This document shows, piece by piece, positions 1 to 64,000 of a DNA stretch of 64,000 nucleotides (position 1 is its first letter; each line of letters begins with the position of its first letter). Position numbers and translations under genes: made by a program. The notes beneath the pieces are model-generated. The model made no database searches, had not been told where the DNA came from, and was given only the letters and a program-made list of their open reading frames with translations. Source of the stretch: Rhodothermales bacterium (GTDB taxonomy: Bacteria > Bacteroidota > Rhodothermia > Rhodothermales > UBA10348); assembly GCA_040221055.1 (NCBI GenBank), contig JAVJVN010000004.1:1-64000 (forward strand), given 5' to 3'.

Positions 1-18
1 CGGTAACTAACGACCCGG

Positions 19-57
19 GTGGGGGGGGGCGCGTTTGCCCCCCGCCCCACTTTTTTT
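19..57 (+). terminator. Rho-independent terminator of a gene left of the window
   Basis: A G-rich arm (about 19-32) pairs almost completely with gccccccgccccac (37-50), and seven T residues follow (51-57). This is a classical intrinsic terminator for a plus-strand gene that ends before the window. Confidence 0.75.
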
Positions 58-124
58 GCCGGATGCGTATCCTCAGACCGACCCGACGTGGTCTGATCGA
101 GCCCGAACCAACCCGAGCACCAGA

Positions 125-646
125 ATGACCGCACTGCGCCGCATCCTCGCCTATTTGGCCGACATGGTGATCGTGTATGTGTACATGATCCTGCTGTATT
201 TCGCGTCGACGGCCTTGAACGACATCTGGCCGTTCCATGCGGCCATGGGGGAATCCTATGCTCTACGTCATCTGGTCGGCTTTTTCACCCTGACGTTGCC
301 CATGATTGCGTACTTCTCGCTTTTCGAGGCCGGCCGGCGCCAGGCCACGCCGGGAAAACGCCTGCTGAAGATCAGCGTCCAGTCGCCAACGGGCGAGATG
401 ACCCTTCGACGGGCCCTGCTGCGCAACGGGGTGAAATTCCTGCCGTGGGAAATCGCCCACACGCACCTGCATCTCAATCCGGCATTCATGTTCACCGGAG
501 AAACGACATACGTCGGATGGGCTCTCGGCGTTTGGCTACCTGTTCTGGCCGCATTCGTCTATCTCGGCATGATGTTCTTCGCGCCCGCCGGTCGCACCCC
601 GTACGATCTCGCCGCCAGGACCCACGTAGGGTCTGTGAAAGGCTGA
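125..646 (+). CDS. RDD family membrane protein
   Basis: Protein of 173 aa from the ATG at 125. RDD-type features are visible: R, A and D in RILAYLADMV near the N-terminus, followed by a first membrane segment, a second hydrophobic segment (HLVGFFTLTLPMIAYFSL), then the TPGKRLLKISV loop typical of the family, and a C-terminal membrane segment before PYDLAART. The family contains inner-membrane proteins of poorly defined function, some linked to ion transport. The frame is open upstream to a TTG at 35, but that codon lies inside the terminator hairpin, so 125 (or a TTG at 56) is preferred. It is the first gene after the terminator, so its own promoter should lie in 58-124. Confidence 0.8.
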   Translation: MTALRRILAYLADMVIVYVYMILLYFASTALNDIWPFHAAMGESYALRHLVGFFTLTLPMIAYFSLFEAGRRQATPGKRLLKISVQSPTGEMTLRRALLRNGVKFLPWEIAHTHLHLNPAFMFTGETTYVGWALGVWLPVLAAFVYLGMMFFAPAGRTPYDLAARTHVGSVKG

Positions 647-775
647 ACGCGGTGGTGCAAAACCGCGTCCCCCCGGACCGGAATCGAATCTTCCACGGCA
701 GAACATGGGTAGGGTTATGGCTCCGGCACCGTCCCCGGGCCTGCGAAACCAGCCATTGCACTCAACCCGTCCGCC

Positions 776-1147
776 ATGCGATTCCATGTACGTATCCTGC
801 CCGTCCTGATGGCCCTCATCCTGCTTCCTGCCTGCGACAGCAACGACGATGGCGTAGTCTGCACGACAGAGGCCCGCCCCGCCATTACCGTCACGGTGAC
901 GATCGATAGCGGTGAAACCCCGGAAGACGGGATCTACGAAGCCACGGTCACGGACGGGGATTTCCGTGACACCCAGCCGGTGGTGAATGGAAATGCGAGC
1001 CTGGCGCATGAGCGGGCCGGTACGTATCGGGTGGCGGTAACAACCACCCAGGGTCAGCCGGTCTGGCACCAGGACGACGTCCGCGTAACCCGTGACGAAT
1101 GCCACGTAGAAACGGTTGAGCTGACCGCGCTCGTCGAACCCCAATAG
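776..1147 (+). CDS. Small lipoprotein with a carboxypeptidase-regulatory-like beta domain
   Basis: Protein of 123 aa. A lipoprotein signal peptide ends in the lipobox LLPAC at about residue 20, so it should be a lipid-anchored envelope protein. The rest is a single predicted beta-sandwich (AITVTVTIDSGE, then GIYEATVTDGD, then AGTYRVAVTT) ending with a D-E-C-H-V segment. This pattern is common in carboxypeptidase-regulatory-like or Ig-like domains of Bacteroidota lipoproteins. No enzymatic motif is visible. It lies 9 nt before another lipoprotein gene in the same direction. Function is unknown. Confidence 0.7.
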   Translation: MRFHVRILPVLMALILLPACDSNDDGVVCTTEARPAITVTVTIDSGETPEDGIYEATVTDGDFRDTQPVVNGNASLAHERAGTYRVAVTTTQGQPVWHQDDVRVTRDECHVETVELTALVEPQ

Positions 1148-1156
1148 ATTCCCGCC

Positions 1157-1624
1157 ATGATCAGGACCGCAATACCCATCCTCACCGTCGCCACGTTGTT
1201 GGCCGCATGTACCACCCCCGAAGCCGATCCTTCGACGGCAACGGACACCGCCACCTGCCATCCGGACGCCGTCTGGGCGGTGGACCTGGTGCGAACACTC
1301 CCCGGCATGCAGGACACGTACCTGCGCACCATCGAGGAAAACTGGGGAGGGGCCCGGGCCCTGGTCCAGGAGCACGGTCACATCCTGTCGTACCGCGCGC
1401 TGGCTGCGGCCCCCGACTCCATCCGCGGCTGGGATGTCATCCTGATGACCGAGTACGTCGACTCCACGGCATTCCAGAACCGGGAGTCCATCTTCCAGGC
1501 CGTGTTCGATTCCCCGGAATTCGTGGCCTGGCAGGCTCCCGTTCCGTCGGCGGAAATGCGCTCCTTCACCGCCGGCGAAGTCACACTCGGAAACGTCGTA
1601 TCATCGGGATGTCACCCTTCCTGA
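1157..1624 (+). CDS. Putative lipoprotein, possible dimeric alpha/beta-barrel fold
   Basis: Protein of 155 aa beginning with a signal peptide and the lipobox LLAAC (about residues 14-18). The mature part, VDLVRTLPGMQDTYLRTIEE, then SYRALAAAPDSIRGWDVILM, then TEYVDSTAFQNRE, resembles the strand-helix-strand layout of small dimeric alpha/beta-barrel proteins, but I cannot name the family with certainty. It follows the other lipoprotein by 9 nt and precedes the RsbW-like gene by 9 nt, so all three may be co-transcribed. No catalytic residue can be assigned. Confidence 0.65.
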   Translation: MIRTAIPILTVATLLAACTTPEADPSTATDTATCHPDAVWAVDLVRTLPGMQDTYLRTIEENWGGARALVQEHGHILSYRALAAAPDSIRGWDVILMTEYVDSTAFQNRESIFQAVFDSPEFVAWQAPVPSAEMRSFTAGEVTLGNVVSSGCHPS

Positions 1625-1633
1625 TGCTCCCCT

Positions 1634-2077
1634 GTGAATCACCGATTCCCCCGCGAACTGGACGAACTGCCGCGCATCTTCCGTTTCCTGGACGATGCTG
1701 CGCACACGCTCCACCTGGATGCCGATGCGAAATTCGCCCTGGATCTCGCCGTTGAGGAGTTGTTCACCAATGCGCTGAAGCACAACCCGTCCGGAGGTGG
1801 GCCTCTCGAGATCGAGGTCTGGATTGAGGGGGACCCCCAAACCACGGCCAAATCCGGCACCGATCCGGTTCTGAGGGTCACGTTCACCGATCCCGACGCT
1901 TCCCCGTTCGACCCGGCGTCTGTTCCGCCCGTGGACACGCTCGCACCGCTTCACGACCGGAAACCCGGTGGGCTGGGTCTGCATATCCTGTCGAGCATCA
2001 TGGACCACGTCGAGTCGGAACACGACGGTCGAATCAGCCGCATCCACCTCGGAAAATTCTTGCCCGACCATGTTTGA
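1634..2077 (+). CDS. RsbW/SpoIIAB-type ATP-binding anti-sigma-like kinase
   Basis: Protein of 147 aa from a GTG start. It carries the GHKL ATPase signature: N-box FALDLAVEELFTNALKHN at about residues 34-51 and a G-box in PGGLGLHILSSIMD near residue 115. Single-domain proteins of this size usually act as serine kinases that hold a sigma factor or another regulator and phosphorylate a STAS-domain antagonist. Such an antagonist is encoded immediately downstream, overlapping by 8 nt. The pair therefore looks like a partner-switching module. Which target it binds is not shown by the sequence; the ECF sigma factor two genes later is a possible but unproven target. Confidence 0.85.
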   Translation: MNHRFPRELDELPRIFRFLDDAAHTLHLDADAKFALDLAVEELFTNALKHNPSGGGPLEIEVWIEGDPQTTAKSGTDPVLRVTFTDPDASPFDPASVPPVDTLAPLHDRKPGGLGLHILSSIMDHVESEHDGRISRIHLGKFLPDHV

Positions 2078-2354
2078 AGCCACACGCACCGAACCCTGCG
2101 CCATCCACCTGGCCGGCCGGCTCGACGCCACGCGGGCGCAGGCCATGGATTCCCTGTTCCAGGGGGTCGGGGAAACCTGCACGGTTCATTTCGACCGTTT
2201 GGAGTACATTTCCAGTGTCGGTCTGAGTGTGTTGCTGGCCACCCAACAGCGCCTTTCCGCCCGTGGGGCGGAACTCAGACTGCGCGGAATGACACCCCAC
2301 ATCCGAATGGTATTCAACCTTGCCGGCTTCGACACCGTCTTCGATATCGACTGA
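2070..2354 (+). CDS. STAS-domain anti-sigma factor antagonist (SpoIIAA/RsbV-like)
   Basis: Protein of 94 aa from the ATG at 2070; the frame is open further upstream but that part is a shadow of the ATPase gene. It consists of one STAS domain: CAIHLAGRLDATRAQAMDSL, then the phosphorylation-loop region HFDRLEYISSVGLSVLLATQ, where the Ser pair before VGL is the expected kinase target, then GAELRLRGMTPHIRMVFNLAGF. In the family, the unphosphorylated antagonist sequesters the kinase and frees its partner. The 8-nt overlap with the upstream ATPase gene supports coupled translation at matched stoichiometry. Confidence 0.85.
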   Translation: MFEATRTEPCAIHLAGRLDATRAQAMDSLFQGVGETCTVHFDRLEYISSVGLSVLLATQQRLSARGAELRLRGMTPHIRMVFNLAGFDTVFDID

Positions 2355-2394
2355 CGCAACCTTTTCCAACCTGACACCCAACCGGTTGTAGTTC

Positions 2395-2946
2395 ATGCAT
2401 GATGATGAACAGGATCGGCTCATGGTGGAACAGACGCTGAACGGCGACCGCAATGCATTCGGAGGCCTCGTGCGCAAGTACGAGCGCCCCGTGTACAATG
2501 CGGCATACCGCATCCTCGGCAACCCACCCGACGCCGAAGACGCCGCACAGACCGCCTTCGCAAAGGCATTCGAGAACCTCGGGATGTATCGACCGGAATA
2601 CCGGTTCTACTCCTGGATGTACCGGATTGCCGTAAACGAGGCGCTGAATCTGCGCAAGAAACGACGTCCGTCGCAGGACATTGATGTCGTACCCGTCGAG
2701 TCGGATTCGTCCCCCGAACTGGCCCTGCACGAGCAGGAACAGGAAGAACGGGTGGGCAAGGCCATGATGGATCTGTCCCCGGAGGACCGCGCCCTCATTC
2801 TGCTCCGTCATTATCAGGATCTCTCCTACCGGGATCTCGCCTTTGTATTCGAGGTGCCGGAAAAAACCATCAAGTCCCGACTGTTCACAGCCCGATCGCG
2901 TCTGCGCGTCATCTGCGAAAGTCAACAAATACGGTTTGAAGCATGA
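2395..2946 (+). CDS. ECF-type RNA polymerase sigma factor (sigma-70 family)
   Basis: Protein of 183 aa. Region 2 spans roughly residues 20-90 (FGGLVRKYERPVYNAAYRIL, then DAEDAAQTAFAKAFENLG, then FYSWMYRIAVNEALNLRKK), the last part being the -10 binding helix. Region 4 spans roughly 120-175 (LSPEDRALILLRHYQDLSY, then VPEKTIKSRLFTARSRLR), a helix-turn-helix for -35 recognition. There is no region 1 or 3, as expected for group 4 sigma factors. The stop overlaps the start of the next gene as ATGA, which encodes its likely membrane anti-sigma factor. Confidence 0.93.
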   Translation: MHDDEQDRLMVEQTLNGDRNAFGGLVRKYERPVYNAAYRILGNPPDAEDAAQTAFAKAFENLGMYRPEYRFYSWMYRIAVNEALNLRKKRRPSQDIDVVPVESDSSPELALHEQEQEERVGKAMMDLSPEDRALILLRHYQDLSYRDLAFVFEVPEKTIKSRLFTARSRLRVICESQQIRFEA

Positions 2947-3644
2947 CGGAACACATTTCCGACGATATCGCGCTCCTGATTGAGGCTGACGTGGACGGCC
3001 TGATCACCGAGGCGCAGGCGCGCGAGCTCGCCCAGGCGGCCGCTGCCGACCCCGCCATCGCAACGGCGCTTGCCGATGCCCGACTGGCCGAACAGTTCAT
3101 GGCCACGCAGACCGACCTCCCGGTACCCGAGGGGTTTGCCGACCGCGTCATGGCCGCGCTTCCGGAACGGGCAGTCTGGGAGGCTGCCGCCCGAACCTCA
3201 TCCGACGCAAGGCATTACGCCGTCCGCCCGGCCCGGCCCACCCGGTCCCGCTGGACCCTCGGCCTCGGATTCGCGGCCATTGCCGCGTGTGTTCTCGTGG
3301 TGGTCATGGTCATCGCGCCCGGAACGAATCCGGACGGCATCCAGGCCACCATGATCACACCCGATCGCGCCCTCACCACCGGAAGTGAGGACGTGTCCAT
3401 CAGCATCCGCCAGGTCGCGGACGAAATCGTGGTACATGTCATCAGCGGTCGCTCCGAACCTGTCCAGCTGGCGTTCGACCCCTCGTGGACGTCCACCCCG
3501 GTTCCCGTGGAAATCGTTGCGGCCGGAGCAACGGACGAGTATCGCCTGCCGGTCCGCCCCTCCGATTCCGGTAGCCTCATCCTGACCGGTACGACGCCCG
3601 ACGGCGAAGTCCTCTTCCGCAACGAACTCCAGGTCCAGCCATAA
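2943..3644 (+). CDS. Membrane-anchored anti-sigma factor (putative)
   Basis: Protein of 233 aa whose ATG overlaps the sigma factor stop by 4 nt. The N-terminal 75 residues resemble an anti-sigma domain (IEADVDGLITEAQARELAQA, then LPVPEGFADRVMAAL) but lack the HxxxCxxC zinc motif. A single transmembrane helix follows at about residues 101-121 (GFAAIAACVLVVVMVIAPG), leaving a periplasmic C-terminal beta-rich domain of about 110 aa. This topology fits a signal-controlled anti-sigma factor released by regulated intramembrane proteolysis. The next gene encodes a PrsW-like protease. The anti-sigma role is inferred from context and topology. Confidence 0.75.
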   Translation: MTEHISDDIALLIEADVDGLITEAQARELAQAAAADPAIATALADARLAEQFMATQTDLPVPEGFADRVMAALPERAVWEAAARTSSDARHYAVRPARPTRSRWTLGLGFAAIAACVLVVVMVIAPGTNPDGIQATMITPDRALTTGSEDVSISIRQVADEIVVHVISGRSEPVQLAFDPSWTSTPVPVEIVAAGATDEYRLPVRPSDSGSLILTGTTPDGEVLFRNELQVQP

Positions 3645-3694
3645 TCGCGGCCGCCACCAGCCTGCTGCCCGTCGTCCTGTTCCTGGGCGGGCTC

Positions 3695-4618
3695 GTGCTG
3701 TTGGACAGCTTCAAGCTCATGCGCCTGCGGTTGCTGGGCGTCTGCCTTCTGGCCGGCGTGGCATCGGCGGTCGCCGCCCTGGTCCTGAATACGTCCTTGG
3801 GGCCGACCGCCGCGCCCCTGGTCGAGGAAGTGCTGAAAAGCCTGTGGATTGTCTGGCTCATCCACCGGAGCCGGATCGGTTTTTCGGTTGATGCAGCGAT
3901 TGCGGGATTCGCGGTCGGCACAGGCTTTGCCCTGGCCGAAAACACCTGGTACCTGCTCGCGCTGACCGATGCGCCGCCACAGCTCTGGATCCTCCGCGGC
4001 CTGGGGACCGCCGTCCTGCACGGAACGTTGACGGCCGCGTTTGCCCTGCTGGCACGCGCCGTGGCCCGGACCCGGACCGTGCCGCTGGCCTGGGGTGCCG
4101 CACTGGTCCCGGTGGTCATCCTGCATGCCGCCTGGAATGCCGTTCCCCTCGATCCACGCACCCAGGTCGTGGCCCTCCTGCTGGTCGCGCCCGTGGCGCT
4201 GGTACTGGTTTTCCGGGAAAGTGAACGCCGTACCCGGATCTGGCTGGGAAGCGGATTCGATCGGGACCAGGAGGTGCTGGCCCATGTGCTGGGCGGGACG
4301 TTGCCGGATACGCCGGTGGGCGAGTACCTGCAGGGCCTCCGTGGCCACGTCGCACCGGTCGTCCTCGTGGACATGGTAAACCTCCTCCGCCTGCGGATTG
4401 AACAGTCGCTTCGTGTGAAAGGACGGATCCTCCTGCGTGCGCATGGATTCACTGAACCACCGGATGCGGACGAAGCCGACCGGCTGGCCGAATTGCGTTA
4501 CCTTGAGAAGGCCGTCGGCCCCGCCGGCGTCCTGGCCCTGAACACCCTCCATCCCCATGACCCAGCGCGAAGCCCTCGACATCCTGAAAACCGGCGTGAA
4601 CGTCTTCCTGACCGGTGA
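3695..4618 (+). CDS. prsW: PrsW-family intramembrane metalloprotease
   Basis: Protein of 307 aa from the GTG at 3695. It is a multi-pass membrane protein with the PrsW motifs in order: APLVEEVLKSLW (Glu-Glu), GFALAENTWYLL, LGTAVLHGTLTAAFA (His) and VILHAAWNAVP (His), the presumed metal ligands and catalytic residues. In Bacillus subtilis PrsW performs site-1 cleavage of the anti-sigma factor RsiW; here the gene directly follows a membrane anti-sigma gene. The frame continues upstream to ATA-ATC at 3641, overlapping the TAA of the previous gene, and encodes an extra hydrophobic stretch (SLLPVVLFLGGLVLLDSF) that would complete the first membrane helix, so the true start may be upstream. The 3-prime end overlaps the helicase gene by 62 nt. 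Confidence 0.82.
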   Translation: MLLDSFKLMRLRLLGVCLLAGVASAVAALVLNTSLGPTAAPLVEEVLKSLWIVWLIHRSRIGFSVDAAIAGFAVGTGFALAENTWYLLALTDAPPQLWILRGLGTAVLHGTLTAAFALLARAVARTRTVPLAWGAALVPVVILHAAWNAVPLDPRTQVVALLLVAPVALVLVFRESERRTRIWLGSGFDRDQEVLAHVLGGTLPDTPVGEYLQGLRGHVAPVVLVDMVNLLRLRIEQSLRVKGRILLRAHGFTEPPDADEADRLAELRYLEKAVGPAGVLALNTLHPHDPARSPRHPENRRERLPDR

Positions 4619-5930
4619 ACCCGGCAGCGGCAAGACGCACACCATCGGGCAGTACATAGACTGGCTGAAGCAGCATCGGAAAATCGCAGGGATCACGGCC
4701 TCCACGGGCATTGCCGCCACCCACCTCGGCGGCCTCACCATCCACTCCTGGAGCGGTGTCGGCATCAAGGATCGCCTCACACCGCGCGACCTGAAGGCCA
4801 TCAAGGAGAACAAGCGGCTCACGGACCGGGCCAAGAAAACGCACGTCCTGGTCATTGACGAAGTGTCCATGCTCTCGGCGGACATGCTCACCTCCATCGA
4901 TCGCGCCTGCCGGGTCCTGCGCGAGAATGCGCAGCCGTTCGGCGGTCTTCAGGTCATCCTGGTGGGGGATTTCTACCAGCTGCCTCCCGTCCAGCGACGC
5001 GCCCCCGTGCCACCCCCCCGCACATCGGAGTGGGACGACATGCCCGGATTGTTCGACAACGAGCCGGAGGCCCCGCCGTCCATCCATGCCTTCGCGTCCC
5101 CGGCGTGGGACGCGCTGGAGCTTCGGGTGTGCTACCTGCACGAGCAGCACCGGCAGGCCGACAAGACCTATCTGGATGTGCTTACCGCCATCCGTTCCGA
5201 ACAGCTCTACGACGAGCACTACGAACTCCTGGCGTCCCGGATCGTGGAGCACGTATCTCCCGGCATCACCAAATTGTACACGCACAATGCCGACGTGGAC
5301 CGCCAGAACATGCGCGCCCTGGACCTGCTTGCGACCGACACGCGCATCTACCGGATGGAGACCAAGGGTCCGCAACCGGTCGTGGCCCAGATGATCCGCG
5401 GATGCCTGTCCCCGGAGGAACTCGTGCTCAAGGTGGGCGCCCGCGTGATGTTTACCCGGAATGACTTCCAGGCGGGCTTCGTGAACGGGACAACCGGCGT
5501 GGTCGTGGAGTTCACCGCAGACGGACCGATCGTAGAGACCGAGGACGGCACGTACATCGAAGTCGAGTCGGCGGAATGGCGCTTCGAATCGGGTGAGGAT
5601 TCCGAGGAAGCCTCCCTCACGCAGTTGCCGCTGCGGTTGGCATGGGCCATTACCATCCACAAAAGCCAGGGCATGTCGCTGGACCGGGCCCACATGGATC
5701 TTTCGCGGACGTTCGAGTTCGGACAGGGTTACGTGGCGCTGTCCCGGCTCCGCTCACTCCAGGGGCTCACCCTCAAAGGCATCAACGAGCGTGCCCTCCG
5801 GGTCCATCCGGAAATCGTGTCCCGTGACCTGGCCTTCCGCCGCGCATCGGAACGCAGCGAGGACTGGCTGCATGAACTCGGCGACGAGGGACTACGACGC
5901 GTTCATGCATCGTTCCAGCAGAAGACGTAA
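4557..5930 (+). CDS. Pif1/RecD2-like DNA helicase (AAA ATPase)
   Basis: Protein of 457 aa. Walker A is GEPGSGKT at residues 20-27, Walker B is VLVIDEVSML near residue 100, followed by LQVILVGDFYQLPPV, the motif III region of superfamily 1B helicases. The C-terminal half has the UvrD-C-like block LPLRLAWAITIHKSQGMSLD and GQGYVALSRLRSLQGL. These are 5-to-3 DNA helicases acting in replication-fork and G-quadruplex processing. The gene overlaps the protease gene by 62 nt and its 3-prime end overlaps the convergent DUF1415 gene by 39 nt. There is no N-terminal extension or nuclease domain. Confidence 0.9.
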   Translation: MTQREALDILKTGVNVFLTGEPGSGKTHTIGQYIDWLKQHRKIAGITASTGIAATHLGGLTIHSWSGVGIKDRLTPRDLKAIKENKRLTDRAKKTHVLVIDEVSMLSADMLTSIDRACRVLRENAQPFGGLQVILVGDFYQLPPVQRRAPVPPPRTSEWDDMPGLFDNEPEAPPSIHAFASPAWDALELRVCYLHEQHRQADKTYLDVLTAIRSEQLYDEHYELLASRIVEHVSPGITKLYTHNADVDRQNMRALDLLATDTRIYRMETKGPQPVVAQMIRGCLSPEELVLKVGARVMFTRNDFQAGFVNGTTGVVVEFTADGPIVETEDGTYIEVESAEWRFESGEDSEEASLTQLPLRLAWAITIHKSQGMSLDRAHMDLSRTFEFGQGYVALSRLRSLQGLTLKGINERALRVHPEIVSRDLAFRRASERSEDWLHELGDEGLRRVHASFQQKT

Positions 5931-6476
5931 CGCATCGGCCCCCATTTCCCGGGTACGCGCAATATTGCGCTCCGGGATTCCGGACGTGGGACCATGCTTC
6001 TTTTCCCATCCGTCAATCGCCTCGGACAGGCTGTCCTCGCGCAGGATGTGCAGGAGTGGCCATGGCGAACGGTTCGTGAAGTTGGCCGGATCGTCGACCT
6101 CGGTGCCCTCGAACCGGTAGTCCGGATGGAAACTGGCCACCTGGTAGGTGCCGGTACGCTGGAGTGAATCCAGCAACGGATCCACCAGGTCCAGGAAATC
6201 CAGGTATTCATCGAACCCGGCCAGCATGTGCGGCAGGATGACCAAGGTCGTCTCAATGCCGGCATGGTCGTCCATCAGGTGGAGCTCCTCCGCCAGCGCA
6301 GACAAAAGACCGAGATCCGTGGTCGCCCGGGATTCGACGTAGCGGACCGTCCCCTGCATGACCTCTCGCCGGGCGAAGGGACACCATTCGAGTCCCACGA
6401 CCAGGTTGTCGACCCACGTGCGGACGGCCTCCTCGGGGGAGGCCTTCCGGGGGGATGGGGCATGGGGTGCGGTCAT
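5892..6476 (-). CDS. DUF1415 family protein
   Basis: Protein of 194 aa. Family features include TWVDNLVVGLEWCPFARRE near the N-terminus, with the conserved Cys-Pro-Phe, and SFHPDYRFEGTEVDDPANF followed by NRSPWPLLHILREDSL. DUF1415 proteins are widespread and uncharacterised; the biochemical role is not known. It is the last gene of a minus-strand run and its ATG overlaps the upstream peptidase stop by 4 nt. Its 3-prime end runs 39 nt into the convergent helicase gene. Confidence 0.88.
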   Translation of the reverse strand: MTAPHAPSPRKASPEEAVRTWVDNLVVGLEWCPFARREVMQGTVRYVESRATTDLGLLSALAEELHLMDDHAGIETTLVILPHMLAGFDEYLDFLDLVDPLLDSLQRTGTYQVASFHPDYRFEGTEVDDPANFTNRSPWPLLHILREDSLSEAIDGWEKKHGPTSGIPERNIARTREMGADALRLLLERCMNAS

Positions 6477-7522
6477 GGGGTGGCCAGGCTCGTCAGTACT
6501 TCCAGGAACGCCTCTACACTCGGAATGGCAGCCGATTCGTGCATGGTATGATACCCCGTGGTCGGAATCTGGAGGGTCGTGCCGTCCACGAGCCCACCCG
6601 AGGCCGCAATGATACGTCCCATTTCGGTGCTGCCCAGGGAACGCGAGGCTTCCCCCCGTGTCGCGAGGCGTTGGTTTTCTCCTTCAACATACGCGTCCTT
6701 GTAGAGGTACGTCAAGCCGAGCTCCCGGCACGCCGCCGCCAACCGGTCCGTAGCGGCTGAGTTGAACGAGGCGTTGGCGTCCTTGCGGCGCAGCACAATG
6801 TGCTGCTCGTTGGCCGACGCGACGGTCGGAAACGGGCTCGTATCCACCACCAGCAATTCGTTGGTCGACTCACCGAATCGCCGGAACCACTCGAGCAGGT
6901 AGCGCCAGCTCTTCCCGGCCTCTTCCTGAGCCGTAAAGAAGGCCGTCCCCTCGAAACCTCGGTTGAACAGATGCACGAGCGCCGCGGCTGTCAGGACGTT
7001 GTCGAGTTGGCCCTCCAGGCGACCGTCGATTTCGTGCAGGCGGTCCTGGAACGCGATGGGCGTACCGGCAACCACATCATCCAGGCCGTCGATCTCGAAA
7101 ATCAGGTTGTTGCGGTGCTCGCACACATAGGTGTTCTCGATGACACCGTTGCCGAGATAGGCCCCGGTCCACGGTTCGTAGGCAAACACCTCCTGGGCGG
7201 CAAACCGCTCCGTGATCTTCGTCATCAGCTCTTCCGATACGGAATTGTTCAGCAGGTCCGTCCGGTTGGCGGAAATGAACGCCGCATACTGGTATTCGGC
7301 GGGACCCGTGCATACCAATCCGTGCCGATCGATATGGGCCGACACCATGAGGCTGCGGGGCCGCGCCCCTTGAGCCACCAGCAGACCCTCGTACCAGGTG
7401 ACCGTGGCACCGCGCTCCTCGAGCTCCCGCTGCAGCGCGCGGAAGAACGAATGTTCGGCCCCCACCACGCTCGGGCGACGGATAAGGGCTTTCAGCAGAT
7501 CCAGGAATTCGGTTTCAAGCAT
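6473..7522 (-). CDS. M42/M20-like metallo-aminopeptidase
   Basis: Protein of 349 aa. Metal-binding and catalytic motifs of the M20/M28/M42 clan are visible: SAHIDRHG (first His/Asp), EGQLDNVLTAAAL (bridging Asp), TAQEEAG (catalytic Glu and metal Glu), VVDTSPF and the late TTGYHTMHESA (final His). The size matches M42-type peptidases, which are usually cytosolic, oligomeric and cobalt- or zinc-dependent aminopeptidases. No signal peptide is present. It lies 9 nt downstream of the arsenite exporter gene and overlaps the DUF1415 gene. The exact peptidase family and substrate are uncertain. Confidence 0.8.
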   Translation of the reverse strand: MLETEFLDLLKALIRRPSVVGAEHSFFRALQRELEERGATVTWYEGLLVAQGARPRSLMVSAHIDRHGLVCTGPAEYQYAAFISANRTDLLNNSVSEELMTKITERFAAQEVFAYEPWTGAYLGNGVIENTYVCEHRNNLIFEIDGLDDVVAGTPIAFQDRLHEIDGRLEGQLDNVLTAAALVHLFNRGFEGTAFFTAQEEAGKSWRYLLEWFRRFGESTNELLVVDTSPFPTVASANEQHIVLRRKDANASFNSAATDRLAAACRELGLTYLYKDAYVEGENQRLATRGEASRSLGSTEMGRIIAASGGLVDGTTLQIPTTGYHTMHESAAIPSVEAFLEVLTSLATP

Positions 7523-7531
7523 GGCAGGAGC

Positions 7532-8575
7532 TCACGCGGCGGGTTGGGCCGGAAAATACCGCCGCCCCAACCACAATGACACGTGCACGAGGCCGATCAG
7601 GACCGGCACTTCCACCAAGGGTCCCACGACCGTCGCGAACGCCACGCCGGAATGGATGCCGAACACGGAAATGGCAACGGCAATCGCCAGCTCGAAATTG
7701 TTGCCGGACGCGGTGAAGGCCAGCGTAGCCGATTTCCGGTAGTCCGCTCCCAGGCGCCACGCCATGAAGAACGACACGAAGAACATGATCACGAAATACA
7801 GTACGAGCGGGATGGCCACGCGCACCATGTCCAAGGGCAGCTCCACGATGGCATTGCCCTTCAGGCTGAACATCATCACGATCGTGAACAGCAGGGCAAC
7901 GAGCGTGACCGGAGAAATCCGTGGGATGAACTCCGTCCGGTACCAGGCGTCTCCTTTTCGCTTCCGGAGCACGAACCGGGTCATCATCCCCCCGAAGAAC
8001 GGAATGCCCAGATAGATCATGACGCTCTGGAAGATCTCCCCCGTGCTGATTTCCACGATGGCTCCTTCCAACCCCACGAGCGGGGGCAGCCACGTGATGA
8101 AAATCCACGCGTAAACGCCGAAAAACAGCACCTGGAAAATGCTGTTGAAGGCGACCAGCCCGGCCGCATAGTCGGTATCCCCGTCCGCCAGGTCGTTCCA
8201 CACCAACACCATGGCAATGCACCGGGCCAGACCGACCAGGATGAGTCCGATCATGTACTCCGGCAGGTCCGGAAGCAGGAGGATCGCCAGCGTGAACATG
8301 AGCACAGGACCCACAATCCAGTTCTGCACGAGGGACAGCACCAGGATCCGGACATTCCGGAAAACCGTGGGCAAGGTCTCGTAACGGACCTTGGCCAGTG
8401 GCGGATACATCATGAGGATGAGCCCGATGGCAATGGGTACATTCGTCGTCCCGACGGCCAGGCTGTCGATGGCCGCGCCCACCGACGGAAGGAACCGACC
8501 CAGTGCCACACCGGCCGCCATGGCCAGGAAAATCCAGACGGTCAGATAGCGATCCAGCAGGGAAAGCCGCTTCAT
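7532..8575 (-). CDS. arsB: ACR3-family arsenite efflux permease
   Basis: Protein of 347 aa with about ten membrane helices. The ACR3 hallmarks are present: [19 protein letters not shown] with the essential Cys, and [18 protein letters not shown] with the conserved Glu, then [12 protein letters not shown] near the C-terminus. ACR3 exports As(III), and sometimes Sb(III), using the proton gradient. No arsR or arsC lies next to it; instead it sits inside an operon of housekeeping-type genes and overlaps the PhzF-like gene by 4 nt. It may therefore be constitutively expressed. The symbol is applied in the loose sense acr3/arsB. Confidence 0.93.
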
Positions 8576-9429
8576 GGATGGCTTATGGATTCGGCCGCAC
8601 CGGAGACCTCGATGCCCCCGGTTTCCGGCACGTTTACGTGAATGAGACTCGGGCGGCCCATGGCCTCCCCCTGCCGGATCTGAACATACGCCGGAGTCGT
8701 CAGCCGTCCGCTGTCCCTCAGGTATCCCCCGAGGGCCGCGGCCGCGGCACCCGTGGCGGGGTCCTCAAACACACCGCCGACAGGGAAGGGATTCCTGGCA
8801 TGAAAAACAGTGGGGCGCGCCGTCCCGGCGCCGCTCGTCGCCCCGCTCTCCCGCCAGACCAGCTGGAGCGTCGTCAAACCCGAGTCCGACATGATCCGCT
8901 TCATTCGATCAAAATCGTAGTGCATGTTGGCGAGTCGCTCCTCCGTCCGGACCGCGATGACCAAGTGCCAGGCGCCGGCGTAGGCGCGAGCGGGCGGGAT
9001 GGTTTCGTCCAGGTCGCCTTGCGTCCACGCGAGCGCACCGAGAACGGCATCCAGTTCACCGCCGGGGGGTTCGTGCCGCGGCGCCACGGAAGTCAGCGTG
9101 GCGGTCCACACGGCTCCATCGCACGCCACACGGACCGGAATCTCCCCCGCCCGGGTTTCCAGGACATACGCCCCGACGCCCCGAAGCTGCCCGAGCAGGC
9201 ATCCGGCCGCAATGGTCGCATGCCCGCAGAACGGGACCTCGGCCACGGGGCTGAAATACCGGGTGGGTATGGGAGCATCTTCCCCGACCGCCAGGAACAC
9301 CGTTTCGGAGTAGCCGACATCGGCAGCCATCCGCTGCATGACAGCGGCATCGGGAAGCATGGACCCCACCCACACGCCAGCCGGATTTCCTCCGCCCGTG
9401 ACGCGTGCAAAAGCCGCCAGCCTGTACAT
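8572..9429 (-). CDS. PhzF-family isomerase/epimerase-like protein
   Basis: Protein of 285 aa from the ATG at 9429 (MYRLAAFA); the frame stays open for 34 more codons without family similarity. PhzF features: [13 protein letters not shown] at the N-terminus, [13 protein letters not shown] carrying the catalytic Glu, [18 protein letters not shown], and [18 protein letters not shown] at the C-terminal half. The family folds like diaminopimelate epimerase and isomerises small acids; most members outside phenazine clusters have unknown substrates. No other phz gene is present, so phenazine synthesis is not implied. It overlaps the exporter gene by 4 nt. Confidence 0.85.
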
Positions 9430-9463
9430 CCTCCCACCCGACACCGGATGGCCAAGTATGCCC

Positions 9464-9784
9464 TCAGCCACGCGAATCGAGTTTGTCGAAGGTCTTGTCC
9501 AGCGTACGCTCCAACCGGGCCACGGCACCATCTATCGCCTGGTCCATGGTATCGGCCATGTGCGTGACGGAAATCGGCTGCAATCCGGCAGGCCGCGCCT
9601 CCATGACGCATCGTTGGTCATCCCCTTTGGACTTGGTGGGGCTGTTCTCGTCGGTCAAGTGGACCTCCACGCGGGTCAACCGGTCGGAAAACCGCTCCAG
9701 GGTACTTCCCACCACCGACTCCACATAGCCCTGAAGGCGCTCACTTCCATTGATATTGTTGTCCGTATTGACCAGAATCTGCAT
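9464..9784 (-). CDS. HPF/RaiA-family ribosome-associated protein
   Basis: Protein of 106 aa. The beta-alpha-beta-beta-beta-alpha layout of the HPF/RaiA family is visible: MQILVNTDNNINGSERLQGY, RLTRVEVHLTDENS, DQRCVMEARPAGLQPISV and the final helix TMDQAIDGAVARLERTLDK. Short members bind the 30S decoding centre in stationary phase. The sequence is shorter than long HPF, lacking the dimerisation tail. It sits 3 nt downstream of the patatin gene and 34 nt upstream of the PhzF-like gene. It may be a divergent member, so function is assigned at family level only. Confidence 0.75.
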   Translation of the reverse strand: MQILVNTDNNINGSERLQGYVESVVGSTLERFSDRLTRVEVHLTDENSPTKSKGDDQRCVMEARPAGLQPISVTHMADTMDQAIDGAVARLERTLDKTFDKLDSRG

Positions 9785-9787
9785 GTG

Positions 9788-10702
9788 TCACTCCTTCGTT
9801 AATGAATCCAGGGCCTTTTTGGCCGTCGTGTATCCGAGCTCGATCATTTCATCGGCCCGGTGAAATTCCAATACACCGCATGCCGTCACCGGGATCTCGA
9901 TGAGCAGATCCGGGGGATACGATGCAATCTGATGCCGTGCGATGCGGTCCTGCATGGCCTCCAGGGAGCGCGCTATGGTATCGATGGCGTCATAGGGATG
10001 CGCCTCGTCATCCTCGTCGCTCCACATGTCCTGCGCCCGCTGCGCCCAGCGCCGGAACAGGTTCGTGTCCTGTTCGGCACCGGGGTCTGAGCCGGCGGCT
10101 CGCGGTTGATCCGTGTCGTCGGTGTCGACCGCCCCGTTCAGCGATACGGCAATGGTCCGCTCGGTCGTACGCGCCAGCGAGGGGCCGATGGGAAGCGGAC
10201 TCAACAGCCCGCCGTCTACCAGGATACGGCCGTTGCGGACCGCGGGCGTGAACAGTCCGGGAATCGCGACCGATGCCCGGATGGCTTCGAACAGCCCACC
10301 GGTGTTCAACCAGACTTCCTGGCGACGCTCCAGATCGGTGGCGACGGCCGTGAAGGGAATGGCCAGGTCCTCGAATTGCGCATCGCCCACCAGTTCCTTC
10401 AATTTCTTCATGACGCGGTCGCCCTCGAACAGCCCCTTTCCCGTGAACGAGAAATCCAGCAGTCCCCACACATCCGATCGCGACAGGCCGCGCACCCACT
10501 CGGTGTAGACATCCAGGTCACCGGCCGCATAAAGTCCGCCGATGAGCGCGCCGATCGAGGCGCCCGTCACGGACTGCACATCCCATTTTCCGTCGTCCGA
10601 CAGGGCCCTGATGACGCCGATGTGCGCCAGTCCCCGTGCACCACCACTCCCCAGGACCAGGGAAACCGGCGTCTTGTCACGCGACGTGTCGTATCCGCTC
10701 AT
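9788..10702 (-). CDS. Patatin-like phospholipase family protein
   Basis: Protein of 304 aa, choosing ATG 10702 (MSGYDTS) rather than the in-frame ATG at 10753. It has the oxyanion-hole motif VLGSGGARGLAHIGV, the nucleophile motif VTGASIGALIGGLYAAG (GxSxG) and the catalytic Asp in LVDGGLLSPLP. The serine-aspartate dyad implies lipid acyl hydrolase activity. No signal peptide or membrane segment is seen, so it is probably cytosolic or peripheral. It is the first gene of the minus-strand run down to 5892. Confidence 0.88.
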   Translation of the reverse strand: MSGYDTSRDKTPVSLVLGSGGARGLAHIGVIRALSDDGKWDVQSVTGASIGALIGGLYAAGDLDVYTEWVRGLSRSDVWGLLDFSFTGKGLFEGDRVMKKLKELVGDAQFEDLAIPFTAVATDLERRQEVWLNTGGLFEAIRASVAIPGLFTPAVRNGRILVDGGLLSPLPIGPSLARTTERTIAVSLNGAVDTDDTDQPRAAGSDPGAEQDTNLFRRWAQRAQDMWSDEDDEAHPYDAIDTIARSLEAMQDRIARHQIASYPPDLLIEIPVTACGVLEFHRADEMIELGYTTAKKALDSLTKE

Positions 10703-10799
10703 GGGTGTGGGTGAAGGGGTGATGCTTGAGCCGGGCCATCCAGAATCGGGCAATCGTAAACCAACAACAGCCGGGCCTATAGGTAACGCTGCAGTCCGC

Positions 10800-11426
10800 T
10801 TAGTGATTCATCCCGCCGTGGCCGCCATGATCCTGTCCGCCCATTTCATGGGCGCCGTCGCCGTGCGGGTTCTGGCCCGTGGCAATGCCCCGATGATGGG
10901 GCTGATGATGCGCTCCCCACGCCATCACGCCGATATAGCCGAGACCGCGGATGACGGGTACATCGGCTTCGTCGTCCGACGTGACCATGACATGCCAGGC
11001 ATCCCCGTGCTTCATGGCCTGCATGGCCCATCCGGACTCGGCGGCCAGCTGCTGCGGATGCGCCGCAAAGACCCGTTCCAGCGCCCGGGCCGCGCGGTCC
11101 GTTGTGGGCGTCACCATGGCCTGCAGGCCGTTCGCGATGTCGGACTGCTCGACCGTCACGTTGAGGGTCATGTCATGCATGTCCAGCAGGTGCCGCCGGA
11201 GTGCTTCGATGTCTACCGTTGACCAATCCGTCGCCGGGTCAGCCGCCAGTGCTGCGATCACTTCCTGTATGGTCCCGAAGGCATCGTTCCCGGCCTCGGT
11301 CAGATCCTGGGCCGCAGCCGTGCCAGTGGTGCAAAGAAGGAGGAGGGGAACGGCAATTGCCATTGCGATCGCACCGACCCGGGCACCGGCGCCCGTATAC
11401 TCACGTGTTATAATACTGTTTTTCAT
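10800..11426 (-). CDS. Exported histidine-rich protein of unknown function
   Basis: Protein of 208 aa with an N-terminal signal peptide (IAMAIAVPLLLLCTTGTAAAQ, cleavage likely after AQ near residue 40). The mature N-terminal part is helical (EAGNDAFGTIQEVIAALAAD, then RRHLLDMHDMTLNVTVEQ). The last 45 residues are rich in His and Gly (AHHQPHHRG, DHGGHGGMNH), which suggests periplasmic binding of a soft or transition metal. No named family is recognised. Its ATG overlaps the stop of the KamA-like gene as ATGA, so it is the last gene of that operon. A TGTAACCT palindrome lies 12 nt upstream of its start. Confidence 0.75.
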   Translation of the reverse strand: MKNSIITREYTGAGARVGAIAMAIAVPLLLLCTTGTAAAQDLTEAGNDAFGTIQEVIAALAADPATDWSTVDIEALRRHLLDMHDMTLNVTVEQSDIANGLQAMVTPTTDRAARALERVFAAHPQQLAAESGWAMQAMKHGDAWHVMVTSDDEADVPVIRGLGYIGVMAWGAHHQPHHRGIATGQNPHGDGAHEMGGQDHGGHGGMNH

Positions 11427-12634
11427 GGGTTTGTATTTGTAACCTCACAGGTTACATTTTGCTGGATGGTCGCAATGCCCTCCGGGAGCGGGATTTCAGG
11501 CAGACGGGCCGACGGCGAGAGGCGGGCGACCACGTCGTCCGTCGGGCGGGGGTTGGGCTCGGCCCACAGCTCGCCGCGGGTGGAGCGCATGACGACGTGG
11601 TCGCCCGCCCGTCCGAGGACCCAGGACCGGTTCAACGGTACTTTCCCGAAGGGCGTATCGAGCACGTAGACCGGCAGTGCGAATCCGGTAAGCCGTCCCT
11701 GCAGGCGTTCCATCAAATCCATGCCCACCTCGATGGACGTCCGGAAATGGGCCGTCCCGCCGATGACCTGGGCCTGATAGAGGTAGTAGGGGCGCATCCG
11801 AAGGCGCACGAGCCCCTCGAAGAGGGCGCGGAGCGCATCTTCCGAATCATTGATCCCGGCCAGCAACACGGTCTGGTTGCCCACGGGCACGCCCGCGCGG
11901 AGCAGCCGGTCAATGGCCGCACCCGCCTCGGGGGTCAACTCCTTCGCGTGATTGAAGTGCGTGTTCAGCCATACCGGATGGTGGCGGCCCAGCACGGCGC
12001 AGAGGTCCGGCGTAATCCGCTGAGGCAATTTGACCGGCATCCGGCTGCCAATCCGGATGATGTCCACGTGCGGGATGGCGCGGAGTCGGCCCAGCAGCCA
12101 TGCCACATGCTCGTCGTTGAAGGTCAGCGGATCGCCGCCGGTCAGCAGGACATCCCGGATTTCGTCGTGCGCGGCAATGTAGTCGATGGCCTCCTGCAGC
12201 TCCGACTTGCGCATCATGAAGGAGGCCTCGCCCACCATCCGCTTTCGCAGGCAGTACCGGCAGTAGATGGCGCACTGGCTGGTCACGCAGAACGCCACGC
12301 GATCCCGGTAATTGTGGATGAGATTCTTGACCGGCGAATGGGCGACCTCCTCCAGCGGATCTTCGACGCCCACGATGTCGGGAAGCAATTCCTCGGCCCG
12401 CGGGACGACCTGTCGCCGGATGGGGCAGTCCGGATTGTCCGGGTTCATGAGGCTGGCGTAATACGGCGTAATACTCCACTGGAACACGCCCTCGGTCTGC
12501 CGGATGCCCGCGAGTTCGTCGGGTGTCGGCTCGAGGAATTGGCGGAGCGCATCTGCCGAGCCGACCCGGTTGCGCATGTGCCAGCGCCAGTCGGCCCAAT
12601 CAGTCTTGGTTTGCAAGGGCGTGTCGAAGGGCAT
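11423..12634 (-). CDS. KamA-family radical SAM aminomutase-like protein, unusual substrate pocket
   Basis: Protein of 403 aa. It has the N-terminal TDWADWRWHMRNRV motif of lysine 2,3-aminomutases and the radical SAM CX3CX2C cluster site CAIYCRYC near residue 118. DVLLTGGDPLTF and IRIGSRMPVKLPQRIT also follow the family. Known family members move an amino group from C2 to C3 of an amino acid using PLP. The block YYLYQAQVIGG...HFRT aligns without gaps to C. subterminale KamA and places Gln289 where KamA has Asp293, while Asp326 matches Asp330. Loss of one lysine-binding Asp argues against lysine as substrate. It overlaps the ATP-grasp gene by 35 nt upstream and the His-rich gene by 4 nt downstream. 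Confidence 0.85.
   Translation of the reverse strand: MPFDTPLQTKTDWADWRWHMRNRVGSADALRQFLEPTPDELAGIRQTEGVFQWSITPYYASLMNPDNPDCPIRRQVVPRAEELLPDIVGVEDPLEEVAHSPVKNLIHNYRDRVAFCVTSQCAIYCRYCLRKRMVGEASFMMRKSELQEAIDYIAAHDEIRDVLLTGGDPLTFNDEHVAWLLGRLRAIPHVDIIRIGSRMPVKLPQRITPDLCAVLGRHHPVWLNTHFNHAKELTPEAGAAIDRLLRAGVPVGNQTVLLAGINDSEDALRALFEGLVRLRMRPYYLYQAQVIGGTAHFRTSIEVGMDLMERLQGRLTGFALPVYVLDTPFGKVPLNRSWVLGRAGDHVVMRSTRGELWAEPNPRPTDDVVARLSPSARLPEIPLPEGIATIQQNVTCEVTNTNP
11438..11456. repeat. TGTAACCT-N3-AGGTTACA palindrome, copy 1
   Basis: Perfect 8-bp inverted repeat with a CAC spacer. It overlaps the last codons of the KamA-like gene and lies 12 nt upstream of the start of the His-rich gene. The same arms occur at 39644-39662 inside hutI. 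It may be a transcription factor site or a small dispersed palindrome. Confidence 0.6.
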
Positions 12635-13607
12635 CGTCCAGGATGGAGGCCAAAAATGCGGGGTACGTCTGGCCCATCAATTCCGCCATGATGGCAAACG
12701 TTCCATCGGGCGCGAACGTGGGGAGGGGATTGATCTCCAGGAACCAGGGACGGCCCTCGGCATCGACCCGGAAGTCGAGTCGGGCAAAATCCCGGCATTC
12801 CAGCTTGCGGAATACCGTCAGTGCGTCCGTTGTCAACTGTGCTTCGAGCGCGGGTGTAAGCCTGCCGGGCAGCACCCACGGGCGCTCGGCCGACGGAAGA
12901 TCCGGCCGATCGAGCACATGCAGCCCGATCCCGGTTTCAGAGCACAGGGCGCGCTGCAGGACGGGGAGCGCCCGTGGCGGATCGTGCCCCACGATGGCCA
13001 CCGTGAATTCGCTGCCCTCCACGAACGCCTCCACGAGGGCGTCCTGCCGATAGGCGCCCGTGATGTGGGTCACCTGGCGCTCCAGTTCGGCGGCATTGTG
13101 CACCTTGCTGCGGGCGTCCAGTCCTTTGGCCGATCCTTCATAGCGGGGCTTTACGAAGAGCGGGAACGGGGGTAGCGCGGAAAACTCGAGCAGACCAGGC
13201 CGTGCCTCCCACGGATACACCACCCAGTCGGGCGTTGCCACACCGGCTGCCCGCACGAGGTCCTTCGTCCAGGCCTTGTCCAGGCTCAGGGACAGCGTGA
13301 GCGCATCGGAGCCGGCACAGGGAATGCCCAGCATGGCGAGCAACGTCGGGACCTCCCCTTCGCGGCCGCGGTGGTGGGCGCCTTCGGCAATATTGATTGC
13401 CGCATCCATCGAAAAACCCGGCTCACGCGACGCGCCAAGAAGAGCATGCGCGGGACCGATCCGGACCGGCTCGTGGCCCAGCAGGACAAGGGCGTCAGCA
13501 ATGGCGTCGACCGTCTCCACCGGCTCATTCTCGGCGTGCGCATCGAACGGCTCGCCCTCCCGCCAGGGATAGTCCTCGAAGAGATCGTACAGGATGCCAA
13601 CGCGCAT
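12600..13607 (-). CDS. D-Ala-D-Ala ligase-like ATP-grasp protein
   Basis: Protein of 335 aa from the ATG at 13607 (MRVGILYDLFEDYPW). The much longer open frame upstream is a shadow of the cyclase gene. Family features: NIAEGAHHRGREGEVPTLLA, GIPCAGSDALTLSLSLDKAW, PLFVKPRYEGSAKGLD (ATP-binding Lys and Gly-rich loop) and DFARLDFRVDAEG with FLEINPLPT (Mg-binding Glu and Asn). It lacks the full features of a housekeeping ddl and belongs to the broad group of ATP-grasp carboxylate-amine ligases. Co-transcription with a KamA-like gene suggests that it activates or condenses the amino acid made by that enzyme; this is inference. Confidence 0.82.
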   Translation of the reverse strand: MRVGILYDLFEDYPWREGEPFDAHAENEPVETVDAIADALVLLGHEPVRIGPAHALLGASREPGFSMDAAINIAEGAHHRGREGEVPTLLAMLGIPCAGSDALTLSLSLDKAWTKDLVRAAGVATPDWVVYPWEARPGLLEFSALPPFPLFVKPRYEGSAKGLDARSKVHNAAELERQVTHITGAYRQDALVEAFVEGSEFTVAIVGHDPPRALPVLQRALCSETGIGLHVLDRPDLPSAERPWVLPGRLTPALEAQLTTDALTVFRKLECRDFARLDFRVDAEGRPWFLEINPLPTFAPDGTFAIMAELMGQTYPAFLASILDDALRHALANQD

Positions 13608-13724
13608 GAGGTCCCCGGAAGCTGAATGGCGGTTGAATACGTGGGTGGACTGTTTGGGCCGGAGGAATTCCATAATATGGCCCCTCGCCCATGTCTGACA
13701 GTCATTTGCCGTGAAAACGCTGCC

Positions 13725-14555
13725 ATGAAATACTTCGCTGCCCTGCTGCCCGTCCTGTTGCTTTCCGCCTGCATTACCGCCGAACAGAAGGATGGGCCCG
13801 AACCGGGACCGGAAGCCAACGTGCTGGCCGACCTGCTGGCCGGAGCAACGCTGATCGATTTGTCCTATGCCTACAATGACGAAACCGTCTACTGGCCCAC
13901 GGCCCCGGGCTTCGAGTTCAGCACGGACTTCGAGGGGGTAACCGACGCCGGCTTCTATTACACGGCCTATACCGTCAGGACCGCGGAACACGGTGGGACC
14001 CACCTGGATGCGCCCATCCACTTCGCCGAGGGGCGGCAGTCGGCCGATCAGATTCCCCTCGAACGGCTCATGGGCGCCGCCGTGGTCGTGGATGTGTCCG
14101 AAGCGGCGCTCGCCGACCGGGATTACCAGATCGGCGTAGCGGATATCCAACGTTTCGAAGCGGCTCACGGCCCCATCCCGGATGGTGCCATCCTGCTTTT
14201 CCGCACGGGATATGGCCAATTCTGGCCCGACCGGGAAGCATACATGGGGACAGCGGAACGGGGGAACGATGCGGTGGCCAAGCTGCACTTTCCCGGCATC
14301 CACCCCGAAACCGCCGACTGGCTGGTGGCCAACCGATCCGTTGACGCAGTGGGGATCGATACGCCGAGCATCGACTTCGGACAGTCCACGCTGTTTGAAA
14401 CCCACCAGACGCTGTTCGCCGAGAATATCCCGGCCTTCGAAAATGTGGCCAACCTGGACCAGGTCCCCGAAACCGGAGCCACGGTCATTGCGCTGCCCAT
14501 GAAGATCGAGGGCGGCAGCGGCGGTCCCTTGCGGATTGTTGCCGTTCTGCCCTGA
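13725..14555 (+). CDS. Cyclase (kynurenine formamidase-like) family lipoprotein
   Basis: Protein of 276 aa from ATG 13725, where a signal peptide begins (MKYFAALLPVLLLSACIT) with lipobox LLSAC; the frame is open upstream but without meaning. The family metal site is visible as TAEHGGTHLDAPIHFAEG (HxGTHxDxPxHF), followed by GVADIQRFEA, GIHPETADWLVANR and VDAVGIDTPSID. Members hydrolyse cyclic or aryl amides such as N-formylkynurenine; lipid-anchored versions are less common and have unknown substrates. It is divergent from the ATP-grasp gene and precedes the PadR gene. Confidence 0.88.
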   Translation: MKYFAALLPVLLLSACITAEQKDGPEPGPEANVLADLLAGATLIDLSYAYNDETVYWPTAPGFEFSTDFEGVTDAGFYYTAYTVRTAEHGGTHLDAPIHFAEGRQSADQIPLERLMGAAVVVDVSEAALADRDYQIGVADIQRFEAAHGPIPDGAILLFRTGYGQFWPDREAYMGTAERGNDAVAKLHFPGIHPETADWLVANRSVDAVGIDTPSIDFGQSTLFETHQTLFAENIPAFENVANLDQVPETGATVIALPMKIEGGSGGPLRIVAVLP

Positions 14556-14580
14556 CCCTATATAGAAACGCAACATAGGG
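14556..14580. promoter_or_regulatory. Inverted repeat before the PadR gene (candidate operator)
   Basis: CCCTAT (14556-14561) and ATAGGG (14575-14580) form a perfect 6-bp inverted repeat with a 13-nt spacer, containing a TATATAG stretch. It lies 46 nt upstream of the PadR start. PadR regulators commonly repress their own gene, so this is a candidate operator or promoter. Confidence 0.35.
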
Positions 14581-14626
14581 GGCGGATCTTCGTCTTACAG
14601 GCCACACACGCACGAACCGGAGTCCC

Positions 14627-14950
14627 ATGATTTCCCGAACCCTTGCAACGGCAACCCTGAAACCCATGGTGTTGGCCATCCTGGATGGGCGGCCCGAGTA
14701 CGGGTATCAGATCATTTCCCGCATACGGGATCTGTCGGACGGGCAGATCGAGTGGACCACCGGTACGCTGTATCCTTTCCTGCATGGTCTGGAAAACGAA
14801 GGCCTGGTCGAGAGTTTCTGGCAAAACGCGGAGAACGCGCCGCGCCGGAAATACTACCGGATGACCCCGGCGGGTGAACGGGCCCTGGAGGCAGAACGCC
14901 AGCAATGGCAGACGGTCCACGCCATGCTGGCCCCGCTGTTGGCCCGCTGA
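14627..14950 (+). CDS. PadR family transcriptional regulator
   Basis: Protein of 107 aa with the PadR winged-helix pattern: LKPMVLAILDGRPEYGYQII at residues about 10-30, IEWTTGTLYPFLHGLENEGL for the recognition helix and wing, then RRKYYRMTPAGERALEAERQ. There is no C-terminal effector domain, so it is the short PadR class. It is followed after 27 nt by a large permease gene. PadR genes paired with orphan MacB-like permeases are a recurring arrangement, in which the regulator probably represses the permease. Confidence 0.9.
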   Translation: MISRTLATATLKPMVLAILDGRPEYGYQIISRIRDLSDGQIEWTTGTLYPFLHGLENEGLVESFWQNAENAPRRKYYRMTPAGERALEAERQQWQTVHAMLAPLLAR

Positions 14951-14977
14951 CAGCACCGCGAACCCATTGGAATCCCC

Positions 14978-17629
14978 GTGTTTTCCCTCGAACATGCCAT
15001 AGCCACCTGGCGGCAGACGCTTTCCCGGCGGAAAGAGTTCTTGCCGGAGGATCTGGACGAGCTGGAACAGCACGTCCGCGACGAGGTGACGGCGCGGGTC
15101 GCGACAGGCGCCGCGACGGAAACCGCCTACCGGGAGACCATGGCGCGGATGGGCGATCACGGGGAAGTGGAGGATGCGTACCGACGTGTGTACTGGGGCA
15201 AGCTGAACAGGCGCGGCCTCGTAGCAACCACCATTCTGTCGGAGCTCTTCATGATCAGGAACTACCTTCTTCTCGCCTTCCGGAATCTGGCCCGCTACCC
15301 CGGGTATACGTTCATCAATATCGCGGGCTTGGCCGTGGGCATTGCCTGCTGCCTGCTCATCCTGCTGTTCGTGCAGGACGAACGCTCGTACGACCGATTC
15401 CATGAACGTTCCGAAGACATCGTCCGGGTCACCCTGGGGATTCCGGACCGGGACGAGAACCTGGACGTCACACCGACCATTGTCGCTCCGCTGTTCAAGC
15501 GGACCTTCGCCGAAGTGGAAGATGCGACGCGCATCTACAACATCTCGCGTTTCCGCAGTACCATCATCCGGAACGGAGACACGGCATGGGAAGAGAAGCG
15601 ATTCGTCTATGCCGATTCCACGGTATTCAACGTCCTGACCTTCCCGTTCATCCAGGGAGATCCGCGGACCGCCCTCGTCCGGCCCGGTACGCTCGTACTC
15701 ACGGAGTCGGCTGCCTTGAAGTACTTCGGCAGTGTCGCGGAAGCCATGGGAGGACGTCTGGTGATCGGTACCGACGCGGAGTTCGAGGTCACCGGGATCC
15801 TTGAGAACGTCCCGGCGAACTCACACATCCAGTTCGATGTCATGGCCTCCTTCGCATCCACCTGGTGGGCCAACCAGGAAATGTGGGGGTCTGCCAATTT
15901 CCAGACCTACCTGCTGCTGCACGATCGGGACGGGCTCGCGAATGTCCGGCGTCAGACCGAGGAGATGCTGACGGCCGTCCGCGCAGAAATGGGCGTCGGC
16001 CCGGGCTTCGGGCTCGGGTTCGAGCGGTTGGAGGATATCTATCTGGTCCACATGGGCCGTGCGCGGTATGTCCGGATGTTCACGGGTCTCGCGCTCCTCA
16101 TCCTGTTCATTGCGTGCGTCAACTACGTGAACCTGGCCACGGCGCGGTCGGCCCGGCGGTCGCGCGAAGTGGGCATGCGGAAGGTCCTCGGGGCCGACCG
16201 CGCCCAGATCATGCGGCAGTTCTTCGGAGAATCGGCGCTGGTGGCTGGAATTGCCCTCCTCCTTGGCATCGGACTGGCCGTACTGGCCCTTCCGGTGTTC
16301 TCCGATCTGGCAAACAAATCGCTCTCGTTCAACACGCTGAATACGGCCCGGAGTTGGCTTTCGGTCGCCGGTCTGATGGCACTCGTGACGGCGGCAGCCG
16401 GATTGTATCCCGCGCTGGTCCTGTCTTCCTTCGAACCGGTACGGGTCCTGAAGGGCGGCCGGACCACCACCGGCGGCAATGCGCTGTTCCGGAAGGTCCT
16501 TGTGGTGTTCCAGTTCGGGATCACGGTATTTCTGCTGGTCGCGACGACGGTGGTGTTCAAGCAGCTCCAGTTCGTGCAGAATACCGATGTCGGATACGAC
16601 CGTGAGCAGGTGGTGGCCATCCCCCTTTCCGAGACGTCTGCACGACGGGCCATCCCGGCATTGCGATCCGCCCTCATGGAGAACGTGGCCGTCCAGTCCG
16701 TGTCGGCCGTGAACGCCATTCCCGGACGCATGATGGGCGGATACCGGTTCGCCACGCCGGCGACGGTCAGTGATGACGACACGCCCATGACGTTCGCCTC
16801 GCCGGTCGACCCCCACGTGGTGGAAACGCTGGGCCTGGAACTGCTCAGCGGAGACGGCTTCCGGGAAGTACCCGACATTTCCGTCCGCCCCGACAGCGGA
16901 CGCTACCAGTATGTCATCAATGAACAGCTCATGCGTGAAGCCGGCTGGACGCCGGAAACCGCCATCGGCCAGCGGATGACCGTGTCCGGAAGTACACGGA
17001 TGGGGGATGTCGTCGGCGTGGTCCGCGACTTCAATTTCCTGGATCTGCGCACGGAAATCCGTCCGCAAGCCCTGTTCATCGAGCCTGAATACAACGTGTT
17101 GCTGATCAAACTGTCGACCAGTGACCTTCAAGGGACGCTCGCGTTCGTCCAACGCTCGTGGTCGGAACTGACGGGCGGAAGCCCCTGGTCCTACACGTTC
17201 CTGGACGATGCGTTTTCGCAGATGTACGATTCGGAACGCCGTCTGGCAGGCATCTTCTCGTCTGCGGCCCTCCTGGCTGTCCTCATTGCCTGCCTGGGCC
17301 TGATCGGTCTCGCCTCCTTCACGACGGAGCAGCGCACCAAGGAAATCGGGGTGCGGAAGGTCCTGGGCGCGACGGCCAGCCAGATCGTGGTCCTGTTGAA
17401 CAGGGACATGACCCTGTGGGTGCTGGTCGGTGCCGTGCTGGCGCTTCCGGCGGCCTGGTGGGCCATGGATGCGTGGCTGGGCGACTTCGCGTACCGGACG
17501 GAGCTGTCCTGGTGGATATTCGCCGGAGCCGCGGCGGTTGCTGCGCTCATGGCGTGGCTGACCGTGAGCTGGCAGTCGTTCCGTGCCGCCAACACCGACC
17601 CGGTGACCGCCATACGATTCGATCAATAG
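14978..17629 (+). CDS. MacB/FtsX-type ABC permease with PadR-linked prefix domain (orphan permease)
   Basis: Protein of 883 aa from a GTG start. Residues 1-85 form a helical prefix domain (EFLPEDLDELEQHVRDEV, then YRETMARMGDHGEVEDAYRR) often seen in permeases next to PadR. Two MacB-PCD/FtsX repeats follow: the first starts LLLAFRNLARYPGYTFINI with periplasmic domain and helices around 370-470, the second begins ALFRKVLVVFQFGITVFLLV and ends with EIGVRKVLGATASQIVVLLN and the last helices. No ATPase gene is adjacent, so it is an orphan permease or uses an ATPase encoded elsewhere. Substrate unknown. Confidence 0.9.
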   Translation: MFSLEHAIATWRQTLSRRKEFLPEDLDELEQHVRDEVTARVATGAATETAYRETMARMGDHGEVEDAYRRVYWGKLNRRGLVATTILSELFMIRNYLLLAFRNLARYPGYTFINIAGLAVGIACCLLILLFVQDERSYDRFHERSEDIVRVTLGIPDRDENLDVTPTIVAPLFKRTFAEVEDATRIYNISRFRSTIIRNGDTAWEEKRFVYADSTVFNVLTFPFIQGDPRTALVRPGTLVLTESAALKYFGSVAEAMGGRLVIGTDAEFEVTGILENVPANSHIQFDVMASFASTWWANQEMWGSANFQTYLLLHDRDGLANVRRQTEEMLTAVRAEMGVGPGFGLGFERLEDIYLVHMGRARYVRMFTGLALLILFIACVNYVNLATARSARRSREVGMRKVLGADRAQIMRQFFGESALVAGIALLLGIGLAVLALPVFSDLANKSLSFNTLNTARSWLSVAGLMALVTAAAGLYPALVLSSFEPVRVLKGGRTTTGGNALFRKVLVVFQFGITVFLLVATTVVFKQLQFVQNTDVGYDREQVVAIPLSETSARRAIPALRSALMENVAVQSVSAVNAIPGRMMGGYRFATPATVSDDDTPMTFASPVDPHVVETLGLELLSGDGFREVPDISVRPDSGRYQYVINEQLMREAGWTPETAIGQRMTVSGSTRMGDVVGVVRDFNFLDLRTEIRPQALFIEPEYNVLLIKLSTSDLQGTLAFVQRSWSELTGGSPWSYTFLDDAFSQMYDSERRLAGIFSSAALLAVLIACLGLIGLASFTTEQRTKEIGVRKVLGATASQIVVLLNRDMTLWVLVGAVLALPAAWWAMDAWLGDFAYRTELSWWIFAGAAAVAALMAWLTVSWQSFRAANTDPVTAIRFDQ

Positions 17630-17651
17630 GGCGTCAAACGGCCGGGCGTGC

Positions 17652-18038
17652 CTATCGTGGGCCTTCCCTGAGCCAGGCCATGGCATCATCCCAGTCGGTC
17701 ATGACCCGGGTGGTTCCACCGCGATTGCGGGACACCGTTTCCACGAACGTGCTGCGTTCCGCATTTTCAGGTGCCTCAAGGAATACCATCCGGCAGCCAT
17801 GAAAATGGATCTCGGCGGCCAATCGATTGCCCCAAGCAAAGGCATCGTGCAAGGTGAGGTGCATGTCGGCGTCGCGGAGATCAATCAACATGCCCCAAGG
17901 GATGTTGTCCCCCATGTCGGCCAGGAAGGACTCCAGCGCGGCCTTTCGCGTCTCCAGGGAGATGGGTCCGTGATATTTGACGTGCCAAAGTCCTTTTTCA
18001 AGGAGGATCAGTTCATATGAGCCTGCGGGGTCTGGCAT
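17652..18038 (-). CDS. SpoIIAA/STAS-like small protein
   Basis: Protein of 128 aa from ATG 18038 (MPDPAGSYEL); an upstream start at 18092 is disfavoured because a TATAAT element lies between the two. The sequence YELILLEKGLWHVKYHGPIS, then WGMLIDLRDADMHLTLHDAF, then GCRMVFLEAPENAERSTFVE has the strand-helix order of SpoIIAA-like proteins, and no nucleotide-binding motif. Such proteins may bind lipids or serve as regulatory partners. It lies downstream of an ABC exporter gene in the same direction. The function is not known. Confidence 0.65.
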   Translation of the reverse strand: MPDPAGSYELILLEKGLWHVKYHGPISLETRKAALESFLADMGDNIPWGMLIDLRDADMHLTLHDAFAWGNRLAAEIHFHGCRMVFLEAPENAERSTFVETVSRNRGGTTRVMTDWDDAMAWLREGPR

Positions 18039-18072
18039 GCAGCACGTCGGATCGGGAAGCGTTCGTACAGTA

Positions 18073-18078
18073 ATTATA
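18073..18078 (-). promoter_or_regulatory. Candidate -10 box (TATAAT) for the SpoIIAA-like gene
   Basis: On the minus strand the sequence reads TATAAT, 34 nt before the ATG at 18038, inside a short inverted repeat (gtaat...attac, 18069-18086 region). No convincing -35 hexamer is present at 17 nt. It supports the shorter start of the gene. Confidence 0.4.
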
Positions 18079-18101
18079 CGTATTACGGACAAACAGGTCC
18101 C

Positions 18102-19886
18102 TTACCCTACGGAATCAGGGCCCACTGCGTCGCCGAACTGCAGATCGTGCAGACGTGCGTAGAGTCCATGCTGCTCCATGAGTTCCGTATGCGTACCCGC
18201 CTCGACCACACGCCCGCGGTCCATGCAATAGATGATGTGGGCATTCTGGATGGTCGACAGCCGGTGCGCGATCACGATCGTGGTCAGCGGGGTCTTCCGG
18301 TTGAATATGCCGTCCAGCGCATCCTGGATGACGGCTTCCGATTCGCTGTCCAGGCTGGCCGTCGCCTCGTCCAGGATGAGCACGCCCGCCTGCTTGATGA
18401 CGGCCCGCGCAATGGCCACGCGTTGTTTCTGCCCACCGGACAGCTTCACGCCCCGCTCGCCGATCTCCGTGTCGTATCCCTTGGGAAGCGCCGCAATGAA
18501 TCCATGGGCGTTGGCCACCCTGGCCGCGTCCTCGACCTCTGCATCCGTGGCGTCCGGTCGGGCATACTTGATGTTGTCCCGGACGGTCCCGCTGAACAGG
18601 GTGGGCTCCTGCGGCACAATGGCCACCGTGGCCCGGAGGCTGTCGAGCGAGAGTTCGCGAACATCCGTGCCGGCAAACAGGACCTGGCCCTCCTGCGGAT
18701 CATAGAATCGGCCTATGAGCCGCGTCACGGTGCTCTTTCCGGAGCCCGACGGCCCGACGAGGGCCACGGTCCGGTCGCGCGGGACCGTGAAGTCCAGGTT
18801 CCGGAGCGCCGGTTCCTCCGTTCCCGGATACCAGAAAGTGACGTTCCGGAATTCCAGTTCGCCCGCAGGCATAGCCTGGTCATCGCCACCTGACTCCGGC
18901 TCCGAATCGAGCAAGTCCGACACCCGTTCGAGCGCGGCCATGCCGGCCTGCAGCTGATTGTTGAAGAACATGACGGACAGGACGGGCTGCTGCAGCATAC
19001 GCTGGTACATCAGGAATGCCGTCAACTCGCCGACGGTGAGGGATCCCTGGACCACCATCCAGCCACCAATCAGCAGGATGGCGCCAATGCCGTACTCGGC
19101 GGTGATCCCGATGAGACCTTCCATCCAGCCCACATCCTTCCGCCGGTCCAGGTTGTGCTCCACATACGCGCTGTTCTCCGCACCGAAACGGTCGGTTTCC
19201 ATGCGTTCGGCGGAGAACGACTTCACCACCTGGATATTCCCGATGACCTCGCTGGCGACGGCGGTCATTTCCCCGACCCGGCTCCGGATGTGCCGGGCCA
19301 TGATCCGGAGCGGTTCCTGGTAGTGGCGTGTAATGACAGCCAGTACCGGCGTCACCAGCAAGTTGATGAGGGCCAACCGCCAGTCCATGACCAGCACGAT
19401 GGCCAGCACCACCAGGATGGAGAACAACTGACCGGCCAGGCGGGTCGATCCGGCCTGGATCATGCCCTCCAGCGCGTTCACATCGCTCACCACACGGGAA
19501 ACCAGCGATCCGGAACGCTCCTCTGCGAATCGGACCACCGGGAGGCGGAGCATCCGCTCGTAGGCCCGCATCCGGATGTCACTGATAATGCTCTGCGTGA
19601 ATGCGAAGCTGAGGTACATCGAGGCGTATCCGACCAGCGTCTTGACCAGGTAGAAAACGGCATAGGCGGCCGCAAGCCACAGGAAGGGCTGCACTTGCCC
19701 GGACGGCACGACCGTATCGAACGCATACCGGACGAACTGCGGACTCACCGTTCCCAACGAAGCCGACGCACTGATGAGCAACGACAGGCCAATGACCTTG
19801 GACTTGTAGGGCCGCAGGACATGCCACAGCTGCCGGACGCTGTCGAACGAGCGGGTAGATGACGTATGGGAGTCTTCTGTCGACAT
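18102..19886 (-). CDS. ABC exporter, fused permease and ATPase (MsbA/MdlB type)
   Basis: Protein of 594 aa. The N-terminal half is a six-helix type I exporter domain (residues about 20-310, for example [18 protein letters not shown]). The C-terminal half is the nucleotide-binding domain with Walker [11 protein letters not shown]-loop VPQEPTLF, signature LSGGQKQR, Walker B VLILDEAT and the switch His in [10 protein letters not shown]. Half-transporters of this kind dimerise to export lipids, peptides or drugs; the substrate cannot be told. The intergenic space to infA is shared by divergent promoters. Confidence 0.93.
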
Positions 19887-19964
19887 GGAGGGTCCTACGC
19901 ACGGACCTTATGCGCAGGTCCAGGCGTAGAAATGTTCTGTACCGTTCAACCAACAGCCTCATTC

Positions 19965-20186
19965 ATGGCCAAGCAGGAACCGATAAAGCAGGAAGGTGTC
20001 GTCACAGAGGCACTTCCGAACACCCAATTCCGGGTCGAACTCGACAATGGACACGTCATCCTGGGGATTCTGTCCGGCAAGATGCGCAAGTTCTTCATCA
20101 AGATCCTTCCCGGCGACCGGGTGGACGTCGAACTGTCCCCCTACGATCTGACCAAGGGTCGTATTGTCTACCGCTACAAGGGTTAG
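19965..20186 (+). CDS. infA: Translation initiation factor IF-1
   Basis: Protein of 73 aa from ATG 19965 ([11 protein letters not shown]). The S1-like OB fold is clear: [20 protein letters not shown], then [20 protein letters not shown], then [22 protein letters not shown]-1 binds the A site of the 30S subunit during initiation. The gene stands alone, away from the ribosomal-protein operon where it usually sits, and converges with the amylase gene with a 4-nt overlap of the stop regions. Confidence 0.95.
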
Positions 20187-23107
20187 AACACGGTGATCGT
20201 GCGGGACGTTGTTTGCCCGCCAGCGGTCACCAGGCGAACCACGTACGAGCCAGCGGAGAGCTTCCCGACAGGCAGCACCAGCTGGTGCCGTCCGGCGGTG
20301 CGATACCCGTTGACGAGGACCGCCACCCGTTGACCCAGCATGGAGTACAGCTCCACCGTCACCGGACCCGGCGCGGCGATTTCGAATGCCATCTGCCCGT
20401 CAGTCCCCTTGCGGAGCGGATTCGGCCACGTCGCATGGAGTACCGCCCGTCCGTCCTGCGTGGCACGGGAGGACGGTTCCAGCCCTTCCACATCCACGGT
20501 CATGAGCCCTTCGGGCGGAGTGACACGCGGCTCCTCGTCCAGGAAAACGTGGAACTGTCCCGGTGCCAGCGTCCATTCCAGTACATGGGATGCGCCGGCC
20601 GAGCCGAATTCCATGCTCCGGCGCCCGAAGAAATCGAACCATGTTCCGCCTTCGGGAAGCGTCAGGCTGACGGTCCGCTCTACCACGTCGAAGTTCCCCA
20701 CGACCACCGCCGAGGCACCCGATGCGCCGAGCGTCAATACCTGGGATTTGACCAGTCCGCCCAGATCCTGCACAATGGCCGTCGATGGACTCGTGAACAC
20801 CTCATGGGCCGCCCGCAGGCGGATGAGGGCCTCGTAGGTATCGCGTAGACGCGCCCGGTCCGGATGGTCCAGGTAGGACCACCGGATGGGTTTTTCCCCG
20901 GTCCGGCCGTTGAAATCAATCGATACGTCGTAGCCCAATTCTCCGAACTGCCAGATCATCTTCGGGCCCGGGGTGGTGAGCAGGAAGGCCGCTCCCGACT
21001 TCATCCGGTCCAGCGCCGTCGGCAGGTCCTGCGTGGAGTACGAACCCGAGGCATTCCCGAACGCGACATTCTTCGCCATGAGCCGCTCTTCGTCGTGGCT
21101 CTCCATGTAGGCCACCACGTTCGGAAGCGTCCACGAACGACGCCCGAACCAGATGCCGGAGATGTCCGCGCCCGACGCGTACCCCATGGCCGACTGCTGG
21201 AATCCATGGGTGATGTTCGCCCATACCATGGCGCCGTGCTCGGCCAGTTGCCGCTCTTCCGTCAAGCCCGTCCAGTGCTCCAGGATGACATAGGCATCGG
21301 GGTCGACTGCGTACAGGCCGTCCATCATGCGTTTCACAATCGCTATCCGGTCTGCGTCGTAATTGCCGCCGGAATTGTTGTTGGTGAACCCCTTCGTCAA
21401 ATCGAACCGGAAGCCATCCATGCGATACTCCGTCAGCCAATGCCGCGTGACCCGGTCCACATACGCCCGCGTTTCCGGGCTCTCGTGGTTGAAGTCGACG
21501 CCGAAACAGGTGCCGTCCGACGGGTGCGCGCACACGGCATTGAACCACGGATTCTGAGCCGAGGGCTGCCCGCCCGACCAGTACTGCCGGGCCAGCGGAC
21601 TCTGCCCGAACGTGTGGTTCAGCACGATGTCCATGATGACCGCCATGCCCCGCGCGTGCGCTGCGTCCACGAAGCGCTTCAGGTCGTCGGCCGGGCCATA
21701 GTACTTGTCCACGGCGAAGTGGAAGGAGGGGTTGTACCCCCAACTGGAGTTCCCCTCGAACTCGTTGGGCGGCATGAGTTCTATGGCGTTCACGCCCAGT
21801 CGCTCCAGGTAGCCGAGCGTATCGATGAGCGTGGACCAGTCGTGCTGCGCGAGGAAGTCCCGGACCAGGAGTTCGTAGATCACGAGTTCGTGGGCGGGAG
21901 GGCGCTCGAAGTCGTTTACCGTCCACACGAACGCCTCCTGGGCCGTCTCGAAGATGGACACGGCGTGAAGCGTCTGACCCTCGGGGTATGGCTTCAGGTC
22001 GGGGTAGATGGACGCGGGTATGAATGCGTCCTCGGGCGAGAGCACTTTTTCCGCGTAGGGATCGGCCAGGCGCAGCGTTCCATCCATGACGTACTGGAAG
22101 GCATATTCGCGGCCCGGCTCGAGCCCGTCCAGGGTGATCCACCAGTGTACGCTGTCCTCCCGGATGGCATCCCGGTGGAGTGCCCCGTCCGGATGGATCT
22201 CCCAGTCGTTGAAGTCGCCTATCACGTGGATGAACGACTTGTAGGGCGCATACACGGACAGAGTCACGCGCGACGCATCGGTGGGGTCGTAGGTAATGCC
22301 ATCAACGATGCCCACCGGACGGGGCGCGTCGCTTGGCGCATCCACCAGAACGGCGTAGAAAGAGTCGGATGCCGTCTCTGCGCCCTGCCGGGCCTCCACG
22401 CGCACGTCCACGCGTCCGGGCGACATGAGTGGGAGCGACCAGTCGAGGGTATCGTTGGCCACCGTATACACCGCCGCGCCGTCCACGAAGAGGGTCAGGT
22501 CATCGACGGTCGGCAGCGAAACGGCCCGGATATCGATGGTCCCGGGTTCCGACCGAACGACGGGCTCAAGCGCGCTCGCCGCCGGCGACACGATCGACAC
22601 GGCCACATCTCCCCGCGAGAGGTCCAGGAAAACGTCGCAGGACCCGGTCCCCTTCCCGGTCCGGTTGCCCGATGCGTCGCGGAAGACCATGGCCAGGCGG
22701 AGGATGTCCTCGGACGCCGGCACGCCGTACCACGACCGGATGTCGTCGATGGTCAGCGTATACGTGTCGGGGGCCGTGCGCGTCATCCGGGTCTGGGTCG
22801 TGTTCACGCCCCACGCCGTCCGGACGTAGCGCCAGTTCGCCGCATTCGGGCCGCATCCATCCTGGACGGCACTCAGGTTCGTGATGACGCCGGTGTGGAT
22901 GTAGACGTCCCCGGTATGGCCCATCAGACCGCGATCGCCTTCGTTGGCCCGGAAGGTGAGCGTCACCGGGCCATCCTCCACCGGAAACGCCGGATCGGAG
23001 GAGACGACCTGGGCCTGGGCCTGCCCCGGCGCCATGGTCGCCAATGGACCCAACCCCATCTGGGTGATCAATACCAGCAGAAACGCCGCGAGGCGGATCG
23101 GCCTCAC
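20183..23107 (-). CDS. Secreted GH13 alpha-amylase-family hydrolase with type IX sorting domain
   Basis: Protein of 974 aa with a signal peptide (about residues 1-33). An N-terminal beta region is followed by a CBM48/isoamylase-N-like domain ([20 protein letters not shown] at about 290). The GH13 barrel has [29 protein letters not shown] (nucleophile Asp), [10 protein letters not shown] (acid/base Glu) and [12 protein letters not shown] (third Asp). The final 80 residues ([10 protein letters not shown], then [14 protein letters not shown], then [12 protein letters not shown]) form a Por/type IX sorting domain, so it is exported to the cell surface or medium to degrade starch-like glucans. It overlaps the upstream sugar dehydrogenase gene by 4 nt. 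Confidence 0.93.
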
Positions 23108-24267
23108 GGTTTCGGCACGAGCCGCACGATGGACGGGCTGCCTCCCGGGCTGTCGAGTGCCACGTACACGTATCCCTCAGGCCCCTGACGAACATCCCGT
23201 ACGCGGCCGATGTCCTTGAGCAGGGTCTCCTCGCTGACGACCTCCTGACCGTCCATGGTCAGACGGGCCAGTTGTTGGCCGGCCAGTCCTCCGACGAAGA
23301 AATTGCCGTCCCATTCCGGAAATGCCTCGCCCGTATAGATGAGCAGGCCGGACGTGGCAATGGACGGCACCCAGTAGTACACCGGCTGCGTCATTCCCTC
23401 TTTTTGCGTGGTGTCGTGCAGCTCGGATCCGCCGTAATTCACGCCGTAGCCGATGACCGGCCATCCATAGTTCTGCGCGGGCTGCACCAGATTCAATTCG
23501 TCGCCGCCCTGCGGACCGTGCTCATTCAGCCATACCTGGTCCGTAACCGGATGCACGGCAAGGCCTTGCGCATTCCGATGGCCCCAACTCCAGATTTCCG
23601 GAAGCGCATTTGCCTGACCCACGAACGGGTTGTCCTGGGGGATGCGCCCGTCGTCGTGCAAGCGGATGACGGTACCGTGATGGTCCGTCAGCTGCTGCGC
23701 AGGATGCGCCGACAGGTCCCCGCGCGGCGGGGCCTGCCGATCGCCAACCGTAATGAACAGGTAGCCGGCCGCGTCAAAGGCCAACCGGGATCCGTAATGC
23801 CCACGACCTTCGGATTGGGCGACGAAAATGTCCTCGACGTCCAGCAGGGCGCCGTCCTCATACCGGGCACGGGCCACGGCCGTCGTGGAATTGTCGCCTA
23901 CCGGCTTCGAGTAACTGAGGTAAATGATGCTGTTTGAAGCGAAATCCGGATGCAGGATGACATCCAGCAGGCCGCCCTGGCCCTGCGCATGGACCGCCGG
24001 AACGCCACTGACCGGCTCGGCATCCACGGCGCCGTCCCGGACCACGCGGAGGCGACCCGGGCGCTCTGTGACGAGCATGTCTCCATTCGGGAGGAAGGCC
24101 ATGGCCCAGACATGCTCCAGGCCTCCGACCACCGGTTCGACGATGAAGATTTCATCCCCTGTTCGGGGTTCGGGCTGGGGCTGCGCACAGGCGACGGTGG
24201 ACAGGGACACGAAGAGCGCCACAATCGGAAGACGCGCGCGTAGTGGGTTGGAGATGAACGTGGGCAT
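23104..24267 (-). CDS. PQQ-dependent soluble sugar (aldose) dehydrogenase-like protein
   Basis: Protein of 387 aa from ATG 24267, where a signal or lipoprotein-like leader begins (VALFVSLSTVACAQ). The six-bladed propeller features of the GdhB/YliI family are visible: HVWAMAFLPNGDMLVTERPG, GLLDVILHPDF, LFITVGDRQAPP, EIWSWGHRNAQGLAVHP, WLNEHGPQGGDELNLV and GYVYVALDSPGG. The enzyme oxidises aldoses in the periplasm with PQQ and calcium. It is the first gene of a two-gene unit with the amylase, which suggests extracellular glucan cleavage followed by periplasmic sugar oxidation. No PQQ biosynthesis gene is in the window. Confidence 0.9.
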   Translation of the reverse strand: MPTFISNPLRARLPIVALFVSLSTVACAQPQPEPRTGDEIFIVEPVVGGLEHVWAMAFLPNGDMLVTERPGRLRVVRDGAVDAEPVSGVPAVHAQGQGGLLDVILHPDFASNSIIYLSYSKPVGDNSTTAVARARYEDGALLDVEDIFVAQSEGRGHYGSRLAFDAAGYLFITVGDRQAPPRGDLSAHPAQQLTDHHGTVIRLHDDGRIPQDNPFVGQANALPEIWSWGHRNAQGLAVHPVTDQVWLNEHGPQGGDELNLVQPAQNYGWPVIGYGVNYGGSELHDTTQKEGMTQPVYYWVPSIATSGLLIYTGEAFPEWDGNFFVGGLAGQQLARLTMDGQEVVSEETLLKDIGRVRDVRQGPEGYVYVALDSPGGSPSIVRLVPKP

Positions 24268-24412
24268 GGGTCGATGTTCGGCAGGTGGCGGGAGTCGGGT
24301 CGCACGAAATTTGAAAACCCGCCCCTGAACCGTGAAGTTCCTGTCCACATCTTCCGCCCGGTGGTCAAATTGTGGATATTGGGCCGTCCAAAACAGTTAA
24401 GACCCAAGTCTG

Positions 24413-26845
24413 ATGACAGTGATCCCCGATTTGAAGTTGTCCCGATGTGCACCGGCCGCTCGCGCATTCGCGCATGTGCTGGTGCTTACACTCATTGTGA
24501 CGCTGGCGTCCGCCCTGGCCGCACCCGCCCTGGCTCGCGAGCAGGTCCAGGAGCGCCAACGGACCCAGGCGCGCCAACACGCGGCTCTGGATGTTTCGCC
24601 CCCGCGGATTGAAGCCGAAATCGTGGTGGACGGCGTGCTCGACGAACCCGAGTGGCAGCAGGCCGCTGTGCTCTCCGATTTCAGCCAGTATCAGCCGGTG
24701 GATGGTCGTCCGGCGTCCGATCCCACCGAAGTCCGGGTGTGGTACAGCCCGCAGGCCATCCATTTCGGGATCCACGCGCGCGAACTGCATGGTGACGTGG
24801 TCCGTGCCACCCAGGCAAACCGGGACAACATCAACAGTGAGGACCAGATCCAGATCCTCTTGGACACGAACAACGACAGCCGGATTGCCTTTGTGTTCGC
24901 CGTGAATCCATTCGGCGTCCAGGCCGACGGCACCCGGAGCGACAACTTCGGCGGGGGCGCAGGCGGTCGGTCGGCCACGGGCGGCGGCTCCCGCAACATC
25001 AATCCCATGGACGGCAACCTGGACCTGAACCCGGATTTCCGGTTTGATTCGGCCGGGCGCCTGGTGGACGATGGATACGTCGTCGAAGTCCGGATTCCCT
25101 TCCGGAGCCTCCGATTCCAGGACGCCGAGGTGCAGGATTGGGGCCTGCACATCCTGCGCCGCGTGCAGCATTCAGGATTCCAGGACACCTGGGCACCAGC
25201 GGTCCGGGCCAACGCCAGTTTCCTCGGGCAATCCGGCACACTGAAGGGACTCACCGGATTCCAGCGGGGACGCATCCTGGAAATCGCTCCTTCGGTTACC
25301 GGCCGGCTGGACGGCGCGGAGGATTCCGGTGGGGATTGGGCCTATTCGGAAGAGGCTGAAATCGGGGCCGACCTCAAGTGGGGCATCCGCCAGAACCTGA
25401 CACTCAACGGCACCATCAACCCCGACTTTTCCCAGGTGGAGGCGGATGTGGGCCAGGTCGTATTGAATGAGCGATTCGCGCTGTTCTTCCCCGAGAAACG
25501 CCCCTTCTTCCTGGACGGACTCGAGCTGTTCGATACGCCGAGCCAGCTCATCTATACTCGCCGGATTGTGGCTCCGGTGGTTGGAACGAAGCTGGCGGGG
25601 AAAGTGGGCGTGACCAACATTGCGACCATCATTGCCGTGGATGACCGGACCTATTCGGCGTCGGGCGATGACAACCCCGTCTTTGCGGTTGCGCGCGTGC
25701 GCCGCGACCTGCCCGGCAACGGCGTGGCGGGTGCCGTGCTGACAGCCCGCGAGGAGGGCAGCGACTGGTCCCGCCTGGCCGGTGGTGACATCCGGTTGTA
25801 CCACTCGCAGAAGTATTTCGTGGAGCTCGAAGGGGTCGGGTCGTGGACGTCGGCGGGCGGTTCGACAGCCTCGGGATCGCTCTTCAAGGGCACGTGGGAC
25901 CGGACGGGGCGGAACTGGGGATTCAATTACTCGGTCAACGCCATTTCACCGGACTTCCGTGCGGCCGCCGGATTCGTGAACCGGACGGGCTTCATCAACG
26001 CATCGTCCTTCAACCGATTGACGGGATACGGCGCGGAAGGCGCACTGATCGAGACGTTCGGGGGATTCGGCGGTGTAAGCCGCCTCTGGGACTACGAAAA
26101 CACCGGCGATGGCCCGCTGGAAGGCGGTGAACAGCTGTTCCCATCGGCCACCTTGCGCGGTGGATGGCGCCTGAGTGGCTCCCTGGCCCGGAATTTTTTC
26201 ACGTACGATCCCGCCGCCTACGCTGGCCTCGAGGTGATATCCGGCGCCGGGGCCATTACGCCGTTCACCGTCCCCGGACGCGAGGACAACCTGGTCTCCG
26301 GCTCGTTCGGCGTCACCACCCCGACCTTCCGCTCATTCACGGCCAGCGTGACCTACAGCCGCGGAGAAACCGCCCTGTTCGCGGAAGCTGCTCCGGGCTC
26401 CAGCCGGCGTGTGGACGTGGTGCTCGACGTACGTCCGACATCGTCGCTGCGTGCGTCGCTCCAGATTACCGATCTTGTACTGAGGCGGGACGTGGACGAC
26501 AGCCAGTTCTCGTCGGAGCTCATTCCGCGCCTGAAGGTGGAGTACCAGTTGACCCCGTCCGTGTTTTTCCGCGTCATCGGCCAATACGCGGCGCGGGAAC
26601 GTTCGGCGCTCCGTGACCGGGAAGGACGTCCCATCCTGTCCGGCGGCGCACTGACCACGGCCAGCGAGCAGAACACGTTGAACCTGGATGTGCTCTTTTC
26701 CTACCGCCCGTCGCCCGGCACTCTCGTGTATCTGGGCTACGGCTCGGCCATGGACGACGTGGGCCAGAAGCGCTTCGAACAATTCGACCGCACCGCCGAC
26801 GGCTTCTTCACCAAGATCAGCTACTCCTTCCGGGCGGACCGCTAA
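24413..26845 (+). CDS. CBM9-like/DUF5916 outer-membrane beta-barrel protein
   Basis: Protein of 810 aa with an N-terminal signal peptide (LVLTLIVTLASALAAPALAR). Residues about 60-230 form a CBM9-like domain (IVVDGVLDEPEWQQAAVLSD, then QIQILLDTNNDSRIAFVFAV). The remainder is a DUF5916 region with alternating beta strands (NGTINPDFSQVEADVGQV, then FPEKRPFFLDGLELFD, then an aromatic-ended tail KISYSFRADR), as expected for an outer-membrane barrel. The family is frequent in Bacteroidota and is often annotated as carbohydrate-binding or hydrolase; no catalytic role is proven. It overlaps the convergent PIN gene by 4 nt. Confidence 0.88.
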   Translation: MTVIPDLKLSRCAPAARAFAHVLVLTLIVTLASALAAPALAREQVQERQRTQARQHAALDVSPPRIEAEIVVDGVLDEPEWQQAAVLSDFSQYQPVDGRPASDPTEVRVWYSPQAIHFGIHARELHGDVVRATQANRDNINSEDQIQILLDTNNDSRIAFVFAVNPFGVQADGTRSDNFGGGAGGRSATGGGSRNINPMDGNLDLNPDFRFDSAGRLVDDGYVVEVRIPFRSLRFQDAEVQDWGLHILRRVQHSGFQDTWAPAVRANASFLGQSGTLKGLTGFQRGRILEIAPSVTGRLDGAEDSGGDWAYSEEAEIGADLKWGIRQNLTLNGTINPDFSQVEADVGQVVLNERFALFFPEKRPFFLDGLELFDTPSQLIYTRRIVAPVVGTKLAGKVGVTNIATIIAVDDRTYSASGDDNPVFAVARVRRDLPGNGVAGAVLTAREEGSDWSRLAGGDIRLYHSQKYFVELEGVGSWTSAGGSTASGSLFKGTWDRTGRNWGFNYSVNAISPDFRAAAGFVNRTGFINASSFNRLTGYGAEGALIETFGGFGGVSRLWDYENTGDGPLEGGEQLFPSATLRGGWRLSGSLARNFFTYDPAAYAGLEVISGAGAITPFTVPGREDNLVSGSFGVTTPTFRSFTASVTYSRGETALFAEAAPGSSRRVDVVLDVRPTSSLRASLQITDLVLRRDVDDSQFSSELIPRLKVEYQLTPSVFFRVIGQYAARERSALRDREGRPILSGGALTTASEQNTLNLDVLFSYRPSPGTLVYLGYGSAMDDVGQKRFEQFDRTADGFFTKISYSFRADR

Positions 26846-27249
26846 CCCCCCAAGAAGCGAATATTTCCCAGCTCAGATGCCTTCCGGAAGTAGCGTGCAT
26901 CGGCCGTCATCATGGTTGATCCCGTTTCCAATGCTACAGCGTGGTAGAGTGTATCGAAAAGGTGGTGTTTCAGTTCGGTTGATAGCCGTACTGCGCGACT
27001 CCAGATCTCAACTTCGTCGAATGTTTGCCACTCCAGTGCGTGCAACAATGCCGTGTCTGCCTCTGCAGACTCCGGACTGAGGCGTGCCAGCACACCCGCG
27101 GTTTCGGCCAGCCAATGGACTGGCTGACATACGCTGACCCGTCCGGACTGGACGTCGGCCCACACGTCCCGGCCATGACGGAAGAGCTCCGTTGACGCAG
27201 ACGACGGAATGAGCGCGGCCACGATTACACTGGCGTCCAGAGTGATCAT
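26842..27249 (-). CDS. vapC: PIN-domain toxin (VapC-like)
   Basis: Protein of 135 aa. The PIN acidic residues are in place: Asp5 in MITLDASVIVAAL, Glu near residue 49 in HWLAETAGVL, Asp in LFDTLYHAVALE near 103 and a last Asp in MMTADARYF. PIN toxins cleave RNA, often initiator tRNA or rRNA, with magnesium or manganese. The start ATG directly follows the antitoxin TAA (TAAATG), so the two are translationally coupled. Cell growth inhibition is expected when the antitoxin is lost, but the RNA target is unknown. Confidence 0.9.
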   Translation of the reverse strand: MITLDASVIVAALIPSSASTELFRHGRDVWADVQSGRVSVCQPVHWLAETAGVLARLSPESAEADTALLHALEWQTFDEVEIWSRAVRLSTELKHHLFDTLYHAVALETGSTMMTADARYFRKASELGNIRFLGG

Positions 27250-27486
27250 TTATGCATCCCGCAGGGAATCCCGGGCTTCAATGAAGTCGGCCTCGGATGC
27301 TTTCCGTCGCAATGCGACACGAGCCAAGAGCTCATCCATGATCACCTGTCGCCGGATTTGGCGTTGGTCTTCCTCTACGGCCTGCTCCATGAGCCTCGCA
27401 ATGACGGCACTCTTGTTTCGGCCCTTGAACTGCTTGTTGAACACGTCTTTCACCTCATCCGGAACGCTGAAATTGACCGTGGCCAT
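27250..27486 (-). CDS. vapB: Ribbon-helix-helix antitoxin (VapB-like)
   Basis: Protein of 78 aa from ATG 27486 (MATVNFSVPDEVKD); five upstream codons in the frame are not needed. The beta strand ATVNFSV and the helices PDEVKDVFNKQF and NKSAVIARLMEQAVEEDQ make a ribbon-helix-helix DNA-binding domain. The charged C-terminal tail (LRRKASEADFIEARDSLRD) is suited to wrap the toxin. It should neutralise the PIN protein and repress the operon through the palindrome at 27502-27520. Confidence 0.87.
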   Translation of the reverse strand: MATVNFSVPDEVKDVFNKQFKGRNKSAVIARLMEQAVEEDQRQIRRQVIMDELLARVALRRKASEADFIEARDSLRDA

Positions 27487-27501
27487 GCTGCACCTGCGCA
27501 A

Positions 27502-27520
27502 TTGTTGATGATTTCAACAA
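27502..27520. promoter_or_regulatory. Palindromic operator of the VapBC operon
   Basis: TTGTTGA (27502-27508) and TCAACAA (27514-27520) are perfect 7-bp arms around a 5-nt spacer, 16 nt upstream of the antitoxin ATG. Location and symmetry fit autoregulation by the ribbon-helix-helix antitoxin. Confidence 0.6.
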
Positions 27521-27705
27521 CCCAGCCGTCGTGTGTGGAGTTCCAGACACGCCAGCCGTGCATTCATAACCCATCCGGGGCAGGCCAGCGCTACCGGGTT
27601 CCGGAGTCCGTTTCCGGAGTCCGCTCGCGCGGAGGCAGGCTGAGCCCATCCGGACCGGTTGCGAACCCCATTGCATGGGTGCGGATTGGGGATTTACGAG
27701 CCGAA

Positions 27706-29568
27706 TCACGTCGTCTGGACGTAGTCCTCGCCGGGGTTGATGAAGAGGTTCTCCTCCCACTTGTACTGCTGGTCGTGCAGGTCGCGGTAGCGGCCGCCTG
27801 CGGCCATGAGCTCGGCGTGCGTCCCTGCCTCCACGATTTCGCCGTTCTCCAACACCAGGATGCGATCTGCACTACGGATGGTCGAGAGCCGGTGCGCGAT
27901 TACGAAGGTGGTCCGGCCCTGGCGCAACTGGCGGAAGCCGGCCTGGATGAGGGCCTCGCTCTCGGAATCCAGACTGGACGTGGCCTCGTCCAGGATCAGG
28001 ATCCGGGGATCGGCCAGGATGGCCCGCGCGATGGCTATCCGCTGACGTTGCCCGCCCGACAACTTGATGCCGCGCTCGCCGACCACGGTGTTGTATCCCT
28101 CGGGAAATTCGGAGATGAACGTATGGCAATGGGCCAGACGGGATACCCGTTCGACGTCCTCGAGCGAGGCATCCGGCCGCGCAAACCGGATGTTGTCGGC
28201 CACCGTGCCATCGAACAGGAAGTTTTCCTGCAGCACGACGCCCAGGTGCCGACGGAAATCCTTCAGCTTGACGGAGGACAGGTCCCGTCCGTCCACCAGG
28301 ATGCGACCGCTGTCGGGCCGATTGAAGGCCATCACGAGGCTCACGAGCGTACTCTTGCCGGATCCACTGGACCCGACCAGGGCCGTCGTCGTGCCGGCTT
28401 CTGCAGCGAACGTCACGCCCTTCAGAACGGGCACGCCTTCCTCGTAGCTGAACCGGACATCCTCGAACGCAATGGTACCACGGACGTCGTCGAGCGGCTC
28501 GAGCGACGCATCTTCCTGGTCTTCCGTGGGATTTGCCATGAGCTCCCGGATGCGGTCCAAGCCGGCAAACGCCTCCGAAACCTGGGTGCCGATGGATGCC
28601 ATCTGCACAATGGGTGCGGCCAGGAGGCCAATCAAGAAGATGTACAGCACGAAGTCGCCCAGTGTCATGGACTCCTCGATGATGGCGCGGCCGCCCACCA
28701 CGAACATCAGGATTCCGATGCCTCCGATGATGAGGCCGGCGAACGTGGAAATGGCCGATACGCCGGTAATGGACTGCTTGACGTTGCGGAACAGGCGCTG
28801 GACACCGTCATGGAACACCGACTGCTCGCGTTCCTCCACACCGTAGGCCTTCACGATCCGGATGCCACTCAGCGTCTCGCTCAAGCGGCCGGTGACGTCC
28901 GCGTTGATTTCGCCGCGCTCGCGGAAAACCGGCCGCAACTTGTTGAACGCCAACGCCATGCCGCCTCCGAACAGGGCCAGCAGGACCAGCATCATGGCCG
29001 TCAGCTGCCAGTTCAGCCAGAACAGGGCTCCGAGCGCCAGCACGGCCGTAAAGACACCGCCCACCAGCTGCACGATGCCGGTGCCCACCAGATTCCGGAT
29101 GCCTTCAGCGTCCGTCATGATCCGGGAGATGAGCACGCCGGTCTTGGTGCCATCAAAATACCGGACGGGCAGCCGGGTGACGTGGGCCTGGACCCGGGCG
29201 CGCATGTCCATGATGGCCGCCTGCGCCGTGATGCTGATGACCTGGGCCAGGGAGAAGGTGGTCACCGCCTGGATGACGGTGGCGACGGCCACGGCCAGGG
29301 CGATCGGAACGAGTAATTCATGCTTGCCCGCACCGAGGACGTCATCAATCAGGTATTTGGAACTGGCCGGCAGCACGAAGCCACTGAGCCGGTTGATGAC
29401 CATGAGCACGAACCCCAGGGCCAGTTTGTGGCGGTGCGTCCACATGAGGGCGCGGGCTTCACGCCACGTTGCAGCTTTCTTCACGGGTTTGGACGGGGTC
29501 GGGTTGGAAAAACCCGTGAACGAAGGTCGGGGCAATAGGTTGTACGGCCCATGTATTTCATCCATCAT
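27706..29568 (-). CDS. ABC exporter, fused permease and ATPase (MsbA type)
   Basis: Protein of 620 aa from the ATG at 29568 (MMDEIHGPYN). The transmembrane half (residues about 40-340) includes LALGFVLMVINRLSGFVLP and SITAQAAIMDMRARVQAHVT. The ATPase half has Walker A GSSGSGKST, Q-loop VLQENFLF, signature LSGGQRQR, Walker B ILILDEATSS and switch [10 protein letters not shown]. It resembles lipid A or multidrug exporters. The chosen start overlaps the divergent deacetylase start by 18 nt; a GTG at 29484 would avoid this and keep the core intact, so the exact start is uncertain. Confidence 0.9.
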   Translation of the reverse strand: MMDEIHGPYNLLPRPSFTGFSNPTPSKPVKKAATWREARALMWTHRHKLALGFVLMVINRLSGFVLPASSKYLIDDVLGAGKHELLVPIALAVAVATVIQAVTTFSLAQVISITAQAAIMDMRARVQAHVTRLPVRYFDGTKTGVLISRIMTDAEGIRNLVGTGIVQLVGGVFTAVLALGALFWLNWQLTAMMLVLLALFGGGMALAFNKLRPVFRERGEINADVTGRLSETLSGIRIVKAYGVEEREQSVFHDGVQRLFRNVKQSITGVSAISTFAGLIIGGIGILMFVVGGRAIIEESMTLGDFVLYIFLIGLLAAPIVQMASIGTQVSEAFAGLDRIRELMANPTEDQEDASLEPLDDVRGTIAFEDVRFSYEEGVPVLKGVTFAAEAGTTTALVGSSGSGKSTLVSLVMAFNRPDSGRILVDGRDLSSVKLKDFRRHLGVVLQENFLFDGTVADNIRFARPDASLEDVERVSRLAHCHTFISEFPEGYNTVVGERGIKLSGGQRQRIAIARAILADPRILILDEATSSLDSESEALIQAGFRQLRQGRTTFVIAHRLSTIRSADRILVLENGEIVEAGTHAELMAAGGRYRDLHDQQYKWEENLFINPGEDYVQTT

Positions 29569-30474
29569 CCCGACTGCCTGCTCCACGATGTGGGGGCGTG
29601 GCACCCCGAGCGGCCAGCCCGGCTCAACAAGATCCGGGACTACCTGGTAGCCACGGGTCGCATGGGTCTGATGACGGTGCTCGAAGCGCCCATGGTTTCA
29701 GAGGATGCGGTGCTCCGGGTGCACACGCGGGCGCATGTGGACCGGCTCGAACGACTGGCGGCGCACGCCACGGCGGATGCGCCGTCGGTGATTGATTCCG
29801 ATACGATGGTGACGCCTTCGACGATGGATGCGGCGGGGCGGGCGGCCGGCGCCGTCCAGCACGCGGTGGACCGCGTGCTGGCGGATGCCGCCGCAGGCGG
29901 CCAAAACGCGCACGCGTTTTGCGCCGGCCGCCCCCCCGGCCACCACGCCACCCCGACCGCCGCCATGGGCTTCTGCTTCCTGAACAACGTGGCCATCGGC
30001 GCGGCCCATGCCCGCGAGGCCCACCAATGTCAGCGCGTGGCCATCGTGGACTTCGACGTGCATCACGGCAACGGCACCGAGGCCTTCGTCGCCGGAAGGG
30101 ACGGGTACCTGTTCCTGAGTGTGTTCCAGCATCCGTTCTACCCGCCCGTGCCCGACGCGCCACCCGCCGACAATGTCATCCACGTCAAACTGCCCGCCGG
30201 AACCGCGAGCGCCCAATACCGGGAGGCCATCACGACGCATCTCCTGCCTCCGCTCCTGGCGTATCAACCGGATCTGCTCCTGCTGTCCTCTGGCTTCGAC
30301 GGCCATGCCGCCGATCCGTATGCCGACTGGAACCTGCACGAGGACGACTACGGGTGGCTGACCACGCGCCTCCTGGAGACCACGGACTGCCCCGTGGTGA
30401 GTGTCCTTGAGGGCGGGTATGACCTGGCCGCGTTGGCCCGGTCGGTGGCCGCCCACATCGACGCGCTGCTGTAA
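29551..30474 (+). CDS. Histone deacetylase-family (arginase-fold) amidohydrolase
   Basis: Protein of 307 aa. HDAC-family motifs: HHPDCLLHDVGAWHPERPAR at the N-terminus, GRPPGHHATPTAAMGFCFLN with the catalytic His pair, VAIVDFDVHHGNGTEAF with zinc ligands Asp and His, and SSGFDGHAADPYADWNL with the third zinc Asp. Bacterial members remove acetyl groups from lysine residues, polyamines or small molecules such as acetoin-linked substrates. It diverges from the ABC exporter gene and converges with the acetyl-CoA hydrolase/GNAT gene, so acetyl metabolism is a shared theme. Confidence 0.92.
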   Translation: MYFIHHPDCLLHDVGAWHPERPARLNKIRDYLVATGRMGLMTVLEAPMVSEDAVLRVHTRAHVDRLERLAAHATADAPSVIDSDTMVTPSTMDAAGRAAGAVQHAVDRVLADAAAGGQNAHAFCAGRPPGHHATPTAAMGFCFLNNVAIGAAHAREAHQCQRVAIVDFDVHHGNGTEAFVAGRDGYLFLSVFQHPFYPPVPDAPPADNVIHVKLPAGTASAQYREAITTHLLPPLLAYQPDLLLLSSGFDGHAADPYADWNLHEDDYGWLTTRLLETTDCPVVSVLEGGYDLAALARSVAAHIDALL

Positions 30475-30476
30475 GC

Positions 30477-32327
30477 CTAGTCGAACGTCATCGTGAGCGT
30501 ATACACATTATCGCTGAGCGTGCTCTCCAGTTGGTCGAACGCCCGGTGGAAGAGCGTCAGCATGGCCTTGTTGTCCACGAGCACATCCGCGACGAATCCC
30601 GTGATTCCGGCCTTCCGGGCAGAGAAAATCAGGCTCCGAAGCAACGCGGCGCCAATCCCCTTGCCCTGGTGCTCGTCGGCGACCAGCAAGGCAATTTCGG
30701 CGTAGTTCGTACGGGGGTTCAGGATGTAGCGGCCAATGGCCACAATCCGGCTGTCCTCGTTCTCGCCCACCGTCGCTACCATGGCCATGTCGTCCTTGTA
30801 GTCCACCCGCAGGAATTCCTGCAGCTTTTCATGCGGCATGGCCTTGACCGTGCTGAAAAACCGATGGTAGATGGTGTTCTGCGACAGGGAGTAGAACATT
30901 TCCCGCATCTGCCCCTCGTCGGTGGCCTTGATGGGCCGCAGACAGACCTTCACGCCGTCGCTCGACACCATCTCCTCTTCCAGGTCGACGGGGTACTGCG
31001 GCGTCGAGAAGGGCATTTCAATCTGGTCGGCGTACACCACGCGGCGCGCTTTCGCCTCCGCCATGAGCCACGGCCGAAACTTGGGATGCGCCACCTGGAT
31101 GAGTGCCAGTGCCCGCTCGCGCACCGTCTTGCCGTGCAAATATGCCGTGCCGTACTCGGTGACCACATAGTGCACGTCGGCACGCGACGTCACAACGCCT
31201 GCGCCCGGCTTCAGATTGGGCACAATCCGGGAAATCGTGCCGCCCGAAGCCGTGGACGGCAGCGCGATGATGGCCTTCCCTTCCACAGCCCGACTGGCAC
31301 CGCGGACAAAGTCCACCTGGCCGCCGAATCCGCTGTAGAACGACTCCCCGATGGAGTCGGCGCACACCTGGCCCGTCAAATCCACCTCCAACGCCGAGTT
31401 GATGGCAATCATGCGGCGGTTCTGGGCCACAATGAACGGATCGTTCGTGTATTCACTCGGCCGGAATTCGACCATCGGGTTGTTGTCGATGAAGTCGTAC
31501 AACTTGCGCGAACCCAGTACGAAACTGGCCAGGATCTTCCCGGCATGCAGCGTCTTCTTGTTGTTCGTGATGATGCCCTTCTCGATCAGCGGGATGATGC
31601 CGTCCGAGAACATCTCGGTGTGGATGCCCAGGTCGCGGTGCCCCGTCAGGAAGTGCAGGACGGCATCGGGAATGGAGCCGATGCCGAGCTGCAGCGTCGC
31701 CCCGTTCGGGATGAGTCCCGTGATGTTGCGGGCAATGGCTTTCGACAGTTCATCCGGCGAGCCCTGCGGTGCCTCCAACAACGGATCGTCGCAGGGCACC
31801 AGCCGGTCAATACGGTTGACGTGGATGAAACTGTCTCCAAGCGCCCGGGGAGCGTTCGCGTTGACTTCGGCAATCACAATCCGGGCGCTCTCCGCCGCCG
31901 ACTTCACCACGTCCGTAGCCACACCGTAGCTGCAATACCCGTGCTCGTCCGGCTCCGAAACCTGGATGAGCGCGATGTCGATGGCTATCCGGCGGTTCTT
32001 GAACAAGCGCGGGATTTCCGACAGGAACACCGGCGTGTAGTCGGCATCGCCCCGCGCCACGGCCCCACGCACGTTCTTGCCAATAAAGAACGCATTGTGC
32101 CGGAAGCGACCGGCATGCTTGGGGTCGGCGTATGGCGCAATGCCGAGCGTCATGATGTGGACGATCTCGATGTCACTGACCGCGGGATTGTCGACCATGG
32201 CCCGGACCAGGGATTGCGGCTCGCCGGCACCGGAGCCAATGAATACCCGGCGCCCGTGTGCCATATCGGCCACGGCGGCATCGGCCGTGAATACCTTGTC
32301 TTTGTAAAGTGATTTCCAGTCCTGCAT
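30477..32327 (-). CDS. Acetyl-CoA hydrolase/CoA-transferase fused to a GNAT acetyltransferase
   Basis: Protein of 616 aa from ATG 32327 (MQDWKSLYKDKV). Residues about 1-440 are an acetyl-CoA hydrolase/transferase (HGRRVFIGSGAGEPQSLVRA, LQLGIGSIPDAVLHFL, VDFVRGASRAVEGKAIIALP, DVHYVVTEYGTAYLHGKTVR). Residues about 460-616 are a GNAT domain (LRPIKATDEGQMREMFYSL, then EIALLVADEHQGKGIGAALL, the acetyl-CoA loop Q-x-x-G-x-G/A). The two parts could both use acetyl-CoA: one to move CoA between acids, the other to acetylate a protein or small amine. The fusion is known in databases but its physiology is not settled. Confidence 0.9.
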   Translation of the reverse strand: MQDWKSLYKDKVFTADAAVADMAHGRRVFIGSGAGEPQSLVRAMVDNPAVSDIEIVHIMTLGIAPYADPKHAGRFRHNAFFIGKNVRGAVARGDADYTPVFLSEIPRLFKNRRIAIDIALIQVSEPDEHGYCSYGVATDVVKSAAESARIVIAEVNANAPRALGDSFIHVNRIDRLVPCDDPLLEAPQGSPDELSKAIARNITGLIPNGATLQLGIGSIPDAVLHFLTGHRDLGIHTEMFSDGIIPLIEKGIITNNKKTLHAGKILASFVLGSRKLYDFIDNNPMVEFRPSEYTNDPFIVAQNRRMIAINSALEVDLTGQVCADSIGESFYSGFGGQVDFVRGASRAVEGKAIIALPSTASGGTISRIVPNLKPGAGVVTSRADVHYVVTEYGTAYLHGKTVRERALALIQVAHPKFRPWLMAEAKARRVVYADQIEMPFSTPQYPVDLEEEMVSSDGVKVCLRPIKATDEGQMREMFYSLSQNTIYHRFFSTVKAMPHEKLQEFLRVDYKDDMAMVATVGENEDSRIVAIGRYILNPRTNYAEIALLVADEHQGKGIGAALLRSLIFSARKAGITGFVADVLVDNKAMLTLFHRAFDQLESTLSDNVYTLTMTFD

Positions 32328-32450
32328 GACGATACGACGGGGGAGTTGGCAACAGTATGGGCGATGGGGGTGCCCCATGCCGACCCCAATTTACCACCCG
32401 CGAAACCGCTCCGTGCCGTACCCCACCTGACACGATTGCCGGGGGAATCC

Positions 32451-32894
32451 CTACAGTTCCATGTGCAGGATGGGGAAAGGGCGACCTTGCGCATCCGTGG
32501 CCGATCGCGACCGCACCAGAAATCCATACTTCCGGTAGAAGGCCAGCGCGCCAGGATTCCCTTCGTTCACGTCCACCCGCCAGACCCGGCACACGTCCAG
32601 CGCGTGTCGCATGAGCGCCCCACCGACGCCGTGTCCCATTGCGGCCGGATCCACGAACAGCGCCTCCAGCTTTGACCCCGAGATCCCTGAAAAACCCAGG
32701 ATCACTCCCTCCTCATCGACCGCCACCGTCACATCCAGCGCGGTCTCGAGGGCATCGGCCACGAGCGGCACGAGCCCGGCAATGTCATCCTCCGTAAGGA
32801 ACGTGTGCGAGGCACGGACCGAGGCCTCCCAGAGTTCCACCAGGCGCGACGCATCGGCCGCCTCCATGGCCCGAAGCGCAACGTCAGCGCACAT
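32451..32894 (-). CDS. GNAT family N-acetyltransferase
   Basis: Protein of 147 aa with GNAT motifs: DVALRAMEAADASRLVELWE at the N-terminus, KLEALFVDPAAMGHGVGGAL for the acetyl-CoA pyrophosphate loop, and VNEGNPGALAFYRKYGFLVR for motif B. The arrangement resembles small acetyltransferases such as YjaB-like proteins. Its start overlaps the ftsX stop by 11 nt, so it is co-translated with it; substrate unknown. Confidence 0.88.
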   Translation of the reverse strand: MCADVALRAMEAADASRLVELWEASVRASHTFLTEDDIAGLVPLVADALETALDVTVAVDEEGVILGFSGISGSKLEALFVDPAAMGHGVGGALMRHALDVCRVWRVDVNEGNPGALAFYRKYGFLVRSRSATDAQGRPFPILHMEL

Positions 32895-33756
32895 CGCCTT
32901 TGATGAATCGACCCACGGCCAATACGCTGCCCGTCCATCCCACGAAAATACCGGTCAACACCAACAACACGGAGAACGACACGCGCAGCATCACCGAAAT
33001 CGCGGTCATCTGCGGAATGTACAGGCGCATGGCAGCGTAGAGCGCCGCCAATACCAACAACGCCAGGGCGGCGGCGACCACACCCTGGACAATCCCCTCC
33101 ACCAGGAACGGCTTGCGGATGAACCCGTCGGTCGCCCCCACCAAACGCATGGTCCGGATCATGAGACGCCGGGCATAGATGGTCAGTCGGATGGTATTGG
33201 CCACCAGCACCATGGACGCAAAAATCACCAGGATCCCGAGGGCGGCGCCGATCATGGATATCAGGCGCACGTTCGTCTGCACCTTGACCAGCAACGGCTG
33301 GTTGAAAATCACCTCATCGACCCGGTTCCAGGACCGGAATTCCTCAACCAGACGCGACAGGCTGTCGGCGTTGGCATAGTCCGGTTCCACGCGGACGCGG
33401 ATGGAGGCGGGCAGGAAGGCCGCATCGAAATACACGTTCGCCTCCTCCCCGAACTCCTGCCGGAAGATGAGTTGGGCCTGCTCCTTCGAAATGAACGTAG
33501 CTTCCTCCACACCGGGGACCACCTCGGCACGGGCCTGCAACGCCAGGGCGTTCGCCTCCGACGTCTCCTCCAGGAACAGCTCCACCTCACCCACGCGCTG
33601 CTTGAGCCACGTACTCACGGTCCGGGCTTCCCACGACACGATGGCGAACAACCCCAGCAGAACCAGCGCGACGGTCATGGACAGCACCGAGGCCGCGGTT
33701 GAAAACCGCGCCCGGTTCAATCCGGCCAGACCTTCGCGCAGGGTGTAGGAAATCAT
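32884..33756 (-). CDS. ftsX: FtsX-like cell division permease
   Basis: Protein of 290 aa with four membrane helices: VLSMTVALVLLGLFAIVSW at about 24-43, then after a periplasmic domain of some 130 aa, MIGAALGILVIFASMVLVAN, VVAAALALLVLAALYAAM and VSFSVLLVLTGIFVGWTGSV. Layout and length match FtsX, which with the ATPase FtsE controls cell wall hydrolases at the septum. FtsE is not in the window. The gene lies 3 nt after the M14 peptidase gene and overlaps a GNAT gene by 11 nt. Confidence 0.87.
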   Translation of the reverse strand: MISYTLREGLAGLNRARFSTAASVLSMTVALVLLGLFAIVSWEARTVSTWLKQRVGEVELFLEETSEANALALQARAEVVPGVEEATFISKEQAQLIFRQEFGEEANVYFDAAFLPASIRVRVEPDYANADSLSRLVEEFRSWNRVDEVIFNQPLLVKVQTNVRLISMIGAALGILVIFASMVLVANTIRLTIYARRLMIRTMRLVGATDGFIRKPFLVEGIVQGVVAAALALLVLAALYAAMRLYIPQMTAISVMLRVSFSVLLVLTGIFVGWTGSVLAVGRFIKGDVR

Positions 33757-33759
33757 GGG

Positions 33760-36417
33760 TTACATTCCCGGCATGAGCATGACGGCATTCTGGACGAGTC
33801 GCGCCGGCCCGACCCAGAACAGTCGGTACTGGGTGTTGTCCACGAGCAGCACGACCCGCCCGCTCCCGGACGTCTGCACGGCGGCGAAGGCATGCCCGGC
33901 AATGCGGCGGGTATTCTCACCCGAGGCGTATCCGGAAATCAGGACATCGTCCGGATTTTTCGCATACCAGCCCACCGTCTGCAACCGATCCGACGGGACC
34001 AGCGCATCGGCATTGAACTTGATGGAGTAGAGCGATTCGCCGACCCCGAACGCCAGCGGATGCGTTGCATCCAGTTGTCCCAGCATGGCGGCACCGGGCA
34101 CCCGGCGCAGCCCCGACGAATCGGACCGCGCTTCGTACGGCGTGTAGTAGCGGTCCTTCAGGCCGGACGACGAGTCAGGCTTGGGAGCCGGTGCCCATTT
34201 CGCATCGACCAGGCCGGATGACACGGCAAACGACGTGGCACTTTCGGTGGCCACCAGCGTCCCGCCCGCACGGACCCACGCCGACAGGCGCTCCGTCTGC
34301 GTGCTGTCCAGGACCGCGCTGTAACTGCCACCGGCCAGGAGTACGACATCGTATTCCGTCAGGTCCAGCGATGGGAACGATCCGGTCCGGATCCGGTCCA
34401 CCCCGAACTCCGTCCACTGGTCGAACAGGAACCACAATTGTCCGGCAGTGAGGGAGGAGACGCCCTCATCCACCAGGAGGGCCACTTTCGGCTCTTCCAC
34501 CGGTCTTGAACTGCCGGACGCCAGATCGATGCCTTCGTCCATGCGACCGGTTTGGAAGGCCTGGATGCGGACTCCCGTCTCACGGGCAATCCGCTGCATG
34601 TCGGCATGGATGCGGTCCGCGCGCTCCCGGTTGCGGCCCATGAGCACGACGAGCGATCCCCGTGACCACGTCGTCCCTTCGAACGTGAAGGGTTTGGTAA
34701 CCGAACGTACCCGGTAGTCGGCGCGCCAGAGCGCGGCCAGGGCCTTCGGCGCATGCCGCTGCGCCCAGTCGATGACGTAGGCATACCCGGCCTCGCCACC
34801 TTCCACCCGGCCAGCCACCCGGGGCGCTTCCGCAACGCGCTCGGTCGCCACACGAATGTCCGACTCGGACCACGCGGCATCCAGGTTGTAGGCCAGCGGG
34901 ACGGACCACGTGGACATGTCGTACATCACGCTGTCCTCGATTTCCATCCGTCGCTGCATGAGCGTTTCAATGAAGATGTGGTCGGCCTGGTCCGTCCGGA
35001 CCACATACGTTCCGGCGTCGAACGAGCGCGCGGACGGTGTCCCCGTCCGGTAATCATGCGCATCCCGGACCGTGGCCGCCGCCGTGGTCCGTTCCACCGT
35101 GACACCGTGCTTCAGGAGTGTATTCAGGACCTCGTACAGATACCCGTTGCCCTGGTCGTCCGGCAGCCAGTAGGCGGTGGTCCGTGTCGTGCGGCGCGCC
35201 GGATCGTGGAACGCCACGAAATAATCCAGCAGCGCACGGCGGTTTTCCACGGCCGCCTCGATGGTCGCCAGCGACGTCTCGTAATGGTCGAAAATACGCT
35301 GGCGCAGCGTCAACACGTATCCGTCGTCGGTCTCGACCGCCCGGCCGCCGCGGCTGTGTCCTCCCTGCTCGGTGAGCATACCGATGGCCCCGAACAAACT
35401 CGGATAGGACGAACCGTAGCCTGGATAGAAAAAGTCGAAGGCTTCGCGCGTGAAGTAATTCACCTGCGCCCGGTCGAAGGCCTCGGCGTTGGCTCGTCCG
35501 AACAGGTCGGCCCAGTTGTCATAGGCGTCCGGCAGGTTCAGATTCCGCGGCGACTGCCCCGGCATGGTGAAATAATTGGCGTTGAAGCCCTGTTCGTGAT
35601 AGTCCGTGTGCACCTGCGGCAACCATTGCTGGTACACGTCAATCCGGCCGCGCGACTCCGGATGCACCAGCCAGGTCCAGTCCCGGTTCAGGTCGAACCA
35701 GTAGTGGTTGCTGCGGCCACCCGGCCAGGGCTCATCATGCTCCAGATCGGACGCATCCAGCCGCAATTGCTTGCTGGCCACCGAACGGTACCAGTACACG
35801 TACCGGTCCCGACCGTCGGGATTCATGCTGGGCACGATGATGACCACCACGTCCTCCAGGAGCGCTCCGGTCCCGGCGTCCGTCGCCGAGGCCAGATGCC
35901 ACGCCACCTGCATGGCCGTCTCCGTGCTGGAGGCTTCATTTCCGTGCACGTTGTACGACAGCCACACGATGACCGGGTTGTCGGCCAGGATGGCGTCGCG
36001 CTCGGCGGTCGGCGTGGCCGGATCGGCCAATCGCGCGTTCGCCTGGCGGATTTCCTCCAAGCGTGCGTGGTTGGCCGCGCTCGTCACCCACAGCACCGGC
36101 ATCGGCCGGTCTTCGTACGTCGTCCCGAACACGTCCATGGTCACCCGGTCCGACGACGCTGCGAGCGTCCGGACATACGCCACCATGTCGGCATGGAACG
36201 TGTAGTTCGCACCCGGCGCATAGCCCAGGAAGGCTTCGGGGGATGGCACGTCCGGGTTGCGCGGCGTGTCCGGACTGAACTGGAAATGGGGAGGCAGGAG
36301 CACCGGCGCGTCGGCCGGATTCTGTGTTGAATCCTGTGCAGCGGCCGGTGCAGCCACCAGAAGTGCAAACAGCGCGAGTCCCGTCAGGAACCGGGTCGGA
36401 AAAAGGGTCGGGGTCAT
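33760..36417 (-). CDS. Secreted M14-family zinc carboxypeptidase
   Basis: Protein of 885 aa from ATG 36417, where the signal peptide begins (FLTGLALFALLVAAPAAAQ). The zinc site is NVHGNEASSTETAMQVAW (HxxE) with the third ligand in VHTDYHEQGFNANYF, and the catalytic Glu is probably in GAIGMLTEQGGHSRGG near residue 345. The peptidase domain spans about 60-400; the remaining 480 residues include a Rossmann-like region (KVALLVDEGVSSL, then YDVVLLAGGSYSAVL) seen in large Bacteroidota M14 proteins. It should hydrolyse peptides outside the cytoplasm. No type IX sorting domain is visible. Confidence 0.9.
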   Translation of the reverse strand: MTPTLFPTRFLTGLALFALLVAAPAAAQDSTQNPADAPVLLPPHFQFSPDTPRNPDVPSPEAFLGYAPGANYTFHADMVAYVRTLAASSDRVTMDVFGTTYEDRPMPVLWVTSAANHARLEEIRQANARLADPATPTAERDAILADNPVIVWLSYNVHGNEASSTETAMQVAWHLASATDAGTGALLEDVVVIIVPSMNPDGRDRYVYWYRSVASKQLRLDASDLEHDEPWPGGRSNHYWFDLNRDWTWLVHPESRGRIDVYQQWLPQVHTDYHEQGFNANYFTMPGQSPRNLNLPDAYDNWADLFGRANAEAFDRAQVNYFTREAFDFFYPGYGSSYPSLFGAIGMLTEQGGHSRGGRAVETDDGYVLTLRQRIFDHYETSLATIEAAVENRRALLDYFVAFHDPARRTTRTTAYWLPDDQGNGYLYEVLNTLLKHGVTVERTTAAATVRDAHDYRTGTPSARSFDAGTYVVRTDQADHIFIETLMQRRMEIEDSVMYDMSTWSVPLAYNLDAAWSESDIRVATERVAEAPRVAGRVEGGEAGYAYVIDWAQRHAPKALAALWRADYRVRSVTKPFTFEGTTWSRGSLVVLMGRNRERADRIHADMQRIARETGVRIQAFQTGRMDEGIDLASGSSRPVEEPKVALLVDEGVSSLTAGQLWFLFDQWTEFGVDRIRTGSFPSLDLTEYDVVLLAGGSYSAVLDSTQTERLSAWVRAGGTLVATESATSFAVSSGLVDAKWAPAPKPDSSSGLKDRYYTPYEARSDSSGLRRVPGAAMLGQLDATHPLAFGVGESLYSIKFNADALVPSDRLQTVGWYAKNPDDVLISGYASGENTRRIAGHAFAAVQTSGSGRVVLLVDNTQYRLFWVGPARLVQNAVMLMPGM

Positions 36418-36427
36418 CGGGTCAGTA

Positions 36428-36449
36428 CGTTGGTTTGCGCCAATATACC
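36428..36449 (-). promoter_or_regulatory. Candidate promoter of the M14 peptidase gene
   Basis: On the minus strand the 37-nt gap before the peptidase gene reads GGTATATTGGCGC, similar to the TATACTTTGCGC and TACTTTTGCGC elements seen before the second tonB and gdh genes. It resembles the Bacteroidota -7 element TAnnTTTG with one mismatch. Confidence 0.3.
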
Positions 36450-36454
36450 TGCCA

Positions 36455-37969
36455 TCACCGAACGATGAGCAGGGGTTTGATGTGCACGTTTCCGGAAGAT
36501 GCGATGCGCACGGCGTACCATCCCGGCGGCAGCGTGGACACATCCACCGTGGCCGCTGCGCCATCCGATGCGCCGCGCCACACCGTGCGGCCCATGACGT
36601 CGTGGATGGACAGCGGCGTGCCGCCCTCGACGGTTATCCGGTCCCGGGCGGGCAGGGGATAGATCCCGGCAAGCGCTGGGCGGTTCGGGGGCGCGGCGGG
36701 CTCAAGCCCGACAACGGCGGCCGGCTCCACGCCGCGGCCCAGGAGCACCGCGCGAAGCTCCGTCTCATACTGTCCTCCGTAAAGCACCTGCTCGGCCGCG
36801 AGCAGATCGGCCGCCGCCGTTTCGAACGTCAGCCCCACGTCGTGCCGGCGCACCGCTTCGAGGGCAATCCGGTCGGATGCCTCCGCGCCTACCGCCGAGC
36901 GCATGTCCCACAGAAGGTTGCCCCAGATGATGGCCCACACGTACACCTCCGTGTAGTTGTTGAACGAGGCCTTGCACTTGCGATCGCCCGTATGGTACCT
37001 GAGACAAAAACCATACTGCAGGGTCGCATCCGGAGCGCCGAACCCCCAGTTCCAGACATCGGCCGGCAGGTCGAGCCGGCGCAGGTCCGTATCGTTTTCG
37101 GGCCCCTCACAGTCGTTCCGCGGCGGACAGGTCACAATCCATTCCCCGAACACCGGATCGTCTGTGTACGTGGCCGCGAAATAGTCCGCATAGCCTTCAC
37201 TCAGGGCGCGCTCCTGGGTGGTTGATTCCGTCGTGAGGACCCAGCCGAGGTCGGCGGTCACCAGATGGGTGTATTCGTGGTAGATGAGATCGTCCGACAG
37301 GGCGCCGTTCTTCATGAAGATCTCCCCGGCGGCGACCTTCATACGGAGCGTCGGCGCATCCGCGAAACCGCCGTCCCCGATGATGTGCGCCGTGGCCTCC
37401 GCCTGGAAATCAATATCCAAACCCATCCGGGCCACCCAATACTCCGCCGCGAACCGGTCCACGTGCCAGTACAGGTTCACGGCATCGAAATGTGGACAGA
37501 CCTCCGCGTTCAAAGGACAGTCGCGGATGCTGTCCAGGACGGGATCGTAGCGGAAATCGGCCTGCCCGTCCTTGCCGGGTGCCGCGTCGCGGTTTCGGTC
37601 CAGCACGTCGCTGCGGGCCCGCACAAACTGGCCGTCGAGTGCCGTGGCATCGCCATGCAGGCGCTCCAGCGTGACCTCCTGCGCATCCCCTTCCATGGGA
37701 CTCTGCAGGAAGACACGGGCCGGCGCCGTACCTCGCGCCGTGAACCGGGGCGTGCGGTACGACAGGCTGCTCACGACTCCCCTTCTGCCCCGGACCGGCC
37801 CGAACACCACGCCCTCACCCGACACGTGCGTGGCCATGACCTGCTGAACCGGGCAGATCTCCTCCATAGTGTCATCCACGAAAGGGACCGCGGCCTGCCC
37901 TGCCAACTCCGCGGGAGTCACCGCCGAGCCCACACCCCAAAGCACCACTATGGTCCACCATCTGCGCAT
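36455..37969 (-). CDS. Secreted M4/M36-like gluzincin metallopeptidase with type IX sorting domain
   Basis: Protein of 504 aa from ATG 37969 with signal peptide (WWTIVVLWGVGSAVTPAELA). The zinc motif is LIYHEYTHLVTADLG (HExxH), followed about 28 residues later by ALSEGYADYFAATY with the third ligand Glu, the spacing of gluzincins such as thermolysin and fungalysin. Four to six Cys in the CPPRNDCEG and FCLRYHTGDRKCK segments may form disulfides. The C-terminal 75 residues (PLPARDRITVEGG, then IHDVMGRTVWRGA, then GWYAVRIASSG) are a type IX sorting domain. It is probably a secreted endopeptidase; the family label between M4 and M36 is uncertain. Confidence 0.85.
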   Translation of the reverse strand: MRRWWTIVVLWGVGSAVTPAELAGQAAVPFVDDTMEEICPVQQVMATHVSGEGVVFGPVRGRRGVVSSLSYRTPRFTARGTAPARVFLQSPMEGDAQEVTLERLHGDATALDGQFVRARSDVLDRNRDAAPGKDGQADFRYDPVLDSIRDCPLNAEVCPHFDAVNLYWHVDRFAAEYWVARMGLDIDFQAEATAHIIGDGGFADAPTLRMKVAAGEIFMKNGALSDDLIYHEYTHLVTADLGWVLTTESTTQERALSEGYADYFAATYTDDPVFGEWIVTCPPRNDCEGPENDTDLRRLDLPADVWNWGFGAPDATLQYGFCLRYHTGDRKCKASFNNYTEVYVWAIIWGNLLWDMRSAVGAEASDRIALEAVRRHDVGLTFETAAADLLAAEQVLYGGQYETELRAVLLGRGVEPAAVVGLEPAAPPNRPALAGIYPLPARDRITVEGGTPLSIHDVMGRTVWRGASDGAAATVDVSTLPPGWYAVRIASSGNVHIKPLLIVR

Positions 37970-38198
37970 GCGAAACCCTACGCTACCCACCGGAAAAAGG
38001 TCTATCCGGCTGAATGCTTCTCGGCGAGGCATTCTCCGGAAACAATTTGGTTCGTCAGTCCCGAATGGTTGAATGGTGGTTCCTCCACGCTTGATCTATT
38101 CAAGCGAATCTACGCGCGCTGAGAGGTCGCCAAGGAGTGTCTCAATCTCAACCGCCCTTTCTGATTGCAACTCGACGAGTGTTCGTTGGAATCCACAC

Positions 38199-38450
38199 TC
38201 ATTTGTAGACCCCTTTGACAACAACCTCGCCGTCCTTCTCCTCTACCTGAAGATCATGCCCAGCGTATTTGGCCAGCTTTACGCCACCAAACGACACGTC
38301 ACTAGAAAATGCAACCGTAGGACCGAGTGTGAAACCGCCGATTTGGACCTTGGTCAACGGTCGTATGGTGCCGTTGGGCAGGATTCGGAAGACACTATCG
38401 AATCTGATGCGCTTCAAGGCTATCGGGTCAACGTGCGATGTTATCGTCAT
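38199..38450 (-). CDS. Small hypothetical protein
   Basis: Protein of 83 aa from the ATG at 38450 (MTITSHVDPIALKRIRFD); 14 more codons are open upstream. It has repeated short beta-like stretches: IRPLTKVQIGGFTLGPTVAF, then SDVSFGGVKLAKYAGHDLQV, then EEKDGEVVVKGVYK. The composition, charged ends and lack of low-complexity shadow character suggest a real gene, but no family is recognised. Base composition is less GC-rich than neighbours, as in the helicase insert. It could be a transferred cassette. Confidence 0.5.
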   Translation of the reverse strand: MTITSHVDPIALKRIRFDSVFRILPNGTIRPLTKVQIGGFTLGPTVAFSSDVSFGGVKLAKYAGHDLQVEEKDGEVVVKGVYK

Positions 38451-38515
38451 GGGAAGAACAGAGCTTGACGGGGAATTGTTCTCCACAGACACCGCCCGTA
38501 CGCGGGCGTAACCCT

Positions 38516-39001
38516 CTAAAGCGTCTCAAACCGGTTCTCTGCCCGGTTCTTGCGGACCGTACCCCTCGGGAAGACGCATCCGTTCATGGCGATGTAGGCG
38601 CCCGGCGGCAGCGTCTGGACCGCCCCGATGGCGAATCCGATGTTGAACTCCGCATCGGATCCCTTGAAACGGGCGGGACTCAGCGATCCGACCAGCACGA
38701 TGGTCCGGTCCTCGGCGACGCCGGCAAGGGCATCCTGCGTATCGACCATCGTGTCGGTGCCGTGCGTAATCAGGATGTGCTTGTGGGGGCTCTCGGCGAC
38801 CGTCCGGACGATCTGTTCGCGGTCCTCGTCCGTGATTTCCAGGCTGTCCTTCTGGAAGAGCGGCGTCACCTCGAAGTCCATGAGCGCGTTGGCCGTGCGC
38901 AGGATGTCCACGATCATCGGCTCGCCGATGGTATAGTCCGACTTGGCGTCGAAATACACCTTGTCAATCGTGCCGCCGGTCGTGATGATATGCAGGGTCA
39001 T
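38516..39001 (-). CDS. Single-domain asparaginase-like protein
   Basis: Protein of 161 aa from ATG 39001 (MTLHIITTGGTID). It carries the asparaginase signatures of the N-terminal domain, ITTGGTIDKVYFDAKSDY and ILITHGTDTMVDTQDALA, and GRs such as IVLVGSLSPARF. Classical L-asparaginases are about 330 aa and have a second domain; this one ends after the first. Short versions are known in several bacteria, usually without proven activity. Its first 38 nt overlap the end of hutI, so it is co-translated with histidine catabolism and may handle an amide or formimino product. Confidence 0.82.
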   Translation of the reverse strand: MTLHIITTGGTIDKVYFDAKSDYTIGEPMIVDILRTANALMDFEVTPLFQKDSLEITDEDREQIVRTVAESPHKHILITHGTDTMVDTQDALAGVAEDRTIVLVGSLSPARFKGSDAEFNIGFAIGAVQTLPPGAYIAMNGCVFPRGTVRKNRAENRFETL

Positions 39002-40238
39002 GGGAGCGCTCGCCTTTGATGAACGTCGCCGTGCAGGCGTCGGACCGGAAATGATACAGCCAGTGGTTGACATCCGGAACCTCCAACACCGTGAAGTTGG
39101 CGTGCTTTCCGGGTTCAATGGATCCCATGACGTCCTCGCGGCCCATGGCCCGCGCGGCGTACAGCGTGGCGCCCTTCAGCGCCTCGGCCGGCGTGAGCCG
39201 GTTCATGGTACAGGACAACATGAGGGCGAGGGGCAAATCGTACGACGGCGCCGAGCCCGGATTGAAGTCCGTCGCCACCGCCACCGCCGCTCCAGCATCC
39301 ACGAACATGCGTGCATCCATGGGAGGCTGTTTCAGATACAGCGATGCCAAGGGCAACGCCACCGCCACCGTCCCAGCCGCAGCCATGGCTTCAGCACCCG
39401 CCTTCCCGGTGAATTCCAGATGATCCGCGCTGACGGCTTCAACCGATGCGGCAAGTGCGGCCCCGCCTCCGTCGTGCAATTGGTCCACGTGCAGCTTGGG
39501 ACGCAACCCGTGTTTGCGCCCCGCCTCAAGGATGCGCCGCGCATGCTCGATGGTGAATGCCGTGTCTTCGACGAATACATCGTTGAACTCGGCGAGCCCG
39601 GCTGCCGCGACCTGCGGAATGAGTTCGTCGGTGATCATTGAAATGTAACCTGCCAGGTTACATTTATCGAAGTCGGGGAAGATGTGCGCCGCCAGGAGCG
39701 TAGGGACGATTTCAACCTCTTGCAGCTCATTGAGTTGGCGGTACAGGAGCAGCATGCGCATTTCCTGCTCCAACGACAGGGCATAACCCGTCTTCGCCTC
39801 GATGGCGGTCACGCCGAGCCGCCGCATGGCGCGCAGGTACCGCAACCCATGCTCGAGCAAGGCCCCGTCCGAAGCCGCCCGCGTCTGCCGTACGGTCTTG
39901 CGGATGCCTCCTCCTTCGCGGGCAATGTCCAGGTAGCTCTTCCCGGCCAGTCGGGCCGCGAATTCGTCGGCGCGCCATCCGCCGAAGAGCAGATGCGTGT
40001 GGCAATCAATCAGTCCGGGCACGACGGCCTGACCACCGGCGGAAACCCGGGGCTCTTCGGCGTACGCAGATGGCAAATCCGCCTCGCGGCCTACCCACTC
40101 GATCACCCCGTCGCGGTACACGACTGCCGCGTTCTCGATGGGCTGGATGCCGGCCTGTCCGCCTTCGTCGCGGCACTGCGCCAGCCAGGATATGTCAGTG
40201 AGGATGGGCACCCCGTAATGTACACGTGCTCGACGCAC
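38964..40238 (-). CDS. hutI: Imidazolonepropionase
   Basis: Protein of 424 aa. The amidohydrolase features are clear: VVPGLIDCHTHLLFGGWRAD (metal His pair), GGGIRKTVRQTRAASDGAL, VTAIEAKTGYALSLEQEMRM, LLAAHIFPDFDK, PKLHVDQLHDGGGA and VAVATDFNPGSAPS with the late catalytic Asp. It opens the imidazolone ring in step three of histidine degradation. The 40238 start is GTG; another GTG at 40211 (before PILTDISWL) better matches the usual family start. The upstream flank is the repeat array, so the gene is cut off from hutUH. A perfect TGTAACCT palindrome lies inside the coding region. Confidence 0.92.
   Translation of the reverse strand: MRRARVHYGVPILTDISWLAQCRDEGGQAGIQPIENAAVVYRDGVIEWVGREADLPSAYAEEPRVSAGGQAVVPGLIDCHTHLLFGGWRADEFAARLAGKSYLDIAREGGGIRKTVRQTRAASDGALLEHGLRYLRAMRRLGVTAIEAKTGYALSLEQEMRMLLLYRQLNELQEVEIVPTLLAAHIFPDFDKCNLAGYISMITDELIPQVAAAGLAEFNDVFVEDTAFTIEHARRILEAGRKHGLRPKLHVDQLHDGGGAALAASVEAVSADHLEFTGKAGAEAMAAAGTVAVALPLASLYLKQPPMDARMFVDAGAAVAVATDFNPGSAPSYDLPLALMLSCTMNRLTPAEALKGATLYAARAMGREDVMGSIEPGKHANFTVLEVPDVNHWLYHFRSDACTATFIKGERSHDPAYHHDRRHD
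39641..39665. repeat. TGTAACCT-N3-AGGTTACA palindrome, copy 2 (11-bp arms)
   Basis: AAATGTAACCT (39641-39651) and AGGTTACATTT (39655-39665) are perfect 11-bp arms around GCC, inside hutI codons for KCNLAGYI. The central 19 bp match the copy at 11438-11456 except for the spacer. Confidence 0.6.
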
Positions 40239-40243
40239 GGTTC

Positions 40244-40290
40244 CACAGATACATTCTTCACCGATCTCCCTGCTCAGGACCGTTTCTCAC
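40244..40290. repeat. 29-nt-period motif array, left block (2 copies)
   Basis: Two degenerate copies of the 18-nt motif ctcaggtacatttttcac start at 40244 (cacagatacattcttcac) and 40273 (ctcaggaccgtttctcac), exactly 29 nt apart. The block ends 6 nt upstream of the GTG start of hutI. Confidence 0.7.
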
Positions 40291-40300
40291 GGGCGTGGCT

Positions 40301-40383
40301 GGGGGGATTTCCGGTCGGCCATCTCCAATCTTGCCCGAACATGGGCGCCCATATAGGGGAGATGGAGGCCCGAAGATCCCCCC
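40301..40383. repeat. Central imperfect inverted repeat (26-nt arms)
   Basis: The arms 40301-40326 and 40358-40383 are the same length and match at 20 of 26 positions without gaps (ggggggat at the outer ends, ccatctcc at the inner ends). The 31-nt loop contains gggcgccc. Symmetry this long is unlikely by chance and may form a hairpin. Confidence 0.65.
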
Positions 40384-40422
40384 ATCCCCGCCCGTTTTAC
40401 CGAACTCAAATTGGGATCCCCA

Positions 40423-40527
40423 CTCAGTATCATTTTTCACAGACCTGCCGACTCAGGTACATTTTTCACGCGTTTTCCCGCTCAGGTACGTTTTTCACGC
40501 GATTGTCAGCTCAGGTACAAATTTCAG
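40423..40527. repeat. 29-nt-period motif array, right block (4 copies)
   Basis: Copies of ctcaggtacatttttcac start at 40423, 40452, 40481 and 40510, exactly 29 nt apart. The two central ones are near identical and the outer ones have a few changes. The 11-nt spacers vary (agacctgccga, gcgttttcccg, gcgattgtcag). Confidence 0.85.
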
Positions 40528-40617
40528 GGGCCGGAATCGTTTTTCATGGACGAGGACTCGGGGATTCATCCCAGGTCAAGCCAGAGCGGATGTATACATC
40601 GTCGCCATAATCACTCG

Positions 40618-43600
40618 TCAGACGGCCACCTTTGCGACACGGAGCCAGTCCGCAGGCATTGGCGTAGCAAGTCGCCATAATATGTTCATTGGCCTCTCGC
40701 CCGAGTGCTCAACGTAGGACACTGGGCCAAGGAACAGGTAGGCCGAAGTCGTTCCGTGCTCTGTCTTTTTCCTTTCGCGGATGAAGAGGAGCGGTGTGAC
40801 TTGTTTCTTCCGATGCTGCCAATGTCGCCTGCCCTTCTCCGAATCCGGTCGTGTCCGACTCTGCGACTGCCAGTGAAAATCTTGGGCCGACACCGCATAA
40901 TCCTCGTACATGGTCGACGGGGAGTAGTCTTTTTCCGACTTGTGCAGAGTAACAAAAAGAAGATTGGCCTGCGACGGGGCATGATATACCACGCCTTCAC
41001 GTGGCCGATACAGCTTTCCGTTTCGGATATCGCCAAACGCAGACATCACGTCATCCAGACTGTACGAACAGTGGAGCGAGAGCGGGACTTCCTCGGGGAT
41101 ACCATCCGCCCGTCGTGGCACGTGGGTGATCCTTTCACCGAGAATGGGAAGCAATTCAGATATCTCTTGGACAATTGCTGGATGCTTGAAGAACAAGCTC
41201 ACCGAATCTGCGATGTTTCCAGCAGCTGATTCGCCAAACAACGTGACCATCAACATTATTACCCGGCGACGATCGGCCTCACTCAGTTGTCTCAAAAACG
41301 ACTCTGCGTCTGTGTGGGACAGGAGTTCTGAATAGACCGCAAGACGCCTTGGTTCATCCACGTGGAGCAGCCGCACGATTCCTCTTGCCAGAACATCTTC
41401 TTTCGGACCGGCGGCCGGTACCCGAAAATTTGCCGCCCGACGCAGGTCACTGTAGCTGCGACCACCCCTGTACACTTCCTCTACCTCCAGACCTGTCTCC
41501 CCCAAGAAGACAGCCAAAGATGTGTCGGGGCCGAGCCGGACCAGTTCTTCGACCAGCTGACTTCGCCGACTGCCAACGGCACGTTTGATGTTCTCCAGGA
41601 CGATGTCTCGGCTGGCCCTATCCAATTGCAGCGTGCAGCCCGACGGGAGCAATGGGAAACCTTGCTCAACTTGACGCTCTACCTGTCTTCGTGTCGCCCC
41701 CGTGATGGCGCGAAACTTGAGATCGAATCGATATTCTCGCCGGGCTTGCCCGATGAAGTCGAGAACGGTCAAACACTCTTTCCCGTCATTTGTCCGCAGT
41801 CCGCGCCCCAGCTGTTGCAAAAACACGGTGGCACTGTTCGTTGGGCGCAGAAAGAAAATTGTGTCGACTTCAGGAATATCCACGCCTTCGTTGAAGAGGT
41901 CCACTACAAATATTGTACAGATCTCACCTCGCCGCAGCCGACTAATAGCGGTAGCTCGGTCCTCCCTCGAAGAAGAACCCGTTAGCGCTATTGCGGGCAG
42001 ACCAGCCTCAGTGAATTTCGCGGCCATGAACGCCGCGTGCCGGACGCCAACACAAAAACCGAGTGCCTTCATGGATAAAGGCTCAGTGACTTTGTCCTTG
42101 ACGGCCTCAAGAATCAGGTTTACCCGAAAGTCGCTGGCCGTATACACATCCTCTAGCTCAGAATCGTCATAGCTCCCCCTTCGCCAAGTCAGTGCAGAAA
42201 TATCCACATTGTCATGCACACCAAAGTATTGGAACGGAACCAACTGGCCGAGGTCAATCGCGTCCCACAAGCGCAATTCGTACGCCGTCCGACCGTCAAA
42301 CCACTCCCGGACGTCAGCACCATCGGTCCTCTCAGGCGTAGCGGTGAGTCCCAACAATTCCTTTGGACGAAGGTGCTCCAGAAGCCTACGGTACGTTCGA
42401 GCCTCAGCGTGATGAAACTCGTCCACGATTACGACATCCCAGGCTGACGCATCAATGTCTTTCAAGGGGAGATTCGCCAACGACTGGACGGAGGCGAACA
42501 CATGCACACCATCTCTCGGTCGTTCCCCATCGACATACATTTCTCCGAAACTGCCGTCTCGCAGGACGTTCCGGAATACCCTTCGACTCTGTTGAAGGAT
42601 TTCTTTGCGATGAGCAACAAAAAGCAGCGAAGGCTGCTTTCCCTTCCCAACCATTCGCTTGTAATCGAGGGCTGCCACGATCGTTTTCCCTGTACCAGTT
42701 GCAGCTACAATCAGATTCTTGTGGCGATCGTGGACAGATCGCTCAACCTCGAGACGTTCCAGAATTTCTTTCTGGAATGAATGGGGCGTGATGTCAAAGA
42801 ATCCGATTGAGATGCTGTCCGGAGAGCGCTCCTGAGCAATCGCCGAGCGGAACGTGCTCACATCGGCGGGAATGCCCGTGTATGGCACGAACTCATCGTC
42901 GTGCCAGTATGTCTCGAACGTAGCATTGAACTTTTGAAGGATGCGCGGTGCATCGATAGCCGACACTCGGACGTTCCATTCCAATCCATGGACCTGTGCC
43001 GATGCAGATAAATTTGACGAACCGATATAGGCTGTCGTGAATCCCGTCTTGCGATGAAACAACCACGCCTTGGCATGCAGGCGCGTGCGGCGGGTGTCGT
43101 AAGAAACCCGAACCTCCGCACCATTATCGACCAAGAAGTCCAATGCACGCTGCTGCGTGGCTCCCATATAGACGGTCGTAATTACTCGTATTTGAACTCC
43201 ACGCAACCGCGCCGCCTTCAACTCCTCCTCGAGCACACGAATTCCAGACCACTTGATGAATGAGAGCAGCATGTCAATCCGATCGGCCGATGCTATCTCA
43301 CGGGCTATTTCAAACCCGACCCTGAATTCGCCGGTTGCGTTTACCAGCAATTGAGACTCCGACAGGGGAATCCCGGGACGCGGCGTAGCGTCCCTTGAGG
43401 TCCAGTTTCCTTTGGGACGCACCTCACGCAGGACTTTTGATTGAACACGCCCCTCCCCGCTCGGAGATCCACTCGTGTGCCGTTCAATCAGGGTCACGAT
43501 GTCATTCGCAAGCGTAATCTGCCTGGCAGTCTTCTGATCACTGGGCATTCCTTTAAGTGCCCGCTCAATTTCCGCATGAAGATGCCGGGCCAAAATTACG

Positions 43601-43737
43601 TGCACCTCCGCCTCATCCATTTCCTCCATTGCCGCTTGCAGTTCCTTAGCCAAACGGACACGCTCCTCAAGTTCGAGCGTGAGAACAGCTTCATAGAGGC
43701 CTGGAGTCAGACTGGTATTTTCTGTCGATGAGTGCAT
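40618..43737 (-). CDS. PLD-nuclease/DEAD-box helicase/DUF3427 protein (defence-like)
   Basis: Protein of 1039 aa. Residues about 115-290 form a phospholipase D-type domain with an HxK half-site and GSSNLSASAQ (RRTRLHAKAWLFHRKTGF). Residues about 315-680 form a superfamily 2 helicase: VAATGTGKTIVAALDYKRM (Walker A), VVIVDEFHHAEARTY (DExH), GLTATPERTDG, and the C-terminal half with FLQQLGRGLRTNDGKECL. The remainder fits DUF3427. Similar proteins are found in accessory islands and resemble restriction-type or phage-defence helicases. Base composition is clearly less GC-rich than the flanking hut genes, pointing to transfer. The first 90 residues are helical with no known domain. Confidence 0.9.
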   Translation of the reverse strand: MHSSTENTSLTPGLYEAVLTLELEERVRLAKELQAAMEEMDEAEVHVILARHLHAEIERALKGMPSDQKTARQITLANDIVTLIERHTSGSPSGEGRVQSKVLREVRPKGNWTSRDATPRPGIPLSESQLLVNATGEFRVGFEIAREIASADRIDMLLSFIKWSGIRVLEEELKAARLRGVQIRVITTVYMGATQQRALDFLVDNGAEVRVSYDTRRTRLHAKAWLFHRKTGFTTAYIGSSNLSASAQVHGLEWNVRVSAIDAPRILQKFNATFETYWHDDEFVPYTGIPADVSTFRSAIAQERSPDSISIGFFDITPHSFQKEILERLEVERSVHDRHKNLIVAATGTGKTIVAALDYKRMVGKGKQPSLLFVAHRKEILQQSRRVFRNVLRDGSFGEMYVDGERPRDGVHVFASVQSLANLPLKDIDASAWDVVIVDEFHHAEARTYRRLLEHLRPKELLGLTATPERTDGADVREWFDGRTAYELRLWDAIDLGQLVPFQYFGVHDNVDISALTWRRGSYDDSELEDVYTASDFRVNLILEAVKDKVTEPLSMKALGFCVGVRHAAFMAAKFTEAGLPAIALTGSSSREDRATAISRLRRGEICTIFVVDLFNEGVDIPEVDTIFFLRPTNSATVFLQQLGRGLRTNDGKECLTVLDFIGQARREYRFDLKFRAITGATRRQVERQVEQGFPLLPSGCTLQLDRASRDIVLENIKRAVGSRRSQLVEELVRLGPDTSLAVFLGETGLEVEEVYRGGRSYSDLRRAANFRVPAAGPKEDVLARGIVRLLHVDEPRRLAVYSELLSHTDAESFLRQLSEADRRRVIMLMVTLFGESAAGNIADSVSLFFKHPAIVQEISELLPILGERITHVPRRADGIPEEVPLSLHCSYSLDDVMSAFGDIRNGKLYRPREGVVYHAPSQANLLFVTLHKSEKDYSPSTMYEDYAVSAQDFHWQSQSRTRPDSEKGRRHWQHRKKQVTPLLFIRERKKTEHGTTSAYLFLGPVSYVEHSGERPMNILWRLATPMPADWLRVAKVAV

Positions 43738-43793
43738 TATTCAGAATTTCCTGGGAGATTGCTCGATCACCAGAATACTAGACTCCCGGAACC

Positions 43794-44228
43794 ATGAATC
43801 CAATTCAATACAAGGACACGCAAATGTCAGTGTCCATAGGCGACCTGAATGCGTCGAGCAATTCAAAACGGCATTCGCCTGTTTCTGTCAGTGCCTCTCT
43901 GCGTCTTGGCGCACTCTGCATCGCCGTGGAGAATAGTAGAACAAACCACACCGTTGAATTACTCGTTGAAGATGTCACGCTAAAACAGCTCAATTTCCTG
44001 ACTGCAGGAATCGAATCCGTCGCCGAGACTTTGCGCAATTTTCCACCTAGAGCGGTTGTTCGACCGACCAGAATTTTGCCAACTGGAGACGTGGAGGTTG
44101 TCGATTCTCCGTCCGAAGCAACCATGTTCAGCGTCTACATGCGGGTGGGACCGGAAGAGAAATGGATATCTGATTGCTCTACTCTGGACCACGCGCAATC
44201 GCTAGCCGATGCAGTAAATACAGACTGA
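43794..44228 (+). CDS. Small hypothetical protein divergent from the helicase gene
   Basis: Protein of 144 aa, or 134 aa if the ATG at 43824 is used, which has a better ribosome site (aagga 7 nt before). No family is recognised. The segments VSASLRLGALCIAVENSRTN, then HTVELLVEDVTLKQLNFLTA and EEKWISDCSTLDHAQSLADA suggest a compact alpha/beta protein without signal peptide or membrane helix. It starts 56 nt from the helicase start in the opposite direction and shares its lower GC content, so both probably arrived together. It stops 27 nt before the hutH stop. It may be an accessory or control protein of the helicase. Confidence 0.6.
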   Translation: MNPIQYKDTQMSVSIGDLNASSNSKRHSPVSVSASLRLGALCIAVENSRTNHTVELLVEDVTLKQLNFLTAGIESVAETLRNFPPRAVVRPTRILPTGDVEVVDSPSEATMFSVYMRVGPEEKWISDCSTLDHAQSLADAVNTD

Positions 44229-44255
44229 CTACAACGACCTGCCTAGAAACACAAG

Positions 44256-45776
44256 CTACCCCAACCCCCCGACCTCGGCCTCCACCGCCTGCTGCAGCGC
44301 GGAGGTCCGGACGAGTTCGACGCAGGGGCGCATGTCGTCCTGGAAGAGGTAGTCGGCTTCGCGGTGCGGGACGACGGTGCGGACGTAGCGGTGGGCGACT
44401 TCCACGCCGCGACCGGGGCGGAGCGGGGCCCGGTAGTCCAGGGCCTGGGCGGCGGTCAGGAGCTCGATGGCCAGGACGTGCTCCACGTTCTCCAGGACCT
44501 GCCAGAGCTTGAGCGCACCCACGCTGCCCATGGACACATGGTCTTCCTGGCCCAGACTCGTCGGAATGGAATCGACGCTGGCGGGATGGCACAGCACCTT
44601 GTTCTCCGATACCAGGGCGGCCGACGTGTACTGTGGAATCATGAAGCCGGAATTCAGGCCGGTTTCCCGCATGAGCAGCCGGGGCAGTCCATCGTGCCCC
44701 TCCAACAGGAGGTAGGTCCGGCGCTCGGAGATGGAGGCGAGCTCGGCGATCGCAATGGCGGCATAATCCAGGACGAGCGCCAGAGGTTGACCATGGAAAT
44801 TCCCTCCCGAGAGGACCGAGCCCCTTCCACCCTCTACGCCTTCGCCGCCCCCCGGAAACACCAACGGGTTGTCCGTCACCGAGTTGATTTCCGTCTCGAC
44901 GACGTTGACGGCGTGGCTGAGCGCATCGCGCGACGCGCCATGCACCTGCGGAATGCATCGCAGGGAATAGGGGTCCTGGACCTTGCCGCAATTCCGGTGC
45001 GATTCGAGGATCTCGCTTTCCTGCAGCAACAGCCTGACGTTCTTCGCCACGGTGACCTGTCCCGGATGGGGCCGGACGGCGTGGATGCGCGCATCGAAGG
45101 GGGTCGCGCTGCCCTGCAAGGCCTCCAGGCTCATGGCGCCCAGGATGTCGGCCGTGCGCACCAGACGCGTGGCGCGGTGCAGGATGAAGGCCGCATAGGC
45201 GGCCATGAACTGCGTTCCGTTGATGAGCGCAAGGCCGTCCTTGGCTTGCAGCGCAATGGGTTCCAGCCCCTCCTCCGCCAGCACTTCGGCGGCGGGCCGC
45301 TCGGTGCCGTCCGGCAGGGTGAAGGCGCCGTATCCGATGAGCGGCAACGCCATGTGCGCCAACGGCGCCAGATCTCCGGACGCCCCTACCGATCCACGCG
45401 TGGGCACGGCGGGCACCAGGTCCCGCTCGGCGAACAGCAACAGCCGATCGAACGTCGCGCGGCTCACGCCGGAGTATCCCTGGCCCAAGGCCACGATTTT
45501 CAGCTGCAGCATGAGGCGGGCAATTTCCCGCGGGACGGGCGCTCCCACGCCGACGGCGTGACTCAACAACAGATTCCGCTGCAGGTCGCCGAGTCGATCG
45601 TCGGGCACACGGGTGGAGGCCAACTTCCCGAAGCCTGTGTTGACGCCATAGGTCGGCTCCCCGCCGGCTACGACGTCTTCCAGGACACGGCGCGACGCAT
45701 CGACCCGCTCGGCATTCGCGCGAAGCGAAGCGAGCGCATCATCCAGATCAGAAAAGAGGGTGGCAATACGGATCAT
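44256..45776 (-). CDS. hutH: Histidine ammonia-lyase
   Basis: Protein of 506 aa. The MIO-forming triad is in [20 protein letters not shown] (Ala-Ser-Gly, about residue 143), with the family segments [34 protein letters not shown] and [20 protein letters not shown]. It removes ammonia from histidine to give urocanate, the first step of the Hut pathway, in the cytoplasm. Its start overlaps the hutU stop by 4 nt, so they form a coupled pair. Downstream, where hutI would be expected, lies the foreign helicase insert. Confidence 0.95.
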
Positions 45777-47443
45777 GCCTGGTGACCGTTGACCATGGGC
45801 AGGTCCACGCCCCGCTCATTGGCGGTTTCGATGGCGGACGGGTAGCCCGCATCGGCGTGGCGCATGACGCCGGTGCCGGGGTCGGCCGTGAGCACGCGTT
45901 CCAGGCGCCGGTCGGCCATGTCCGTACCGTCGGCAACGCAGACCATGCCGGAGTGGATGGAGTACCCGATGCCGACGCCGCCGCCATGATGAAGCGACAC
46001 CCACGAGGCCCCGCAGGCGGTGTTCAGGAGCGCATTCAGCAGCGGCCAGTCCGCTATCGCATCCGAGCCGTCCCGCATGCCCTCGGTCTCCCGGTTGGGC
46101 GATGCGACGCTCCCGCTGTCCAGATGGTCGCGCCCGATGACAAGGGGGGCGGACACCCGACCGGTCTTGACGAGCCAGTTGAATTTGAGCCCCATTTCTG
46201 CCCGTTCCCCGTACTCGAGCCAGCAGATGCGTGCCGGCAATCCCTGGAACGCCACCTGCTCGCTGGCCTTGCGGATCCAGCGGGCCAGGGCTTCTTTCTG
46301 CGGGAACGTCTCGAGAACGGCCTTGTCGGTGACGGCGATATCGTTGGGGTCGCCGGAAAGAGCCGCCCATCGGAACGGTCCGGAACCCCGGCAGAAGAGC
46401 GGCCGGATGAACTCGGGCACGAAGCCCGGAATGTCGAACGCCTGTGTCATGCCGCGGTGGTCGGCCACCTGGCCGCGGAGGTTGTTGCCGTAGTCGAACG
46501 TGACCGCACCCGCCGCCTTCAGGTCCAGCATGGCCTGGATGTGCACCTGCATGCTGTTCAGGACCGCTTCGCGATACGTATCCGGGTTGTTTGCGCGAAA
46601 AATGGCGGCTTTCTCCACGTCATACCCGGACGGGATATAGCCCACATCCAGGTCGTGGGCGCTCGTTTGATCGGTCAGCACATCGGGGGTGATGCCGCGT
46701 TTCACGAGTTCAGGCAGCACCTCGGCGATGTTGCCCAGCAGTCCGACGGATACGGCTTCGCCCGATTCCCGGGCTTGAAGCACGCGCTCGATGGCGCGGT
46801 CCAGATCATCGATGCGCTCATCGCAATACCGATCATGAACGCGGCGGTCAATACGCGTCGGATCGATCTCGACGGTCAGGCAGGCCGCGCCGTTCATGGT
46901 GGCCGCGAGCGGTTGTGCGCCGCCCATACCGCCGAGCCCGGCCGTCACGACCAACCGGTTCTGGAGCGTCCCACCGAAATACTTGTTCGCGCATTCGGCG
47001 AACGTCTCGTACGTGCCCTGGAGGATGCCCTGCGTGCCGATGTAAATCCACGAACCTGCCGTCATCTGGCCGTACATGGTCAGGCCGAGCGCGTCCAACC
47101 GGCGGAATTCATCCATCGTGGCCCAGCGGGGGACGAGGTGCGCGTTCGCAATGAGCACGCGCGGCGCTTCTTCATGGGTACGGAACACGCCGACCGGCTT
47201 TCCGCTTTGCACGATCAGCGTTTCGTCGTTCTCCAGGCGTTGCAGCGTGGCCACAATCCGGTGGTAAGATTCCCAATTTCGGGCGGCCTTGCCTCCACCA
47301 CCGTAGACGATCAGTTTCTCCGGATGCTCGGCCACCGCCGGATCCAGGTTGTTCATGAGCATGCGCAGGGCGGCTTCCTGATGCCAGCCCTTGCAGGACA
47401 GGGTGGTGCCGCGCGGCGCGCGGATGGCAGTCGTTTGTGTCAT
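45773..47443 (-). CDS. hutU: Urocanate hydratase
   Basis: Protein of 556 aa from ATG 47443 ([12 protein letters not shown]); the longer open frame has no family match. NAD-dependent urocanase motifs: [60 protein letters not shown] (nucleotide loop), [40 protein letters not shown] with the conserved Cys, and [19 protein letters not shown]. It converts urocanate to imidazolonepropionate. It is the first gene of the hut unit, so the operon promoter should lie within 47444-47564, shared with a divergent secreted protein gene. Confidence 0.95.
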
Positions 47444-47564
47444 GCCGGAATATCGGAAACCGGACTCTTGAAAACATCTTGGGGGGCCGACGCCCGGGCC
47501 GGGGCTGAGGTCGGAGACGCGATTTTGACTTGATTGTCCGGGTATATCCGTGTACCCTTTCCGG

Positions 47565-48464
47565 ATGAAGTGTCTCAATATCCTTGTTTTGGCGGTTGCA
47601 TTGGCTTCGCCGGCCCTCGCTCAAGGCGTCCTTACGGTTACCACCGACAAAGAGGTCTACGCGCACGGCGAACCGATTGAGGTTCGCGTCCGAGTGGACA
47701 ATCCGACAAACGAAACGTTTTACCTGCAAGGCAGCAGTTCATGTCAGGGACAGTTTCGCCTTGATGACGTCGGTCCGTATACCCAAATGTGCACGACGGA
47801 TGCCATTGAGATCCAGTTCAATCCCGGATCTTGGCGGGAGTGGATATGGGAATTCGATCCAACGGTATATGGTTTGGCCGCCGTGGATGGCAAGGTCAAT
47901 GTGATCGGCTACTATCCGGGCACGGCGATGGTCGATACTCTCCAGATTGAGGCGCCCGCCTATGTCGGCGGACACGTTGCCGTCAAAGTATTGAGTCATG
48001 TCACGGCCGACGACCTTCAACCCGTTCTGGATTCCCTGAATGTGACGGTCCTCGAAAGCGAAGATCGGTCCAACGGCCGCTCGGAACGGTGGCACATTGA
48101 CGGCACGACCGTGTCGGCAGCGATAGACACGTACGCATCCGATTCCCGGTTCGGTTGGTTCGAGACGCCCATGCTGAATATCAGTTGGACCATGGTCGAT
48201 ACGGAACCCATGCCGGAGCGCCCGAATGCGTCGCCCAGTCTGTCTGTGTATCCCAATCCGTGTCGGGCGCAGTGCGAAATCGACTATTCCGGCAGTCCGG
48301 ATGGTCGGTATCGTCTGGACGTGTTCGATTCGCAGGGCCGCGCCGTCAGTACTCCGGACAACCCTGACGCCTTCGACGCTTCAGACCTCCCTGCCGGCGT
48401 GTATTTCGTTCGCGTAGTCACGCAGGAGGCATCTATTTCAAAGCCATTCACGGTCATTCGCTGA
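47565..48464 (+). CDS. Secreted protein with BsuPI-like domain and type IX sorting domain
   Basis: Protein of 299 aa from ATG 47565 with a signal peptide ([18 protein letters not shown]). Residues about 20-115 look like a BsuPI/proteinase-inhibitor-like beta domain ([20 protein letters not shown], then [13 protein letters not shown]). The middle is unassigned. The C-terminal 75 residues ([19 protein letters not shown], then [14 protein letters not shown], then [14 protein letters not shown]) are a type IX sorting domain, so it is probably surface-attached or released. It diverges from hutU and precedes a methyltransferase gene by 13 nt. Confidence 0.75.
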
Positions 48465-48477
48465 CGTTGGAACCAAC

Positions 48478-49476
48478 ATGCTCGTTCGCATTGGGGACTT
48501 CCACAAGGTCTGGTACAAGATGCGACAGGGCTTGGGCTTTGACCACCGGCGTGTACTTGCCGGTCAACAGGAAAAAGTCTCGTCTGCGTGGTCCCACACG
48601 TCCTATCCAAGGAAGAACTGGGGCGCCTTGCCTCGTATTGCCGAGCACTGGAATGGGCTCATTGGCGACACTGTATCGGAGGATTTCCGGGATTTCATAG
48701 CGCGGACGCACCTTCCGCAAGGAAATGCGAAAGCGATCTCCATTGCCTGCGGCACGGGCACCAATGAATTGAAATGGGCCCGGACCGGTGCGTTTTCCAG
48801 TATCCATGCCTTCGACGTTTCCGAGCCCCGTATTGCCAAGGCGCGAGAAGTGGCAGCCACCGTTCGCCTGGACCACATAGTTGAGTTCTCCGTCGCATCG
48901 TTCGACGACCTGGCATCGTTCGGCACGGGCTTCGGCGTGGTCATCGCAGAGAACGCGTTGCATCATGCTGTCGATCTGGATCGTACCGTTGAAGCCTGTT
49001 CACGTGTCCTGCGCAACGACGGGTTTTTGATCCTCAAGGATTACGTAGGACCGGATCGATTCCAGTGGACCAATATCCAGGTCGCGCATGCCAATCGCAT
49101 CCTGAAAACCATTCCGCCTGCGTACCGGACCCGGTGGAACGTGCGAACGGTGAAAAACCGGATTTACCGGACCGGCACCCTGCTCAACCGACTGATCGAT
49201 CCATCGGAAGCCGCCGCGTCATCCCGGATTCCGGACGTGCTTTCCCGTTATTTCGAGCAAACGCTGCTGGTCCCACTCGGTGGCACCCTGCTGCAACCCG
49301 TGTTTGATGACATAGCCCACAACTTCCAGGAAACCGACGATACGGCCATGGAAATTGTGCAGGCATGCATTGCCAGGGAGCAACGCCTGATCGAAACCGG
49401 GACCATCCCGTCAGACTTCGTTTTTGCCATCTATCGGAAAACAGAGGCGTCGCAAACCCCTCCCGGTTGTCCATGA
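48478..49476 (+). CDS. Class I SAM-dependent methyltransferase
   Basis: Protein of 332 aa. The Rossmann motif I is AISIACGTGTNELKWARTGA near residue 86, followed by IHAFDVSEPRIAKAREVA (acidic residue for the ribose) and VVIAENALHHAVDLDRTVEA with LRNDGFLILKDYVG, as in class I methyltransferases of small molecules or lipids. The C-terminal 130 residues (IQVAHANRILKTIPPAYRT, then FEQTLLVPLGGTLLQPVFDD) have no named domain. The substrate cannot be inferred. It sits between two secreted protein genes in the same direction. Confidence 0.8.
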   Translation: MLVRIGDFHKVWYKMRQGLGFDHRRVLAGQQEKVSSAWSHTSYPRKNWGALPRIAEHWNGLIGDTVSEDFRDFIARTHLPQGNAKAISIACGTGTNELKWARTGAFSSIHAFDVSEPRIAKAREVAATVRLDHIVEFSVASFDDLASFGTGFGVVIAENALHHAVDLDRTVEACSRVLRNDGFLILKDYVGPDRFQWTNIQVAHANRILKTIPPAYRTRWNVRTVKNRIYRTGTLLNRLIDPSEAAASSRIPDVLSRYFEQTLLVPLGGTLLQPVFDDIAHNFQETDDTAMEIVQACIAREQRLIETGTIPSDFVFAIYRKTEASQTPPGCP

Positions 49477-49538
49477 TAAGTACAGTGCAAATCGGAATGC
49501 CCTGTCCGATTTCATCGACGAGAATCTGTATCGGGGTG

Positions 49539-49544
49539 TATAAT
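49539..49544 (+). promoter_or_regulatory. Candidate -10 box (TATAAT)
   Basis: TATAAT in an AT-rich stretch (gtgtataataaaatc), 40 nt upstream of the start of the small secreted protein gene. No clear -35 hexamer at the usual distance. Confidence 0.4.
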
Positions 49545-49584
49545 AAAATCAATCAACTGTTTGCGAACAACGCTTACTCCGGAC

Positions 49585-50028
49585 ATGCATATGACATTGT
49601 TTTCCCGCAAATCAGTATTGGCTCTGCTTTTAATGACAATCGCGCCTCATCTAGCTGTTGGCCAGCAACATTCTGGTGGTACTGACCTTTTTGAGGGTAC
49701 CGTCGTCAAAATGAATGAAGACAACGCAACTCCCATGGAAATAATCGAGTCTGACGATTGCGAATATCAAGTCTTCGATTGGCCAACGGATGGGAAAGAT
49801 CCATTCGGATACGACTCATCAACAAATTCGCATTCCGAATATTGGGTAGCCGATTGCTGGTGTATTTTCAATGGTTGGGATAATTACCAGCAGGCAATAT
49901 TGGACAAATCATCTTCGCCCTACGGGTACTACGCTACGATAGATGATCCGGGTGGAACCCCTGCCATGCTCACGAGACTCGGAAATTACTGGCCCTACAA
50001 AGCCATTACGTGCAAACGCAATTGCTGA
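49585..50028 (+). CDS. Small secreted Cys-containing protein of unknown function
   Basis: Protein of 147 aa from ATG 49585 (or 49591), with a signal peptide (SVLALLLMTIAPHLAVGQQ). The mature part has at least five Cys (DDCEY, ADCWCIF, TCKRNC) and many aromatic residues, consistent with an extracellular, disulfide-containing protein. No known domain is recognised. The local sequence is more AT-rich than the flanks. Its stop TGA shares an A with the start of the next gene (TGATG), so the two are translationally coupled. Confidence 0.6.
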   Translation: MHMTLFSRKSVLALLLMTIAPHLAVGQQHSGGTDLFEGTVVKMNEDNATPMEIIESDDCEYQVFDWPTDGKDPFGYDSSTNSHSEYWVADCWCIFNGWDNYQQAILDKSSSPYGYYATIDDPGGTPAMLTRLGNYWPYKAITCKRNC

Positions 50029-50909
50029 TGACCATTATTCAGTGCATGCGTGCCCTTGGATTGCTCGGTTTGATCGCCCTGTTGGCCACCCCCGTGAACG
50101 CACAAAGTCGCCTGGAAGTGGTGTACACGTTCTTGTACCAGGACTGCGCAAGCGAATACAATGCGCCGGACCGTCAACCGAGTCCGGTGGTCGCGAGCCA
50201 ATTCACCAGGACCGGTGTGGGATGCCACACGCTGAGCGGCCCAACGTGGCCGTCAGCGGTGGATGGTGCGTATGGGACCCGATCGTGGCCAACGACGACT
50301 GCTCCCGACCCGGATAAATACGTAAGTTTCACCCTTTCAGCCCCAGAGGGCACGGCAATCCGGACCACGCCTTCCGACTCCATGTCTTTCTGGATTTCTG
50401 GAGACGCGGCCCTGCACATCGTGACAGAACTCGACTCGCAAACCGAAATCTTTCTGTTTCAGCGGGTTCGCGGCACGGAACATGATTGGCACAGAATCAT
50501 CTTTGCGATGCCCGACATGGTACTTGGTTCATCCGTGACGATTCGATTCCATGCGTTCGAACCGACCGGACTGGTCGGCTTCGATTCGGTCCGGCTGACC
50601 TTCGATACCGCTGCAGCGGTCTCAACGGAGCCCGTGGCGCGTCCGGGCGTCGACGCATCGTGTGCCATTGAATCGCTCTATCCGAACCCGAGCAATGGGA
50701 CCGTCACGGCATCTTGGCGGAACAGCAGCCGTGGGCCTTCGACCCTGCGTGTCATCGACACGCTTGGCCGCGTCCGGTTGTCGACGGACACCCGTGGAAC
50801 GACGTCCGACCGCCTGGACGTGGACCATCTGCCGCCAGGAGTCTACATGGTCGACCTCTTGTGCTCAACCATGGCGACGCCGCCCGTCAAGCTGGTGGTT
50901 TCGGGCTGA
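50028..50909 (+). CDS. Secreted protein with type IX sorting domain
   Basis: Protein of 293 aa from ATG 50028 (MTIIQCMRALG) with a signal peptide ending near NAQ at residue 26. The central part (DPDKYVSFTLSAPEGTAIRT, then FLFQRVRGTEHDWHRIIFAM, then VTIRFHAFEPTGLVGFDSV) has the strand pattern of a jelly-roll or lectin-like domain. The last 75 residues (CAIESLYPNPSNGTVTASW, then TLRVIDTLGRVRLS, then GVYMVDLLCST) are a type IX sorting domain. Function unknown; likely partner of the small Cys-containing protein. Confidence 0.72.
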   Translation: MTIIQCMRALGLLGLIALLATPVNAQSRLEVVYTFLYQDCASEYNAPDRQPSPVVASQFTRTGVGCHTLSGPTWPSAVDGAYGTRSWPTTTAPDPDKYVSFTLSAPEGTAIRTTPSDSMSFWISGDAALHIVTELDSQTEIFLFQRVRGTEHDWHRIIFAMPDMVLGSSVTIRFHAFEPTGLVGFDSVRLTFDTAAAVSTEPVARPGVDASCAIESLYPNPSNGTVTASWRNSSRGPSTLRVIDTLGRVRLSTDTRGTTSDRLDVDHLPPGVYMVDLLCSTMATPPVKLVVSG

Positions 50910-50928
50910 GTGAACAGACCCTGCAGGC

Positions 50929-51567
50929 CTATTCAAACTGCTGCTTGAAGCGCTCGAACGCATCCTCCAGGTCGGCCAGGCGCTGCTTGATGTCGTGCAG
51001 TTCTTCCGTCAACGACGATGTCGGCCCCGCTGGATGCGCCGTGGCCTCGGCTTCCAACGCTTCCAGGTCGGGTTCGCCGCCCAGCAGGTGCAACAGCCGG
51101 GCCTCCTTCTTGCCGGGTTGCATGGGCAGCTGCACCAGCAGCGGCTCCTCCCGGTCGCGCAGCGCGCGGAGCACATCTGCCGCATCATCCAGGGAGTCGA
51201 ATTCAGCCATTCGTCCGGTGCGGCCCTTCACTTCGCCGATGGTCTGGGGACCGCGGAGCAGAAGTACCGCCAGCGCCGCACGCTCCCGCTCGGACAACCC
51301 CATGGATTCGGCAAGGGTGTGACGGAATTTCTCGGCGCGCGATCCGGCGCCGGTCACATGCCCGATCAGGCGCCGCTTCTCCAGCTCCTCGATGGCGTAT
51401 CGCACCTCCGACTCGTGGTACGCCACGACCGGATCCCGGTTGGATTTCTGGTTGCAGGCGTTGGTCAGGCTGTTCAGCGTCAGCGGGTAGTATTCCGGCG
51501 TCGACAACTCCTTTTCGACAAGGACGCCAAGGACGCGGACGGCTTCCGGAGAGAGAGGTTCAAACAT
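50929..51567 (-). CDS. YceH family protein (DUF480)
   Basis: Protein of 212 aa. The YceH/DUF480 signature is clear: LSPEAVRVLGVLVEKELSTP, then YYPLTLNSLTNACNQKSNRD, then RYAIEELEKRRLIGHVTGAG and ALAVLLLRGPQTIGEVKGRT. Two winged-helix-like repeats precede a C-terminal coiled coil (EELHDIKQRLADLEDAFERF). The molecular role is not established. It lies 10 nt downstream of the DUF4143 ATPase gene in the same direction. Confidence 0.92.
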   Translation of the reverse strand: MFEPLSPEAVRVLGVLVEKELSTPEYYPLTLNSLTNACNQKSNRDPVVAYHESEVRYAIEELEKRRLIGHVTGAGSRAEKFRHTLAESMGLSERERAALAVLLLRGPQTIGEVKGRTGRMAEFDSLDDAADVLRALRDREEPLLVQLPMQPGKKEARLLHLLGGEPDLEALEAEATAHPAGPTSSLTEELHDIKQRLADLEDAFERFKQQFE

Positions 51568-51577
51568 GGTAATCGGG

Positions 51578-52852
51578 TCAAGGTCCGAGAAGGGCGGCCG
51601 GGACGACGGCTATGCCGTCCTTGCGACGATACGCCTGGGGCCCGGTGGTAATGATCATGGCATCCAACATATCGGCCCCGGCTTTCTCCTTCAACCAGTG
51701 CAAATGCGCGGCATCGGAGTCTTCGGGGGTCGACGACAATTTTACTTCGGCGGCAACGAATCGCCCATCCGGGCGCGCAATGATCAAATCTACTTCATGG
51801 CGCTCCCCCATGGTTCGCATATGATACACGTTGGCCTCACACGCCTGGGCATACACTTTCACGGATTGCGTTACCAGGCTTTCGAACAGATGGCCGAGCA
51901 GCGTGCCGTCACGCGGGACGGGCGGGCCAGCCTCCTCGCCTTCGAGCAATGCTTTCCGGCTCAAACCGAGGAGGGATACGGCCAATGCCGGATCCACCAG
52001 TTGGTGCTTGGGCGGCCGGGTCAGGCGCCCCAGATAATTCCGTGACGGTATCCAAGCGGGTACCTCGTCCAGAATGAACAACCGCTCCAGCGTATCCCGA
52101 TACGGAATGACCGTTGATTTGGCCGGCTTGTCTGCCGTTCCTGCCGTCGCCGCATCCCGGATGGTCTCATACGAGGCGGTCGTGGACGTCGCCGCGGCGT
52201 AGGCTGCCATCCATCGCCGCAACAGGTCGGGCTTGCGTACGACCACACCCAGTTCGTCGAAATCCTGATCCACAATCCGTTCCAGATATCCCGCGATCTG
52301 CTGCCTGTGGGACCGCCCCGTCAACTCCCGTATCCCCGGAAAACCGCTCTCCACAATGAAGTCGACGTAGGATTCCAGCGTCAGGTCCGACGTACCCGAG
52401 ACGGGCCCCGGCTTTCCGCTGTCCAGCATGTTCGCGAGGCTGACCGAGGCCGACAATCCTGTTCGCTCTGCAATCGAGAGCGGCCGCATCCGGACACGAA
52501 CGATCCTTCCAGCACCGGAGTGCCGTGGTACGGTCGGACCGGCTGATCCCGTCAGAATGAATTGGCCTGGCGATCGATCCTCATCCACGGCGCGGCGTAC
52601 TACGTCCCAGACTTCCGGTACATACTGCCATTCATCAATCAGTACCGGTCGCTCTTTCCGACTGATTTGTCGGGGATCGGCCGCGATGATGGCCCGCTGC
52701 GTGCTGTCGTCCAGGGAAATGACGGTCGCTGCACGTCGTTGAGCGGTTACGGTCTTCCCGACCGCCTTGGGACCGTCCAATGACAGGGCTGCGACCCCTC
52801 CCAGCAGGTCGTCCAATTCTCCATCGACTATGCGCTTGTAATACTCCGCCAT
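51578..52852 (-). CDS. AAA ATPase with DUF4143 domain
   Basis: Protein of 424 aa from ATG 52852 (MAEYYKRIVDGELDD). The ATPase part carries ALSLDGPKAVGKTVTAQRRA (Walker A) and ERPVLIDEWQYVPEVWDVVR (Walker B), then GQFILTGSAGPTVPRHSGAG. The C-terminal DUF4143 part has HLFESLVTQSVKVYAQACEA and HEVDLIIARPDGRFVAAEVK, the D...E..K layout of restriction-like folds. Such proteins are widespread, often mobile, and poorly characterised. The frame extends 14 codons upstream to an ATG inside the fourth repeat of the 23-nt array; that start is probably an accident of the repeat. Confidence 0.87.
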   Translation of the reverse strand: MAEYYKRIVDGELDDLLGGVAALSLDGPKAVGKTVTAQRRAATVISLDDSTQRAIIAADPRQISRKERPVLIDEWQYVPEVWDVVRRAVDEDRSPGQFILTGSAGPTVPRHSGAGRIVRVRMRPLSIAERTGLSASVSLANMLDSGKPGPVSGTSDLTLESYVDFIVESGFPGIRELTGRSHRQQIAGYLERIVDQDFDELGVVVRKPDLLRRWMAAYAAATSTTASYETIRDAATAGTADKPAKSTVIPYRDTLERLFILDEVPAWIPSRNYLGRLTRPPKHQLVDPALAVSLLGLSRKALLEGEEAGPPVPRDGTLLGHLFESLVTQSVKVYAQACEANVYHMRTMGERHEVDLIIARPDGRFVAAEVKLSSTPEDSDAAHLHWLKEKAGADMLDAMIITTGPQAYRRKDGIAVVPAALLGP

Positions 52853-52879
52853 GGCACTTTCGTCATTGATACGGGAATA

Positions 52880-52967
52880 TACGCTACCGTTCATCCACTT
52901 CCTACGCTACCGTTCATCCACCTTTTACGCTACCGTTCATCCACCTCCTACGCTACCGTTCATCCAC
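52880..52967. repeat. 23-nt-period motif array (4 copies)
   Basis: The 19-nt core tacgctaccgttcatccac occurs without change at 52880, 52903, 52926 and 52949, exactly 23 nt apart, with 4-nt variable spacers (ttcc, cttt, ctcc). The array lies between the starts of the divergent DUF4143 gene and the broken glycosidase gene. On the minus strand each copy contains ATG. Confidence 0.92.
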
Positions 52968-53007
52968 TCGATTTGATTTCGAAACCGCCATTCCGCACAT
53001 TCTGGAG

Positions 53008-54090
53008 ATGATTCACTCCGCAAAGGCTTTCCGCGCACAGGCGGTATGCAGACTGGCGCTCGCCGCCCTGCTCCTGCTCGGGGCCGGGTGTGACACGTCG
53101 GATCCGGGCGACGGCGGCCCGGTCGGCACACCGGGCACCCCGACCATCTTCGAGAACATCGAGCGGGGCTATGCGCTCTCACCACGGGGCTTTCCGGAGG
53201 ATTTCAGCCAGATTGAAGCCTTTTTCGATGAGGTGCAGGCGCTGGGTCGGGCTTCCGTCCAGGCGAACACGTTGTGGCGGGACGATGCGACAGGCGGTGC
53301 CATCCCTGCCGTTGCCCAGGTGGCTGCGGCACAGGATGCGCTCCGGGATGTTCAACTGGTGATCGTCTTCGGCTGGAATGAAGAGGATGATTGGAGCAAT
53401 CCGGAAACCGTCCAGACGTTTGCCCGGATGGCGGCATCGTACGCGGCGGCCCACAAACCCGACTACCTGTTCTTGGGCAACGAAACGGATTTCGACGCCG
53501 AAGCGGATTTCGAAAACTACCTGCTGTGGGCCGCCGCGTACCGGACCATCCGCCAGGAAATCAAGCTCCGGAATCCCGCCACGCTCGTGGGCACGGTTTT
53601 CAACGTGGAACACCTCATGGGGACCGGCCGGTTTTCGGGCTGGACATCGCCGGTCCCGGAGGCCTGGACGGCCCACCACGCCGGCACCATCGATGTGGTC
53701 GGCCTGACGGTCTATCCGTTCCTCGGGACGGCGACCGTCGCCGACGTGCCGGACACCTAGCTGACGCCGCTGTTCGATCTCGTGGGCGACAAGCCGATTG
53801 TGGTCACCGAAACGGGGTGGCCCGCCGATTCATTCAACGGAACGAGCGAGGGGCCCGTGCCGTGGACACCGGGAGAAGAAGCTCAGGTGCAGTTCACCAC
53901 GAAGCTCAAGACGATGCTGGCCGGGCGGGATGTCCGTGTGGTCAACTGGCTGTTCCTGTATCCGCTGACCTCAGGAGCCGCTCCTGATGTCATCCGGACC
54001 TTCGGCAGCATAAGCGCCTATGGGCGGGACTTCAGCCCCCGTCCGCTCTACGATGCCTGGCAGGCATTCAACGTGGACCGGGAGCGCTGA
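53008..54090 (+). pseudogene. Clan GH-A glycosidase lipoprotein interrupted by an in-frame TAG
   Basis: One frame of 361 codons is interrupted by a single TAG at 53758-53760. The first part (250 aa) has a lipoprotein signal (LALAALLLLGAGCDTSD) and the acid/base segment YLFLGNETDFDAEADFENY, near residue 158. After the stop the frame continues with LTPLFDLVGDKPIVVTETGW, where the Glu is the expected nucleophile, and ends WLFLYPLTSGA then LYDAWQAFNVDRER. The motifs resemble galactanase or GH17/GH53-type enzymes of clan GH-A. Truncation would remove the nucleophile. A point change of a Tyr codon to TAG is the simplest explanation; sequencing error is possible. Confidence 0.75.
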
Positions 54091-54091
54091 T

Positions 54092-55312
54092 TCAGATCCC
54101 CGACGCAATCAGCAGTTCGATGTCGCGATGGGGCATGCCGAACATGGTCGCCAGGCTTTTTTTCGTGAGGTGGCGACGGTAGACGTAGGCGCCGTTGCGC
54201 AGGGCGACGTCTGTCCAGAGGGCCTCATTGATGGAGCCCGCATCGCCGATTTTTATGAGATACGGCACGAGCACGTTGGTCAGTGCATAGGTGGCCGTCC
54301 GGGCCGCGTTCGACGGCATGTTGGGAACGGCGTAGTGGATGACGCCGTGCTTCACGCGCGTGGGCTCGGAGTGCGTGGTGGGTTCGCTGGTTTCAATGCA
54401 TCCGCCCTGGTCAATGACCGCATCCACAATGACGCTGCCATCCCGCATGGCCGCAACCATGTCTTCGGTCACGACGATGGGGGCGCGGTGTCCGGCGGCC
54501 ATCATGGCGCCGATGACGACGTCGGCCGTCAACAGGGCCTGGCGCACGTATTGCTCCGTCGCCATGGCGGTCGTGACACCGCGCCCCAGATAATGTTCGA
54601 GGGCTCGCAGGGCGCCCAGATCGTTGTCCAGCACGATGACGTGCGCACCGAAGCCCTGTGCCGTGCGGGCCGCCCATTCGCCGACGACGCCGGCTCCCAG
54701 GATGACGACGTTCGACGGAGGCACCCCGGAAATGCCCCCCAGCATGATGCCGCGGCCGCCTTCGCTGCTTTCCAGGTAGCGTGCGGCCACCTGGACGGAC
54801 ATGGAGCCCATGATTTCGTGCATCATGCGGACAATGGGCAGCGTGCCGTCCGTATCCCGGATGAACTCGAACCCGATGCCCGTAACGCCCAGTTCCATGA
54901 GGCGCTTCACAAACTGGGGATTGGCCGCACCCAGATGCAGGGCTGAAATAAGGATCTGCTTCTCCTGCAGGAAATCGATTTCCTCGTCGCAGGGCGGCCC
55001 GACCTTCACGATGAGTTGACTCTTGGCGTAGAGGTCGGCCGGATCGGCGACGATGTCAGCGCCCACGTCCGCGTACTGCGCGTCGGGAAAGTTCGCGCCT
55101 TCCCCGGCCCCCTTGCCAAGCAGGACCCGATGTCCGTCGGCGACGAGCGCCTGGACACCGGCCGGTGAAATGGCCACCCGCCGCTCCTCGTTCGACACTT
55201 CACGGGGAACGCCAATCAGGAGGGCATTCTCGTGGGTGCCGACTTTCTGTCGTTTTTCCTTGGTCAGGATCCCGTGTTCGAGACCGAGACCCTGGAGGGC
55301 GGGGATTTCCAT
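54092..55312 (-). CDS. ald: Alanine dehydrogenase
   Basis: Protein of 406 aa, with an N-terminal extension of about 35 residues before IGVPREVSNEERRVAISPAG. Other family features are LIVKVGPPCDEEIDFLQEKQ, GSMSVQVAARYLESSEGGRG, the NAD loop NVVILGAGVVGEWAARTAQG and VIVDAVIDQGGCIETSEPTT. It interconverts alanine with pyruvate and ammonia. The extension is common in Bacteroidota homologues. It ends 2 nt from the convergent broken glycosidase gene. With the Glu/Leu dehydrogenase nearby and hut genes upstream, the window has several ammonia-releasing enzymes. Confidence 0.93.
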   Translation of the reverse strand: MEIPALQGLGLEHGILTKEKRQKVGTHENALLIGVPREVSNEERRVAISPAGVQALVADGHRVLLGKGAGEGANFPDAQYADVGADIVADPADLYAKSQLIVKVGPPCDEEIDFLQEKQILISALHLGAANPQFVKRLMELGVTGIGFEFIRDTDGTLPIVRMMHEIMGSMSVQVAARYLESSEGGRGIMLGGISGVPPSNVVILGAGVVGEWAARTAQGFGAHVIVLDNDLGALRALEHYLGRGVTTAMATEQYVRQALLTADVVIGAMMAAGHRAPIVVTEDMVAAMRDGSVIVDAVIDQGGCIETSEPTTHSEPTRVKHGVIHYAVPNMPSNAARTATYALTNVLVPYLIKIGDAGSINEALWTDVALRNGAYVYRRHLTKKSLATMFGMPHRDIELLIASGI

Positions 55313-55350
55313 GGACGTCGTGGGGAAGGGAACTGGTTAATATAAAGAGG

Positions 55351-56133
55351 TTACGACCACGCTGCAATCAGGATGCCGCCCGCGACGGCAACATTCAGGG
55401 ATTCCACGCCGCGTCCTGAAGTGCGACCATGACCCGTTTCCGGTTCGCTCTGGCGGCCGCCCATGGGTATGGAAACCGATCCGTGGGAAAGGGCGCGGAC
55501 CGCCGCGCTCACACCGTGGGCTTCGCTGCCCAGCACGAGGACCGATCGCTCCGGAGCCGCCCAGGAACGAACGGGCGTCCCGTCCATGTCGGCCACGAAC
55601 ACGGGCATGCCCAGCCCGCGCAGGGTTTCTGCCAGATCATCGACCACCAACAAGGGCACATCCCATACCCCGCCCATGGTGGCACGCAGGGTCTTGGGGC
55701 TCCAGAAATCCGCCGTTCCCGGCCCGGCCACAACGGCATCGACCCCGAACCACGCCGCCGTCCGGACGAGCGTACCGACATTGCCGGGATCCTGGACGCT
55801 ATCCAGGACCAGGATCCGGCGGGCATCGGCCAGGCCATCCAATCCGAACACAGGAATGCCGACCACCGCCAGGACGCCGGGGGACGTGGTGGTCTCCGTG
55901 AGCTTCATGAGCGTGCGTTCGTCGGTGCGCGTTATGGGGACGGGAGCTCGGCGCATCAGTCGGGCCGGGACCTCGACCGACTCGGCGACAAGAATGTCGC
56001 GAATGTCGGCGCCGGCATCGATTGCCGCATCAACCGAACGAAAACCCTCGAGAATGCACTCTCCGGTCTCGTCCCGGTGCTTTTTCCGGGACAGGCGGGC
56101 GATTTCCTTTCGACGACGCTCAGTCAACTGCAT
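55351..56133 (-). CDS. SpoU/TrmH-family RNA 2-prime-O-methyltransferase
   Basis: Protein of 260 aa. The N-terminal substrate-binding part includes CILEGFRSVDAAIDAGADI. The knotted domain has motif 1 VLDSVQDPGNVGTLVRTAAW, motif 2 SVLVLGSEAHGVSAAVRALS and motif 3 ESLNVAVAGGILIAA. Between the IPMGG of motif 3 and VESLNVAVA there is an insertion of about 16 residues (RQSEPETGHGRTSGRG) in a place that is normally short. The enzyme should methylate a ribose in rRNA or tRNA; the target nucleoside is not known. Confidence 0.9.
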   Translation of the reverse strand: MQLTERRRKEIARLSRKKHRDETGECILEGFRSVDAAIDAGADIRDILVAESVEVPARLMRRAPVPITRTDERTLMKLTETTTSPGVLAVVGIPVFGLDGLADARRILVLDSVQDPGNVGTLVRTAAWFGVDAVVAGPGTADFWSPKTLRATMGGVWDVPLLVVDDLAETLRGLGMPVFVADMDGTPVRSWAAPERSVLVLGSEAHGVSAAVRALSHGSVSIPMGGRQSEPETGHGRTSGRGVESLNVAVAGGILIAAWS

Positions 56134-56176
56134 TGGATTAACGGGGATTTCCCAATCGGGATCATACGGGGCGCAG

Positions 56177-56184
56177 TACTTTTG
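56177..56184 (+). promoter_or_regulatory. Candidate Bacteroidota-type -7 element for the dehydrogenase gene
   Basis: TACTTTTG matches TAnnTTTG exactly, 29 nt upstream of the ATG at 56213. A TTTC-containing stretch lies 25 nt further upstream, so the -33 match is weak. Confidence 0.45.
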
Positions 56185-56212
56185 CGCCCACCTTCATTTC
56201 ATACGTACTGCC

Positions 56213-57517
56213 ATGTCGTCCAAAGACGTCTACAAGCGCTCCGTGTATCGCGAACCCGCTCCCATCCTCGACGAGGACAATCCTTTTGAGGCCATGGTCG
56301 AGCGGTTCGACATCGCCGCCAAGATCCTGGAGCTCGATCCGGGGTTCTACGAATACCTGGTTACGCCGGCCAAAATCCATATTACGGCCATTCCGGTTGT
56401 CATGGACGACGGGCGGATAAACATGTACCAGGGGTACCGCGTCATCCACAGCGAGATCCTCGGCCCATCGAAGGGCGGCATCCGGTACGCGCCCGATGTG
56501 CACCTGGAAGAGGTCAAGGCCCTGGCGGCCTGGATGACCTGGAAGTGCGCGGTCGTGAACGTACCGTTCGGCGGCGCCAAGGGCGGCGTGGTCTGCAATC
56601 CGCGCGAAATGAGCCCGGGCGAGCTGGAGCGGATGACCCGCCGCTACACCGCGAACATGATGGACGTTTTCGGCCCGGACCGGGACATCCCGGCGCCGGA
56701 CATGAACACGAATGAGCAGATCATGGCGTGGATTTTGGATACGTACTCCATGCATTCCCGGCGCACCGAGAATGCCGTCGTGACGGGCAAGCCCATCATG
56801 CTCGGCGGCAGTGCAGGACGGCGCGAGGCGACCGGCCGCGGCGTCATGACCGTCACGCTGGCGGCCATGGAGCGGCTGAACCTGCGTCCGTCCGAGAGCT
56901 CGGTTGCGGTGCAGGGTTTCGGCAACGTGGGCTCCGTCGCCGCCGACCTGCTCAGCAAGCAAGGCTGCAAGGTCGTGGCCGTGAGCGACGTGTCGGGCGG
57001 TTACTACAACCCGAACGGCCTGGACATCCCGGCCATGATTGCCTACTCGGCCGGCAAGGGCAACAGCCTGGAAGGCTTCCCGGGCGCCGAGCCCATTTCC
57101 AACGAAGAGCTGCTGACGCTCGACGTGGACGTGCTGGCTCCGTGCGCAAAGGAAGACCAGATCACCTCGAAGAACGCGCACCTCATCAAGGCCAAGATCA
57201 TTTCCGAGGGCGCCAATGGTCCGACGACGCCGAAGGCCGACAAGCTGCTGGCCGACCAGGGCGTGCTCGTCATTCCGGACATCCTGGCCAACGCCGGTGG
57301 CGTGACCGTGTCCTACTTCGAGTGGGTACAGGACCGTCAGGGCTACTTCTGGACGGAAGACCGCGTGAATCGCCGGCTGGACCGGATGATGCACGCCGCA
57401 TTCGACTCCGTCTACGAAACGGCCCTGGAGAAGGACGTCACGCTGCGGATTGGCGCCTACGTACGGGCCATCCACAAGGTCGCCGTCGCGCTGAAGCTCC
57501 GCGGCATCTACGCCTGA
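56213..57517 (+). CDS. gdhA: Glu/Leu/Phe/Val dehydrogenase (glutamate dehydrogenase)
   Basis: Protein of 434 aa from ATG 56213 ([13 protein letters not shown]); the longer open frame upstream is antisense to the TrmH-like gene. Motifs: [40 protein letters not shown] with the catalytic Lys residues, [19 protein letters not shown], the NAD loop [20 protein letters not shown] and [20 protein letters not shown]. It catalyses reversible oxidative deamination, most likely of glutamate, the end product of histidine degradation. A strong terminator follows at 57525-57561. Confidence 0.93.
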
Positions 57518-57524
57518 GTCCGGA

Positions 57525-57561
57525 CCCGGCCGTCGTGACTGCGTACGGCCGGGTTTTATTT
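57525..57561 (+). terminator. Rho-independent terminator after the dehydrogenase gene
   Basis: CCCGGCCGT (57525-57533) and ACGGCCGGG (57545-57553) form a perfect 9-bp stem with an 11-nt loop, followed by ttttattt. The next gene starts only 13 nt later, so its promoter would overlap this element. Confidence 0.85.
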
Positions 57562-57574
57562 CGGATATTGGGGC

Positions 57575-58183
57575 ATGATGCGCCCTGAACCCCGGAATAC
57601 CCCGTTGCTGGCCGTGCTCGCGGTGTGCGTGGTTGCGTGCGCCATTCCTGCGCTGCCGGTCGCGGCACAGGATGCGCCCGCGGGACATGCGGATCGTGTG
57701 GCGGAGGTCATGGTGACCTGTCTGGCGCCGGTCCTCGATGCGGACGCGTTCCGCCTCACGTGGGGCGGGGGCTATCCGTTCCTGGAAACCCGTCTTGCCG
57801 CACGTCTGCTGGATTCGGGTGTGGAGCTCGGCGGTGGCGACATTCCCGTACTTCGCGTGGACCTGGAGCGTGCTGACATAGCGTTCAGGCGCGTCGGTGG
57901 AGGCATGCTGGAGCGCACGGTTCGTGCCGGTATCGGGTATACGGTGACGCTGCCTGACGGCACGATGGGCGCAGCCGACGTATGCGACGCGTCCCTCGTC
58001 GACCGGATGGATCGCGCGACGGCCGAATCGCTGTCTGACCCCCAGTCCGGGCTGACGCAGCCCGCGCTTCCGCGAACAGGCGTTTGGAGCCGCTTCGTTG
58101 AGCCCGTCGTGCTGGTGGGGGCGACCGCCATCGGGACCTGGTTGTTCTTCAATCTCCGCAGCAAGCGGGCGGACGGCGGATGA
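57575..58183 (+). CDS. Exported membrane-anchored protein of unknown function
   Basis: Protein of 202 aa with an N-terminal signal peptide ([20 protein letters not shown]) and a C-terminal transmembrane helix ([20 protein letters not shown]), so most of it should be periplasmic. The middle ([20 protein letters not shown], then [20 protein letters not shown]) has no family I can name. Its stop overlaps the start of the next gene, an Ig-like lipoprotein, by 4 nt, so they probably form an envelope pair. Confidence 0.7.
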
Positions 58184-59946
58184 GTGTGCGTACGGCCTCA
58201 TTCCTGGGTTTGACCGCATTCCTGCTGGCGTCCTGCGCGGTACCGGTTCCTCCGGGCGGCGGCCCGCCCGACGCCACACCCCCCTCCATTATCGTAACTG
58301 AACCGGCGAACGGGACCGTCCGCGTCGAGGGCCGGGAGATCCGGCTCACGTTCTCGGAAGCCGTGGACCAGGGCTCGTTTGCCCGCGCGTGGAGCCTGAC
58401 CCCCGACATCCCCGGCACGGCGGACGTATCCTGGCGCGGCCGGACCGTGACCCTGCGCTTTCCGGAGGCCTTCCGACCGGAAACCACGTACATCCTGACC
58501 ATCGATTCCGCATTCCGGGATGCGCGGGGAGTCGGACTCACCTCCCCGATTTCGATGGCCTTCGCGACCGGCGATCGGTTGAATGAGGGCACATTGTCCG
58601 GGCAGGCGCTGGACCCCGTGACCGGCAAGCCGGTGGCCGGCCTGGATGTGTTCGCGTACGCTCCCGACGATTCACTGGGCGTGCATCCACCCCTCTACCG
58701 CACCCAGACGGGTCGCGACGGTCGATTCGGCTTCCGGAACCTGCGGGAAGGCGACTACGCGCTGTTGGGGGTGGGCGATGCCAATCGCAACCGCCGCCTG
58801 GATCCCGGTGAGCGGGTTGCGGTGGCTGGTGCGCGCACCGTGACCGCCGATTCTGTGAGTGTGCCCCCGGACTGGGACTTCCTGCCCGTACGGTACGACC
58901 CGGTTGCCCCCGACGTCGCGCGGGTCACCGCGGTCAGCACGCGGGATCTGGAAGTCCGCTTCACGGAAGCCGTGCAGCTGCACCGGACACCCGGCGTCGC
59001 CCTGGTGGATTCGCTGGACCGGCCAATGAGGGGCGCCGGAACGCCGGGGGCGTTGGCGGGTGCCGCGTGGTATATCCCGCCCGGGGACGTCCAGCCGATG
59101 CCTGCGAGACCCGACGAACGTCTGGCGACAATCTCCACGCGCTCCGCTGCGGTCTGGCGGATCCGGGTGGATACCCTGCTCGCCGGAAACTGGCGGCTCC
59201 GGTTGGAAGATCGATCAGGCTCCGCAAATGGCGCCGCGGTGAAACCGGCCATTGCGGATTCGGCAGGGAATGCACTCGCGAGCGGGAGTTGGCCCTTCAC
59301 GGTGCGTGGATCCGAACCCCCGGCGGATACGGCTCGAGTGGTACGTGTCCTGCCCGATTCGATGTTGATTTTTCCGCGGGATGCGCTGCGCATGCTGTTC
59401 TCAGCTCCGGTCCCCGATCCGCTCAGGATTGCCCTGGAGGATACGTCAGGTACCGGGCTTTCCACGGTGACGGCGAGTGGCATGGCTGCCCGGCGAGAGA
59501 CGGATTCCACAGGGTCGTTCACCCCCGCCCACGTGCTGGAAGTGGACCGGGGCGTGCTTCCACCAACCGGACCCTTCCGTGTGGTGGTGGCCGATACGTC
59601 GTTCATCCGGGCCCTGGCGGGCGTGGACGCCACGGGTGAAATCGTGGGCACGCTCGACTCGGAGGTACCCGTCGTGGTGGAATTTCCGGGCATCGACACC
59701 CTCCACGTGGACGCCGGGCTCACCCGTTTCCGCCTTTCGCAGGTGCCGGGTGGCACCCGCTACCGCATCCGGGCGTTCCAGGATGTGGACGGCGACGGCC
59801 GCTGGTCGGCAGGCACGCTGCGCCCCTGGTCTCCGCCCGAACCCATCATCTGGGCCGACGGCACCGAACCCGTGCGTGCGCGTTGGGAATCCGTACGGAC
59901 CGATACGCTCCGCTTTTTGACGCCGGCTGCAGAAAACCGCCCCTGA
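58180..59946 (+). CDS. Ig-like (SbsA/Big_5) domain lipoprotein
   Basis: Protein of 588 aa. A lipoprotein signal ends in FLLASCAVPV. Residues about 35-130 form a bacterial Ig-like domain of the SbsA/Big_5 type (PPSIIVTEPANGTVRVEG, REIRLTFSEAVDQG, ETTYILTIDSAFRDA), followed by a prealbumin or SdrD-like repeat (GTLSGQALDPVTGKPVAGLD, then GFRNLREGDYALLGVGD) and more Ig-like segments to the C-terminus (TRYRIRAFQDVDGDGRW). This domain order is typical of Bacteroidota surface lipoproteins. It begins 4 nt inside the previous gene and lies 7 nt before nnr. Confidence 0.88.
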   Translation: MSVRTASFLGLTAFLLASCAVPVPPGGGPPDATPPSIIVTEPANGTVRVEGREIRLTFSEAVDQGSFARAWSLTPDIPGTADVSWRGRTVTLRFPEAFRPETTYILTIDSAFRDARGVGLTSPISMAFATGDRLNEGTLSGQALDPVTGKPVAGLDVFAYAPDDSLGVHPPLYRTQTGRDGRFGFRNLREGDYALLGVGDANRNRRLDPGERVAVAGARTVTADSVSVPPDWDFLPVRYDPVAPDVARVTAVSTRDLEVRFTEAVQLHRTPGVALVDSLDRPMRGAGTPGALAGAAWYIPPGDVQPMPARPDERLATISTRSAAVWRIRVDTLLAGNWRLRLEDRSGSANGAAVKPAIADSAGNALASGSWPFTVRGSEPPADTARVVRVLPDSMLIFPRDALRMLFSAPVPDPLRIALEDTSGTGLSTVTASGMAARRETDSTGSFTPAHVLEVDRGVLPPTGPFRVVVADTSFIRALAGVDATGEIVGTLDSEVPVVVEFPGIDTLHVDAGLTRFRLSQVPGGTRYRIRAFQDVDGDGRWSAGTLRPWSPPEPIIWADGTEPVRARWESVRTDTLRFLTPAAENRP

Positions 59947-59953
59947 GCAGGAC

Positions 59954-61519
59954 ATGCCCGACCCCTCATCCCAAATCGCCCCGCTCCTCACCGCCGCCGC
60001 CATGCGCGAGGCAGACCGGGTGACCATCGAGGAGATCGGGATTCCCGGGCACACGCTCATGGAGTGTGCGGGGCGGGCGGCGACCGCCCTCATCCGGTCG
60101 CTGGACCCGCGGCGGGTGACCGTGGTGTGCGGAACGGGCAACAACGGCGGTGACGGGCTGGTCGTCGCCCGCCTCCTGGCCGACCGGGGCGTAACCGTGG
60201 ACGTGCTGCTGACCGGCGCCATGTCCGGCCCCGACGCCGTGCTGAACCTGCAAGTCCTGGAACGCGCGCTCGAGCGCTGGCCCGACATGCCCGTGCAAAT
60301 CCTGCGTCCGGATTCCGTCGCGCCAGGTGGCGAGGTTACGGATGCAGCGTGGGCTTCCCTTCAAGGCTCAGATGTGGTGGTCGACGCCCTGCTCGGCACC
60401 GGCCTGAGCAGCGCCGTCCGTGAGCCGGCCGCAGCCCTGATTGACGGCATGAACGCCCTGAACACGATCCGGATTGCCCTCGACATGCCCTCCGGCCTCT
60501 CCAGCGATACGGGCGAAATCCAGGGTCGGGCCGTGCACGCCCACCACACCGTCACCTTCGGGGCGGCCAAGGTCGGCCTGTACATCGGCGACGGACCCGA
60601 AGTCGCGGGGCGCATCCACGTGGCGGACATCGGCATTCCCCGAGCGCTGCTGCGGGCGGCGGCGAGCGCCCCCGGCTGCGCCGGGATGCCTTCGGCAACG
60701 GCCGTGCGGGCGCACCTGAGGCCCCGCCGCCGCGGTGACCACAAATACACCACCGGCCCCACGATTGTCGCCGGCGGATCGACCGCATTCCCCGGTGCGC
60801 CCGCACTGGCCGCGCTCGCCGCCGCCCGCGTGGGCTCCGGGTACGTCACCGTCTGGTGCCCGGAGGCCATCCGGCCCCTGTTGCTGGAGAAACTGACCGA
60901 GATTCCGGTCGTCCCGTTTTCCGAGCAGCCCGACTGGGAACGCGCCCGGGCCCTGGTCGTCGGCCCCGGCCTGGGACGCGGCGACGCAACCAGGGACTTC
61001 GTGAAAACGACCCTGTCCGGCTTCGACGGTCCGGCCGTCGTGGACGCCGATGCCCTCCATGCCCTGCGCGACGACCGGGAATGGGTGGCGGCAAACAGCC
61101 GGGCGCGCTGGGTTTTCACGCCACACGCCGGCGAATTCGCACGATTGACCGGGACGCCAGAGCGTAAAATGGGAGACATCACCACCAACGTCATTGAGTC
61201 CGTCCGGGCGTTTGCCCGGGACTGGAACGTCGTGCTGCTCCTGAAGGGCCAGCCCAGCCTCACCGCCGAGCCGGACGGAACGGTCCACGTGAATGACACC
61301 GGAAACGCATCGGCCGGCACTGCGGGTACCGGGGACGTCCTGGCCGGCATGATCGGGGGCCTGCTGGCGACCGGCATCGATCCCTTCCATGCCGCATCGT
61401 CCGGCATCCATCTGGCCGGAACTGCCGCCGACCGGTTCGTTGAAGAGGGCGCATCCCAATCCATGATGGCCACCGACATCGTCGCCCTCCTGCCCACCCT
61501 GTTGGCCTCGTACCGCTGA
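59954..61519 (+). CDS. nnr: Bifunctional NAD(P)H-hydrate epimerase and ADP-dependent dehydratase
   Basis: Protein of 521 aa. The N-terminal YjeF_N part has VVCGTGNNGGDGLVVARLLA and VVDALLGTGLSSAV, then ALDMPSGLSSDTGEI and HHTVTFGAAKVGLY. The C-terminal kinase-like part has GPTIVAGGSTAFPGAPALAA, VVGPGLGRGDATRDFV, VFTPHAGEFARLTG and NDTGNASAGTAGTGDVLAGM. Together they repair the damaged hydrates of NADH and NADPH. The symbol nnr is used for the fused form. It forms a short unit with the VanZ-like gene 4 nt later. Confidence 0.95.
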   Translation: MPDPSSQIAPLLTAAAMREADRVTIEEIGIPGHTLMECAGRAATALIRSLDPRRVTVVCGTGNNGGDGLVVARLLADRGVTVDVLLTGAMSGPDAVLNLQVLERALERWPDMPVQILRPDSVAPGGEVTDAAWASLQGSDVVVDALLGTGLSSAVREPAAALIDGMNALNTIRIALDMPSGLSSDTGEIQGRAVHAHHTVTFGAAKVGLYIGDGPEVAGRIHVADIGIPRALLRAAASAPGCAGMPSATAVRAHLRPRRRGDHKYTTGPTIVAGGSTAFPGAPALAALAAARVGSGYVTVWCPEAIRPLLLEKLTEIPVVPFSEQPDWERARALVVGPGLGRGDATRDFVKTTLSGFDGPAVVDADALHALRDDREWVAANSRARWVFTPHAGEFARLTGTPERKMGDITTNVIESVRAFARDWNVVLLLKGQPSLTAEPDGTVHVNDTGNASAGTAGTGDVLAGMIGGLLATGIDPFHAASSGIHLAGTAADRFVEEGASQSMMATDIVALLPTLLASYR

Positions 61520-61523
61520 TTCC

Positions 61524-61886
61524 ATGCCCGAATTTCTTCGTGGCCGCCTCTGGCCGGCCATCCTCTGGACCGTACTGGTGATCGTGGCTCTCAGCATCCC
61601 CACGCAGTCGTTGTCGAAGTCCGACCTCCTGGAATGGGACAAGGCCGCCCATTTCGTCCTGTTCTTCGTACTCACCTGGCTGTGGCTCCACGGGGCCGCA
61701 AGGACCTCCCGGACGAAAGGACTGCTGGTCGTGCTGATGGCCTGCGCGTTCGCGTTCCTGACGGAATACTACCAGGAAATGCTGGGCTTCCGGTCGAAGG
61801 ACATGCTGGATGCCGTGGCCGATTCGGCCGGAGCCCTGGTGGCGGGGGCCGTCTGGTGGTGGGAGACGCGACGCCGCGACGCCTGA
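61524..61886 (+). CDS. VanZ-family membrane protein
   Basis: Protein of 120 aa with several hydrophobic segments: LWPAILWTVLVIVALSIPTQ, KAAHFVLFFVLTWLWLHGAA with the conserved D-K-x-x-H-F pattern (EWDKAAHFV), and LLVVLMACAFAFLTEYYQEM. VanZ-like proteins are common; the name comes from teicoplanin resistance but most have unknown roles. It is 4 nt downstream of nnr, and 57 nt upstream of the first tonB gene. Confidence 0.85.
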   Translation: MPEFLRGRLWPAILWTVLVIVALSIPTQSLSKSDLLEWDKAAHFVLFFVLTWLWLHGAARTSRTKGLLVVLMACAFAFLTEYYQEMLGFRSKDMLDAVADSAGALVAGAVWWWETRRRDA

Positions 61887-61943
61887 GCAACTTCCCCGCA
61901 GAAATCGGGTCTCTCCTTCAACCAATCATCATGGAGGCCCGAC

Positions 61944-62603
61944 ATGGCACTGCGAAAAACGGAGAACGCCAATCTCCGCAAGAAATATCCGCTGTTCGTG
62001 GAAGTCGGCCTGCTCCTGACCCTGGTCATCCTCATCCTGGCCTTCCGCCTGGACATGACCGTCAGCGAGCCGGTGGACTTCAACACGACCGAACAGGAAG
62101 TCGTCCAGATGGAGGAAATCCTCCAGACGCAACAGATCGAGAAACCCCCGCCGCCGCCGCCACCGCCGGTTCCCGTCGAGGTCCCGAACGACGAGGTGCT
62201 GGAGGACGTGGATCTGGACCTGGACATGTTCCTGGACATTGACGAAGCCCCCGACCTGCCCCCTCCGCCTCCCCCGGCCGCCGTCGAGGAGGAGCAAGAG
62301 CCCGAGATCTTCGTGCTGGTCGAGGACATGCCCGAGCTGATCGGCGGCATGGCGGGCCTGCAGAAGCGGGTCAAGTACCCGGAAATGGCCAAGCGCGCCA
62401 ACGTGGAAGGCAAGGTGTTCCTGCAGTTCATCGTGGACGAGCAGGGCAACGTGGTCGATCCGGTCGTCATGCGCGGCATTGGTGCCGGATGCGATGAGGA
62501 AGCCCTCCGCGCCATCCGCGAGGCAAAGTTCAAGCCGGGCCGGCAGCGCGGCGTACCGGTGCAGGTGAAATTCAACCTGGCGGTCACGTTCCGTCTTCGC
62601 TGA
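61944..62603 (+). CDS. tonB: TonB family energy-transducing protein, copy 1
   Basis: Protein of 219 aa with a good ribosome site (ggagg, 7 nt before the ATG). A single N-terminal helix (FVEVGLLLTLVILILAFRLD) anchors it in the inner membrane, a Pro-rich linker (PPPPPPPPVPVEVPNDEV) spans the periplasm, and the C-terminal TonB domain (RVKYPEMAKRANVEGKVFLQ, then AIREAKFKPGRQRGVPVQVK) contacts outer-membrane receptors. It is highly similar to the next gene. ExbB and ExbD are not in the window. Confidence 0.93.
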   Translation: MALRKTENANLRKKYPLFVEVGLLLTLVILILAFRLDMTVSEPVDFNTTEQEVVQMEEILQTQQIEKPPPPPPPPVPVEVPNDEVLEDVDLDLDMFLDIDEAPDLPPPPPPAAVEEEQEPEIFVLVEDMPELIGGMAGLQKRVKYPEMAKRANVEGKVFLQFIVDEQGNVVDPVVMRGIGAGCDEEALRAIREAKFKPGRQRGVPVQVKFNLAVTFRLR

Positions 62604-62629
62604 GGAAACGCGCTGATGAATTCGGTCGC

Positions 62630-62688
62630 CCCCCCGGGAACGAACCCCCGGGGGGTGCGCGTAAAGGAATGGTGAACGCGTTTTTATT
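62630..62688 (+). terminator. Weak terminator-like hairpins between the tonB copies
   Basis: A 9-bp stem (ccccccggg at 62630-62638 with cccgggggg at 62647-62655) lacks a T tract. A second, short stem (cgcgt, 62658-62662, with acgcg, 62676-62680) is followed by tttttattt. Together they could end the first tonB transcript. Confidence 0.4.
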
Positions 62689-62713
62689 TCACGGCGGGTT
62701 CACGTATACTTTG
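62681..62713 (+). promoter_or_regulatory. Candidate promoter of the second tonB gene
   Basis: TATACTTTG (62705-62713), 27 nt before the ATG, resembles the Bacteroidota -7 element; a T-rich tract (62681-62689) lies at the -33 position. The region is markedly more AT-rich than the flanks. Confidence 0.45.
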
Positions 62714-62739
62714 CGCTCCCTTTCAATCAGCTGTACACC

Positions 62740-63399
62740 ATGGCACTCCGCAAGACTGACAAGGCGAATCTCAAGAACAAGTACCCCTTGTACGTTGAGA
62801 TCGGCCTGTTTTTGACCCTGGTCGTCCTCATCGTTGCGTTCCGCATTGACATGACGGCCAACAATGGTTTCGAGGTCACGACCACCGAACAGGAAGTGGT
62901 CCAGATGGAAGAAATCATCCAGACGCAACAGATCGAGAAGCCCCCGCCCCCGCCGCGGCCTCCGGTCCCTGTTGAAGTCCCGAACGACGAAGTCCTGGAC
63001 GATGAGGACCTCGACCTGGACATGTTCCTGGACATCGACGAAGCTCCGGACCTCCCACCACCACCGCCTCCTGCGGCTGTGGAAGAAGAGCCCGAGCCCG
63101 AGATTTTCGTGATCGTGGAAGAAATGCCGGAATTGATCGGCGGCCTGCCAGGTCTCCAGAAAAAGATCAAGTACCCGGAAATCGCCAAGAAGGCCGGTGT
63201 TGAAGGCCGCGTGTTCCTGCAGTTCGTGGTCGACGAGAACGGCAATGTGGTGGATCCCGTCGTGACGCGCGGCATTGGTGCCGGTTGCGACGAAGAAGCC
63301 CTCCGCGCCATCCGTGAGGCCAAGTTCAAGCCGGGCATGCAGCGTGGCAAGGCCGTGAAGGTGAAGATGTCCCTTCCCATCACGTTCAAGCTGAAGTAA
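62740..63399 (+). CDS. tonB: TonB family energy-transducing protein, copy 2
   Basis: Protein of 219 aa, near-collinear with copy 1: helix YVEIGLFLTLVVLIVAFRID, Pro-rich linker PPPPPRPPVPVEVPNDEV, acidic stretch DDEDLDLDMFLDIDEAPDLP, and TonB domain KIKYPEIAKKAGVEGRVFLQ with AIREAKFKPGMQRGKAVKVK. It has its own promoter and a very strong terminator after it, so it is probably expressed independently and perhaps more highly than copy 1. The two copies may serve different receptors. Confidence 0.93.
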   Translation: MALRKTDKANLKNKYPLYVEIGLFLTLVVLIVAFRIDMTANNGFEVTTTEQEVVQMEEIIQTQQIEKPPPPPRPPVPVEVPNDEVLDDEDLDLDMFLDIDEAPDLPPPPPPAAVEEEPEPEIFVIVEEMPELIGGLPGLQKKIKYPEIAKKAGVEGRVFLQFVVDENGNVVDPVVTRGIGAGCDEEALRAIREAKFKPGMQRGKAVKVKMSLPITFKLK

Positions 63400-63451
63400 G
63401 CGGGCCCGCTGCGGTGAACCGATCGCGGCCGTGAAGTATAAGACCCTCGAA

Positions 63452-63482
63452 GGGGGGCGCCTCCCGGCGCCCCCCTTTTTTT
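63452..63482 (+). terminator. Rho-independent terminator after the second tonB gene
   Basis: GGGGGGCGCC (63452-63461) and GGCGCCCCCC (63466-63475) form a perfect 10-bp GC stem with a 4-nt loop, followed by seven T residues. Confidence 0.92.
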
Positions 63483-63563
63483 GGCCAGACCCGAATTGCC
63501 GACACAACCAAACCGCACTGGACGCAACCAATCCGGCGCTTTTTTTCGTATTCTGAAGGCATC

Positions 63564-63791
63564 ATGGAACCCAATCGAAACGAAGATCTCGACCGACTGG
63601 TTGACGGCTTGCTCCGCGACCGGGACTTCCTCCTGGCGCAGGAGCTGAAGCAGAAGGTCGATCAGCTCAACGAACTGCTGGCGCAGAGCGTCCGGCAGGA
63701 GTTGCAGGTGGAGCTCCTGGTCGATGAATCCAAGGGGCGCGGCGGCCGCATGCACACGCACGTGGACATCAAGATCTTCAAGGAGCTTTGA
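63564..63791 (+). CDS. Small hypothetical protein, charged and helical
   Basis: Protein of 75 aa (MEPNRNEDLDRLVDGLLRDR at the N-terminus). The first 50 residues are a predicted amphipathic helix pair (QELKQKVDQLNELLAQSVRQ), followed by a short beta segment (LQVELLVDESKGRGGRMHTH) and VDIKIFKEL. No family is recognised. It is preceded by a T-rich tract and stands between the tonB terminator and a desulfurase-like gene 11 nt downstream, with which it may be co-transcribed. Confidence 0.65.
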   Translation: MEPNRNEDLDRLVDGLLRDRDFLLAQELKQKVDQLNELLAQSVRQELQVELLVDESKGRGGRMHTHVDIKIFKEL

Positions 63792-63802
63792 ATACCGGAC
63801 CC

Positions 63803-64000
63803 GTGAGCCCCACCCCACCGACGCGTACCCGGTATGACGTGGGCGTGGTACGTTCCTGCTTTCCATCACTGCATGTGGGTGACCACGTGTTCATGGACAA
63901 CCCCGGAGGCACGCAGGTAGCGAAGCGCGTCATTGACCGGACGACCGACTATTTCACGCGCATGAACGCGAATACGGGCGGGTATTTTGCCACGTCCGAG
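63803..64000 (+). CDS. Cysteine desulfurase-like aminotransferase class V protein (partial, runs off the right edge)
   Basis: The first 66 codons from a GTG start. VGDHVFMDNPGGTQVAKRVI and TDYFTRMNANTGGYFATSE match the N-terminus of the cysteine desulfurase-like subfamily of class V PLP enzymes (the D-N-x-G/A-G-T-Q motif and the N-A-N-T-G-G segment). The PLP lysine and active-site Cys lie beyond the window. The substrate of this subfamily is not well established; it is related to SufS and NifS. Confidence 0.75.
   Translation, partial: MSPTPPTRTRYDVGVVRSCFPSLHVGDHVFMDNPGGTQVAKRVIDRTTDYFTRMNANTGGYFATSE

Follow-up and report, generated by a model that had tools for sequence, protein, structure and literature searches.

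An evenly spaced array of 18-nt motifs beside hutI in a Rhodothermales bacterium: a candidate orphan binding array at the margin of a defence insertion

In the window analysed here, a stretch of 64,000 nt from a Rhodothermales bacterium, the region 40244-40527 next to the hutI gene carries a short motif repeated at strict intervals. The question raised by this locus is whether the repeats are sites for a DNA-binding protein, and of what kind, or the residue of an ordinary duplication. We found six copies of an 18-nt motif, all on the + strand and arranged in blocks of two and four, with a pitch of exactly 29 nt inside each block, which bears out the description in the first-pass annotation; the coordinates are collected in Table 1. 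The copies match ctcaggtacatttttcac at 15, 14, 15, 18, 17 and 15 of 18 positions in order, and their weight-matrix scores are 21.8-28.7 bits. With no more than 3 mismatches allowed, five copies were counted against 0.01 expected from shuffles, while the copy at 40273 has 4. The period-29 repeat score was 35.0, compared with a maximum of 18.2 in 40 first-order Markov simulations of the 64-kb window in which any period of 18-60 could score, so the earlier statement that the array is too regular for chance was upheld. The two blocks are out of common register, the distance 40423-40273 being 150 nt, or 5x29+5. A CRISPR reading was ruled out by the lengths, as the annotation had also concluded: the repeats are 18 nt and the spacers 11 nt, whereas CRISPR repeats are about 23-47 nt long with spacers of similar length.

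Table 1. Positions in the window of the motif copies, the hairpin and the surrounding genes
Feature	Position	Strand	Basis or remark
Motif copy 1, CACAGATACATTCTTCAC	40244..40261	+	motif scan, weight matrix
Motif copy 2, CTCAGGACCGTTTCTCAC	40273..40290	+	29 nt after copy 1; hairpin repeat begins at the next base
Motif copy 3, CTCAGTATCATTTTTCAC	40423..40440	+	motif scan, weight matrix
Motif copy 4, CTCAGGTACATTTTTCAC	40452..40469	+	equals the consensus
Motif copy 5, CTCAGGTACGTTTTTCAC	40481..40498	+	motif scan, weight matrix
Motif copy 6, CTCAGGTACAAATTTCAG	40510..40527	+	motif scan, weight matrix
Possible degenerate copy, out of register	40530..40547	+	weak: 9.0 bits, against up to 13.6 at unrelated places in the window
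Dispersed hairpin repeat, 1 of 6 genome copies	40291..40394		blastn, covariance model, fold
Insertion between hutI and hutH, approximate extent	40215..44257		comparison with relatives; edges approximate
hutI, imidazolonepropionase	38964..40238	-	profile, relatives
Type IV (modification-dependent) restriction enzyme	40618..43737	-	profile: PLD nuclease, helicase, DUF3427
144-aa ORF, no family	43794..44228	+	ORF list, profile searches
hutH, histidine ammonia-lyase	44256..45776	-	profile, relatives
AAA_14-DUF4143 ATPase gene	51578-52894	-	array 52880-52967 upstream

The motif and spacer columns of the array were compared by permutation, and copy 2 was excluded from both tests because the hairpin follows it directly. 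In the four full units, mean pairwise identity was 0.81 in the motif columns and 0.41 in the spacer columns (p 0.03, boundary free); when the last unit was included, whose 11 nt have no motif after them, the values were 0.78 and 0.35 (p 0.0002). These results suggest that the motif sites are better conserved than the spacers, a difference that is supported but not proven over few units. Such a contrast is the pattern expected of binding sites with indifferent spacers, and the unequal divergence is unlike the prediction for a neutral 29-bp tandem repeat.

The blocks are separated by an inverted repeat, which the first-pass annotation had recognised. It is longer than the 26 nt given there: the arms at 40289-40326 and 40358-40395 measure 38 nt each, are 82% complementary and lie 31 nt apart, and the hairpin folds with RNA parameters at -66.1 kcal/mol (z -5.4). 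When the array region was compared with its own genome by blastn, five further places were found, at which the hairpin part alone matched (genome G000, C15:10173, C15:110468, C8:17623, C11:17219 and C18:178318). All six hairpin copies, of about 104 nt, contain an exact 17-mer that has no other exact occurrence in the genome; four of the six start with GGGCG and four end with CGCCCG. A covariance model built on the six copies recovered those six in the own genome, and under the stricter filters of large searches none of 113 further genomes from the order gave a match. Of the stem cells, 94% are paired and 3 pairs are altered on both sides; shuffles attained the paired percentage in 20/500 and the covariation score in 32/500, and the covariation across the six copies is modest. 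In both copies inspected (C11, C15a) the ORFs on either side converge on the hairpin. The hairpin resembles the REP/BIME/MITE-like elements, which are dispersed intergenic palindromes, in its length, its six copies and its paired stem, but differs from them in that the Rfam search gave no family at the curated score, no target duplication was visible by eye at the hairpin copies, and no parent element was found, the exact core occurring at no further place in the genome.

Within 4.5 kb around the five other hairpin copies, the best array-motif score was 12.3 bits, compared with at least 21.8 for the array copies. The hairpin is a dispersed repeat separate from the array, and the earlier view of it as part of the array was abandoned; since the motif is missing at the other five places, its presence inside the array is probably incidental. 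Insertion of the hairpin with a target duplication into a single 29-nt register was considered and found no support, as excising 104 nt leaves 46 nt, not 29 or 58. Two side observations concern the hairpin copies. A repeat of ~165 nt (about 69-72% identical) was seen near three of the six (L024:1957-2118, L026:1757-1920 and L027:2044-2209). A 26-nt stretch at 27677-27702 in the window is 96% identical to one copy's outer arm and is perhaps a half copy; the covariance model gives no hairpin there.

We then turn to the surroundings of the array. HutI matches at E<=1e-60 were present in 24 of the 27 genomes of the family, own included. In all 19 assessable relatives hutH and hutI adjoin, with their aligned parts at most 74 nt apart, whereas in this genome they are 4.0 kb apart (locus L089). 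Seven relatives were not assessable: three had no match at the cut-off, one had a hutI truncated by the end of the locus, and three of the same genus had a distant hutI (43-46% identity) with no hutH beside it. On this comparison the array locus is an insertion of ~4 kb that splits hutH from hutI, and the array lies at its hutI edge. The link drawn in the first-pass annotation between the array and a helicase island was therefore sustained, the array lying inside this insertion; an array before hutI in genomes that lack the helicase, named there as the contrary outcome, was seen in none of the 19, in keeping with their short gaps. A role as control or recognition region for the island, also put forward there, is conceivable. 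ACCCC occurs at 40210-40214 and again at 44258-44262, and a 5-bp target duplication is possible but unproven, a 5-mer common to two G/C-rich edges being likely by chance. The hutI start is likely the GTG at 40211-40209, because the alignment with most relatives begins at residue 9-12 (at 2-5 for three).

The larger gene of the insertion encodes a likely phage-defence enzyme, a 1039-aa protein that has PLD, helicase and DUF3427 domains and matches PADLOC mREase_IV at E 1.6e-271; relatives at E<=1e-100 were found in 23 of the 247 phylum genomes searched, the own genome among them. In its domains and in the PADLOC match it resembles the SauUSI-like type IV restriction enzymes; SauUSI has the domain order PLD, helicase, DUF3427. 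The locus differs from theirs in the array, as no 29-nt array was found at the other 23 restriction-gene loci scanned (flanks of up to 1.5 kb, some shorter). The 144-aa ORF belongs to no family in three profile libraries and has no relative among plasmids or viral contigs. Beside one restriction-enzyme homologue (L105:4077-4316) we observed a palindromic TTCACAAAATGTGAA-like word at 45 nt in about 5-7 copies, which may be coding.

The array was searched for elsewhere. In the own genome of 3.32 Mb, motif matches within 3 mismatches occur at this single place, and two motifs in register (<=3 mismatches) were found in one of 394 phylum genomes, an even draw from a larger group; that one is the own genome, leaving 0/393 others, so the search for further copies in genome and relatives that the first-pass annotation had proposed yielded none. 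In a collection of 84,980 species the exact 18-mer was found once in each of 5 stretches, where no further motif copy (<=6 mismatches) lay within 300 nt; in viral contigs the 18-mer gave 0 matches. A paired pattern matched 4 contigs of identical sequence, from one phage lineage, within a coding gene, and two further paired patterns gave 0 and 0 matches. A degenerate form of the 18-mer was found in 14 contigs, none with a neighbour 29 nt away. By blastn against plasmids there was no match at E<=1; when the limit was raised to E<=10, the matches comprised 23 phage records, the best at E 0.4, and 2 plasmid records at E 4. The two plasmid matches are a coding stretch, which we take to be cyoE-like, and a CRISPR spacer carried by a Nostoc plasmid. 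The latter match (23/25 nt, E 4) is at chance level and hints only faintly that the target could be mobile; a search with the spacer itself gave nothing useful. The viral, phage and plasmid matches of the array are all at chance level.

No other 29-nt array was detected when periods 24-40 were scanned in 337 loci (1.76 Mb, many overlapping), a scan that kept 27 alone among the multiples of 3 and passed over low-complexity rows. Within the 464 kb sampled (14% of the genome, window included), the other rows were the DUF4143 array described below, rows with periods 18, 30 and 33, which as multiples of three may include coding repeats, and a weaker two-copy 26-nt repeat. A facing array near 44250 was absent: the best weight-matrix score at 43700-44350 was 8.1 bits, compared with 21.8-28.7 bits in the array itself. 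In the same 464 kb, a 25-nt palindrome, AAATGTAACCTG-CAGGTTACATTT, was noticed at 6 places within 6 mismatches (window 39641-39665 and 11435-11459; L251, L255 and L260; also L028:2613), and its half-site resembles the array core. Its copy in hutI was considered as an inserted repeat and rejected: five relatives align there with a length difference of at most 2 residues, and on this alignment the copy is placed in a protein stretch shared by relatives and not in an insert.

The ends of IS21 elements were the known system named in the first-pass annotation, which had suggested a remnant or a non-autonomous derivative. An IS21 end carries several direct repeats and a terminal CA, and the repeats are bound by IstA, two being required, at a reported separation of 23 bp (PMC10122671). 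We sampled IstB loci, 30 of them in the phylum and 80 on viral contigs. In the phylum set, 28 of 30 loci gave a right flank; repeats were found in 19 of these 28, all at 22-24 nt or double, and the remaining 9 had no repeat over the threshold. Among 60 non-redundant viral-contig flanks, 27 scored >=11, with periods 24 (11 flanks), 23 (9), 22 (6) and 44 (1); this cut-off is below 13, the 95th percentile of random stretches from the same loci, so some of the 27 are weak. A best period of 29 was found in 0/60. On 83 IS21 right flanks the array weight matrix had a mean of 2.92, not above the 3.27 of shuffles. The three best of these scores (L139, L126 and L135) fall inside real repeats, and as single ends they come close; at some IS21 ends (L131, L139 and L126) the sequence is GGTACACTTT or GGATCATTTTTCA, close to the array core GGTACATTTTTCA.

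The genes of an IS21 element were likewise sought in the own genome. Six partial matches to the IstB profile were found in frames of 328-891 aa, three of them over the Pfam cut-off (best 1.4e-8; frames of 500-886 aa), and there was no full IstB, with no match at 1e-40. The rve domain, through which an IstA-like transposase was sought, matched at three other places (frames of 303, 624 and 228/149 aa); no such transposase was found, and none of the three loci scanned there shows an array. The array is therefore like IS21 ends in having several short direct-repeat sites, some members sharing a GGTACA(C/T)TTT core with it, and it differs in its pitch of 29 against 22-24 nt and in having no second end, no full IstB and no motif score above shuffles. 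We rejected the reading as an IS21 end after testing the spacing, the motif, the genes and the presence of a second end, and the remnant suggested at first found no support in any of these tests. The array may work like a transposon end, yet it is not assigned to IS21.

A second kind of spaced array occurs in the same window. At 52880-52967, four perfect 19-nt copies at 23 nt lie just upstream of an AAA_14-DUF4143 gene. Homologues of this gene were collected from the phylum, from plasmids (14 of the 40 matches listed) and from viral contigs (loci L264-L289 and L310-L337), and 48 loci were analysed after one that was cut short and one near-duplicate had been removed from 50. The results showed that the best period was 22, 23 or 44 in the 260 nt upstream at 40/48 loci, compared with 8/47 downstream and 7/48 inside the gene. 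At scores >=13, these periods made up 26/27 upstream, 1/4 downstream and 0/0 in the gene, giving a strong array upstream in 26/48 loci. The array motif varies between loci, and the distance from array to start codon is 15-112 nt, with one at 170. AAA_14-DUF4143 genes tend to carry 22/23-nt arrays just upstream. In the literature searched for DUF4143 or AAA_14 with direct repeats we found no description of such arrays; PMC4406477 names the DUF4143 domain in a table. The array beside hutI shares with these the spaced direct repeats, the locus-specific motif and the position just upstream of a start codon, but their pitch is 22-23 nt against 29, and the 29-nt array adjoins hutI and the restriction enzyme with no DUF4143 gene. 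The 22/23-nt arrays were sampled only beside DUF4143 genes.

Four explanations of the array were weighed. We give even chances to an orphan array of several binding sites, akin to a transposon end or an operator, that arrived with the island. The same orientation and exact pitch of all copies within the blocks support it, as do the contrast between motif and spacer columns, the insertion with its defence-type gene and the single occurrence in the genomes searched; comparable spaced arrays are found at IS21 ends (22-24 nt) and upstream of AAA_14-DUF4143 genes (22/23 nt). Against it, no binder, second end or second copy was found, and no other 29-nt-pitch array in the loci surveyed. Within this reading, the end of a transposon yet to be named and an operator array of a lost or yet unrecognised partner are weighed about equally, the former slightly ahead. 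The drift of an ordinary 29-bp tandem duplication, that is a functionless minisatellite, is doubtful: it would fit the single locus, the differing units and the lack of a partner gene, and with a conservation test of p 0.03 on four clean units a decaying duplication keeps some probability, but motif and spacer diverge unequally and such arrays are rare in the 464 kb sampled.

A tandem operator that came to control hutI, or the island, after the insertion is improbable in our judgement. The array starts 32 nt ahead of the likely hutI start codon, a distance like that between DUF4143 arrays and their genes, and on the hut strand it stands between the restriction gene and hutI. However, the 19 assessable relatives all lack the space for it ahead of hutI, so that a conserved hutI operator was discarded; no regulator gene was recognised beside the array; and a scan of 40150-40700 for sigma-70-like sites gave a single site, on the + strand and pointing away from hutI, where 0.4 are expected by chance. 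Very unlikely is an IS21-family end whose IstA-binding repeats outlived a deleted element body. Repeated direct sites at a single end, together with the terminal CA, are IS21 traits (PMC10122671), and the core-like words and the three best matrix scores point the same way; the repeats detected at IS21 right ends, none best at 29, the flank scores no better than shuffles, the rve matches at three other places in a genome that has no full IstB, and the missing facing end all speak against it.

For the orphan binding array, we infer that the array is protein-bound, came with the island and is now an orphan. The 18-nt motif would be a putative site for one DNA-binding protein, and the direct orientation and 29-bp pitch would let several copies of that protein bind side by side. 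The array would have arrived at the hutI edge of the ~4 kb insertion carrying the type IV restriction enzyme and would since then have lost its partner. It is from position alone that arrival with the island, not before or after it, is read, and the orphan state is suggested by the lack of a second copy, a facing array and an obvious adjoining binder gene in the searches above. A wider proposal, which we regard as a long shot when its three parts are taken jointly, is that the array is an orphan of a broad class, yet to be described, of locus-private, evenly spaced recognition arrays; that the main example of this class would be the 22/23-nt arrays before AAA_14-DUF4143 genes, whose partner would multimerise on its own array; and that the 29-nt pitch would mark a new partner family travelling with defence islands.

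Parting the hairpin from the array dissolves a false composite. What remains is an array at one margin of a defence insertion, which splits a metabolic operon conserved in relatives. If it is bound, the array would be the trace of a multimerising DNA-binding protein with a pitch unlike that of IS21. The private 22/23-nt arrays before AAA_14-DUF4143 genes form a consistent, testable pattern and are a more promising object than the 29-nt array itself.
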